A DNA stretch of 64,000 nt, from contig NC_135364.1 in NCBI RefSeq assembly GCF_051622035.1, positions 13,633,501 through 13,697,500 on the forward strand. The letters are read 5' to 3'. Origin of the DNA: Arctopsyche grandis (lineage: Eukaryota; Arthropoda; Insecta; Trichoptera; Hydropsychidae). Numbering within the stretch: the first letter of the stretch is position 1; each line of letters starts with the position of its first letter. This document shows positions 1 to 64,000 of this stretch, piece by piece. The notes under the pieces are model-generated. The model was not told the origin of the DNA, made no database searches, and saw only the letters and a list, made by a program, of their open reading frames with translations. The position numbers were made by a program, and so were the translations under genes.

Positions 1-934
1 GATCCAGAAAAGCTCAAAGAATGGGGTCTTTTTCAACCGAAATTATTTTCAGTCGTTTCCAATATTGTTTCTAACAAAGACGGCAAAGAAACTTCGCACG
101 ATAGTATCGGAAAATATACAACGCCAATGGAATTATCCGAAAAATATGTTATTACTGACGTAGAATACAAACCAGCTGTGTTGTATCATTTATTGAAGCA
201 AGATTTCAGTAAAGTTTTGTGTTTCACTAATTCATCTCAGTCTGCACATCGTCTATCAGTATTATTGAAATTCATGTTAGACGAAAAAATACGTGTCGCT
301 GAAATATCTGCCGCATTAAGTAAAAATTCAAGAGAATCCGTGTTGAAGAAATTTAAACTTGGTGACGTCAACATGTTAGTTTGATTGAAATTTGTTTGTT
401 TTATGATATTTATTTAATAGCTCAATTAATTGTATAATATGCTATGTTGCAGATTAATAAGCACAGATGCTTTAGCGCGTGGAATTGACATTGTTGATTG
501 CGATAGTGTTATATCATACGACCCTCCCAAAAATGTTAAAACATATATTCACAGGATCGGTAGAACGGGCCGTGCCGGCAGGCACGGAACTGCGTTTGCT
601 ATTTTGACTCAAACTCAACAAAAACAATTCAAGGTGAATATTTATTGTTGACAAAAACTGATGTTTACAATGTATATACATATTATACATTCCCGCTTAA
701 TATATTTATTAAATATTATTACAGGAGATATTAAAAACGGCAGGGAAGGCAGATATAGAAAAAATTGAAATCAGTTCTGAAGAGTTGGATAATACAATGG
801 AAATTTATCACGAGGCTATGGAAAAATCAAAAGATGAAATCAACAGGGAAACAAACGATCACGTTACCAAATTGAAAACGCTCAAAAGAGGACGATCCAT
901 CTCTGCATTCAATAAAAGAAGAAAACCCAATTAA
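1..934 (+). CDS. DDX51: DEAD-box ATP-dependent RNA helicase DDX51 / Dbp73D-like, C-terminal part
   Basis: Three coding exons: <1-374, 453-633 and 725-934, with GT-AG introns and continuous phase. The gene is cut by the left edge and begins in frame at base 1. Family: nucleolar helicases acting in 60S ribosomal subunit assembly. Seen in the sequence is the RecA-like helicase C-terminal lobe: VLCFTNS (motif IV), STDALARGID (motif V) and HRIGRTGRAGRHG (motif VI with its arginine fingers). The N-terminal motifs (Q, Walker A, DEAD) lie outside the window. DPEKLKEWGLFQPKLFS at the very start is the segment typical of DDX51 rather than of other DEAD-box proteins. The C-terminus is a basic, coiled-coil-like tail ending in KRRKPN. 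An AATAAA signal lies about 30 bases past the stop. Confidence 0.93.
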
Positions 935-2120
935 ATACATACATATATGTACATATGTACATAATAAAATATTGTATCAAAACTTTAAATGAATTTTATA
1001 TAAACAAGTATCAATTGACTTTTCCATATATTTTTCCTTTTATTGTATTTCTAAATTAATTAACCAGACTGGTCACTATAGAGATACATATTTGTTTATA
1101 TATACACATAACTAAAAATTCTATCTGTTTCTAATTTATGTAAACACCTCTCATTCAACATGTTTTTGAATTTGCATTGTAAATTTATGTTTTTAAAATT
1201 CATATCCAAGGAATAATATTTCCATACATTATAAATATATCATTCATTCTCGATTATTGCTTATCAAATATATAATAAGTCGTTTCTAAAAAATTAAATC
1301 AACAAACCTTTTAGTTTAATGGTATCCATATTTATTTAAAACATTTACATTTGGTCCCCCGTTTCAAATATATTAACTACAGAACTTCTTATCTGTGATA
1401 AAATACAATCTTTTGTCATAATAAAAATCCTGGATATACATATGTTCATCATACATTGTATGTAACTAGATTATTTAAATTTTTGAGTCCAACGGGTATA
1501 AACATGCTATTAGTTTGCATATACTGTCCGTTGACAACACTAAACTGGTCTTACAGACGATTCCAGTTATACAATTCACACGTATTTCCAGTAAAAGGAA
1601 ATAAAAATTTCAATCTAAAAATAAAGTCATTGTAATTAGACGAAAATTCTTATTGATTTTATTCTGTAAATTTGTTATATTGTACATATTTAGCCAATGT
1701 TTGAGTTTTATACTTATTTAAAAGTTAAGCAACGCAGCATTTAAGAAAAATAAACAAATATTTTGTTGATCATCATCAAAACAACAAAACAGATCAACAT
1801 TATTATACGAAAACAAATAAGATTGACTGTAGCTTATGGCGCAATACGTGGAATTTTTAGAAAGGGCAGATGATGCCGATCAACAGACGCATGATAAACA
1901 ATCAGTATAATCTGCATACCTGCTATCTGACGAGATGGAGGTGTGTTGCTATTCGCCAATCACGACACAATTCTGTTGTTTACGCAAACAAGTTGCTAAA
2001 GTGTTTTTTTAGCAAAACGAAACAAAACCAGGCGCCGAGGACGAGGATATGTTAGTGTTCGCAAAGTTGAGCTTAAGACAACCTGACAGGAAAAGGCTTA
2101 TACATAAAACTTCGGTGCTG
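935..2120. other. AT-rich intergenic DNA and 5' region of the aminotransferase gene
   Basis: No repeat family or conserved ORF is recognised. The last few hundred bases, from about 1,840, are less AT-rich and should hold the promoter and 5' UTR of the tyrosine aminotransferase gene. Confidence 0.4.
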
Positions 2121-3389
2121 ATGTCAGCAAAAGCGCGCACGAAGAGGAGTCGCTGGGAGATAGGGGCATCTGCGGCGTCGTTGAACACCCACAACCCTAT
2201 TAGGAAGATCGTGGACAGCTTGTGTGTGGAACCTCATCCAGAAAAGCCCCTCATCGCCCTATCTATAGGCAATTATTATATAATATAATATTCATGTCTT
2301 TATATTTAGTTTATATTAGAATGGACTAAGATGTCTTAGCTATCCTAGCTGAATTGCAACGAAAATTTCACCAATTTGATAATGAAAGAATGGAATAAAT
2401 GTAGTTTATGAAAATTAAAATTGCTTTACATTTAGTTACTATTTGATTTAAATAATATAATCGAGATGTTACTTCAGCTACGAAACAAGTTCGTTCAACA
2501 GTTATGTCGGTGCCGTTTAACGTTTATATGAGATAAAAATTTGTAATATTTTATACACCTCGACTAAAACCCAAAAATCTTTACTGTTTCGGATCCAATG
2601 AACATGAATTTTACATTATTACGTGGTCCATAAGACATAGATTGAGTAGGTGTTCTTTCATATTTACATTTGTATCTCGAATAGACTATGCAAAAATAAT
2701 AATTATTGGAAATACTATCTTTTTACAAGGCTCTTTTATGGTTTATTAACTTTTTAAAACGAAAAATTATACAAACACGTGGTTAATCACTGTTGAAAAT
2801 ATTTAGAATAAGATATAATACTACTTTCAGCTGATCTGGTCGATTCGTTTTAAGTATTTTGATATGTACATATAACATATATGTATATGTACATATAATA
2901 TACATACCTTGATTATGGGATTATGGGATTGGAATATTTTAAGTTGACCATCGATAAAGAAACAATGGACCATTTTTTTATTGAGGAATTTAACATTAAA
3001 ATGAAATCTCTGATTTTTAATATGCTTGTAAATTTTGCTTTCACTAATTATGTCAGTGGGTTGATTTTAGAAAACAAACTAGCTGAACCGGGTAGGCGCT
3101 GCAATGCCACAATAACGCATGCAATTCCCATTCCCGTTCTCGTTTCCGTTCCCGTTCTCGTTCCTGTTCCCGTTCCCATTCTCGTTCCCGTTCCCATTTG
3201 TCGGTAAAACGCAGGCAGCGAAAACATTTGAAATTATAGCGTTGCAATGAGACTCATTCCCGTTTCCGTTACCGTTTTTTTTTTCATAGTAATCTTCCCG
3301 GACATGCATACAACAAATCCTGAAAGTTCCATCGTAATCGGTTCAGTGGTTTAGGAGCCTATTCAAGACACACACACAGACAGACATTC

Positions 3390-3468
<79 letters not shown>

Positions 3469-6400
3469 TTTATGCTATCTGTTCATTTATGTTGTATAAA
3501 TAAATTTAATTTTTTGAAGGCTTTTTTTATACAATTATGTATTGTTTCTGACAGTCTAAAATTGAAATCCTTAAAATTGTGAGGCCCATCTGATATGGCC
3601 TGCATACGTGTCATTAAAAAATATATATGTATTTTAGAATTTTGATAAAAATATTGTCAGTAATTTTTTGAACAACAAAGGTATAATTCATTAACTTAAT
3701 AAAGGAGTATTTTTACAATGTCTAAATTTAGTGGTAGTACAGATCAGAATTTTGTGTCGTTACAATATTCAATCATTTTTATTGTTAAAAAAATTTGATA
3801 TATCTCTTCCGCATTTTCATTAATATCTTTATTTAATTTAATGATATTCAATTCAATACAGTAAGAATTCGCTCAAATTTTATCAATCAATAAACCTGGT
3901 TCTTCAGGCTTGTTAGTAAATTTGCTTTTGATTTCAGAATGAATTGTTCCAAAGGCGTAAATCGAGAGATGGGTGAATAGGTACATACGTATGTACATAT
4001 ATGTATATACTTATGATTAAACCAAATTTTGTTTCCGTCGAAATTGCGTTGTAGAATTAATTTTGTAATATATATTAATTAATACGACACTTAAATCATT
4101 AATACGATAAATCAATTCGTATTAAAATCTAATTGCGCTTGTGATTTATTTTAACGATGTTTAAAATTATGTTCAAATCTTCATACACGAATTAAAATAA
4201 AGAAAAATCAATTGACATATAATGGGAAATCCTGAAATGCAGTTTTTAATGTAAATTTCTAGTATAAACCGGTTCCTTCAGTGACTTAGCAACACGAATT
4301 TTCTAGATTATTGTAATCGGATTCAAATATTTTACTCATTGACGTATTTAAATGCGTATTTTCCTCATTTTACTATACATATTATTAATATTTATTATAA
4401 ATTTATCTAAAAAAAATCATGTGCGCATTATAAAATGATATTGATGATTATAATACAGTACAAGTACACTCAAAAATAAACTGGAAAATACAGAATTTCA
4501 ATCTTTGTATACCAAAATACATATTATATGTATATATGTATGTACTTACAATATATGTATATATAAAAAAATTATATGTTTAAAAAAGGTAAAATATGAT
4601 ACGTATAATATCGGTCTCTGTGACGGGTCTGAATGTGAAACGCCCGAAAACGCAAATATCGAAAGGCAAAGATCGAAGATCGAAAGATCTTAAGTCGAAA
4701 GATCAAAAAAAAGGGTGCATGGTAAACGGTACATACTCACGTATATACTAACTTAATTTGCGCGAGCAGGATACAACAGGAACAAGAGGAACAGGTTTTT
4801 CCTCCCGTATTCTGCGCGCGCACATTAATACGGGAGGAAAAGCCTGTTCCTCTTGTTCCTGTTGTACCCTGCTCGCGCAAATTAACTGAGTATGTACCGT
4901 TTACCATGCACCCTTTTTTTTTGATCTTTTGACTTAAGATCTTTCGATTTTCGATCTTTGCCTTCCGATATTTGCGTTTTTGGGCGTTTCACATTCGGGC
5001 TCGTGACGGAGACCGATAATATACATATAATATGGATATATTATTTGTGACATTTAAAAACAAATTAATTCTTTGGAGATTTCATTGTATGTATGTATTT
5101 ATAATTTTAAAACTCTTCATTAAGATTCAGGCGACTAGTATCGGCGACAGACCGGACTTGTAATTTGGCGATGTAAACAGGTTATTTCTAACTAAAAGTT
5201 GAAATTTTCACAAATATCGTACAAATATTTCTTGATCAAGGTCATTCTCTTTGATATTAAGTTGCCTGATGACGGTGCAGTTTTTGTGATATGGTTCTGG
5301 TTCCACAACTCGTTTATGTCCAATTTTCAAACTCAAATCGAAAATGTTTGCGTATGTATTTGATTTCTATATGTATTATAACGTCATGGCTAGCTTAATA
5401 TCCTTACGATTTGAGTTTGATTTAAAATTCAGTCTTTAACTACATAAAAGATGTAAAATACATAAAATGTGTAAATATGTAATTTAGTAATAAAGAACAC
5501 TACACTTGATATTCATATAGAATTATAAGTATACGACTATTTAACTTTAATATTATTTATCTTTAAATCAATTACATTTTTTTTTTGTATTAAAGGTGAT
5601 CCAACTATACTCGGCAATTTGAAACCAGCTCCCGAAACTTTGGTGGCAATTAAAGATAGCATAGATAGTTTTAAGTTCAATGGGTAATTATATACATGTA
5701 TATATTTCACAATTGTTCAAAATTTACCTATTTCTATGTTGAATCTGACTTTTTCTCTACAGATATTCACCGAGCACGGGCTATGTGGAATCTCGTGAAG
5801 CTGTTGCAAAATACAGCAGCTTCACATTTGAAGATGGCAGTAGTTTTAAAGTCAAAGTCGAAGATGTGATCCTTTGTAGTGGTTGTTCTCATGCGTTGGA
5901 CTTATGCATAACAGCAATCGCCTCAGCCGGGCACAATATATTAGTTCCAAGACCTGGTTTTTCAATATATAAAACATTGTCTGATGGATTCGGAATTCAA
6001 GTAAAGTATTATAATTTACTGGTAAGCTTATTTTCATAGCTTGATTTTTATTTTAACAAGTATCTTAATTTTTAATACATAATACTAAATTCATTAATTT
6101 CAGGAAGATGAACAATGGAAAGTGGATTTACGTGATCTTGAGAATAAAATCGATGAGAAAACATCAGCCATAGTAATTATCAACCCTTCGAATCCATGTG
6201 GATCTGTTTACACGAGTAGTCATTTGAAAGACATATTGTCAGTGGCAGAGCGCAATTTTTTGCCAATAATTGCCGACGAGATATACGAACATTTGGTGTT
6301 CCCAGGTCATAAGTTCTACCCGCTAGCTTCACTTTCCGAAAATGTTCCTATTTTATCATGCAGTGGTATAACAAAGAGATTTCTAGTACCCGGTTGGCGA

Positions 6401-7079
6401 ATGGGTTGGATAATAGTCCACGACAGACACAATGCTTTTTCAGCTAGTGTTAAGGGTGGTTTGATAAATTTGTCACAAAGAATAATTGGAAGCAATACTC
6501 TGGTTCAAGGAGCACTACCTGCTATTTTAGGACACACTCCCCAGAACTTCTTTGACAATGTCATAAACTTAATTCACGTAAGTTAAGCATGAATTGAGTA
6601 TTACATATTAGGATCGCTATTGTTATATAAGATGCATATTTTGTTTTATTTTGTAGAACCATGCTAAAATTGCATTCGATATGTTGAAAAGAGTTAAAGG
6701 ATTAAATCCTATAATGCCAGAGGGTGCTATGTATATGATGGTTGGAATACAAGTCGATCTTTTCCCCAGAATTAAAGACGATCTTGAATTTGTTGAAAAA
6801 TTGATGTCTGAACAATCAATATTTTGTTTACCCGGAAAGGTAAAAGTCTCATCCTCAATATGAAGCATAAATATCGTTTGTTTATGATTGCAATTTATTT
6901 TTCAGTGTTTCAACTATCCAAATTTTATGAGGATTGTGTTGACCGTACCCGAAGACATGTTAAAGGAAGCCTGCCGCAGAATAGGACAGTTTTGCGATGA
7001 TCACGTCTTATTCGAAAATCACATCAAAAATTTTAAGTTAAGTTTGATAGAATGTGAAAATGTTAATGCTATCGGATAA
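2121..7079 (+). CDS. Tat: Tyrosine aminotransferase (PLP enzyme)
   Basis: Six coding exons: 2121-2268, 5596-5683, 5763-6021, 6104-6577, 6657-6839 and 6906-7079, giving 441 residues (human TAT has 454). Role: cytosolic first step of tyrosine breakdown, moving the amino group to 2-oxoglutarate to give 4-hydroxyphenylpyruvate. Visible: [13 protein letters not shown] near the N-terminus, [37 protein letters not shown] and [26 protein letters not shown] holds the PLP-binding lysine and the phosphate-binding arginine. [14 protein letters not shown] lies near the end. An in-frame ATG at 2049 would add 24 residues; I prefer 2121 because [14 protein letters not shown] leads directly into the conserved start. 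Intron 1 (2269-5595) begins with GC, not GT, and its exon ends phase correctly (Gly codon split G|GT). AATAAA is near 7,210. Confidence 0.95.
3079..3466 (-). mobile_element. Helitron-like element with hexamer repeat
   Basis: On the minus strand this runs from a TA-rich 5' part through a GT-rich stretch (GTCTGTGTGTGTGTC) to a 3' end in GGTTCAGCTAG followed by T. It matches the plus-strand copy at 20,233-20,529 over most of its length. The middle holds a (GGGAAC)n-like array at about 3,126-3,197 which creates Asn-Gly-rich reading frames of no meaning. The CTAG 3' end without target duplication fits Helitrons. It lies in intron 1 of the aminotransferase gene. Confidence 0.65.
3393..3465. repeat. 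(TA)n microsatellite
   Basis: About 70 bases of uninterrupted alternating TA next to the 5' part of the Helitron-like element. Confidence 0.95.
4609..5018. mobile_element. Long palindromic foldback element / MITE
   Basis: Two arms of about 195 bases, running inward from TATCGGTCTC and its complement GAGACCGATA, are near-identical inverted copies separated by a short loop near 4,813. The arms include runs related to CGAAAGATC and to AACAGGAACAAGAGGAAC. No coding capacity. It lies in intron 1 of the aminotransferase gene; a transcript through it could fold into a hairpin of nearly 200 bp. Confidence 0.85.
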
Positions 7080-7879
7080 AATGTATATCAATGCTTAGGA
7101 AAATATCAGAGCTTGTATTTACATTGATAAAATATAGATCTGCTTCATATTTTATGACTAACCATAATGAATTATTAGCAAAAGTATTTATACAATAGAT
7201 TATTACTTATAAAATAAATAAATGTAATTAAATAATAAGAATTTATATAATAAAAAAATAAAAACCGTAAATAATTTTTCTCGTAATAAAATATGTAAAT
7301 ATAATATCCATAACAATATAAATAAATACTTAGATAATGAAAAGGAAAAACAAGAAAAAAGTGCAAGATTGAAATATATTTTGGGAGAAGCACAGCGGCC
7401 ATTGCCAATGCGATAGTCAATTAATAAAATGCTATTAGTGTTATTAGTGAGCATTGAGGGCAAGAAAGGTTGAGTTCTTGTTTTGAACTGTAAAATCTAA
7501 ATATTCAGGTAGCCAAGGACTAATATTTCCTCTATCTGCATATAAACAAATAATTGAGACATGAACACATTCATTGTGTATAAATCAATCCATGTTATAC
7601 AATATTATACATGAGACTAAGAATTAATCACATTTAATTATGCTGCATATATCATATATAATTGTCTGTAAATTTTCTTCTTTACATATGTACATATTTT
7701 ATGTTATGGCTGTGGACTAATTATATAATTCAACGTAAAATGTAGTGTATTAGATAAGAAAAACATTACAATTATTGATCTGATTCATAGTAACAAGTCA
7801 CGTCGATTAGAGCCCCATTGTGGACACACAAGGGTCTCACTAATATTATTTTTTAACTAGATAAAAAATCCAAGTAATT
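7080..7879. other. AT-rich intergenic DNA
   Basis: 3' flank of the aminotransferase gene. Apart from the probable polyadenylation signal near 7,210 I see nothing that can be supported. Confidence 0.4.
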
Positions 7880-8394
7880 TTATTTATTTATTTAACGTCT
7901 TTGACCATTATGGCATTACAGGAAGAACCTAATGCGCCACATTGGCCTACATAATAGAATAATAAAATAAGATAAGAGAGGGAGAAAACAAAAATAAAAT
8001 AAAAAAATAATAGATACAACAAAGCAAAAGCAAAAAATTAATATACAAAAAATTATAAAGCATTTAACACATCATAAAAAACTTTATAGTAATTAAAATT
8101 TAAAATAAGAAAAAATATAAATAAGGGAATTGCACCTGCAGCTTGTTCCGATAAATAAGAACAAGCTACAAATACAAAACATCCCTGCGAGGCCCAAATG
8201 GAGGAGAATAGATTGAGATTCCACTCATACATCACATTCAAATTAAGAAAGTAATGATGAGCGCAGGTTACCAGATAAATATGTTAAAATAATATCCGAT
8301 AATCTACCCTCACCGAGGTGGAAAATATCGCATTCAGGGACGGCAGCAACGATTTCATTGAGAAGTCGAATAGCTCTTGGTATAGGAGCCAAAG
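7880..8394 (-). mobile_element. Non-LTR retrotransposon (LINE), 3' end
   Basis: Minus-strand copy of the same LINE 3' region seen on the plus strand at about 11,420-12,183. Shared stretches include the segment that reads PRAIRLLNEIVAAVPE in the other copy and the 3' UTR around TTGGGCCTCGCAGGG. The 3' end (7,880-7,950) carries a tail similar to that of the resident SINE: GGCCAATGTGGCGCATTAGG, compared with GGCCAGGAAGGCGCATTGGG in the SINE. 5'-truncated. Confidence 0.7.
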
Positions 8395-8399
8395 TAATA

Positions 8400-8625
8400 A
8401 AGTACTATAAGGCAATTCTTCTTCTTCTTCTAATGCCTTGTCCGCATCCGAATGTTGGTGACCACCTCGTCAATTATTTGCAGATATCCTTATCGGACTT
8501 CAGCGGCTCGGAATACTCTTTGGCGCTCATATCGGTCCACATGCGCATGTTTCGAAACCAAGACAACTCCTCCATGCCAATCCATTTCTTACCTTCTGTT
8601 TTCCCCATGATTATCAAACTGAATA
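8400..8625 (-). mobile_element. Second LINE family, 3' fragment
   Basis: On the minus strand the sequence reads GMEELSWFRNMRMWTDMSAK, then after a frame change IIDEVVTNIRMRTRH and a stop, followed by a short (GAA)n tail. The W-rich C-terminus ending in a VxNIR motif is typical of insect endonuclease/reverse-transcriptase LINE polyproteins. 5'-truncated and frameshifted. Confidence 0.6.
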
Positions 8626-8758
8626 CCCAGGGGCGTCATTTCTATTTTTCCCAGGGAGGGGGGGAAATTTTTGACTAGTAAGGATTGACTTTTTAAGGGG
8701 GGGGGGGTGTATTATATTATAAAAAATGAGTGCATAGATTGCTGTCTCACCCGGCTCG

Positions 8759-8940
8759 GTGATCATTGGTCACAAAAGTCACTAAAATCTCTATAACGGA
8801 ACATCTGGCAGCCGAAAAGTCCATCATAATAACGATAACTATCATACTAACAAAAACTGGAGTGCCAAATATTCCGCATTCGTGGTTTTCATAGCAAAAA
8901 TTGTCTTTGTGACCACCGCAATGTGACTAATAATCCAATT
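8759..8940. mobile_element. MITE of the GGATTATTTCGCAC family (diverged)
   Basis: Shares AAAGTCACTAAAATCTC, GGAACATCTGG and the TACTAAC middle with the elements at 13,072-13,227 and 13,468-13,849. Ends are weakly inverted (GTGATCATTGG... / ...TAATAATCCAAT). Confidence 0.55.
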
Positions 8941-9120
8941 ACTGTCTCACCCACATAAAAATTGCGCTCGGTTATAGGTAGATGTTTGAATTGTTACGGC
9001 CAAAGATGATGAACTCGCGCTGTCAATAGTGTCAATTGGGTGTGCTCGTGCTAATAAAATTAATCGAATTTGTACTTATTTCCGGTTTGATACATATCAT
9101 TGCATTTAGCTGTCGTTAAA

Positions 9121-10325
9121 ATGAGTACTCCCAAAACTGTCGCTAGGAAGTTTAAATGGTCGTTGGACTTCACCCAAAGGTAACTCAATTTTTCCAACGT
9201 CATGACTATTGATTATAAAATTCATATTTTGTCCCAAGTTATTTAGTGCGTGATATATTAAAATCGTTAGTTGTCTTATTGTTACATTGATTTAATGGTT
9301 CAGCCATTTCAGCCTATTATTCACATTGGTTCAAGTCGTTACTAAAATTTGTGTTTTTGATCAAACCTTCTCTCGTAATAATTGATTAAAACATCACAAT
9401 TTCTTAATGAAGCATTAAACGCGAATATTTCAATACCGCCTTACATCTAAAAGCTTTGCTTCAAATTCAGAAATATTGATTCTTTCAATTTTTATTCTAC
9501 TACTGAACATTGTATAGGCTTTAATTTCTGTTATAATTGGGATCTATCTATCTAGAGATCTTCCCTATGAGCCACACATATGTATGTAGTTCGACTCGAA
9601 TGTAGAATATCAAATCGAATATGCACCCAACATGAGTTTGACTATCATTAGACACAATTGTATCCAAATTAAGTCTAGAATAAACATGAATACTCCGATA
9701 AGTAGTACACAAGATGCTTGTTTGTAATCAATTTAGACAATAGTTTGGAAACCAATTCATATTTATTTTGATTTTCTATAAATTGTATGTGGATTATATT
9801 TAGAAATGCCTTTTTTTTAATTTTAATATTTGAAGTTCATTTAATATTTTTTATCGTTTTAGAAATAAAGCTGGAAGTTCCGATATTGCTTCACCACCTG
9901 GATATAATCCTGCAGCAGCACAAAACTACACAGAAATATCAAAAGAGAATGATGCAAACCATCTTATTATTAAAAAATTATGGGATGTGGCTCTCGGTCC
10001 CTTAAAGCAAGCACCGATGAATCTGTTTATAATGTACATGGCTGGAAATTCCATATCGATTTTCCCTATAATGATGGTCGGCATGTTGATTGTGCGTCCC
10101 GTGAAAGCACTCTTCACCACACAGAGTACTTTTAAAATGATCGAAGGCTCTCATGCAGTGTGCCAGAAGTTAGTTTATTTATTCGGTAACATCGTCAATA
10201 TTCTGCTCGCTTTGTACAAGTGTCAAAGCATGGGCCTGTTGCCGACGCATTCCAGCGATTGGCTATTTTTTGTGGAACCGCAGACAAGGTTGGAGTTTTA
10301 CGGGGGAGGAATGGCGCTCTTATAA
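9121..10325 (+). CDS. EMC4: ER membrane protein complex subunit 4
   Basis: Two coding exons: 9121-9179 and 9863-10325, splitting an Arg codon AG|A, for 173 residues (human EMC4 183). Role: subunit of the ER membrane complex, which inserts tail-anchored and multi-pass proteins into the ER membrane. Visible: RKFKWSLDF at the start, then a polar segment, then LWDVALGPLKQAPMNLFIMY, GNSISIFPIMMVGML (first membrane helix) and YLFGNIVNILLALYKCQSMG (second). The end is GLLPTHSSDWLFFVEPQTRLEFYGGG. All of these are family hallmarks. It converges on the STMP1-like gene, with stops only 175 bases apart. AATAAA lies near 10,410. Confidence 0.96.
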
Positions 10326-10500
10326 AGTCAATTACTTCGTTAAAACTTAGTATTTATTTCAATGTCTAATAAGATTATAAATAATTTCATTACAATTCAG
10401 ATGGACGAAACAATAAATTTGAAAATTGTAAATTAAATATAAAAAAATAGTCTTTTTTTTTGCTAATAACAAAAACCAATCAATTTCCTAGTGTTTTCCA

Positions 10501-12876
<2,376 letters not shown>

Positions 12877-13071
12877 CCTCACAGCCCGCGAACTGTCACC
12901 TGTGTCTTTTTTTCGCTTGTATATAACAGCTCAAATTACGACCATATAAATATATTATGCAATATCAGGCGAGTATGTATAACTTACAGTGAAATTATAA
13001 ATACATTGACCTTTCAGTGAATTCATATCCAATTACATTTTCGTTGGGTATAGTTATATTTTTGGTTCGGT
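12877..13071. other. Upstream region of the STMP1-like gene
   Basis: Probable promoter and 5' UTR on the minus strand. No element recognised. Confidence 0.35.
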
Positions 13072-13227
13072 GATTATTCCGCAAAAATTGATATCGCGCA
13101 AGTCACTAAAATCTCGATCACGGAACATCTGGGGCCCAAAAACTCCATCAATCTCGCGAAATATTGTACTAACGAGAATTCGAGTTTCAGATGACTTGCG
13201 CGAGATCACTTTTTGCGGAATAATCCG
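13072..13227. mobile_element. Palindromic MITE of the GGATTATTTCGCAC family
   Basis: Inverted arms GATTATTCCGCAAAAATTGA and its near-complement, extending over CGCGCAAGTCA, flank a short middle with GGAACATCTGG and TACTAACGAGAATTCGAGT. No coding capacity. Confidence 0.75.
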
Positions 13228-13467
13228 ACTACGCCAGAGTGAACCTCTAGAGTTTAGCCGGATTATTTCTCCGAAGCTGAGCAATTAGCTCCTTCGTACA
13301 TACAATAACTCTTGTATCAACTTAATATAAATAAAACTATCCTCTTAATAGATCGACACACCTTCCTTGCCTACATTTGGTAGAACCCGACGTGATGTAA
13401 ATATCTGCAACCATCCTTCGCTCTCTACGTTGACTAGCCCTGCCTACACATACATATATAACATAAG

Positions 13468-13849
13468 GTAAACGGATTATTTCGCACATTGCGAAATAAT
13501 CCGTTGACAATCTTTGCCACAAAAATCGCAAATATGGAATATCTGGCACTCAAGTTCTCGTTAGTACTGTGGCGGCTCGCTTATACGACATGGTCGAGTT
13601 TGGTTGCCTTCCTGCGAGTGGGGACCAACTCGGCTGGGTTCGGAGAGCCGCTACTCAGTCTGCCTTCAGCTGTCATAAATAAAACACGTGCATTAACATG
13701 CCAGTCGTCTCATTCGTTCATCCCCCATAGTACATATATATAGTTCGCGTGGGCTACTCTCGATTGAGGGAATTTTGGGGTGCCAGATGTTCCGTGATTA
13801 AGATTTAAGTGACGTGGCCAAATTGCTTTGTGCGAAATAATCACAAAAC
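13468..13849. mobile_element. MITE of the GGATTATTTCGCAC family, carrying a nested LTR fossil
   Basis: Left end AACGGATTATTTCGCACATT, right end TTTGTGCGAAATAATCAC. Internal parts GGCACTCAAGTTCTCGTTAGTA and GTGCCAGATGTTCCGTGAT match other members, split in two. The middle is interrupted by a separate 160-base insertion (13,568-13,727). Confidence 0.7.
13568..13727 (+). mobile_element. Small solo LTR fossil
   Basis: A 160-base segment beginning TGTGGCGGCTCGC and ending CATCCCCCA, with an AATAAA signal inside. It is flanked on both sides by TAGTAC. The TG...CA ends and direct flanking repeat fit a solo LTR of a small retrotransposon, family not determined. It sits inside a MITE, so it is younger than the MITE. 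Confidence 0.55.
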
Positions 13850-14398
13850 CATAGCAAAAGTAAAAATATATTTTTATTTTTATTTTACATGTATACATTT
13901 TTTACAAAAAAATAAAAAAAGCTCGTTTTGAAAAGTCTTCGTACATTTTCGAACACAATATTCTAAAATATTCGATAAAATACATACCAGGTACTAAATA
14001 TTTGACTAGGTTACACATGAATGGGAAAATAGTGTGTTCTTTTTATGAAATTCTACTAATTTTATAAATTAGTTTTACGATTTTAATGGGAGAATCCATT
14101 AGTTAAATAATTAAAAAAAATGGTTTTATCTATTTTTGGTTCGATATCCCTCACATGGTGCTTAAAACTCAACGTTTTAAAAAAAATATTGATTGTAGTT
14201 ATAATTTGAAATTATGTATGTATATACATATGCAGAGGAAACATTACAGTATTTGGAAACGCGATAGTCACTGACCATTTTGTTTAAAATGACATGTAAA
14301 CTTCAATTGATTATAAATTAATATAGCATTATGAGGGCGTAGCAAGTGAAACTACAATGTGGTTTTATACATGTCTGTTTATTATGACGGGTGGGAAG

Positions 14399-15020
14399 TA
14401 AGGATCCCAAATATTCGTCGACTTCAACTATTCGAATATCGAATAGTAAATCAAGAGCTATTCAAATGTTCGAATATATTCGAAAATTAAAAAAAAGGGT
14501 ATTACTTACATATGTACCAAGCATACATTTGAATTAATCGTTTTATCATAGTTGCCATTGAATTCCACCTCGTTTTTACAGCCAATAATAATTTACCAAT
14601 TTTTTATTTTCTTTATTCATTATGATTTCTTGTAAAAATGTTTTATTTCGCCGGTGACTTCCTAAATATTCGTATTATTTTCGGATGTTTTCTAAAATTT
14701 TGTAGACATTATTATCGATCGGAAAGTGATTTTCTTCAAACATTTCCGTATTAAATGAATACAAATCTGTTTCTTCACATGTAGAAATTTCATCTTCTTT
14801 ATTATCTTCATTTTTATCACAATTATCTCCATTATATAATTAATTTTCTTCATAATCGTCAGCTTCTTCGTCATCACTCTTTTCATGTTTTGTGTATCTA
14901 GTGTATTTAGTTTATAAAAAAATATATACACGAATAATATTCGGATAGTTGATGAAATATTCGAATAACGAATGGCTGAAAAATCTAACGAATAATTCGA
15001 ATATTCGATTGGGATCCCTA
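14399..15020. mobile_element. hAT-like element with decayed coding remnant
   Basis: Ends TAAGGATCCCAA and, inverted, TAGGGATCCCAA. Flanks are GTGGGAAG and GCGGGAAG, an 8-bp target duplication with one difference. Subterminal TTCGAATA-type repeats occur at both sides. The middle (about 14,690-14,910, minus strand) reads as an acidic protein piece with KSDDEEADDYEEN and a premature stop, possibly from a transposase. 622 bases. Confidence 0.6.
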
Positions 15021-15406
15021 GCGGGAAGGAAGGAAATTGGGATCTACCGAATCGGAGCCAATTTGCAAGATTTCAACCGATGTTGGACTATATCGTAGGG
15101 TTCCCACATTTCTATTAATTGGTAATCACCAGGGGTACAATCCAGGGCACAAAAATTCTAAAGTGGCCATCAGCTAGTAAGCACGGCCTACCATAATAAT
15201 TTCCTTACCTATGTATTTAAATTAATTATATCAATATTCTGAAATGAAACAGTATTTTTTAAATACAATATGTACAGAAATTTTATACGACGGTAAGTAC
15301 ATATTGATTAAATGTTTATATTTACATATAAAATTTTGTATAAATTAAATTAATATACTATAGGGTGTTTTTCATTTTCAATTGAAGATATTTTACTTCG
15401 AGAAAT
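15021..15406. other. Intergenic DNA, 3' flank of the zinc transporter gene
   Basis: Contains the minus-strand 3' UTR of the ZIP gene. No element recognised. Confidence 0.35.
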
Positions 15407-18400
15407 TCACCCATTGAACAATTCTTTTAAAGAATCTTCGTATAGAGCTATACTAAGCATTATTCCTCCACCACATACTATTCCTACAAATGCCAGAATA
15501 AATTCACAATAGCTTTTATTCCCGTTTTCATTAAGTTCTGGTACTAAATCTGCTAAAGCAATGTAAAGGAATGTTCCAGCTGTAGCAGCATAAATCCATT
15601 GCGAAGAAGACTCGTGGTCTTCAGCCAACCACAATCCGGCAGCTGTTCCAACAAAACTTAAAATTGAAGATAAAACATTGAAACATATTGCTTTTTTCAT
15701 AGACATGCCAGATCTAAGTAAAACGGCAAAATCTCCAAGTTCATGGGGTAATTCGTGACAGAATACAGCTAACGCAGTAGCAAAACCAGTCACCGGATCA
15801 CTACTAAAAGCAGCTCCTATGGCTAATCCATCTGTAACATTGTGCAAAGCGTCTCCTAATATTACCATCAATGCAACTGGTGATAGTGGTTTATTTTCAA
15901 TCCTTTGATTTTTAATTTCCAGCATAAAATCAAGCTCTATTGATAGTCTTTTTGATCTATCTTCAATTTTTTGTGAGTGAGAATGTCCATGAGAACTACC
16001 ACCAGTAGCTATTCGCATCAGTGATTCTATGCTGTAAAATAGCAGAACAGTCAAAAGCGTCACTCCACATTTGAATATTGGCGTGTTGTGATCGTGAATA
16101 TCCGTGGAATCATGAAGATGTCCAGTTAGAGCGTGTGGTAGAAGATGTAGAAGGGCATCGCCACACAAAGTGCCAACGGCTAAAGCAACAAGAAAGTGCA
16201 GAAGTTTGTCAAACATCTTAGAATGCATAATTGGCATTATTGCAACACCAAGAAGTCCTGTAGCACTAATTAAAAGTACACTAAGACCAGCGTATATCCA
16301 TGCTGCGAAAAATATAAGGATTATCATTAGAAATTGGAAACTACATACATACATACAAAGCTATGTCACAATCACATATACGTTATTGATGAGTTCATAA
16401 GCCAAATATATGCAGTACATGGTTGCATATTTAAATTAAAATTAAAAGAAAAAGTATGGTCGTTATGATAAATGTTATAAAAATGATTATTCAAATACAT
16501 TAACTTGTTTTATTATGAAAAAATATTGTAAGATTTGTCAGAGACTCTTTTGCTGAGAATTACAAATGGTTTAGGAGTATAATCCCTTTAGTATTATCGA
16601 TTAGTGAATTTCAAAAATAAATCTTAAGTAATTCAGATTTCAAATAAATATTATATCATTTCTAAAATATATAATACTGGTAAAATTTTAAAATTAATTT
16701 TGAATCTTGTTGAAAGTTTAAGAATATGTATTATTAGAATTGTTATCACTTTATCTTATTATCTTGATATCTTATTAATAGTTTGTTTGATATTTTACAT
16801 TTTGTTATTTTTATTTTGTAGAATTTTATTGTATTTTTTGCCTTTGTATATAATATTGCATCTGCAGCTTTTTCATTTGCAATACTTTTTACCTATCCAT
16901 AATGGCGTTTATAACAAACTTACTAACATTACTAACAAACTAACCAGTAGATTATATGACAGAATCACTAATAACCAGACAAACACACTTGTGAAGAGTC
17001 TCGGTGATTGGGGACGCGACAATTGGTGCAAGTCCAAAAGGTTCAACGACAAAATGTACCCGAAAATTAGTGCACTGACAAAATGTACCCGCGACAAAAT
17101 GTTCACGCGACAAAATGTACCCACGACAAAATGTTCACGCGACAAAATGTCCACGGAAATAATGTTCAAGCGACAAAATGTTCAAAAACCCTAAATTTGG
17201 AAAAAGTAACTTTTTATTGTATTATAAGTTATATATCTATCGATGTATATGGTACTTTTTATCGTATAGATCGCGGATGTTATTAAATTATTATAAATTA
17301 CAGGCATTCTCAACCGCACCAACATATTCTTATTTAAATTGAACAATTACATTTTAAGCGAATTTCATTGTGACTCATTGAATATTATTTTAAGATGTCA
17401 TTGAATTAGTTTAAATGTTAGGGGTTCTTAGCCGTATCCAATATTTACTTATTTAAATTGAAAAAAAATAATTTCTAAGCATATGAACTGCAGATTACAT
17501 TGAATTAGTTTATATGGCAAGGCTTCTCAACCGTCTCCAAAATTGTCTTTATTACCATATACATCGATAGATATATAACATATAATACAATAAAAAGTTA
17601 CTTTTCCATTAAAATAGGAAAATTTAGGATTTTTGAACATTTTGTCGCTTGAACATTATTTCCGTCGACGTTTTGTCGCGTGAACATTTTGTCGCGGGTA
17701 CATTTTGTCAGTGCACTAATTTTCGGGTACATTTTGTCGTTGAACCTTTTGGACTTGCACCAATTGTCGTGTAACCCGGTGATTACAACAAAATGTCTAT
17801 ACCCTTCAGGTATAAACACAGATTACCTAAACACAATCTGCTTTAGGTCATTGACTTTAGTGAGTCTTTAATTAATATTATGTATTAGATGTATTATGAA
17901 CATTTATAAGGATTGTAAATAGGTTTTTGAGCTATTTTTCCTATTATGCTGTAGATTAACATTAGAATAATATAATACTATGATTACTAACCAAATTAAA
18001 TTAAATTGTAAAATAGAAAATGATCAGTAGATCAGTAGCTATTAAAATATATATAAGATGTATTATGAACATAATTTCGTAATAATAAAAAGCATTTATA
18101 AAAAAAAAATGCAATAAATAAATATAACAATATTCTATATAACATAAATAGACGACTTTTACTTTAGTGAGCAAAACATTTACCTAAATATATGTCTTTA
18201 TCATTGTCTTCATGTTTCTCCACTCTATAGCATAATTTCTGATCTAATTGATATACAAGAGCCGGACACAGAGTCATAAATATGTCTTGATCAATTTGAA
18301 TATTTGCAGGATTTGTTTCAATTCCATATATTTCCAACATGTCGTATGGTGACAAGCATTTCGACAATTTTGTAGTTTCTACAGATAAAAAAATAATAAA

Positions 18401-18905
18401 AAATTCGCAACAGAATCACTTATATGTATGTATATATGTACGTTTGTTCACGATAGTAAAAACGCGTTCAATCATTGTTCATTAACTCATTCAGCCACTT
18501 CAGGAAATGTTTATATCCATTCATTGAGTTTAGTTCATTGTAGTGAATAGGTACATTACTTGTTTTTGGTTCACTGTGACGCTTATGACGATGAGTAGCA
18601 TCGTGAATTTGTTTGAAAGATCCATTCACACGATGAAGATTTAATTCGTGTGGATTTTGAAATAAATCTCCACCCAGACCTAAATTGTCCAATAAGTGTT
18701 CAAAACCCTGTAACAAAATTGTATACAATATAATCAAAGGTTAATTTTTCGATTGTTTAATTATCATTGCAAAAACAAATACTATCAAAGATACATTATT
18801 TGGTTATAAATACTCATTTATCTACATACAATTTAGTATGTATGTATGTCTATTTTGTAAAATTATAATTATTTCAATAAATTATATAAAAAGATGTGTA
18901 GATAC

Positions 18906-18936
<31 letters not shown>

Positions 18937-21900
18937 TTTATATTATGAGTAAAATTAAAACATCTATTCAAGTACATGCGACCAACAGATAACACTTCAA
19001 ATAATGATACGTGTGTATCAATATGATTTTTATTACTTGTCACGTTGAAGTATTGATAAATTATATTTCGAAAGAGACTTTGTATGTAAGTTTGTATCTT
19101 TGGTTGGGAACTTCGAAAACAAATCAGTTTCTATGACGATTCGATATATATTTTTTTCGATTAAAATTTATTTATTTATTTTTACATATATACCAGGAAG
19201 GCCTTATAGGTAAATCCCAATGCGCCTTTCTGGCCAATTACAAATTACAATTACAATTACAAATGCAGCATTTTTATTACAAGTCGTTGAATTACGAGAC
19301 ACTGAAAAACTCGCAAATTAAGAGGGCTGTACACCCGAAAACCTTAATTTTGTTGCCGTTCCTTTCTTCGATATATATATATTGAGTGAATGCGACAATA
19401 TATATATTGAGTGAATGCGACAGTTGCGCTTCGACCAGATAAAACGTATTTTAAATTGACAAAATCGAGGTTTCGTATTGTCCTATTTTCTCCTCCGAAA
19501 CTGGACCAATTTTTAAAAAAAAATCATCATCGGTATGAGAAAGATATTTTCTGTGCAACTATGCGCGTATTTTTTTTTAAATCGACCGTTAAATAAGCAC
19601 GCTTGACTCTTTTCGTGGGTGTAAAAAAGAGGCGATTTTATTGATGTTTGGCGGCTCCTAGCTCCTATAAAAAATAACTAATCAAAAAAATTAAACGATA
19701 GGTGCAACCTAATGGTGGATATCCATAGCATATTAAAAAATAATTTCTCTAGTGCCATAATTGAGGAAGGGAGAAGTCTAATACGTTTGTATGGACAAGG
19801 CGCTGGTGTCCAGCCCTCTTAACGAGACATCTATGAATTGTACATAAATTTTATTGTACATCAATCATACTTCAAATAGTGGTGACATAGTAGGTAGGAA
19901 GGATTTTTAGCCATTTTTTTTTCGGGAACCGTTTCAACAGTGAAATTAGAGAAAATTGGCAAACTCTGATAGGAAACGATCAACGTCACAAATCCAGGTC
20001 TGACCAACAGCATACTCTGAAAAATTCATTTTCATTCGAGGCCCGGCCCAGGGATCGAACCCGGCGCCTTCTCGACGCTAAGCAGAAGCTTAACGACCGA
20101 GCTATGCTGCTGGATAAAAATTAATTAAATAAATTTAATGAATGAATATTAAACAAATTAATTATTACTATTAGATTCGCCATATTCTGTTTATATTACA
20201 AATACTGAGCGAAGCCGGGTAAAACAACTAGTCTATATATATAAAAATTAATGTCTGTGTGTGTGTGTGTGTGTCTCGAATAGGTTCCTAAACCACTCAG
20301 CCGATTACGATGAAACTTTCAGGATTTGTTGTATGAATGTCCGGGAAGATTACTGTGTAAAAAAATTCGGGAAAAAACGGGAACGGAAACGGGAAAAACG
20401 GGAATGAGTGTCATTGCAACGCAATAATTTCAAATGTGTTCGCTACCTGCGTTTTTCCGAAAAATGGGAACGGGAACGGGAATTGCATGCGTTATTATGG
20501 CATTGCAACGCATGCCGGGGTTCAGCTAGTATTATATAAATAGGTATGCATTTTCTTTTGTATTGAATTAAAAAAATTACGGAAGTTACATTCATTATTA
20601 CTTATTAGCTTTATTAATAAATTTAGCCTACTTCAAGGCCTGATTTGATATGATTTTTACACATATTTGAGCTGTAGTTTGCCTTGAAGATAAAATACCT
20701 AACACGTGATACCTAGATTGTGGGTGTTATTGTGAGAAGATTTACAGCCAGAGATGTACATATTTTTCATAACAGATTAACTATACGAATTGTTGAATGT
20801 TACAAAATTTCAGTAAATGTTAGTGCAAACTTTTATCTCAATATTATATATTTAAATATTATTGTTGATTATAAAAGTAAATGTCAAATACTTTTTGATA
20901 TGACACATATATACAAATATACATAGAAATCCGTCATATAGATATAGAAAGTTTAAAATCCAAAGAGTGTAAAGCTTGGATACTAAGTAAGCGAATCAGG
21001 CTCGGTTCTAGTGGGCCTCATTTTTTTTTTTATTATTATAAAATTGAAAAAAAGAACCTTGTGATGCCCTTTGTACTTATAAAACATTTTTTGTTCAAGC
21101 AAATTTTTCTACTTGCAGTATCAATACTGACTATATAATATTATAAATTACGAGGAACGTAGGCAGTAAGCCGTCAAATATCAACTAATTACAAACAAAA
21201 CATGTCAAACAATAAACTGTTATCGGTTCAAATGATTGATTGGATTTGTATTTTGATAAAATATTGTTGAAACGTGACTTGAAATGAAATATTTAGTATA
21301 AATTCAATGGAAATATTAAAAGCAACTCAGACTTTTATGGTGTTTAGAGCAATAAATTTACATACTTTGCAGACGTGTACGAGCTATTCTCTGTCTTATT
21401 TATTATATTTCATAATATTCCTCTGGCTTTGGTAAGATTTGTGACGTGTACCTGGATATTTTCATTTTACTCAAAGCTAGATTTTGGTACTTTTTTTTAT
21501 TTTGAAAATGGCAGTATTAAATTATTCGTTCACCATATTGAAATGAAAACAACTGAAGATGTACATATGTTCTTTTACTGAGATACTTCACGACATGTCT
21601 GCAAGTAAAATATTTGTGATAATGAGGTAGAATAATTTAAACCGAAGATTATAAAGAAAATTCGTCGAAAAAAGATGTGGAGATTTTTCTTCGGGTGACC
21701 CTGATTTTGGTATCACAGTTTATATTGTGCTCTTAGGCCGATTTGAACATGAAACGTTTGCCAGTGGATCAAAATAACTTAAAATTAGAACGGGCTAACG
21801 TCGAAAAAACCAAAACACCCGACTCATTTTATGAATATTAGTCTACATATGTACTTTTCAGTAAATAATCGACGATTTACCTCAAAGGTCATGTTATCTG

Positions 21901-22051
21901 CATCACCATACTTGTCGAATATTTTTTTCAGGAAAAACTTATCGGGCGGTCCATCAATTTCAGATGCGGGTGGAGAACTCGTAATTTCGGTCGGTTTGCA
22001 ATATTTTACCAAAACTAAACACACGAAGAATAAAAATATTCTCGCAGTCAT
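15407..22051 (-). CDS. ZIP zinc transporter, LIV-1 subfamily (SLC39A4/6/10/12 type)
   Basis: Four coding exons on the minus strand: 21881-22051, 18560-18707, 18184-18378 and 15407-16302, about 469 residues. Family role: import of zinc across the plasma membrane; related insect genes are foi and Zip71B. Visible: signal peptide (MTARIFLFFVCLVLV); the ectodomain motif FFLKKIFDKYG...MTFE continuing as GFEHLLDNLGLGG; CLSPYDMLEIYG...CPALVYQLDQKLC, a ZIP6/10-like ectodomain; eight membrane helices. TM4 has LGDALHNVTDGLAIG and TM5 has CHELPHELGDFAVLL, both holding the metal-site histidines. The end is IALYED. The exon 2 donor (GTAATG at 18,559) was chosen because only it gives the right phase. The reading frame continues past it but runs into a stop. 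Exon 4 starts at 16302 (TTTCGCAG acceptor), not at the in-frame Met upstream. Only a short His-rich loop (GHSHS). Confidence 0.9.
16303..18183. other. Intron 3 of the zinc transporter gene
   Basis: About 1.9 kb. Its main content is the 17,010-17,776 foldback element; the rest is AT-rich with nothing recognised. Confidence 0.6.
17010..17776. mobile_element. Foldback element with internal short tandem repeats
   Basis: Inverted arms of about 240 bases (17,010-17,250 and about 17,555-17,776) flank a spacer of about 300 bases. Outer ends contain CGACAATTGGTGCAAGTCC in inverted copies. Within each arm a 16-17-base motif CGACAAAATGTTCACG is repeated four to six times with small changes. CGGTGATT occurs immediately outside both ends, an 8-base target duplication. 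No protein. It lies in an intron of the zinc transporter gene. Confidence 0.8.
19167..20114 (-). mobile_element. tRNA-derived SINE, interrupted by another element
   Basis: Reverse-oriented copy of the SINE at 10,839: 3' tail at 19,170-19,260, tRNA-like head at about 20,040-20,114 with box B-like GGATCGAACCC. The body is split at its TTAA by the insertion at 19,322-19,818. Lies in intron 1 of the zinc transporter gene. Confidence 0.85.
19322..19818. mobile_element. TTAA-flanked MITE inside a SINE
   Basis: About 497 bases with inverted ends GAGGGCTGTACACC and GGTGTCCAGCCCTC. TTAA lies on both sides (19,318-19,321 and 19,819-19,822), while the uninterrupted SINE at 11,130 has a single TTAA at that place. 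This is a clear insertion with a 4-base duplication, or a TA duplication with a slightly longer inverted end. Contains a short tandem duplication of ATATATATTGAGTGAATGCG. Confidence 0.75.
20205..20529 (+). mobile_element. Helitron-like element plus adjoining Helitron 3' end
   Basis: 20,233-20,529 begins TCTATATATATAAAA and ends GGGGTTCAGCTAG followed by T; it is the same family as 3,079-3,466 and has a (GGGAAC)n-type middle. Just before it, GCGAAGCCGGGTAAAACAAC then TAG looks like the 3' terminus of another Helitron, so two are joined head to tail. Ends and lack of target duplication fit Helitrons. Confidence 0.65.
20530..21880. other. Intron 1 of the zinc transporter gene, unassigned part
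   Basis: AT-rich; short ORFs only; no recognised repeat. Confidence 0.4.
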
Positions 22052-22465
22052 TTTGTCTGCTTACTGGCAGGAGGTGCAGTTGGGCCGTTGAATGGCCCCT
22101 TACTGGCGATAATAGCTCGTTGACGAGTTGTTTACATTTATTTTTGTGGCTGTTCACAAACAACGTGAATTATTCAATCTTTGATATACTGATTGTAAAC
22201 GGTCAAGTATTATAAGATAGATAATATAATATCATAAAACAGATAAACCGACTGTCTACAAATCGATTCGTCTACTACATATGTAGTCTCTCGAATAAAC
22301 TGTTCATTTATTACTCTAGAAACTGATAATGTACATATGAACTCGTATATTGTGAAGTGTGACGCGATAATGTAATGTTCCCACTTAATTTTCATTCTTG
22401 TACTGTATTTTTATGAAAATACTTTCTTATATGTATTTCAACGTTTATGGGAGGCTTGAGTCTGT

Positions 22466-22684
22466 AAAGCCCCGTATTAACCAAGTTGCGGCAACTTTGC
22501 AACCGCATCCGAACCTATTAATTTACAGCACTTCTGGGCTTTGGTGCGGTTGCAAAGTTGCCGCAACTTTGTGAATATGGGGCTTTACGTCTCGCGGTTG
22601 CAATTACGTAGTTCGCGAAGTCCTCACCGCTTTGCAACTACAACCCGAACTGTTGCCGCAACTTGGTGAGTACTGGGCCTAAGG
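22466..22684. mobile_element. Palindromic MITE rich in GTTGCGGCAAC
   Basis: Outer ends AAGCCCCGTATTAACCAAG and the inverse of CTTGGTGAGTACTGGGCCT share CCAAGTTGCGGCAAC. A second inner palindrome repeats GCGGTTGCAAAGTTGCCGC. GC-richer than its surroundings. Non-coding. Confidence 0.7.
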
Positions 22685-22867
22685 ATTTGGAATTTAACAC
22701 AGTCACAATAACACCAATTTAAAGTAAATTGATATTTATATTGCTATTGGGGTGAAAGCACACTGAATGGTACGTGGTACGTGATTTTTTTTAGATACAG
22801 CATTCCTAGCCCATATACACGGTACACAGTCTCAAAAATCACCCCCTGGAGTGTTTTCTGTGGTATT

Positions 22868-23394
22868 TTATCCTTGCTTGACAGTGATAGATAACGTATT
22901 GATCATTTGCACACCTAAAAATATGTATTAAGGTCTGTTCATGCCTAGTCGGCACGTATCGGTAGCAGCAGGCAACTTGCAAGTACGGGGAGTATTCTTT
23001 GGTACATTCTATATGGACGCATACATACTCCATTCGCGCATGTGCGTTCACGCATTCATACGCGTCTTATATAATATACCAAATAATTCTCCCCGTACTT
23101 GCAGGTTGCCTGCTGCTGCCGATACGTGCCGACTATGTATGAATAGAACTTTACTGTTTTGCTATTAATATTAGACAAATTTAGGTGAAATATTACTGGC
23201 ATGGGTTCAATTACATTGGCAAACTTACGTCTAATTGTATAATAACTAGACACCGGACCCATAGCGCGCCGTCCATTGTTCAATTGTTGTAAATGCTTTG
23301 TTAAAGGTTCACCGAACCTTTTTATTTCGCACTCTAGCTTTGTAAATAGAGCCAAACCGCCCCGATTCCTGGAAAAAGCACGGTCTGTATCCAT
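22868..23394 (-). CDS. Unrecognised small two-exon gene (about 70 residues)
   Basis: Candidate gene on the minus strand with exons 23229-23394 and 22868-22914. Exon 1 starts MDTDRAFSRNRGGLALFTKL and ends at a strong GTAAGT donor in phase 1. The acceptor TATTTTTAG at 22,915-22,916 continues in phase as VQMINTLSITVKQG and a stop. Base composition of exon 1 is more balanced than the flanks, and the peptide has a normal charged and hydrophobic mix (EIKRFGEPLTKHLQQLNN). No signal peptide or membrane helix. I do not recognise the family. Most of the 314-base intron is a palindromic MITE. It is head-on to nothing: its start lies about 1.3 kb upstream of the zinc transporter start, on the same strand. 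The second exon is the less certain part. Confidence 0.5.
22931..23150. mobile_element. Palindromic MITE
   Basis: Inverted ends GTCTGTTCATGCCTAGTCGG and AGTTCTATTCATACATAGTCGG share GTCGGCACGTATCGG and AGCAGGCAAC; CTTGCAAGTACGGGGA and its complement follow. About 220 bases. Located in the intron of the small unrecognised gene. Confidence 0.75.
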
Positions 23395-23650
23395 AGTCTA
23401 ATAATAACAACAATTTCCACTAAAATGATAACCATCATTGGGATTAAGAATTAGTTTATTGACTTTGGATATTTATAATTTGTATACTAGTTTATCTAGT
23501 TGATGTAAAATATCGTTAACTAGCAATGATTGTATTTAGAATATTGGAGTTAAACTCAATAATATTTTGTTAGTGAACTCGCCGGATATGTGATTGTATC
23601 GTTTAACAACGGAAACTTTTCATTAAGCTTACGACGATGGTGTACATTCA

Positions 23651-24535
23651 GGGCCGGCGCATCATATTTTTATTGTATGCGCGGTTCAATTTTTGGCGCC
23701 TTTTCTAAAAAAAAATCCATTTTTAACAAAAAAAAAATATATATATTTAAAAGATAATTAATTAATAAACTTAACAAAATCGTACATTTATTTACCTTTT
23801 GCCAAATTTTTTTCGTTTGACTTTCATTTTAGCAAAATCCTGCCACAGAACATCGATGTTAAGGTATTGAACAATATTTCTCTCTACCCTAGCAACTGAA
23901 ACTGCCAAAGTCAGAATCCTTCCTCTAGGCTGTTGTTAGACATTATATATCCACTTCATAACCACACATCGCGACAGTGCGAGCGATCGGACGTGTTTGT
24001 GCGCGCTCTTGGTTTATCACCATAGAAGTAGAATGCATAGAATCGCTCTCAGCCTCCAAAAATGTTGCCACAAAAACTCTGCGCGGCAGAGTTTGTTCAT
24101 TGTTTGCTAAAATTCGTCTCTCTCTCTCATGTCTCTCTTCTGACTTTCCGTCTCTCTCTTCAATGGCTCGCTTTTAGACGGTACTTTTGCTAACAATGAC
24201 CATTCTATGCATTCTACTTCTATGTTTATCACCGACGCTGGCAGTCTCTACCCTTCCAAACCACCACTAGAAACCTTGCAGTCGTGTCCCACGAGCATAC
24301 AAAAAAATGACTGCAATTGCAGTCGTGTCCACCAAAGTGTTAATTGATCAATGGCTTTCTGAAAATCGGTATAAATTGCATGAACCTACTGATTGGCGTG
24401 ATTTATAGAGATCGGCGCAGTACGGTGCTTTTCCAGGAAAGAGCGTAAACTACAAAGCTAGAGGTTCAAAAAAACGTTAAAAATAAGGGTTCACCATAGA
24501 AATGGACAATGGGGCGCAGGCTCGCGCCGGGCTAT
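23651..24535. mobile_element. Decayed hAT-like element (tentative)
   Basis: Left end CAGGGCCGGCGCATCAT resembles hAT termini; the right side has GGCTCGCGCCGGGCT. Around 24,340-24,408 the plus strand reads LIDQWLSENRYKLHEPTDWR, which looks like an old transposase piece. Interrupted by the 24,021-24,224 element. Confidence 0.35.
24021..24224. mobile_element. Short MITE with 23-base perfect inverted ends
   Basis: 204 bases. Starts CATAGAAGTAGAATGCATAG and ends with the exact inverse. TTTATCAC lies on both sides (24,013-24,020 and 24,225-24,232). An 8-base duplication with CA...TG ends fits the hAT or P superfamilies. Contains a CTCTCT-rich stretch. Confidence 0.85.
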
Positions 24536-24553
24536 AATGATATATGTACCTAC

Positions 24554-24727
24554 CAGTGGCGGCTCGTCTATATGGGCTGCGGGGCTGTAGCCATCCCAAT
24601 ATAGTACAAATGCCCAGTATAGACATACATACATGCTATTTTTGTCTGCATTTGATCACCGGTATTATACTACAGCCCGATTCATCTCTTCAGCCCCCCC
24701 TCTATGAATTCTCACGAGCCGCCACTG
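24554..24727. mobile_element. hAT MITE, CAGTGGCGGCTCG family, copy 1
   Basis: 174 bases with ends CAGTGGCGGCTCGT and the inverse of ACGAGCCGCCACTG, flanked by perfect GTACCTAC duplications (24,546-24,553 and 24,728-24,735). Two other copies are at 30,564 and 31,273. Confidence 0.92.
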
Positions 24728-24735
24728 GTACCTAC

Positions 24736-25322
24736 TGATACTATAATGTTTAACATCTCTTCGATATCGTGTATATCTATTAACGACTCGCAATTTCAAG
24801 CAAAACACGAAAAACAATTAACATTTTTAACATACTTTAATTTTATACACACTTTTAGAACCGCGAGTACGAGTTGAGTTTAAATATTTTTGTCTCGTTC
24901 TAACACACATATTCGGATAAACTGCTCACACTCGTATGCGAGGGTATTCGTTTACTGCGCCCATGACTCTTGCCCATCTTTTCAATTTTTAAAAATTCGA
25001 TTCAGACACATTTGAAAACGTGAACCAGACCCGTTATATTGTAGTTCTGTATGTTTGCTTCTTTAAAATATGTAAATAAACAAATAATTGTAATTATGCA
25101 GACAAATTTACGAACTATGAATTAAATTTCTTCAATATAAATTAATTTAAAAGTGAATTGTTAAAGATTGACTGATCTTTGATTACTATTTTTTGAATTC
25201 ATATTGATGAAAACGTGAATATAAAATAAAATTGGTATATGGCCGTTAATACCGTTAAGTTGAGGCAACTGTCAGCAGGTGTTGTGCTTGTGTGAGCCGG
25301 TTGGCCCTTTCCAACGTTTGTC
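24736..25322. other. Upstream region of the CD2BP2 gene
   Basis: AT-rich, no repeat recognised; the last 80 bases are GC-richer and should contain the promoter and 5' UTR. Confidence 0.4.
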
Positions 25323-26559
25323 ATGTCGAAACGGCGTGCCCCGGGGTCTCCGCCCCCCGACAGCGCTCGGGCCCCCAAAAAGCACTCCTTAGATTCGGAT
25401 GAAGAAGACAGTGGTGGAGAAGACATACCTGATCAGCAGGAACATATCGAAGGGCAGGAGGATTCAACTATTACGTTTGAGGGTGATGTAAGCTAAATAT
25501 ACACATCTTACCTATTGCGAATACTATACGCGTACCAAATAAACATAAAACTTCGTATTATTCCTTTATTTATACGAAATATTCAATCTGTCAATTGTTG
25601 ATGTATTAAATAACGTAATTATGATTTTAGGTAGCAATCACACCATTCAATATGAAAGAGGAATTGGAAGAAGGGCACTTCGATACTCAAGGTCATTATC
25701 ATTGGAAAAAAGAAAAAGAAATAAAAGATGGATGGCTAGATAACATTGATTGGGTGCAAGTTAAGGGTAGACCTGAGGATAAGTACAAAGTTCACAAAGA
25801 TGACTCAATGAAAGGTTTGGGTGATGAAAGTAGCAGCGACACCGAATCTGAAGATGAAAAGTCATTTGATCTAATCGCTTCTTATAGAGAAATGATTTCG
25901 TTTATGCAAGAGAAAGAAACAGTACTCAAAGCTTTACAACGTCTAGGTAAGTTATATCTACGTATTTTTTAATACATTTTAAGGCAATAAAATTTTTAAT
26001 GTTTTATTTTATATTTTGTATAGGGGCGAAAACGAAAATATCCAGTGCCGAGAGATGGAAGAGAAAAAAGGCTGGCATTGTTGATACAAGTGCAGAAAGT
26101 GTTACCAAGTTGACATCTGTCGCTAATGAAATTTTAACGAAAACTGGCAACATGGATATATATCAAGAAACGTATGAAAAAATCAAATCGATTTTAAATA
26201 AAGCCGATAAAAAATCGGCTGGAAATTGTTCATCGAAGAATGATTCTGAACTCGACATGTATGCAGATGATTTCGATTCCAAGGAAAAAGAAAAGATAAC
26301 AGAAAACGACAAGGAAGAGTCTAAGGAAGAAGAAGTAGATGATAAGGAGGACGAAGCTGAAGCAAAGGCAGCGCAACTCATGTGGGAATTTAAATGGAGC
26401 CAAAGTGATGATGTCGAAGTCCACGGACCTCATAACACAGATCAGATGCAACAGTGGGTTAAAGAAGGCTACTTTAAAACCGGTGTATGGGTTCGGAAAT
26501 GTGGCATTGAAGGACCTTTTTACACATCGAATAGAATAGATTTTGAATTATATTTGTAA
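25323..26559 (+). CDS. CD2BP2: CD2 antigen cytoplasmic tail-binding protein 2 / U5 snRNP 52K (GYF domain)
   Basis: Three coding exons: 25323-25487, 25631-25946 and 26024-26559, GT-AG and in phase, 338 residues (human 341). Role: binds proline-rich spliceosome proteins and helps U5 snRNP assembly; nuclear. Visible: KKHSLDSDEEDSG, VAITPFNMKEELEEGHFD and WLDNIDWVQV, all family hallmarks. A Glu/Lys-rich middle follows. The C-terminal GYF domain covers about residues 275-338, with MWEFKWSQSDDVEVHGPHN, MQQWVKEGYF, GVWVRKCG and FYTSNRIDFELYL. The GYF motif core (GP, W, GYF, GVWVRK) is complete. AATAAA is near 26,633. It converges on PIGN, with only 162 bases between the stops. Confidence 0.97.
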
Positions 26560-26721
26560 TGAAAGTCATTGATACTTTGTTGAAATTTTAATTATATGTA
26601 TACTAATTATAAATAATATCAACTATACTTAAATAAAGAAAACTTAGTTATTTTCATAACTACAATTTTATTTTTTTTACGTTTAATCAACAAAAAAAAA
26701 GCGTATGTAGATAAAGTAAAT

Positions 26722-29700
26722 CTATGCGCTTTTTGGACATTTCGCTTTATTTCGATCGATAAACTTCCACAGTGATGTTCCTGTAAGTAGCTGTCCAAAT
26801 CCATACAAAATAGATAAGAAGAAAACAGTCGTTTCCATAATGACATAGTGTGATATGGATGTTCCGATATCCAGCCAGCTTCCTTTATTAGTTATCATGT
26901 GCAAAAACTGAAGTCCCATCAGGTCGGAGTAAATCAATACTATTAAGAATAAATTGCCAGTAGGAGCCTTTAAAAAATAAAATTTTCATTAAAACTCTGT
27001 CAGGCGATGAGTATATCTACTTAATTAAAACAATACGCAAAAGATAAACATACTTTTACAACTAGATTGACAGCGTAAAAAGTGCATGTGACGCAAAGGA
27101 ACGGTATCAAAGTTTTACACAGTATAAGAGCAGTCATCGTAAATGGAGAGAACTGCGCTACGAAACATCTGACCCAATTGGGATCGAATGAATTCACAGA
27201 AGCAATATTTCCAGTACCAAAAAATGCTAAAATAATGTACAAAAGCTGAAATTTGCAATGAAAGAAAATATAATCATCGTATATGTATGTATTCTGCTAT
27301 GATGAAATGAAATTCGCAAAAGGATACGAATATGAAGGATCGTCTAAAGTCATCAGCGTCGAGTTTTCGGTCAATGGGGGTCAATTTGTTGACATTCGTA
27401 GCTTGAATTGCGTTGCCGAATTTGAATTGCGATAGCTGAAAAGCGGAAAAATATATAATAGCATGTTTGTAGAACGTATCTTATAGTTTTTTTAATCAAT
27501 CAATTACCTTTATATCTTTTTGAGTGTTTTGTATAAAGTGTTCGATCGTAAGCCAGCATAGTAGATTTGCAGATAAAATGAGCAGAAAAAATCCTTCGTG
27601 GCTGACAGATAGTAAAATAAAGAATACGGCTAGACTCATATTGATCGAGTGCAACCTAGATATTAGCAAACGCGATGAAAACATCGGCACGATAAAACAC
27701 GCAACTGAAAAAGAATTTATATGTACATATGTATGTGTATATCTGCTTATTATACATCATCAGCCCTTCAATTTTCCATTCCCGTCATCTTATGCATCTT
27801 TCATCTATTAAATATGTATCACCGGTTTACTTCTCTTAAGAAATCAAGCTTCTATTTCTAAAGTACATATGTTAAAGTTGAAGTGTATCTTCCAGTTGCA
27901 ATACATTCTATCTAACCTGGTATAAACTACCGTTAGAATTGAGGTGTATTTTCAGTTGTAATATATTTTAACTAGTTGGAATATATTCCGTCTAACCTAC
28001 GTGTTGATTCAAATGGCGAATTACATTCCAACTGGCCAAAATATATTACAACTGAAATACAGTTCAACTATAAGTTGATACCAGGTAAGATAGAGGTTGG
28101 GTTTTTGTGACACATCTCTCAACTAGTAAATTGAGTTGGAAAGTCACATTCTTGGAGTTATCATAATACGGTACTAATTATATTTATTCGTAGTATCTAG
28201 CAAATATTGACGCATTATTGAATTCCAAAGCATTCGGTAAAAAAAACCGAGGTATCAAAACTCAACTGTTATATTACAACTGGCGCAAATTGTTGAAAGT
28301 GTATTTACGCTTGTAGATATATGTACATATAATTTAATAGTTGAATTGTATTCGAATATGAATGACCTTAAAACGCCAGTAGGAATATATCACAACTGAA
28401 AATACACTTTGACTGTAACATATATATTATAGTTCAAAACAATATTTATTGTTTTTTAAGATCTGCTTATACTAGCACAGCACAGACCGGCAACTGCACA
28501 CAAACAGCACTACGTGTGTATGTGGCGTATACGTAAGAGCAGTACGATCTATTCATGTTATACAGCAGTACATGTCACGGAAACGTATCAAGCAAAACCA
28601 GATTTGACGTCATAGTATATTTTTAATACATATTGAAAATATTGATACACGCAAGCAACATTGCTCCGTATCGTTGCACTCTGTAATGTATATGTGAGTC
28701 GATTTTGCCTTGCGCTCGGCCTAAACAAGTCTGAACGTGGCAAAACGTGCGCTGCTTAATAGTCTGAATAGGAGTAGTCTTTTCTGTTCTCTTCTGTTGA
28801 CGTGTAGTGCTGGATAATATAAATAGACCTTTAATCGTCTTTGAAAAATATAGATTAAACTTACTAGTTAGCATCCACGAAATACATTGAGACACCAATG
28901 GAAGACCTCCTTTAGCCATAAAGTAGTATCCGACAAAATATTTGTTTTGAATTGCTGTTATCATCATCACCAATGGTATAATCATCACACCGTTTTCTCT
29001 CTTACTCTCCTTTCCACTCCTCATCATCGGTAAAGAATGAAGATAGAGGAATATGAATGATGATATGAGCCAAGTCAATGCAGATGCACCACTAAACAAC
29101 AAATTTACATATATTTTAATGTATTTTTATCTGATTATATATTTAAAGTTTTTTACGTACACAAGATGTTTATCGTCTTGTTTGCCGATGACGGGAAGGA
29201 ATGAAAACCCAGCTAGTAAAATGCAAGTGATAACCCATACGATATGTAGTAATATTGGTATTTTGTTCCTATACGAACTGTGCATCGGAAATATAGCCAG
29301 TGCTGTGAGGCCAATACTCAAATAGCCACGATAGAAAAACGACAATATCTAAAATGATCGAAAAGTTAGAAATAAACCTAAAATATTACTTGATCAATCG
29401 AGCAATGCTTACTAGAATAACGATGCCGATTAAATATACACCAATCATGGATAACAATGTGAGCAAGCTGATGAATGTGGAAGAAGATTGAAAATTTTCA
29501 TTCAGTTTGCTGAAATATTCATACCACGACTTCCAAGATAATGCAACTTTCCACCAATGAAATATCGGCAGCGAGAAATAGACATAATACTGAATTGGCA
29601 GTTGTTGAACTGTGGAAGATAATAAGAAATTAAACGACGATAATATATGTATATGTATGTAAGATGTGAAAAATAAGCAACTTGAATGTATTACCATATA

Positions 29701-32700
29701 TTAAGAAGATTGTTAGAACTAAAATTGCTCCGAATACCGAATTTATCATTGCATTAATGTTGAAGGACGTTCTGTAATAGCGACTTTTGTCAATGTGACG
29801 ACGTTTTTCATTTATTTGCATGCCTTGGAGCAATACGGTAAGGAGCCAAAAGATCCATCCGAGAAAATTTGCTGTCATACATTTCAAAAGTATGTCTTGG
29901 TAATAGTTTTGATAGTATTCCGAGCCCGCCAAACAAAGTTGAATCACATTTTTAATTTCGATTATCTGCAATTGTGAAAGAAATTTTAATTACATAACAG
30001 TAGATTGTCATTATTCTACATTATATATGGCTATATTTCTGATTACCGCATCTTCAAATCGCCCCGAGTCGAACTTCTGTTCAATTCGACGGGATCGTTC
30101 TAGGATATCGTCATTGGTTAAGGATTCGAACGGTTTATAGATCAACGCTATGGCACCGTTTTCTACAAGCTGCTTCTTTAAATGAAACTGTGTCAACATT
30201 TGTCTCATGTTCTTGTGATAAAAACTCACTTTGTCTTTGAATGGAACGTTGATATATTCATCGGGCAGTATTCCCTACAAAATAACCAACATTAACATCT
30301 GTGTAAATGTTCTTTATTATTGTATGAAAATTATTTACCACAGAATCGACAGGAATGTCTATTCCAATCAATGTTGCGATTAAAGGACATATGTCTGCTT
30401 GACTTAAATCGTTTTGCACCGGTTGTGGATCTATTGTGCTGAATATAGGAGGGGGGATTCCGGCACCCCAAGCTATGATCGGTGTTTCAGTTTCATGATT
30501 GCTACCGGCACCATGAGAGCCTTTAATACAATTGTTAATCATATTAAAATGTATAATAATATTCAGTGGCGGCTCGCCTATATGGGCTGCGGGGCTACTA
30601 CAGCCCTCCCAGTGTAGTACAAATGCATGCTATTTTTGCCGTCCATATGGGCTGCAGACCTCCCAGTATAGTACATATGCATGATATTTTTGTCTGAATT
30701 TGATCACCGGTTAATCTCTGCAGCCCCCCCACTATGAATTCTCACGAGCCGCCACTGATAATATTACATTTCATACATACATTCTTAGTTGGACACTCTT
30801 ATATTCTTTTGAAATACAGATTGACCACGAGGAGCATTGTCATTTTTGATGGCTTGGTACTCTTGGAAGGGAGAGTCGTGGAGTGGTGGCGATATATCCA
30901 TTCACCTCATAATGGGTCGCCATTTTGTATTCAGTAGCAATGGAACAGTGGTCTATGAAATGGCGAACCACGCGTAACATAATGAAGAAAAAATCACCAG
31001 GCGCTACACGAAGATGGCCAGGATTTAAAATTCAAGATTCAGGGAATACGGACGTCATCTACTGACGTGATTTTTGCTAGATAACGTAAATAGGATTTTT
31101 ATATATATTTATACCAGGAAGGCCTAATAGGTAAACCCAATTGCAAACATGGAAAAAATTCGATATACAACAAAATTTATATAAAAATCAACCAATTCGA
31201 ATTTGAAAGAAACAGGATAGGTTGCCAATTTGGTGGAAATGTTTTAACAATGAAATTCTGATGGGAAAAGATCAGTGGCGGCTCGTCCAAGTGGGCTGTA
31301 GGGCTGCAGCCTTCCAGTATAGTAAATATGCATGATATTTTTTTCGTCTATAAGGACTGCGGGCTGCAAACCATATATGTATATAGTACATAAGCATGCT
31401 ATTTTTTTTTGCATTTGGTCACCGGTATGGTCAACGAGCTACTACAGCTCTTCCACTGGAAATGATCGACCTGGACATAATAACTTCAGACCTTATGACT
31501 AACTAAAAAAAAAGATCCTATACGTATATTTTTAATATAAGAAAAGTCTATCAGAACCATTAGAAAAACTCTTATTATTGATTTCCGACATGGGGCCCCC
31601 TCGAGTAGTCCGGGCCCTGGAACTTTATCCCAGCTCCCCCCCTCCCCCCTCTCATTGGCCCTTTTCATATATCCAAGATCTGGCCAGCAACACTGGGCCA
31701 GGGAATGAACCCATGACCCCTATGTTGATATCTTCTCAAACACGTTATTTTTTTTGAAAATTTGATTGGCTTTTTCAAAAATGACAATGCTAGTCGTCGT
31801 CACTCTGTATTATACTTCATTTTAATGACTTGTAAAGCAGCCCCTGAGAGCGATTTTTTTACAAGGCTTTTATATTTTTTTTTATTTTACCGTTGCCTAT
31901 TAACACTTTGTAATATATTGTCAAGTCTGGATGTTGAGGTATAATATACATACATACAGACATATGTAAATATAATATATATGTTTTATTCTTAATATAT
32001 ATTTTATATCTTAATTATCAAATAGATGATGAACGACTGCATCACTAGACACACAGTTGAAGATTTGACTTAAAAGGACAATGGATCAGAAGAGGAAAGC
32101 ATAGCTGGTGTAGAAATATTAAAATATAAAATTCTCATATTCGTCTGTTCCATTGAAGACAAAAACAAATTATGCAGATAATCTAAAGTAATCAAATTTC
32201 TTAAAATAGGCGGTACTTATTGGTTGTACGGACATATCAGAGTATTGATTATAAACACTTAACCAACAAAAACAAGACAGTTACAAGAATGGCCTCTAGG
32301 TGTCGCAAACAGTTTTAGTAAAGTGACACTACATAACCAGTGATTGACGTTACATCTAACAATATCGAAAACGAATTTTCAAATATTTTTTTTATACATA
32401 CCTACATATTACATGTCTATGAATTTCACATACATATGTTCTGGTGGAGGTCAGTAGTCTTATTGCAAAGAAAATCTCTTCAAATGGATCTTATTTTTCT
32501 ATTATATGCTGCCACATAAACTCTGCAAAATAATTTTCCATGTGTTTCCATGTACCACGATGTTTTATTATAATTATACTGTCACTTTACTAAGCCTGTT
32601 TGCGACACCTAGAGGTAATTCTTGTAACTGACGTGTATTTTTTGTATACGTATATGTGTATACTCGATGCTCGAATGCGCCCGTATAACCATTAAGTATA

Positions 32701-35478
32701 AAATAAGCATATACATATAATGAATCTGCGAACAGTTTGAATCATTTCTGTGACATACCCCAATCAGTCATGCCATGATCAGATGTGAAAACGTAAGCAG
32801 TCTTATTATCGTGCTCGAAGAATTCCTCAATAACATTTTCCATCTCAGCTATTCCGCTATTTACCGTCTTGATATTATCTTTGTAAAGCCTACAAGGAAT
32901 TGAATACCTCAATTATAATGTTTCAAAACTTAATACTAGATAAAATCGAAGCAGCACTAACTTTGAATGGGGTTTATGTGTGTGACCGGCTGTGTCTAAT
33001 CCTAATAAATGCAGAAAGAATATGATCTTATCCTCCTTCAGTTGAGACATCAGCTTGGTATTGTGTCTGGCGTCAGACAAAAACTTATCAACGTGTTCGA
33101 ATACCCACAGGTCTAATTTACTGGTGGAAACCTTTCCAGAGAAGTCTTCCTCTTCGTGACTATACGAGTGAGTATATACGTGATCGCCGCTAGCTCCCTT
33201 TGCGAACATCGGCAGAATGTCGGGGCTGCCCCAAGACCAGGTGTAGCGACTTTGATTGAATACCGAGTCAAATTCTACGGGATTCTCCTTCCATCCTCTG
33301 GTAATAGCCGACGGATCCTCATAGAAACCTGCTATAATTGCTACATGCCCTGGTCTCGATTCAGTAGGAATGCGGGTGTGAGATATACCCCAAGTACCTC
33401 GATTGTTAATGATAGATCTGGAATTTTACAACAGGTGATCAGTTCAAATGGAAATTTATACACGAATGCAATTATCAAATGTATTTTATTGGATGGAAAA
33501 ATGTTTCTTCAAAAGAAATTGAATAGGATTTTAAAATTTCCATTTTACTAGACCACCTAGCGTAATCAAATGAGTGCAAATAAAAAAGGAAGTGAAAATT
33601 GAAAAAAAATAAAATGCATGTTATTAAACTTAATTAAATCAGTTTATTGGACGTAACTTAAATTTTAAACATATATGTTTGTATTATTGTAAAAATTATA
33701 ATTTAACTTTTTTTTTAATTTTAAGTATTTTTTTTTTTAATATCATAGTAATAGACAGATCTTAAAAATATCTTTAACTTAAAATAATCAGATTTGTGCA
33801 AACAATTTTGAAAAGAAAATATACATATTTTCTGAAATAGCTTTATATAATATTACTACTAATAAGTCTTATCTTATTCTATAAATCATTTGCAAAAATT
33901 TCTTAAGTCTAATGTAATTTTTTTTAATGGCAAAAATAATGATCAATTTATTGACTGACTGAGATATTTTCATTGGATCGAACAAGTTCACTTGTTAGAG
34001 CTGCAGCCTTCTGGCTCAGACGTAGCTCTTGATTGTAGCTCATCTTGTTCAGACGTTCCCTTCTCTGCTCTGCAGATTCTTTGAACTGCCGTTTCTGTTG
34101 ATACTCCCTGAGACGAGCCAGTCGAATACGTCTCTGCTCCTCGGTTTCGTTCATCAGTCTCCGTTTTTGATTAATACGCATTTGGCTCAATCGGTGCTGG
34201 CGCTGTTCCTCCGTTTCGTTGCTCAGGCGTCTTCTCTGGTTAATTCTCAACCGCTCCAAACGCCGCTTGCGTTGCTCTTCCGTTTCGTTCAACAACCGTT
34301 GTTTCTGGTATAGGCTTAGTTTCTTTAAGCTCTGAGCACTTTTAGTCCCTGGGCCGTTTTTTCTTCTCCTCCTGTTCGTTTTGTCGTGTTGTTCGAGGAT
34401 TGCGCCCGTTGAAAAATCTATGATTCTTGCTTGCGACGTGTGAGACAAATCGAGAAGGGTGGGTTTCCTGTCAAACTTGTCATGTTCCGTATCATCGTTT
34501 TCGTCGTTCATTATGCCTAAATATTTCAGAAACTCCATTTGACCAAGCTATTGACGTAGGAAATCATAAGTATTTTATTAAAATAAAAAATATCCATTCA
34601 CTTAAATCGGGAATAAATAATAAATTAAAATATAGATACTCACAAAAGTCGGATCATTATATGATATCATAATAACTAATTTAAAAATAACAACTAATCA
34701 AATAAAATGTTTAGGTTTCATGTTGAATGGTTTAAATTATACTGTAATACACTTGATACACTTTCACTGAAATTTATTATTATCACTATTTTCTTGTTTA
34801 TACAATGTTATCGAATGTTATGCTAAAGTTCACTAAGGAAAATTTATAGAAATTTTGAAATTAATCTCGAGTTCTGATTTAGTTATATGTAAATTTACTA
34901 TAAGAAATTTCATTAAGTAACGAGAAGCACGCAAGGAAATCGAACAGATTAGGAAGTTAGTCACATGATGGTTTTGTTTAGAGACACGACAAGTCGATTT
35001 AACGAAGGGCAGAAAAAAAGAACAAAGAAAAGCTGTGGAATACAACAAATGATATGATAAAAAATAATAAGAATAGTAAAATATTAGGCGAGGAGGAGAT
35101 CGGGGAGGGGTGAGGATATGCCGAAGCTTACTTGAGGTGGGGCATCTCGTTACTCTGAATGAGGGTCTCGGCTCGGAGGCCGTCAGCCAAGAAAAGTACG
35201 AGGCGGCGGGCGGGGGCGCTCGGCTCGGCGAGCACCTCTACGAAGCCGGAAGCGGAAGCGGAAGCGGAAACGGAAACGGAGTTAGAGCCACTGCCACTGC
35301 CGCCGCCCACGACCGGCGAGCGGAAGTAGATGTCGAAAGCGGCGGCTAGCATGAGCGCGTGCAAGAGGCAGCCCCACGCCACCAGCCTGGCGCCCCCACC
35401 GCCGCCCCCGCCCCCGCCCCCGCCCCCCGCCGCGCCACTGGGCTCTTTGCCCCTGCGTCCCCATCCGCGCAACATCAC
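26722..35478 (-). CDS. PIGN: GPI ethanolamine phosphate transferase 1
   Basis: Thirteen coding exons on the minus strand: 35132-35478, 32962-33417, 32759-32889, 30339-30520, 30047-30274, 29695-29965, 29413-29609, 29161-29348, 28865-29091, 27508-27704, 27328-27435, 27054-27245 and 26722-26967. All are in phase, 989 residues (human 931). Role: adds ethanolamine phosphate to the first mannose of GPI anchors in the ER. Visible: signal-anchor helix then [21 protein letters not shown], the metal-site Asp of an alkaline-phosphatase-like fold; [63 protein letters not shown]; then a polytopic domain with [15 protein letters not shown] and [15 protein letters not shown]. Exon 1 is unusually GC-rich, with a run of 12 Gly and a Ser-Gly-Val-Ala lumenal insert. 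Intron 1 hosts the STPR gene. Confidence 0.97.
27895..28090. mobile_element. Palindromic element with TTGTAATATATT arms
   Basis: Arms around TATTTTCAGTTGTAATATATT and its inverse AATATATTACAACTGAAATAC, with AACTAGTTGGAATATATTCC between, form a long imperfect hairpin. Similar words recur to about 28,430. In an intron of PIGN. Confidence 0.6.
28463..28826. mobile_element. MITE family shared with 43,448-44,141, copy 1
   Basis: Left end CTTATACTAGCACAGCACAG, right end (inverted) TTATATTATCCAGCACTACA. Internal segments ACAGCAG(T/G)(A/G)CATGTC, GTATCAAGCA, GCAAGCAA, CTCGGCC and AGTCTTTTC are shared with the copy at 43.4 kb. Non-coding. In an intron of PIGN. Confidence 0.7.
30564..30757. mobile_element. 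hAT MITE, CAGTGGCGGCTCG family, copy 2
   Basis: 194 bases; ends CAGTGGCGGCTCG and CGAGCCGCCACTG; perfect flanking ATAATATT (30,556-30,563 and 30,758-30,765). Inside the long PIGN intron 30,521-32,758. Confidence 0.92.
31098..31725 (-). mobile_element. Diverged SINE, split by a hAT MITE
   Basis: The tail (ACCAGGAAGGCCTAATAGGT) is at 31,110. Body words GAAATTCTGATGGGAAAAGATC then GACCTGGACAT lie on either side of the hAT copy. A box B-like GGGAATGAACCC is near 31,700. Older and more decayed than the copies at 10.8 and 19.2 kb. Confidence 0.6.
31273..31458. mobile_element. hAT MITE, CAGTGGCGGCTCG family, copy 3
   Basis: 186 bases from CAGTGGCGGCTCG to ...CTTCCACTG; the right end is more eroded than in the other copies. 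Flanks GAAAAGAT and GAAATGAT, an 8-base duplication with one difference. It splits a SINE, so it is younger than that SINE copy. Confidence 0.85.
31726..32277. other. PIGN intron 3, unassigned part
   Basis: AT-rich, no recognised feature. Confidence 0.35.
32278..32630. mobile_element. Foldback MITE with about 50-base inverted ends
   Basis: Left end CAGTTACAAGAATGGCCTCT, right end inverse CAGTTACAAGAATTACCTCT. Both continue as AGGTGTCGCAAACAG and TAGTAAAGTGACA. The middle is AT-rich. Located in a PIGN intron, ending 129 bases before the acceptor-side exon at 32,759. Confidence 0.82.
33948..34538 (-). CDS. STPR-repeat protein nested in PIGN intron 1
   Basis: Single uninterrupted ORF of 196 residues on the minus strand, the same strand as PIGN, inside PIGN intron 1 (33,418-35,131). 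An acceptor-like AATAG lies 13 bases before the ATG, so a 5' exon is possible. Residues 1-80 are acidic then basic ([27 protein letters not shown]). Residues about 84-175 are four tandem repeats of exactly 23 residues with core NETEEQRxxRLxxLRxNQ, the fourth diverged ([14 protein letters not shown]). This is the STPR (score and three) repeat, known as a DNA-binding helix in silkworm fibroin-modulator-binding protein FMBP-1 and vertebrate ZNF821. Likely a nuclear DNA-binding protein by family. Alternative: similar ETEEQR repeats occur in proteins linked to mobile elements, so a domesticated or transposon origin is possible. Confidence 0.8.
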   Translation of the reverse strand: MEFLKYLGIMNDENDDTEHDKFDRKPTLLDLSHTSQARIIDFSTGAILEQHDKTNRRRRKNGPGTKSAQSLKKLSLYQKQRLLNETEEQRKRRLERLRINQRRRLSNETEEQRQHRLSQMRINQKRRLMNETEEQRRIRLARLREYQQKRQFKESAEQRRERLNKMSYNQELRLSQKAAALTSELVRSNENISVSQ

Positions 35479-35743
35479 CCTTTAGCATTCGCCAACGCGT
35501 CCCCCGACTGTCACGGACAATCGATACACTATTGACAGAAGGCAGACAGACGGCACGGCCCTAGCAACTACATCTACGACCTCAATCCATCTCAGACACG
35601 CCTTTATTAGTAGTTTATACATACATAGATCTGAATATTATTAATATGTCAACGATTAAATACGTAACAACACAATTGTAGGCGGGGTAGGTATGTTGTT
35701 GACCGTATCCCAGCCTAACGAAACACTGTTGTGCTTGTTTTAA

Positions 35744-37160
35744 CCCTTTGACTGCTACAACAACGATAAATCGTTGTTTTGAAATCGGCGAAGATTGCTA
35801 CGACGATCGTTGTTGACGTCATTAATTGTCGTATTTCAATACTTTCTTTGAGCCACCAGCGCATCAGTGGCACGAAACATTTTTTTTATATACGTATTTA
35901 TATTTATTTTTCAATCAAGCTTTATAAATATTTATCAATTTTTTAAATAAAAGCTCTTCAATTTCGGGTTCATCATCAAAGTAAATTTCGGGTTCGTTGT
36001 CAATGTCATATAAGGAGTTATTACTTGGGAATTGATTATTATCGATAAATTCATTTTCAGAATCAGTAGAGCTGCTGATTTGTCGAGTTCCTCGGCGAGG
36101 AGCTATTATTTCGCTTTCATCACTTTCACTGTCCGATATCATTTTGCAGAGTTAAAATAAATGGCAAAAAACAATAGAAATCCGCTTTCAATTATATAGG
36201 TCACGAGACGTCACGAATTCATGCAATCAATCAAATGCAACTGAAATGCATACAAAATGTTTATGATACATGTTGAAAAATTATTTGATTATTAGAAACT
36301 TCGCATCCTTGTGTGTCTTGCTCACACGTACACAATTAAAACCAAGAAAGAAAGAGAGAGAGACCGCTACCTGTTTCGAATATATCGCATGTTGTAAGGA
36401 TACATCGATATCTAAAAATAGATTATTGAAAAGAATAAAGCCTCGGAAAACAATCGTCAAAACTTATTTAGTGTTGTAATGAACGATATTACGCGCGTCT
36501 TTATGCAGAGGGCGTGATATATCGTTATTCTTCCAAAGAGTCAAGTTAGGTGGAAACGTGGACTAACCTTGGGGTAGTTGTATTAATGTATATAGTCTGG
36601 GAGGTTCCTGACTGCAAGTCGTGTGCGTTGATAACAGCTTCTCCAGAAGCTGGCCCTGTGGTTTCGTCACAGCAGCGGGAGGGGGAGGCAGGAGACAAAC
36701 TCCGTACTGCCTCGTGTGGACACAAGATGGCGATCTCTGGGCGTCTCTGAAGGCGCTCGGCGGAGATGCTGGAGATGGAGAGGTCCGTCCCGCTTGGAGG
36801 CTGGCGAAGAAGAGACCACGTCTCGATCCTTCTCGAGACGGGTAGTGTGTTTCGCGCGGTAAAGTAGTTGGTGCCAACCTAAAGGTTACCACCGCTACCA
36901 ACTTAAGGGACACTTGGGAGAACGTCGCGTTACAGTGTATATATGTAGGTATCTCTTTCGCACGCACGCATGTAAAAGCAAGACAGAAAGAGAGAGCACG
37001 AGTCCACGACTGCTTCTTAAAAATGTATATAAAGTATTATAAAAATTACGAGGCGAAGTAAGTATGTAAAAAAAAATATTATATTTATTTTTTTTCAAAA
37101 TAATTACAAATGTTAGCATTTTTCGCTTGGACGTTGAAAAACCTCGTAGCAGCCAAAGGG
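35744..37160 (-). mobile_element. piggyBac-like element, internally deleted
   Basis: TTAA on both sides (35,740-35,743 and 37,161-37,164). Inverted ends CCCTTTGACTGCTAC and CCCTTTGGCTGCTAC. On the minus strand 35,915-36,142 encodes MISDSESDESEIIAPRR followed by an acidic stretch, the kind of N-terminus found on piggyBac transposases; nothing of the catalytic domain follows. 1,417 bases. Inserted in the LTR fossil, so younger than it. The 36,500-36,900 part is GC-rich and unlike the rest; origin unknown. Confidence 0.8.
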
Positions 37161-37198
37161 TTAATAAAGTTTTATTGTTTGCCTAATTATTGTACAAA

Positions 37199-37403
37199 GG
37201 TATTATATTTGGGCAAAAGTATGTCGTTCAGCGGTCTCTGGATATGGTAGAGTGTCACTGGCTCGGCATTCGGCTATGTTCAGAAGGTCTCTGGATGCGG
37301 CAGTGTGTTGCTGGCTCGTCGTTCGGCTATGTTCAGAAGGTCTCTGTATGCGGCAGTGTGTTGCTGGCTCGGCGTTCGGCTATGTTCAGAAGGTCTCTGG
37401 TCT
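37199..37403 (+). repeat. 53-base tandem repeat within the LTR fossil
   Basis: Nearly three copies at 53-base spacing (37,252, 37,305 and 37,358), with core GGCTATGTTCAGAAGGTCTC. Length is not a multiple of three, and the reading frames across it are not conserved. Confidence 0.85.
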
Positions 37404-37870
37404 GCTGCTGTATGTCGACGCTTGCTGCTGTGGGTCGACTGGCGTTGTTTGGGTTGTACCTCCTTTTATAGTGTTTCTGGTTGCTGGCTGTTATTGATGC
37501 GCATGCGAGGAATGTGTTTTTGTCGATGGGGTAGAATTTTCTGGAACGATTGGCACCGTTCCGCTCGATGTAGTTTAATGGCTGCAGGTGTGCTTCGACT
37601 GGTTTGTTTCCACTCGAGTGGTAGGGGTGGAGCTTTCTCGATGGTTTTAGGCACCTTTCCGCTTGAGTTTAGTTTAATGGCTGCAGGTGTGCTTCGACTG
37701 GTTTTGGGAATGTATTCTGCGTCGCAGTAAATGTTTTGATGAATGTGACGAGATTCCCACACAATTATTAAAAACCAAATTGTTATTTATAGAAGGAACG
37801 CTACAAATATTCCCAACTTAAATACAAATTTAAAAGTCCTCTCCCACCATTCTCATCGATTTTAAAGCAC

Positions 37871-38112
37871 TTAATCCTTTGCCTCTTATCTAATATTTTG
37901 AACGTTTGTTGGTAAACGGATTATTTCGCACATTGCGATCGCGCACATGAAAATCGTTGCCACGAAAATCGTGAATACGGATTATCTGACACTCGAGTTC
38001 TCGTTAGTATGATTATTACAGATTTCAAAGTCAACTGCACCGTTAACACTAGCGATATCTACACCGATATGTACGAAATTTTCCATATCCAGTTCCCATA
38101 TTGCAACCACAG
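37871..38112 (+). repeat. Direct repeat, left copy (offset 651)
   Basis: 242 bases almost identical to 38,522-38,763. It contains a GGATTATTTCGCACATT MITE end and the start of the hairpin MITE at 38,686. The right copy has the whole hairpin; the left is cut after AACCACAG. Confidence 0.88.
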
Positions 38113-38124
38113 AACAAGAACGCT

Positions 38125-38502
38125 CGACAGGAAAAGCGGGGCTAGATGTTGGTTGCCATTATGCCGGTGCCAGACATGAGTTCAAAGAAGTGATCACTTC
38201 TTTGAAGACTTTGCTCACATATTGTTGTATCTGCCAGATATGTGTTCAAAGATTTGGTCAACTAGGCTCGCGCAACTGGGCTTCGCGCAGTGTGGCAGGC
38301 ACACAAACATTTGGACTTTTATCCCTTTGATGTGTGCTAAAAAACCGACATGGAACCGCAAAGCGCACTTAAGTGATCAAATATGTGACAATAGTATCAA
38401 ATGCCCGTGCCACACATGTGAACACTTATTTGATCACATCTTTGAACACATGTCTGGCGCCGGCATAATGGTAACCAACATCTAGCCCCGCTTTTCCTGT
38501 CG
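38125..38502. mobile_element. Inverted-repeat element between the direct repeats
   Basis: Ends CGACAGGAAAAGCGGGGCTA and its inverse continue as GATGTTGGTT(G/A)CCATTATGCCGG(T/C)GCCAGACATG. Arms are about 75 bases. The middle has repeated GTGATCA and TTTGAACAC-type words. Non-coding, about 378 bases. Confidence 0.8.
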
Positions 38503-38521
38503 ATCTTTCTCACTTTTACCC

Positions 38522-38763
38522 TTAATCCTTTGCCTCTTATCTAATGTTTTGAACGTTTGTTGGTAATCGGATTATTTCGCACATTGAGATCGCGCACATG
38601 AAAATCGTTGCCACGAAAATCGTGAATACGGATTATCTGACACTTGAGTTCTCGTTAGTATGATTATTACAGATTTCAAAGTCAATGGCTACGTCCACAC
38701 TACCGATATCTACATCCGATATTTACAAATTTTTCCATAACCAGTTCCTAAATAGCAACCACA
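38522..38763 (+). repeat. Direct repeat, right copy (offset 651)
   Basis: Partner of 37,871-38,112; carries the GGATTATTTCGCACATTG MITE end and runs into the hairpin element at 38,686-38,837. Confidence 0.88.
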
Positions 38764-38837
38764 GGTTGCAATATGGGAACTGGATATGGAAAATTCGAAA
38801 ATATCGGGTGTAGATATCGGTAGTGTGGACGTAGCCA
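38686..38837. mobile_element. Hairpin MITE
   Basis: Inverted arms of about 70 bases: TGGCTACGTCCACACTACCG, then ATATCTACA(C)CCGATATTT and CCAGTTCC, mirrored at the other end. Almost no loop (AACCACAGGTT). 152 bases. Confidence 0.85.
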
Positions 38838-39029
38838 ATCATCTTTAAAATTTTATTGGTCCACACTACTGTCCATATCCAGAGCATTGTGTATTTGAAA
38901 ACCAGGTAAATGCACAATAAACTTCATCGAGGAGCAACGCGCTATCATTAAAAATCAGATTTAGCAGAATTGTTTTCGTATCATTTTGGGATAAAATTTA
39001 AAAATTTTGATCTCTGGGATCTAAACTAT

Positions 39030-39656
39030 TGTAAGACAGGGAAGGTATGTTGACCGTATCCCGGTCTAACGTTCGTTGAGGGGGTCACCAGTGTAAGATC
39101 GCCAATTTAGTAGTCGGCGGTCACCAGTGTAAGACAGGGAAGGTATGTTGACTGTATCCCGGTCTAACGAAACACGTGTTGTGTAGTTTGAAAGAGGATA
39201 TTTATTTTCGTTCAATTTGGTACAATGGTTATTGTATGTACGAAGAGGTTTCTTCGGAGAAGTGATCTGTATGAACTCCAGAGGCTCACTCTGCCAGTGG
39301 AGGTTGCTGCGTTGGTTTATATATGGAAGTATCTAAGCGTGGCGTGTGCAAAAGATCTCTTTGTTCTCCAGGGCACGTGTTCTCAGGACGAGAGTTTTAT
39401 AGCTTTGGGGTCAAAGCCAGGACGATGTCCGTAAGAGAATGGGGTCATACGCTTCCTTTGTTTCCAAGACACGTGTATACGAAGCACGTGTCGACCTATT
39501 TTCGAGGCGCGTGTTTTATAGGTTCAAGCGCCACAAATGAATGCTTTTTCTTTGTTTCCACGAACACGTGTAAATGATTGCCACGAGTAAACGATTTTCA
39601 GGATATGTGTCGCAGTGGCCTGGTGAGATCATTGTTTGTTATACTATATGCCTACA
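39030..39656 (+). mobile_element. LTR fossil (family A), second copy
   Basis: Begins TGTAAGACAGGGAAGGTATG, ends ATGCCTACA; CTAT on both sides (39,026-39,029 and 39,657-39,660). The first 90 bases are followed by a second start of the same sequence at 39,120, so the end region is duplicated. Related to the LTR at 35,677. No internal coding region. Confidence 0.55.
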
Positions 39657-39671
39657 CTATAATTATTATTA

Positions 39672-40005
39672 TGGAACTCAAAGAAGGATGAAACGTTGTA
39701 TGCTTGGCATAACGAGGAAAGACAGGAAATGGAATACGTGGATATAGTGGATAGAGTGAAGAGATTGAAATGACAATGGGCGGGTCATGTGGCTAGAAGA
39801 ATGGACAAAAGAAGTGCTGGAATGGTACCTGAGAAAATGCAAAAGGGTAAAAAGAAGACCGCGGGGAAGATGGGTAGACAAAATTAGGAAAATGTTTGGG
39901 GTGAGATGGATGAAGTTGCGCAAAATAGAAACGAGTGGTAGCGTATTGGAAAGGTCTTCATCTAGCAGTGGATGGCGTATGACTTTAGGTGATGATGATA
40001 TTTTT
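39672..40005 (+). mobile_element. RTE-like LINE 3' end, copy 1
   Basis: Readable C-terminus of a LINE protein: VLEWYLRKCKRVKRRPRGRW then VDKIRKMFGVRW, followed by the SSGWRM-type end and GATGATGAT tail. The [10 protein letters not shown] segment precedes in another frame. 5'-truncated, frameshifted. Three more copies at 46.6, 54.3 and 57.3 kb. Confidence 0.82.
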
Positions 40006-40637
40006 AATTATGATTCAAATAATGGGAAAGCACAAAAAAAATAGCCCCAATTATGATACCATCGGAAATCAAGAATTTTAATTCCAAACTAAGTTCTATG
40101 ATGCCTGGTAAACATAATAAGTGAGTCGGATACGAATTGAAGAGCAATAAACGAATACCCAATTACAAACCTATTTATATTTAGATCTGTCAAGATGAAG
40201 TCTTACGTTGGCAGCAGTGATCATGGGTCTGACTGCTAGTGGACCAGTTCTTCGATCTTTGCAAATGTCGAGTACGTGTTCTCGCGGTACAGGACCCGGC
40301 TCGCCCACGTATTATTTTCTCTAGACTTATTAGCTAGTTTTAGACTTTAAATAACGGTACGCGTAAATCAAAATAGTTCTCATAAATTAGTGTCCATTCC
40401 ATTAAAACCACACAATTACCACAACATAGATTTAATCACAATAAAAATTTGATGAGAATGAACACTTTTGAAAATATTACTATATTCTTCTATTTATTCT
40501 AAGTATTCTGTGCATGAAATGAATTCATATTTGACTGAGTAGAAATAATCGGCATACATACGAAGAAAATGGTTCTATAATTTGAGTTTGTATTGTTATG
40601 GTTTTGGCACTAGTTTTTTGAATCGAAAATATCGTTT
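40006..40637. other. Intergenic DNA upstream of METTL26
   Basis: No repeat recognised; AT-rich towards the gene start. Confidence 0.35.
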
Positions 40638-41611
40638 ATGAAAATAAAATTAGTCAAAATTGTGAGACTTTCATCTTTTCGATATAGTTTTAAAGCAGCA
40701 ATTCTTACCAGAAATTGTTCTGAAGGGTCAGTGATGGCGCAAAGCTTTCCAGGAAACGCTCCAAGGTATTATTTATTACCTTTCGCCTCACTTATTTGTG
40801 TTATTGTCCTAAAACTTGTGTTATGAATGTGCTGTTTTTCAAATGAGATCACATGTGTTTTATCAATCCAAACTAATATTTATCAGTTAGGTCATCTTTC
40901 AGCAATAACAATCCTAGCTTGATAAGTGAATCATTTTATTTTTATAATAAAAATACGCTTGTTTGTGTTTTCAGTTACAAAGATGAAAAGTTGATATATC
41001 CAGCAGCTACCAGGAACAAAGAACCTATTTTGCAGACTCTTCGAAAGGTTCTGCCGAGTTATTTTACATCATTTAAAAATGTGAACTTCTTGGAAATATC
41101 GTCCGGATCGGGTCAACATATTGCACACATCGCTCCTCATTTTCCGGACATGACGTTTCAGCCGTCCGAGTATGCCGAAGATACTTTAGGAAGTATTAGC
41201 ATCTACGCCAACGAATGTCCAACGAAAAACATTAAAAAACCCATTTTGATCAACATAGTCGATGATTTGAGCACGTACGGATTTCAACCTGAACATGTCG
41301 ATATCATGTTTTGTTCAAATATGATTCACGTGACTCCCATCATATGCACGTCGAGATTGCTCGAAAATGCTGGACGTTATTTAAAGTCGAATGGATTGTT
41401 GATTACTTACGGCCCGTATGCAGTCGATGGTGTTATCACTCCGGAAAGTAATGTTAATTTTAATAATTCGCTCAAAGCACAAAATCCACTGTGGGGTATT
41501 AGGTGTATTAACGAAATGAAAGATATAGCAGGTCTAAATGGCTTAGTGCTGCAGCAAATCCATGATATGCCTTCGAATAATAAGTGTCTAGTATGGCAGA
41601 AGTCGGCTTAA
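40638..41611 (+). CDS. METTL26: METTL26-like methyltransferase-fold protein (UPF0585)
   Basis: Two coding exons: 40638-40765 and 40975-41611, splitting a Ser codon AG|T. The product is 254 residues from the first ATG or 222 from the ATG at 40,734 (MAQSFPGNAP); human METTL26 is 204. Visible: KLIYPAATRNKEPILQTLRK, the SAM-site loop FLEISSGSGQHIAH, the acidic FQPSEYAED, MFCSNMIHVTP and GLLITYGPYAVDG with NPLWGIR. Family: class I SAM-dependent methyltransferase fold with substrate unknown. The extra N-terminal segment from the first ATG (MKIKLVKIVRLSSFRYSF) is basic and lacks acids, like a mitochondrial presequence; which start is used is open. AATAAA is near 41,806. Confidence 0.93.
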
Positions 41612-43447
41612 AATGCAAAATGCTCGATATTTTGATTTATTTTTTTAATGAAATTTTTCTATGATGGTCACCGTAGAAGTAAAGTTCAATTATAATATAA
41701 GTGTAAATGTAAAAACCTTTAAAAAGAAATGTACATTTGTAGTCTGAAAATGTTTTTTATCCAGATTTGAGAATGTAAAAGCAACAAATTATGATTATGA
41801 ATAACTAAATAAAAAAGAAGCCATTCAAAGGCAGGGACAATAACTTTGCATTTATTATTTCGCTTAATTGTTGGTTTTCGCCGCATTTATTTTGAAATTT
41901 TCATTAAATTTTGATGATTTTGACGCCCCTCCCCCCTCCCACTGCTCTGGTAATGGTGTATGCATTTATAAATATGTAATATGTTAATAGAAATAAAATG
42001 AATGAAAAAATAAGTCTGATTTATTAATAATTTTAATCAGCCATATAAGTGAATAACAAAAAAATTATATAGCGTAAGATCTAACTTAAAAATATTTTTG
42101 AATTTACAATATGATGGGATTTTTGTACTAAAGTTCGAGTAAATTTTTTCGGAATGTCTAATTAATTCATAAATAAATATATAATTATATTTTTTTCGTA
42201 TATCAAGGAAATAATTCGAATGTGCGTAATTCAAACTGTTTTTTACTGCAATAAATTGTAATATTCCACTTTTCCAAGGGTTATCGTATATTATAATGCC
42301 TTTGAAGTGGACGGATATATTAAAATTATAATTGAAATAACAAATATCAAAACTTATAAAATTAATTATATTTACAAAAGATTCGTCAGTTTTTTTTTAT
42401 TATTTTGTTTTGAAAATTCTTAATGTTTGACAATTGAAAGTGTATTCGTGATAAAAATTCCCATTCGACAGAATTAATAATACAAATTTAAAATAATATT
42501 TACATCTACTTCAAAATTCATTGAAAATGATAATGCCATAAGCTAACGGTGGGATTTATCATTGCTTATGAGCAAAATATATGAAGCATATTTGTATGTA
42601 TTGTATAAATCTACATAAGCTGTATGTATTTATAAATTTTAGCTTGACAAATTTTTTTTCTATATAAAAAGGCTGAAATTAATTTTTGATAAAAAGGCAA
42701 TCAACAATCACAATTAATAAAATTTTTAGACAAATGCAATAACAACTGATGTAATGTTTAGAATTTTAGCTACAATAATAACATGTTTTTTTTTAAATTC
42801 TAGTCTATAATATAATTATTTTTCACAGTCTATTCCAGCCTTCCGACGCGTGAAGCACTCGCACATTTCATAGGCATAAGGCTGGTAGCCTACAAGGCAC
42901 CTTTCTAATATCCTTCACGCTGAAATTTAGATTTACTTTATATGCACATACATACACATATGTATGTACATATATAGACATAATCCCTCTGATAATAATC
43001 GCTTTATTTTGCCAGTCGCTCAGTACATTATATGCTTACTCTAATATTTATACCGCTTTAGCCCTAACATGTCCTATTATAATATATTTTTTGAAGATAT
43101 TTACAATTTCAGTATCATTTCAAATTCTCAATATAAAAAAATAATTGAAAAATTTTCACAATAATATATATAAATTAATGATTTTATGCACGTGTAATGC
43201 AAAATATTGCAGAAATTATACAATACTAAAAATACACAAATCATATATAAAATTATACATTCGATTTTATTTATCATTATATATATATAAATATAATATA
43301 ACTTCACAAAAATGGAAGCAAAATCACTCATACTTGAATTTCATATATGTATATATAATAAGTATTTGAACAAACAAAAACAAAAACAAAAAAAAAATAC
43401 ATGGGAATGACAATATTCACAATTTTTTTTTAAGAAAGTCTTAAGGT
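41612..43447. other. AT-rich intergenic DNA
   Basis: About 1.8 kb. A short GC-rich piece at 41,923-41,950 (GACGCCCCTCCCCCCTCC) resembles a broken MITE end also hinted at near 8,630. Otherwise nothing supported. Confidence 0.35.
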
Positions 43448-44141
43448 TCGTTTATACCAGCACAGCTCAAGCCGGAAACTGCATGTTGACAGCAGTTCGA
43501 AAAATATTCATAAATACATTCTATATGGAGACATTCAATGTTCCGTAATGTGTATGTGACGTAACCGAAAGAGCAGCAACCGACATGATCTGTTCATATA
43601 ATACAGCAGGGCATGTCGCCGAAATGTATCAAGCATAACTGGTTTTCTTTGAAATATTCACCCATGGCGAGTGCACTCGTACTAACGAAAGTGAATATTT
43701 TTAATATATTGATACGACGCAAGCAATATCGCGCCGTGTCGTCGCCTTTGTAATGTATGTGTAAGGCAATTTTGTCTTGCACTCGTCCAAAAACAAGTAT
43801 GCTGTATAGCAGAAAACGAGCGATGCTGTATAGCAGAGCATCGCAACCTGGTGGCTGCGGCCCTTTTAGTACCGTACGCACCACTTTGATCTAACGCGTG
43901 CGAACAAGATCGCGTGTGAGGGAGAAAATTGATGTTAGTTAACGTTTTGTCACCTATGTATGTAGGGACTAGCTAGCGACTGCCGATAAAGTACATATGT
44001 ATATACATAGCTGACAAACTCTACGAGTTGTAAACAGCGTGTTCCGCGAATACCAAAAGGTTGCGTGGCTCTGCTGTATAGTATGAACAGAACTAGTCTT
44101 TTCCGTGCTGTGTTGTGCAGTGCTGGATAATATAAACGTGC
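43448..44141. mobile_element. MITE family shared with 28,463-28,826, copy 2, with nested hAT MITE
   Basis: Left end GTTTATACCAGCACAGCTCA, right end inverse TTATATTATCCAGCACTGCA. Shares internal words with copy 1 but is longer; 240 bases of the difference are the inserted element at 43,834-44,073. Confidence 0.72.
43834..44073. mobile_element. hAT MITE nested in another MITE
   Basis: 240 bases with ends CAGAGCATCGCAACC and (inverted) CAGAGCCACGCAACC. Perfect CTGTATAG lies on both sides (43,826-43,833 and 44,074-44,081). Ends and 8-base duplication are typical of hAT. It interrupts an older MITE. Confidence 0.92.
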
Positions 44142-44662
44142 CTTTACTATTGTTTAAATAGAAAATCATTTTATTTGTACATAAAAAAGTAATAAATTCA
44201 ACATTATTGTTAAAATCACATATTTTGTTTGAATTTTGAGTAAATAAGCAAAACATTTCAAAAGCTAAAGAAAATTAACTCTACTGTCAGGAAAAGAGAT
44301 CATTTGATTATTGTCACCATTTTGGGAGATAACATATATTGGCAAATTTTTGTCATGACACAATTAATTAACGTACATTTTTTACATATGCATCAGTTTT
44401 CATTTATTCATTTTTTATTGGTCCTTTATATGAAATCATCAAAATATGTTTCTGAAGTACACTTATTAACAAAGGTACAAATTCACTATATCGCCTATAA
44501 TTTTGGCTGTGTATCATCAATTTCATAAATAAAATATTTATCTTTTCACTGTTTATTTTATAGTCATCTTTATGCACCGTCAGTCATTTGTTCGTGGCAC
44601 TACCGAACCGCAACGCACCGCACCGTTTACGTAAAACGTTCGTCGAAAAAATAAATATTATT
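44142..44662. other. 3' flank of the semaphorin gene
   Basis: Minus-strand 3' UTR region. No recognised element. Confidence 0.35.
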
Positions 44663-47600
44663 TCATATGTAAGTCTTTTTCACTTTCTGAAGTGTGCCGC
44701 ACTTGATATCCTTGTCCAACGACTCGTTGGAGTTTTTGCACTCGTGTGTGCGGTCTTTGCTGCCCAGCTCGTGCTGCAAGTTGTCTTGCTTAATTGGAAC
44801 ATTCACCACTAAGTTGATGGTTTTGTTGGCTCGTGGAGGCAAATACGCCGAAGGATTGGCATTCAATGGCGTCTCCGACGGTGTCAACCTGAAGAACGAT
44901 CGGAACATTAGTACATTGAAGGCGTCATTAAGACACAAACATTGTAAAATATTAACTTACCTGTTCAGATGGTTGTGCTGCTCGTGAAAGGGCGTTGTTT
45001 CTGAGAAAAAAGGATGCCGAAATCGACGGGAAAAAAGATATCCTATAACAAATCCTAATAAAAGCGTCACCATACAGGACGCTACTACAGTAATATGAAG
45101 CGCTTGAGCTGTGTAAATAGTATTCTCATCACGTTTGATCTTTAACGAATCTGCAACGGAAACATTTATAAATAAAAAACAGGAACAATTTAAACGTCCA
45201 TTTTATAAAATGAATGTGCAATTAAAAAAAATTTTGTGCATTAAAAAAAGTTTCTGTACATTACAAAAATTTTGTGTGCATTTTCTAAATGACGGCTACA
45301 GATTGCATTAGAAAGTTTACTTTGATCATTGAAAAAAATATTTGCTAATTAAAAAGTGGATGAAATGTGCAATAAAATGACAGATGAACTGTATCGGCAA
45401 CCTTGCGAATACAAAAATACAAACCAACGTTTGGTTAGGTTTTATTTATTTATTTAAGATTATATTACTAGTGAGAAACAAAAGTAAACACTTTTGATAC
45501 TTCACTGTTGTCAATAGTGGAAGACTGCAACGTTGCCACTTTTTTTGTATCCATTCTAATGCTAAAATCTATTTTTTCGAATGATGGTTTCATATTTTCT
45601 AATGGTCACTTTATAATGCCAAAATATTTTATACGAGATTGTTTAATGCACCGAAAACGCACAAACATTTTTTTTAAGATAAAAAGTATTTTTCTCAATG
45701 TATAGTTAAATCGTACCCATAAAAACCCAATTAAAACAATTATACGAAGCTTGAGACATTGATATTAACCTGTTTCGTGCTTTTCTTTAGCAGTATTTGA
45801 ATTAGTTTCGTCGCCATCATTAGGTGGCACCAAATTGATGACGATGTTGTTGTCGGTTTCTTCGATATTGTTCTTGTCTAGGTCTTGAACGGGATGCTTA
45901 GCGGTCCTGTCCAGCGTTCCGTGCGTCACAGTCCTTCCTGGCAGATCTCTAGGTATTTGAGGCACTTTATTGCAAACGTCTATTGAACCTTTTTCAATGT
46001 CTTGTAAAAATTTATCCGGGTTCGGAAGCTGTCTGTTGCCGACCCACGCGCAAACTTCATTTTTAGTATCCCATGCGCAGTGAGGATCTTGTAGTGATAT
46101 GCATTGGCTGTAAAATTAAAATAAAATAAAATGAATAATATGTACATATATTGAATTAAAAAAGTATGAAATGTGTAGTACAAACCTGCATGATAAATTT
46201 TTACAAGTGTGTAAAGATATACTGATGATTTTTTCATAAGAAACGACGATTAACTTTTCTGTCGCTATAGCGACGTGCAATTGTTTGACTGGAGTGCCCG
46301 GTTTGAGCACTTGGGTTTCGGACACGATGACTGTTTCGACGGGAGCTTGACTAGTTCCGTCGATGATGTCGTAATTTCCCATGGCTGATGCTGCGTTTAA
46401 GGCTTTGATCACACGACCGTCGTCTACAAATAGTGCAAAATGTGATTAATATATTCTGGCTTAGGTTTTTAAGTGTAGGAATGTTTGAAAATTACCTGTT
46501 CCGACGTAGATCACGTCGTATTTACGGCCAGTCATTGCTTGCACCTGTGGATGTACGGCGATTGCTGTAAATCTGTATCTGTAAATTATTAAGAATAATT
46601 TAGTACATCAAGTATCACTTTATATCATCATACAACATCCATTGCTGGATGAAGCCACTCCAACACGCTTCTTATCCATCTCACTGTACACATTTTTCTA
46701 ATTTCGTCTACTCATCTTTCTTGCAGTCTTCATTTCGTCCTTTTACATTCTCTTGAGTACCATTTTAGCACTTATTTTGTCTACCTTTCGTTCATTCTTC
46801 TAACTACGTGACTTGTCTATTGCCATTTCAATTTCTTCACTCTATCCACTACTCTTGTCATACTTCTCACCTACGTATTCCATTTCCTATTTCTCCTCAT
46901 TATGCCGAGTATAAATGTTTCATACATCTTCAAGTACATTGAAATGTTTATAACATCTTAGCGTTCAATGTTCAAGTTTCACATCCATACATCACTGGTA
47001 AAACACACTGATCGAAGATCTTTTTCTTCAGACATCACTTTATACTTAAAGTAAGTATTTAAAAATATTTTAAGAATATATTTTTATTTTTATAATAGAG
47101 TTCAAATCATATTCATTAATAATGTTTTCATATATGCAATACCATGGCTGATGATATATGTATATATAATTACATTGTTCCAGATTAATATTGATACAAA
47201 GTCTTTAATCCAAAATCTGAACAATGATAATGAAAATGAATCAGGTATTGTTCATTATATACTCTATGTATATGTTTATATTTCAAAAATTTAAATCAAA
47301 ACATTAAGAAAAAATAGTGAAGTTTCATTGACACTTACTGTAAACTGACTCTAATGAGGAGCGGCTTTGAGAAAAAGTTGGGCACCGCTTGTTCCATCAA
47401 AGGATGCGTTTTTACAAAATTAACAGAACTCTCTGGAAGCGTTCTGCTATCGTCCATACATTCTCCAGGCCTTGGCGTCGGTACCTAAATGGCAAATCAA
47501 ATATTATTACACAACTCCGAATGAAGCAAATACATATACAACTGATTTTACAAAATGATTAATGACCTTTGCGCTCTCAACAGGTAGCCAATTCGAATTT

Positions 47601-50600
47601 ATCGTCTCTTGAGCCTTAAAACTACCACTAAACGCACTTAAAACGTCTCTCATAGAGAATGCGCATACAGCCGAGCCTCCTATGGAGTTAACGGGTGTAG
47701 TAAAAACGCCGTATAATATATCATTATACATTTCATCACTTCCGTAGACTCCCGATATAATATCAGTCGTTGATTCTGAAATAAGACGAGTATTAAAATC
47801 AATCAAGATCTTACATATATTAAAAAATGTATGAAAAATTATAGGCACTTACGAATTTCATCAAAATAAAATGGATATTCGCCTTGAATGGAACAATTAA
47901 GACGAGCTTTCAAAAAAGATGTCCACCTATCCGCATACTGGTATGGTCCTCCCTTATCGTTTATACATACTCTAGCTACTCTAGAATATATAGACTAAAA
48001 CAAAAATCATTATTTTTTATATGAAATTAATGTATGAAATATTGTATGTACTGTAAAAAAATGCTTACCTTTCCACAGTTCATATATTCAACAGCTGTTT
48101 CTCTATAGAAAAAGAATACATAATTTCCGAATCTAAAAGAACTGACGAAATTCGGATTGTTGAGCTGGCGTAGATCATATCGTTCGGTGCGTTGAGGCTT
48201 TCGGTATATTATTGAATCTGTGCCGGAGAAGTCGGCTACGGTTGCTGCGTACAATTTTCGTTCTGTAATCACATTAAAACAGTGTTAGGTACATGTGATG
48301 AGTATAATCAACGTTTTTTGTATGTAACTTTATTTACCTGTTAAGATGGCTGTGGAGTTGTGTTCGGGATCGTAGGGACACAATCCTTGAGCTTCAAAGT
48401 CTTCAAAGTGGCTCGAGTGCATGCGGGAATCGCTCAAATTAAGATGGTAGTGCCTGCATATTGGTTTGTATGCATTTGTGCCGCATATCAAGATGCGGCC
48501 GGGGCCCGTAGATACGGCTATCCGTATGTAATTGTGACAGTCTACGTTCTGAGAACGACCTTTCAGGGCGCATAGCTCTCGGTGAGCTATCGTCGGGCTC
48601 CATTCGATCCTCTGAAAAGATTACAATGTATGTTTTAATTTAAATTTCAATATTTATGAGCAATGATAAGAATTTTGTGTATAATTTTTTTTAACCACTT
48701 AATCGCCACGTGTTTGTTGAAACCGATACGATTATTTTATTATGTGTTGGCACCTAATATTATGTGTTTATTTTATTATGTGCCAACCCTTGACACTACC
48801 TCTTGAATACAACAAATTAACGAATTAAATTTCATTAGTATCACAGAATATTTTTAGATTTCGCTGTGAAGAAACTAAAATTAATTTCGAGTCATGGCCT
48901 TAAATACGAAGGAGCGTGAAGGTGCATTTGACCGAAAAAGGTCCAGAGGGTCATTTTGGGACGACGCATGCTGCCCGTACCATGGATCTGTGCATGGCAT
49001 GCAAAATTTTTTCCACATGTTTAAAAGTATCTAAAAAAAACCACGTGCCACATTCACCACTGTGTGATTTCGCCCTTTGACCTTTCATTTGGATCCTGAA
49101 CCCACCCACCCCCTACGCAACAATATGCTCACCAGCGTGGTACAAATAAATAGCAAGCTATTTATTGTTTTTATATTCATATTGATGTTTTTATATATTG
49201 TTGTTTTTATATTCATCTACATTTTACATGATACAGTATTTTAATTTCTTACTCCGAAGGTAGTGGGAAAACTATCACAGGGTTCTTTCTAATGGAAACA
49301 AAATAGTTTGAACAATATTTTGACAACCGCAAATTTCTCGAATGAAGTAACTTAACAGGTTTGGTAAGAGTAAGCAACATTAAACCGTCGTTTTCATTTT
49401 GCAAAATTATGTATGCATGTTCAAGTAAAGATTCATCGCTTGTTTCTTTAGACGAAGAGAATCTCATCTTATGTATGTATGTATGCATGTACATAGTTAT
49501 GAAAGTTATGTAGTTTTAATTAATATACACATTCTAAGTAAAATGTTAAGCTTTAATGTGAGAGAAAATAAGACCCAAATAGCCGATTCAAAGTGAATCA
49601 AATTCTAATACAATGCAGTCGTTCTGTCATAGCAGTTTCTTTCAGACAGTTATGCTTCCTTTATATATATATATATATGTATATATTAGAGTGCGACCAT
49701 TATATTCAGTCTTTCGCAGAATCTCCACAAGAGTGTTGCAGTCTAGTGTTACTCGTTGTTCCAGTTGCTTATTTCCGTTTTTCGCCGGATAAAGTCCAGA
49801 CAGCGTGCGAGCAATAAATATTAAACGACTTGCGCCGAACAAAAATATATCGACACGTTTACACGAGAACAAAGAAATAAAGCACTCCATATATGTACAT
49901 ACATATATATTAGGTACGTACATACAATTTATATAATAATCTACTTACGAACCAGCATCGTACAATGCACCAGAATTGGAAAAAGGGTGAATAAAAACCT
50001 ATACAATACTATCGAGAAGGGGACCTTCGATCTGTCCGAATGATTTTATTTGAAGATTGCGTGTTTGAAGCAAAGGATTACAGAAGGTTTTGTAGCGAGG
50101 GAGTAAAAAAATGCTATTCACACAATAGAATCAGATATCTTTGAGGATATGTTAAATTAAGTAGACTTTTTTTTATTGAATTGGGTAGTCACACTACATA
50201 TAGTGTGAGTAGTTCGGCAGAAAGCATAGATTTTATGTACTGTCGTAAAGTCAAAATTGAAATAGGCACGTTTGAAGCTAAAATAATGCATCTTTTGAGT
50301 TTCGCAATGTTATGACGGTACAGAAAATCGATTGTAGTTGCCAGTTTAGACGAAGTTGCCGAACCGTGTGGCGCTAAACGGCGCGGAAATAAATGCAAGT
50401 CTGTGGATGCATTTATTAGCCCAGACTGGCTATTTGGCAACAAGCCACGTGTCTCGTTTGCCAAACGTCTGCTGACGTACTATACACCTAGACTGTTGCC
50501 CCCTGGGATTTTGAAGGCCCCTGCAGTCAACGACCACTGTATGTCAACGTCGTCAACATACCCAGAAGTACACCACATATTCCAGAGTGACAGAGTACTC

Positions 50601-53600
50601 GATCGACATTTGGATTGGATGAGTTCGGTTTTAATGTGCTGAGTGAAGGGTTTTGATGTCAATCAAATCGGAATAAAATGTTGATGAAATTTCAGTCTTG
50701 GAGAACGGGGTGGAGGGAGGGGGGGGGGGTTGGTTGGTTTAAAATTGCAGGAGTTAGAAACTTAAAACTGGCATTTTGTCCGTCTGGTGCATTTTAAATA
50801 TAGCTGGAGAGACGGAATAAACGCGGCAACTCATTCGGAACTTTCCCATTATGTTTCTTTGGGCTATGAATAATTTGGGAGCATCTGAATGAATCCTACG
50901 CAATGCAACTGCGAGACGCTGAAGGGTTTCTTTGAAAGAGTTACAACTTCCTGAAGCTATTTTCGGATTATGAATATCTTTTACTTTTCAACAACATTCC
51001 AGGATTTTATATTTATATGAATTTGGAAAAGTTTCAAGAAATATAAGTACTTATATAGTAATATAAAAAGTAGTTACAATACATAGATATTTCACTGTCA
51101 TTAATAATAGTATATATTTAATCAAAAATTATATACATATGTATAATTCCTCTTTCCATTTTGAAGTTATGTAAAAGACTGCTATAGTATCATTATTAGA
51201 AATCAAGATATATCTTTAGTTATTTATACAGGGATACACATTTATGTATTTCATTTTACACGTCTATGATCAAACATTGTGCATATGTAAGTATTACAAA
51301 CATCGATATACAATCATAGAGACATCTACGGAAAAAAATTGCAGCATTTTTATAAATCAGCAAATTCGGGATGCTGTAAACTCGAGTTTTGCGAGAAATA
51401 GGGAACCGTTTTAATGAAATCAGATAAATCGGAAAAAAATGACAGGAAACGATCGATTTTGGACCAGTAGCCGAAAGCCAGGGATTGAACCCGTGACCAC
51501 ACAATTGAAAGCATTACACGTTAACCACTGGTTTATGCTGCTGGTTAATAGTAAGAACACACTGAATAGAACAGCACGGTACGCCTAGGTAGACTCCAGG
51601 TGTGATATCATTTTTAATTTGTACGATCTTATTAATTTTTTTCTATATTTTTTCAAATATGGGAATCACCGTTGTCGATCACAGTCAAACCTATAGAAGG
51701 ATAAAATATCACCAAAAAAGTACAGGGCGTGAGTATTGCCAAGGATCACGATGGCGTAGATTAGGCGTGCTAGCGTTTTTTGCATGTGAAAAACTAAAAA
51801 AAAAGTACATTTCGCGTATCACTTTGTGTCCGCACTGTTATGAACAAAAATAAGTAGGAAAAAAATTAAAATATGTAAAAATTCTGATCTATAAATAATT
51901 AAAAGTACTACTACAGTCCAGGCCAAAAAAAAGTGGGACGAATTTTACGCCAGTAAGGAGGGGAGCGGTTTTTTCACGAATAACTCCACCCCATCCCCTC
52001 TGATTTATCACATTAATAAGCTGGAAAAAACACTTATGCAAATTCCGTTCGTGATTTTTTCTCACCATTTTTTTAACACCCCTCACTTATAAGTTTCGCG
52101 AATAATCGGAGCTGGTAATAGCGCGTGAAGACGGAAAAGGCCAGATTATTTTTACGCGAATTAATTCGTACACGAGTAAGGAGTTTAAGTTATTATATCC
52201 AACACGCGAATCCGAAAGTGTATAATGGCGGAAAATCACCACTAAGAAAAACCACACGAAAATCGGAAAATTTCGCTAGCTATGCACTAACAATGCACGG
52301 CGAAAACGAATGCAAATTTCAATATATTTGAATGTATCACATGTTCCAGTCCAAGTGTTCATTCTGGTTCGATTATGAACATAATAGTGTGTTTATACAC
52401 GAACTATTGGTTTTAGTTTAAGTGTTACTAGCCAAAAGCAATCTTCAAATAGACTCACCAGGTGTCACATAAAACTTTAAGCTATCAAAACTTTTGAGAT
52501 GTCAAAGCGCCAAGTATTTAAAAGGGAAATCTTATGGAAACTGCATTAAAACGTTGCTATAATTCCTGTTTTGTTAAAAAATATTGTTAAACCGCATACA
52601 TACATACATATGTGTGTTTATATGTTCATCGATTGAGAACTCAAAATTATTCCTAATAGTGTTTGCATGAACAGACTAGCTCGTTTCTCAATTTGTTTTT
52701 TTTGTTTACACTATAACTGGGTAGGTTGGTTTGTGTATGTGTTACAGCGATATCATATTTCAAGTGAAAATATATATTTTCACCAATTCAAGCAGAGAAA
52801 ATGTAGCAAACAATGAATTTACAACGTTTAATTCTATAAATTTAACCCTAACAACCCAATCTTCAATGAATAGGGCCAATCCTTACTTAACCTAACCTAT
52901 ACTAACCCTTAAATAATACCAACCCTAACAATCTAATCTTAAATTAATAAAACCAGACTTGAAAATGTAACTGGTTATGATTTCACTGAAACATCAATGA
53001 AAATATATTTTCACTAGAAATATAATTTCACTGAAACATCAATGAAAATATATTTTCACTTGAAATATAATTTCACTGTGACATATGCACACACTAGTAT
53101 GCCCATGTACACTGGGACTGTAACATACATATAGTATAGATTCGCGAAACTTTGCACGTGAGCCAGTCAGTGTGTGAAAGTTAATTAAACGAGAATCCCG
53201 AACAAGTTGAAAGGTTACATTGAAATTAAATTGCTGTCGGACGAGTTTCAGTCGTAAAATGCATATGAGTCGCACTTTCTAATATGTTATGTATTGAATG
53301 AAATGCAAAGGAGGTATGTAAAAATCAGTAAGTTTGTATTATTAGAAGAAGTGATGTTATATAATATTGTGGTTTTGCTAAACCGTGAAGACTTTCACGA
53401 GAAGTGTATACGAATATCTATATGTAAAAGTAAGATGGTAGCGGGAATATGGCAAAACGGTTCTGATGTAGTGTAGCCGATACGAAAGCTGCAATATTCA
53501 TGAAACGATGAACGCTAATGTCGCCGGCGAACGGTCTCGAGGAAGCTTTGCGAAGAAAGCCTCTAGAGCTGGAGCTACGTGCCAGATATTGTGCGGAGAT

Positions 53601-56600
53601 GACAGCCTTCAAGAATAATTTAAGTGTTGATTTATCTGACGCGGGAGTGGCGACAGAAATAAGAAACCGCTTTGCGAAAACGTCTACGCCTACTTTATCC
53701 ACTGAAAAATGCTACATTTTCAGCACATAAAGAGCGCTCGTTAACCCCTTTCTTGAGCGTCACTAAAATATACATACATATATACCACATATGTATATGA
53801 AAATGAACACGCACTCCTATCATACAATATACTACATATGTATATGACATTAATTTATGATTTCTAGTGTTGGAAAACAATCTAATAGTATTTATGGAGA
53901 TTTTATTTTTTATTTTATTACAATCGAACATGGACACTCGCTTTCACAAATCGCTCCAAAGCGACGTGTACTAATCTAGATACAATACAATAACGGAGAA
54001 ATTATTGCAGCATTTTTTTTATAGAAATTGGCGAATCAAAGCGAAGAGAGGTTGGAAAGGAAATGGTAATTTACAGGAAGCATTTCAATGAAAATCAGAA
54101 AAAAATGACAAACTCTGAAAGGAAACGACCGACCTGGAGTTATAAACCAATCGAAACGTGACAACTCCGCTCGAAAGCATAATATGCTAACCACTAGTTC
54201 ACGCTGCTGGTTATGATATGATATGCATATACATATATAATATGTTAAAGAAGTAAAGAAAGCTGCTTCTCCGACACAAAGAGGAGAGGTATGTGTGGAG
54301 GAAATGGAATATGTAGGTGAGAGTAATTATAAGGGTTGTTGATACATATAGTGGAGAAAGTGAAGAGATTTGAAATGGCAATGGGAGAGTCACGTAGCTA
54401 GAAGAATGGATGAAATAAGTGCTCGCATGGTACCACAGAATAAGCAAACGTGCAAGGAAGGCCACAAGGCAGGTGGGTGTATGAAATTATCTAAATAAAA
54501 ATGTGTGGGATGAGAGTTGGTTAAAACAGAGACGAATGGAAGCGTGTTGGAGAGGCTTTCACCCGGCAGCGGATGGTGGATGGTTAAATGATTAAATGAT
54601 GAAATGCTTATATGTAAAAGTTTTAAATATTAAATATTGAAATATCGATTAAATAAAAATAATCGATATTTGTTATAATAGACACAAACATCGGTCGAAG
54701 TGATGCTTTCGATGCGTTTCTCGCTATATTTTACAGGGAAGGATTCCGGGTAGACAGCAGTACCAAATTTGCATGTACATTCAGGTCTATTTTTATGCGA
54801 TAGATATGTTCCACGGGATACCGCATAAGAATATTGCTTGCGTAGAAAAAGTAGGGTTGAGTTCCGAATTTGCACAAAACAAGGCCGGTTGGGCTTACCT
54901 TCCACCTTCCTCAACACCGACACGGACACATGAAAAAGTCGCATTGCGACAAAATGCGGGAAACACAGGATTCCGCACGTAGCGTATGTAAACATGTTAT
55001 GTTAATAACGTCCGAAATTATCTTTTTTTTTTTGAGAATTTGTTATTAATTCAATTACTTCAAAACAGAATAAAAAAAAGAGACCCGAGTGTACATGTAT
55101 ACTCTGATTGACTTGGCCCGACCGATCCCTATGGTGATTTTACAGCAGAAATTCACCGACGTTATCGAAATGTCCAGCTTTATATGCTTGTGCCTTAAAA
55201 AATACCAAGTAATAAAACTTATAAACTTAGTTGCTATCATAGCGAAAACAATACGTCTAAATAAATATACACGCATTGTAAGATGGCTTTGTCTTAGGTA
55301 TGTATATGTGAGAAATAATATATGTATGTACATATTGTATGTAGATATTAAATTCAGAATTGTACAGCATTAGATTAAATCCTAGATTCAAAAACATTAT
55401 GTATCCACAGGAGTATTATTATTGCTTTGAGACTTAAACGTGACTCTGCTTACAACTAGAAGTAACATAAAATAATACTTACGTGATTTTCCTTTATATC
55501 GTAGAGGCTCAGATTGTACAGTGTGTTTCTGAAATAATAACAAAAAAATTGCATAAATATAATATTTGAATACATATATTGCGGAATGTTGCAAGTTCAA
55601 TCTATCGTCTATTAAGGAACACGGAGTACACTTAATTAGATCAGGTGAGTACATATGTACATTCGACTTATTGGCTTTGAATTAACGAGAGCATTTCGCC
55701 GCAATAAGGCACGATGCAATTGCACGCGCAAGTTGCACAATTCACGTTGCAGTTTAATTTTATTTCGGTGTATAATATGAACTTGGCACAGGGCTGTACG
55801 ACCCGAAGCCGTCTTCAGACTGAACGCATAGTTTTGCAGACTTGGCCGAGACGAGGTAACGTCCGCCAGTAAAGTTTGGAAAGCTCCGTGCGAGTGGGAA
55901 TGTGGAACTTGTTAATTCAACCTGGTCGAGCAGATTCTGGAACTATTCCAGGAGAGGCTTCTAAAGGGTTGTTATACTATATAATCGGTTTTGCATCGCA
56001 TGTGGTGTCAGAGTCTCGACTGCGAATGATGCTTTGTAAAGGTCAAGAATAATGGTTGGTGTCTGGAGAAATTAAAATTTTCGAACTTTCGAGACGTGTG
56101 TTCATTTTCGGAACTTTCAGCATATGCCTTGAATAATTTTAATAATTGAATTCCTAAGTGTATTCGTGTAATGGGGTTAGTTTGTTGAGTTTTGGATATA
56201 GTATGCAAGTACAAGCATATGTATGTAGTTCAATAATGAAATAAGAACGTGTAAATTATCAAAATCATAATATCGTATATAATAATAGGCTAATGTGCTG
56301 CGTGTGAATGTTCGTTTACATGCTCCATCTTTCTTTCTCCCCTTCGAATCGTATATCGTGGAAAGAGACGCGGCATATCACTTAACATGATCAACCGACA
56401 AAAACAAAAGAATAAATAAAAAAAATAACGTCTTAAACGAAGACCGTGTAAAACGTAAAGGAGGTTTGTAAAAATACGATTTTTTTATCAAAAAAATTAA
56501 TTAAATTTGAAATTATTAATTCCGTTGATCCGAATTGCGATATTTTGCCGAGTGCACAATTATGTGCATACAGGCCACTAGTAGTATAATATAATATTAG

Positions 56601-59600
56601 AAGAATAACCCAGCGTTACTCAGTAGAGTGAACATTTAAAAACAAAGCAAAAAAAAAAATAGAAGATTTTCAAAAAAAAGTTTATGGGTTAAATAGTATA
56701 CTTAATTTGGAGTTTCTGGAGGAGGAAAGCAAACGATTTCATGTTAGCAGTGAAAGTATACTTTCACTGACGTTTTAGGGAATTCATATTTCGAATAGTT
56801 ATTATACATTATTATTTCTGATGTTTCTATTAATGTTGTCTTCTTCTACCTGCTACAAAAGTATTTCGATATCTTCTTCTGTGTATAGATGTTCAATGAT
56901 ATAAATTGGCAAAAACCATCCTACCACTGTCATTACTTATTTTTATATACATAATTTCAAAAATTTTAAATCTATAAATTTAAATATGTACACATTTGAT
57001 AAGTGTCACTAAGGGGCAACCCGTAATGGCATCATGGGAAACTTTGGCAGTTGGTCTAAATACAGCTTCATTTGGGGATCGTTTGATTCATATTATTCAC
57101 AAATTGGACATTCCTTAGTCTTTTCTTCTAATTAGTACTATGAACTAGCATCCAAGTTTTTAATGTCTTGATTTGTGTGATATGCTTTCACCGACTGAGT
57201 TGTCGAAAATTTAAAATTTGCACTTCTACTATTGAAAATCAAATTTAATTTCATCAAAATACAGATTCACTGTAACATACATATATAAAATCACTCAAAT
57301 AAGCATGAAACGCTGTATGCTTGGAATAACGTGCAGAGAACGAGAAACGGAATATTTGAGAAGTATGACAAGTTCAGTTGATATATGTATGTACATACAA
57401 ATGTATGTATATATGTACATAGTGGACAGAATGAAGAGATTGAAATAGCATTGGGTGGGTCACGTGGCTAGAAGAATGGATGAAAGATGGACACAATAAG
57501 TGCTGGAATGGTACCCGAGAGAATTCAAAAGAGTAAAAAGAAGACCGCAAATAAGATGGGTGGATGAAATTAGAACAATATTTGAGGATGAGAGTTGCGC
57601 AAAACAGAGACGAATGGAAGCGTGTTGGATCTGCTTCATCCAGCAGTAGATTAAAATGATGGTGATATATAATAGAAGAACAAAAATGATAAATATGCAT
57701 TAAACAACGTTATATTCAAACACACGCAACTACATAGTATTAGCATATCTTATATGTCACATTACAAATGTACATTAAGTTAGGACAATCCAGGCAACTG
57801 TTTAATTCAAACGGGGAAAATTCTGCAACAGTAAACGCCAATCCCCATGTACCGCCACATGGAATTATGTCGGATGCATTTACGTCAGAATCGCATTATT
57901 TTATGAGGTGTCTGGCGGATGGGAGGGGGTAGGAAGAGTTGCAGACATACATAAGTAGGTGGAAATCGTCCCTCAGGGGATTGGATGTAATACGTAAGGG
58001 GTGATATTTGTATGCGGTACGTGCAAGATTCGAAACTGGCATCCCCAGGGGATAAACGCGAATGCAAATGCGCTACGACGAAGGTCCAAATTATACCAGA
58101 GAAGGCGCCTCTTCGTCGGTAACAAAGGCGCCTTTTTTCGGTGTCGCAATCAGAGCGTGAAACCCTCGACAGATTAGTCGCATTTGCAATCTGCGTGTTA
58201 TTACAGTATGCAAATGTCACAAATGTATACAATATGGTGGTAACATGTACGTATGTATATGGGCTGTACTGTACAATTAATTTTCCCGTTCTAAAGCGAA
58301 ACAATTGTTCGTGTGAGATTATTTTTATACGTCGGAAATTCGATCGAATCAATTTGTACACACGGAAGCGAACGGAAATGTACAAACAGGGAACAAGATG
58401 AAATAGGAAAAGTTTTTCTCGTACTCCCATGAGCAAATACAATAACTCTCTTATACGGGAAAAAATATCATAAGCGAAAAAGTCTACTGTTGTCAAATAG
58501 TAAATCTATACTATTGTATGTTTGGTCTTATATTATCTGTTGGTGTTTGGATGTGCCTATGTCTATTTGTATACATATATATACATACATATATGTATGT
58601 ATGTGACAATGATTTTAAAATCATTTTTGGTATTACATCCTTACATACATTATGTATTTGTATCATGACAGGAATTAACCCCAAGGCGACACATATGGTT
58701 AGATTATTTTTGTACACAAGTACTGTAACGTGGGAACATGAGAGAGAGTAAGTGCCCGAACAAAGGATACGCTGGAGTTCTCAAAGACCCGAGTGCGTGC
58801 GTCTCGCCAGGGAAGACTACGTGCCTACACAATGGACACATTAATGGATCGGGGAGGCTATGCTGTGCAACTTGTTTTTTATAAGGAGGTACACACGGTA
58901 GATCAGATTATTCTGGAGTGAGCGATGTGGACATCTTGAATGGTTAAATAAATGCTGTGAAGCGACTTTAGCCTTTCATTTGGATCCTGAACTCACCCCT
59001 ACGCAACAGTTCTAATATTTTTTCAAACATAACAGTACATTGTATACAAATAGAGACATCTATCAATAAAACTTTAATACATAGCAAATTTGCAAGAAAT
59101 ACATTTATGTACATAGGTAGCACTTAAAAGATTCAATAAATTTGAGATGCTAATAACTCGAATCGAGGGATGTTTACCACATAAATTACCCTGAAAGGAA
59201 AAACCTGAATTATTCCAGCATCTACAAACTTAAAATTCAACACAAATTCAAAAATGGATATATGTACAATATCTGTGCACCAAACCATCGATATATACAT
59301 ACATATATAGTCTGTAATATAATTTAGGACCAACAAATTCGGTATACTATATTATGTTACCGTAACTCAGACGGAAGTGGATGGATTCTTATCAACGGTG
59401 TTTTTTTTCAGTTTCCATCCACTCGAGTAATGCCGGGCAATGCAAGTAACTCGATTGTTACTGTCTCATATTCAACTGAGTGCATATATGTACATACATA
59501 GTGATGCGATACATCAAGAAACACACTGCACTCTGCACTCAGATACATACATACATATATAGAAAATAAACTAGTAGGCATGAAGTATGAACTTCGAAGG

Positions 59601-59798
59601 AAATGTTTTAAAAATATAATATAAATTCTGATATTATATAAAGTGTGATAATTACCTGCCGCCAATGAGTATCGAGCTTTCATCGTGATTCAGCAATTTG
59701 AAGAAATTCTTGTACGATGCGTTTGAATGGCCGCCGAACTGTGTGGAGATCAACTCTTCTGCAAAAATATAAATACACAATATTAGCAACTGACGCAT
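44663..59798 (-). CDS. Sema1a: Semaphorin-1A, transmembrane axon-guidance protein
   Basis: Twelve coding exons on the minus strand: 59656-59798, 55483-55528, 48338-48611, 48069-48262, 47853-47994, 47567-47775, 47339-47484, 46496-46578, 46186-46423, 45770-46107, 44961-45150 and 44663-44888. All are in phase, about 742 residues (grasshopper Sema I about 730). Role: cell-surface ligand/receptor for plexin A in axon guidance. Visible: signal peptide [13 protein letters not shown]; Sema domain with [99 protein letters not shown] and [19 protein letters not shown] domain [15 protein letters not shown]; one membrane helix ([19 protein letters not shown]); cytoplasmic tail ending [10 protein letters not shown]. 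Introns of 6.9 and 4.1 kb hold transposon remains. The first exon is the least certain: an acceptor-like TTTTTGCAG lies inside it (exon would then begin at 59,758), so a further 5' exon is possible. Confidence 0.95.
46629..46975 (-). mobile_element. RTE-like LINE 3' end, copy 2
   Basis: Reverse copy of the sequence at 39,672: complementary words for GGAATACGTAGGTGAGAAG, AGTGGATAGAGTGAAGA, AAAATGGTACTCAAGAGAAT and the terminal GGCTTCATCCAGCAATGGAT. In a semaphorin intron (46,579-47,338). 5'-truncated and diverged. Confidence 0.78.
49060..49122 (+). mobile_element. LTR fragment (family B) fossil
   Basis: CCTTTCATTTGGATCCTGAA and CCCCTACGCAACA match the end of the segment at 58,724-59,008. Only the terminal part is present. 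Confidence 0.5.
51340..51545 (-). mobile_element. SINE, diverged partial copy
   Basis: Box B-like GGGATTGAACCC and a head ending in GGTTTATGCTGCTGG lie at the right. Body words GACAGGAAACGATCGATTTT and GGGAACCGTTTTAATGAAAT match other SINE copies; the tail is missing. Confidence 0.7.
52741..53085. mobile_element. Foldback element with 45-base tandem repeats
   Basis: Outer ends GTTACAGCGATATCATATTT and inverse GTCACAGTGAAATTATATTT both continue as CAAGTGAAAATATAT. From 52,981 a 45-base unit (core ACTGAAACATCAATGAAAAT) is repeated just over twice. The middle has several CCTAAC/CCCTAACA words. Confidence 0.65.
54005..54213 (-). mobile_element. SINE, diverged partial copy
   Basis: GCAGCATTTTTTTTATAGAAATT at the left; GGAAACGACCGACCTGGAGT in the body; head ending ACTAGTTCACGCTGCTGG at the right. 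Same family as at 51,340. Confidence 0.68.
54265..54600 (+). mobile_element. RTE-like LINE 3' end, copy 3
   Basis: Words GAGGAAATGGAATATGTAGG, GAGTCACGTAGCTAGAAGAA and GAATGGAAGCGTGTTGGAGA, and an ATGATTAAATGATGAAATG tail, match the other three copies. 5'-truncated, in a semaphorin intron. Confidence 0.78.
57290..57660 (+). mobile_element. RTE-like LINE 3' end, copy 4
   Basis: CACGTGGCTAGAAGAATGGA, GGAATGGTACCCGAGAGAAT, AAAGAAGACCGCAAATAAGA and GACGAATGGAAGCGTGTTGG match the copy at 39.7 kb; ends near ATGATGGTGATA. 5'-truncated. Confidence 0.8.
58724..59008 (+). mobile_element. Solo LTR-like fossil (family B)
   Basis: Begins TGTAACGTGGGAACATGAG and ends CCCCTACGCAACA, with a TAAATAAATG polyadenylation-like region inside. 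285 bases. Shares its terminal 45 bases with 49,060-49,122. Flanks GTAC and GTTC give a weak 4-base match. Retrotransposon class not determined. Confidence 0.45.
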
Positions 59799-60623
59799 TT
59801 TGACATTGAACGTCGAATTTCCGGCATCGATTGAGCGGGAAATTGAGAACGCCATACTTATACTATGGAAATCGGTCATTGTTGTGTCGAAAGTGAGTTT
59901 AATCCCTTAGGTGGAGAAGCAAGGGCACGACGCGAGGCGCATTCGCGAAGAAAAGCTCGACCTATGATAAATATTCAAGCTTTTGTATCATATACCTGAA
60001 GAGCAGAATTAAAAGAGCGCTCGCTTGGATTTAATACCTTAGCGATTTATTTAAAAAGAAAATGTATTCATTATTGAATATTTTTGAGAGAGGCTGATAT
60101 TTGATAAATCTGCCTATCCAGCAGTGCATTTCAACAGCACCGCTCGTTTTCAGCACGTTCAAGCATGTTTTGGACGAGTTTAAAGCAAAATATAATATAC
60201 ATTACGTATCGATGAGTTAATATCGTCACAATAAGACGTTTTAAAAATTATTCATATACACTTTCGTAAGTACGGGTGCACATACCACTATGACGTCACG
60301 TCATGCTTTGTTTGATACGTTTCAGTGACATAGTTATTAATAGATTGTGTCGTTTGCTGTTGTTTCAGTACGTCACATACATATTCCGGAAGATATGAAT
60401 GTGTTCATAAGGAATGCACTAAAGAATATTTTTTGTACTGCTGTTCACGTGGTTTGCGTTTGCGTAAATTGCACATGTCCACACATAGGACATAGGCACC
60501 TTTGTTTTTAAACCCCTCATATGTACATACATATTATGGTAACATTAGTATTCCAGAGATATTTGAAAACGAACCAAATGGGAAAAATTCGCAGATGGAG
60601 TCGTGTCTTTTTAATGATTCTAC
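59799..60623. other. Upstream region of the semaphorin coding start
   Basis: Probably 5' UTR/promoter or a further intron of the semaphorin gene. No repeat recognised; TGACGTCACGTCA near 60,290 is a CRE-like palindrome seen only as a word match. Confidence 0.3.
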
Positions 60624-61135
60624 CAGGGCGGTGGAGTCGGATCAAAATTTACCAAGTGTATTTTATCATTCGACTCCGACTTCGGCTACAACTTGAACGA
60701 TTTTAGTAAGATCCACTTATCTTGCCAACATATAAAATTGTAAGTAATAAAAATAATAGTGATTTTCAAAACATAAAAAATAAAGGAAATGAAAAAAAAT
60801 CATTAAAATTGACATGCAAACCTTATTTATTAAATTATTGATAATGAAACAGGTATAAATAAAAAGCAAGTACATTCATAGCGTATATGTATGAATTTCA
60901 TACACAAATAATAATCGGTTTTCGCCACAAAACATTATAATACGTGCAATTCTACGATTTTATTTATGATGTAAAATCATGATCTATATAAATAAATTAT
61001 TAAATTTAAAATGTATTAGTGGATTTACTTCAATACAAATGGACAGTCTAGGTGATACATGCCGTAATACTATTAATTAAAAGGAGTCGGAGTCGGTTGA
61101 TTTTTTACGACTCCGAATCCGACTCCACGGCCCTG
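60624..61135. mobile_element. hAT MITE with GTGGAGTCGGA ends
   Basis: Ends CAGGGCGGTGGAGTCGGAT and inverse CAGGGCCGTGGAGTCGGAT, followed by further GACTCCGACT words. Flanks GATTCTAC and GATTCTAG, an 8-base duplication with one difference. 512 bases, AT-rich middle, no transposase. Confidence 0.85.
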
Positions 61136-63530
61136 GATTCTAGTCTTGCTTGGGTAAATTATTGGATTGGTTCATTTATCGTAAAAATTTATGTCATTTG
61201 AATTAATCAAACTATAATATGTAAAATAACTAGATAAATTGAAGTCAAATTTCTGACACGTTCATATAAAAAATACAATAAAAGCTCAAATTCATATAAA
61301 AAATACAATAAATGCGTATGAAATGTACAACATACGTGGGTATATTGAATAATTAAATTATAATCGTAATGTACACATGAGGAATTGAAAAATTAGCGAC
61401 AAATAATCGAATTATACGATGTGTAGGTCATGCCGCGCAATAATTGCGGCAGTTACGAGAGCGTTAATCGTATCGTTAAACATTTCGCCGCGTCGCGAGC
61501 GGACATTACTGAAAATTTACGACGTCTCCGGAAAATAAATAATGCCCCAAGAGTACACACACACAAACAAACATGGAGGAAAACCGGAAAAGCGCGCGAA
61601 GCCGCTCAAGCGGGAAAATTTAAAATCGAGTTCGGCAATAAGTCGCCGGTATAGTGTTGTAATGGTAGTTGTAGAGTGTGCATTTTAATTTGTTTCGAGC
61701 AGTTTTCCAACGGGGAAAAGTTTTTACGAGCGCGCGCTCCGCCCGGAAGTGGGGTTTTCCTATGCAAATTCCCGGTTTGAAACTCGAATGCGAACAATTC
61801 ACATTTGCGCTGCTTATTATCGACAATAACGACTGAAATTACCGCCGCGTAAATATTACACGAACGGGATTAACTTTTCATTTTCACTAATATATAACGA
61901 TACACTGTATTATAATATATAAATACAGCTCAAATTTCTCTCTTCTGTTTCATTAAATAATGAGTAATAGACACGATATACAATACACATTGCATAACTC
62001 ATAAAATCATTGACAGATCAAACCACAGCACTTGTGGTCAAGTTAATGCCATGAATGAGATATTTTTAAATGAAAATTTAGCAAATGGTATAGAATTCGA
62101 TTGCGTTAAGCGTCACGACGTCAGACACGAGCTCTTCTTCCGATCTACTAGATAAATCAATCGTCTCGCTAGCTAATCTACATGAAAAGGATATCTGTTT
62201 TTTGTATAGATAGATTCCTATCGGTCACGAACGAAATGTGCCACGGTGAAAAGTGGATTGGATTGGTTTTATAAAAGCGAGAGAAACTGGACTGAACGCC
62301 GACGACCATTTTTCTATCTGGTCTGGACACTCTAGTTTGCCCAAGAGACGTATTGAAGTGCGCAGATATTTGAACTGCGCCATTATTCTCACACGGCATA
62401 GGATTAGTGAGGTCGAAGTTCACGATTTAAATTCAGGCGGTATTTTTCGATCATTCGCAAAAAGCATTCTTAGAACAACATTAATTAAGTCCATGTGTGG
62501 GAGATCAAAACTCAGACCACTCGATTCAAGTGCAACGCTCCTTAACTGTGTTTTAAAGTACACTCAATCAAAACGATTAGTTGAGTAGCATTAACCCCAG
62601 CTGATTAAACGCCGTGTCAAACAGAGTATTATTCAAGTTAATACAAAGGTCGCAACAAAAGGGCGAGAAGCTCAATGGCAGTAAAGGTTAATAAGAAGGA
62701 TTAACGAATATGCGTGAGTAGAGGCAATTATGCAGAAAGGTATTTTATCGCGTACAGGTGTGCGACTTTACAACTTATTGCAATGCCCGTTTAATCCGGC
62801 CTACTAATTTATTTAGTCCTAACGGTCTGCTTTTCGAATCCATTAATAAACCGTTATTTATACATATGTATATAAATATGAATGGGTTTTATATGAGTAT
62901 GGCAAGGGTGTGTCGCAGTGGTGCAATAACTATTCAGGTTGGATATCCACACAGCCGCGAAATGGCACGTAATTGCAAAGGTTCTCTAACGGCGACAGCT
63001 GGTCATGTGGCGAAAATCTGATATTGTTGTCGGCGGACAAACAAACCCAGTTATGGTAGATAGTTTGGCTAAAATGCTTTCGCGCATACGAGTTGCCAAA
63101 GCACGTACTGTGTTATCCGGATTTTAATCCTATTCAGATGCCTTTTATTGGATTTAAAGACACTGTGTGTTGAGTGTTTATTCGATTTGTTTGAAGATTA
63201 CCAGCATTGCTTGTAGCTTAGGGAAAGGTTTAGATATTATGCAAAATCGGAGTTGAAAATATTTCTACTGGTGTATAAACTTTTAATAAAGTGTTCCAAA
63301 GCTCTCTGTTAACTATTATATGTATACAGTTGGAGAATTTTTGATACATTGGCTTTAAAATGCTTGAAAACATTGATATAAAATGAATGTGAATTGATAA
63401 TATTTTAAGAAGTACATTAAAATTTTGATATAAACGATTAATGCAGGTGAGGGTTGTCCGTTTAAGTCTTTGAAAGTACGTTATATAATCGGCCGGCACG
63501 CGTTAAAACTGCTGCAGCTGTGTGATCGCT
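61136..63530. other. Intergenic or 5' semaphorin region
   Basis: 2.4 kb. The part at 61,430-62,590 is closer to balanced base composition and carries open frames up to 111 codons (62,253-62,588, plus), none recognised. It could hold non-coding 5' exons of the semaphorin gene, but I see no proof. Confidence 0.3.
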
Positions 63531-63830
63531 GATCACTAGGTATTGGATGGTAATTAGGACAAATCATTCATGTCTATTATTAACTTCGTAAAAATATTTT
63601 TTATGCTCTCTTGCACTCAGCACTGTTGGAACGTCTGTTGTGAGTTTTATCTGTCATATTTTTTGTGGCCATAGTCTTAATCATTGCAATAAGTCATTAG
63701 AGCAATGGAAAATAGCAATACGCGTTCCAACAGTATTGAATGTAAAAGAGCAATAAAACAGTTTGTCTACGAAGTTAAAAATAGCCATAAAAAGAAAATT
63801 AAAATAATGACCATCCGATGTCTAGTGATC
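63531..63830. mobile_element. Foldback MITE
   Basis: Outer ends GATCACTAGGTATTGGATGG and inverse GATCACTAGACATCGGATGG. Inner inverted words AACTTCGTA(A/G)A, GCTCTCTTGCA / TGTAAAAGAGC and GTTGGAACG / CGTTCCAAC. 300 bases, non-coding. Confidence 0.78.
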
Positions 63831-64000
63831 GCATGCTAACTCATATCATGAGCACATACAAACATTTTTTTGGGGGCGATCCAACCGAGAGATTTTTTTA
63901 AATTAGGGGTGTAGCCTATTTTTTGGTAATCAGGATTTTATTTTATAATTTACGCCATATATATGTACATATGTATTTTTAAATTTTAGGGGAGGTTCTG

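Follow-up and report, generated by a model that had tools for sequence, protein, structure and literature searches.

An FMBP-1-like STPR repeat reading frame within intron 1 of PIGN in Arctopsyche grandis (Trichoptera)

PIGN intron 1 and the reading frame within it

The window analyzed here is a 64,000-nucleotide stretch of the A. grandis genome (C10:13633501-13697500, in an assembly of 475.7 Mb and 189 contigs). It includes exons of PIGN, all on the minus strand, and an intronless open reading frame (ORF) that encodes an STPR repeat protein and lies within the first PIGN intron (Table 1). Joining PIGN exons 1 and 2 at the GT...AG boundaries of intron 1 produces a continuous frame in which MPHLK is followed by SIINNR, and the joined exons matched the Pfam family Phosphodiest with an E value of 3.9e-7. 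The reading of these two exons as PIGN is also based in part on their likeness to the PIGN sequence. Among five later frames that were scanned, three matched Pfam PigN (E values of 2e-24, 6.2e-7 and 4.5e-6). When PIGN frames were scanned singly against Pfam, none of the three produced a match at an E value of 0.001.

Table 1. Features of the STPR ORF and of its host gene (positions are those of the window)
Feature	Coordinates	Strand	Basis
STPR protein ORF, intronless, 196 amino acids plus stop	33948..34538	-	Pfam STPRs; PDB 5d23 (FMBP-1)
Acidic stretch, codons 10-25 (D+E 7, K+R 3)	34464..34511	-	charge counts
Basic patch, codons 50-66 (K+R 7, D+E 1), includes NRRRRKNG	34341..34391	-	charge counts
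Eroded half repeat, codons 66-84	34287..34343	-	alignment to FMBP-1; model helix 66-83
Four full 23-residue STPR repeats, codons 85-176	34011..34286	-	repeat register; model helices
Possible poly(A) signal AATAAA, overlaps the stop codon	33947..33952	-	sequence
AG nine bases before the ATG, possible acceptor for a 5' exon	34548..34549	-	sequence
PIGN intron 1, 1714 bp, donor GTAAGC, acceptor TTCCAG, phase 2	33418..35131	-	exons rejoin in frame
PIGN coding exon 1, to ...NEMPHLK	35132..35475	-	spliced exons 1-2 match Pfam Phosphodiest
Open frame holding PIGN exon 2; exon starts at 33417, 3' end unplaced	32919..33417	-	in-frame junction
Later PIGN exons, several frames, ends unplaced	26725..29989	-	Pfam PigN

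The initial annotation had described an intact ORF of 196 codons nested in intron 1 of PIGN and sharing the strand of its host, and these claims held: the frame is uninterrupted, the whole of it is contained in the intron, and both genes are read from the minus strand. About 6% of Drosophila genes are nested, frequently on the strand opposite to that of the host, according to the available text of PMC3786989. The same-strand nesting of the ORF is therefore less common, though not strange.

The ORF matched Pfam STPRs (PF21107) with an E value of 5.5e-27 and a score of 94.4 bits, where the curated cut-off is 27, which is far beyond chance. The Pfam scan found no family in the ORF besides STPRs, and the NCBIfam scan found no family. 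A sequence search of the PDB returned a single entry with an E value below 0.01, namely the STPR domain of the silkworm protein FMBP-1 (5d23, E 2.7e-14). The G+C content of the ORF is 46%, compared to 20% in the intron sequence on one side of it and 28% on the other. Comparison of its codon use with that of the host exons gave a score of -0.04, which was equally high in 75 of 500 random synonymous versions; AT-rich synonymous versions outscored the ORF (mean of 0.09), and the test gave no help.

A single-sequence AlphaFold2 model of the ORF product (mean pLDDT of 74.1) has helices at residues 66-83, 87-106, 110-129 and 133-195, three of which begin at residues 87, 110 and 133. Block means are 87-96 across residues 81-190, and the first 60 residues are disordered. 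Foldseek found no matches of this model in the PDB, 5d23 included, and because of this VIA-align had nothing to compare. The blank result is perhaps due to the model being a run of helices.

A piggyBac-like element of 1425 bp (35740-37164) is located just upstream of PIGN. Each of its ends is TTAA, and its terminal inverted repeats agree at 14 of their first 15 bases. It includes an acidic ORF of 75 amino acids (35915-36142, minus strand) that had no match in Pfam and that presumably resembles the N-terminal part of piggyBac transposases. A 53-bp tandem repeat occupies positions 37226-37400. Its translation resembles frames found on another contig (L008 6531-6945), and it is therefore probably a dispersed repeat.

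The repeat array and its relatives

The four full repeats are in phase, each of 23 residues, and belong to the STPR family, as had been proposed; three of them were also detected at the DNA level with a spacing of 69 bases. The NETEEQR core that had been ascribed to all of them is present in three, but the fourth reads KESAEQR. The proposal that three of the four are nearly identical did not survive the comparison. Pairs 1-2, 1-3 and 2-3 share 16, 13 and 11 of their 23 residues (45, 35 and 35 of 69 bases), and repeat 4 has 11, 11 and 9 of 23 residues in common with repeats 1, 2 and 3. Just seven of the 16 residues that are identical in repeats 1 and 2 are specified by the same codon. Over the six pairs the mean DNA identity is 0.56 and the synonymous divergence (pS) goes from 0.56 to 0.97, with a mean of 0.81, near saturation; the mean pN is 0.34 and pN/pS is between 0.28 and 0.75. 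Since the repeats are dissimilar and their synonymous sites are near saturation, these values argue for an old array held by selection on the protein rather than for a fresh expansion.

An eroded half repeat, which spans approximately residues 66-84 and was absent from the initial annotation, precedes the four full repeats. It corresponds to the second half of the 23-mer and has neither the glutamate at position 4 (E4) nor the arginine at position 9 (R9). Both residues, which are described as critical in FMBP-1, are present in all four full repeats. The register was set by the residue numbers in the available text of PMC4821344, according to which the first and ninth residues of FMBP-1 repeat 1 are E99 and R107.

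A protein search of the genome (476 Mb) with the ORF hit three loci with four matches in total, of which one was full-length. The matches at the other loci, C13 (45% and 41% identical) and C6 (39%), were confined to the repeats, and their alignments with the ORF had no clear N-terminal similarity. In a search for the STPR family, in which all 29 candidates were scored, at least seven matches were above the cut-off at no fewer than four loci (C6, C13, C9 and the ORF itself on C10). The three loci besides the ORF are divergent, and the C9 array is more uniform than that of the ORF (mean DNA identity of 0.79 and pS of 0.40, over 15 pairs). Dozens of identical copies, which the initial annotation had named as the finding that would speak against a host gene, were not found in the genome. 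The 5' flank of the ORF (34539-35130) matched only itself in a DNA search; as this search leaves out very common words, the uniqueness of the flank is not proven.

The other STPR loci have their own settings. At C13 (L008 4415-5032, minus strand) a seven-repeat ORF of 206 amino acids is found between zinc-finger-like frames at 8801-9709 and 764-1789, on the same strand; it may be a further case of an STPR exon that is nested on the same strand or alternative, the zinc-finger reading having been made by eye. The STPR frame at C6 (L007 4820-5266, minus strand) is preceded by the acceptor-like sequence CTTTCAG and is therefore probably a last exon; a 308-amino acid frame (5993-6916) is located upstream on the same strand. 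The 235-amino acid ORF at C9 (L018 4576-5280, plus strand) carries an STPR array of another style, with at least six uniform repeats of the RAAETTEQRQARLEKQQIRQ type. Elsewhere, a 377-amino acid frame of tandem basic repeats of the MTNQRAMRSKRSDEDYKVKEQ type (L024 5233-6363, minus strand) is found directly upstream of a Helitron-type frame of 836 amino acids. Two phage-type viral contigs from IMG/VR, L005 and L006, encode a short repeat-like stretch, at 4962-5273 in L005, where it is part of a short basic protein, and near 5001-5195 in L006. L005 was rejected as a relative (PF21107, E 0.43), and its likeness to the STPR repeats appears to be due to chance or convergence.

Comparison with FMBP-1

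The available text of PMC4821344 describes Bombyx mori FMBP-1 (PDB 5d23, 5d2q and 5d2s) as a protein of 218 amino acids in which an acidic region is followed by a hyper basic region, the four STPR repeats and a C-tail. Its target site is ATNTWTNTA, and its DNA-bound form is stiffened by salt bridges between E4 and R9. In the same source, the stable component was lost upon R9A substitution in repeat 2, 3 or 4, and the mildest mutant was that of repeat 1. R9 is present in all four FMBP-1 repeats and E4 in three, with an alanine at position 4 of repeat 4; E4 is thus not strict even in FMBP-1.

The ORF product has STPR repeats with R9 and mostly E4 like those of FMBP-1, is of similar length (196 versus 218 amino acids), and has an acidic part, a basic patch, repeats and a tail in an order that matches the published layout as far as the available text gives it, the N-termini being compared by charge layout rather than by sequence. 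The two proteins differ in that 42 of 88 repeat residues are identical, the counterpart of FMBP-1 repeat 1 is the second half of a repeat only, and an extra full repeat is found where FMBP-1 has its C-tail. The nesting of the ORF in PIGN may be a further difference.

Ungapped comparison of the ORF with FMBP-1 produced one standout register (score of 181, with the 42 identities) followed by another at 144. In the former, the eroded half repeat is paired with FMBP-1 repeat 1, the one with the mildest R9A mutant. No register stood out at C13 (144, 142 and 131), and the registers at C6 (141 and 124) and C9 (111 and 102) were weaker. The colinear pairing of the ORF with the four FMBP-1 repeats ranked first among the 24 orders. 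With four of the five repeats assigned in each of the 120 possible ways, two non-colinear assignments that use the last repeat reached 149 and 148, compared to 148 for the colinear one. Whole-sequence phmmer scores against FMBP-1 were 62.1 bits for C6, 56.6 for the ORF, 47.3 for C13 and 28.2 for C9. However, the value for C6 is the sum of two stretches that align to overlapping portions of FMBP-1 and of which the better has 39.7 bits, while the ORF aligned as a single stretch with 56.4 bits, the best single stretch among the four loci. The order of the repeats suggests that the ORF could be orthologous to FMBP-1, which we regard as a lead and not as a result.

Origin, expression and significance of the nested gene

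The interpretation that we favor, with a probability somewhat below 0.8, is that the ORF is a host gene, situated in intron 1 of PIGN and read from the same strand as PIGN, and that it encodes a small, nuclear, DNA-binding STPR protein of the FMBP-1 type. The initial annotation had left the choice between a host transcription factor and a recent domestication. The host side of that choice is favored by the single full-length match, the divergence of the three other loci, a 5' flank that matched only itself, the old repeats and the FMBP-1-like architecture, while recent domestication is disfavored in that the genome search found no near-identical copies. Recent capture of a mobile-element gene, for instance a Helitron gene, followed by its insertion into the PIGN intron would be compatible with the 16 matches to Helitron-type domains listed for the genome and with the more uniform repeats of C9, an array that we take to resemble the repeats of Helitron proteins. 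Nonetheless, we consider such a capture highly improbable. It is opposed by the match counts of the ORF and its flank, by the near saturation of synonymous sites in its repeats, and by an FMBP-1 match far better than that of the C9 array (56.6 versus 28.2 bits). In addition, among the 16 matches listed none to Helitron_like_N is on contig C10, and no spaced STPR motif pair was found in three stretches that hold five of these 16 matches. A literature search for papers that mention STPR together with Helitron, each as a whole word, found none. A somewhat less remote prospect, though still an unlikely one, is that a multi-exon STPR gene was retrocopied into the intron long ago and that the copy became a functional gene there; this concerns the origin only and is compatible with the host gene interpretation. 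The coding part of the ORF is intronless, whereas the C6 STPR frame has an acceptor-like sequence ahead of it, and a run of eight A is found 21 bases past the AATAAA. However, this run is short and is located in a flank of 20% G+C, and a close parent is missing: the C13 and C6 loci have the low, repeat-only identities given above and no clear similarity at the N-terminus.

A different proposal concerns expression, with the ORF being an alternative PIGN exon or belonging to a bicistronic transcript of PIGN, in which case expression of the STPR protein would be driven by the PIGN promoter. The shared strand and the AG nine bases ahead of the ATG are consistent with it. However, splicing of PIGN exon 1 to this AG adds seven codons (NLVKWSF) followed by a stop and therefore makes no fusion protein, and the ORF has an ATG of its own; we consider this proposal quite improbable, although a leaky or internal start may be used on a transcript spliced in this way. 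A bacterial-type promoter scan was uninformative for this genome. Sites of the FMBP-1 type (ATNTWTNTA) occur seven times in the 3.6 kb around the ORF, compared to an expected 3.5, and 15 of 200 shuffles reached seven, which is not significant. In mammals, H13 and Mcts2 form a nested pair with same-strand orientation. The available text of PMC13309782 indicates that transcription of the nested gene can shorten the host transcript. The likeness to the A. grandis locus consists in a gene nested within a host gene; for the mammalian pair, the features reported (PMC13309782) further include imprinting, a promoter at an intragenic CpG island and an influence on the host transcript. One can conceive of a regulatory pair in which STPR transcription or the intronic poly(A) signal truncates PIGN transcripts in a certain tissue; a DNA-binding factor would thereby tune GPI-anchor synthesis in cis, and the arrangement would be kept across insects for that reason, but we hold this to be very doubtful.

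If the ORF is a host gene encoding an FMBP-1-like protein, it would probably be expressed from its own promoter and ATG as a short independent transcript ending near the AATAAA at the stop codon. The basic patch and the repeats would carry the protein to the nucleus. On DNA, the repeats would become a run of helices, each starting at a NETEEQR motif and stiffened by an E4-R9 salt bridge, that could grip AT-rich sites, and the acidic N-terminus may recruit partners.

ZNF821 is a human zinc-finger protein. It shares the STPR domain with the ORF product and is counted as an STPR relative in the available text of PMC4821344; it differs in being a zinc-finger protein by name, while the ORF has no Pfam family but STPRs. 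Among the matches listed, the STPR literature is centered on FMBP-1, and ZNF821 represents the human side. The titles and abstracts among the matches listed (FMBP-1 with Hymenoptera, ants or PIGN, and PIGN with nested genes) did not describe an STPR gene within PIGN. The ORF is an ordinary and well-formed addition to a small DNA-binding family, at an unusual genomic address. Being small and intronless, and with E4 and R9 retained in all of its full repeats, this STPR gene is a simple subject for studying the role of the family in settings other than the silk gland; its location within PIGN would allow same-strand nesting to be tested.
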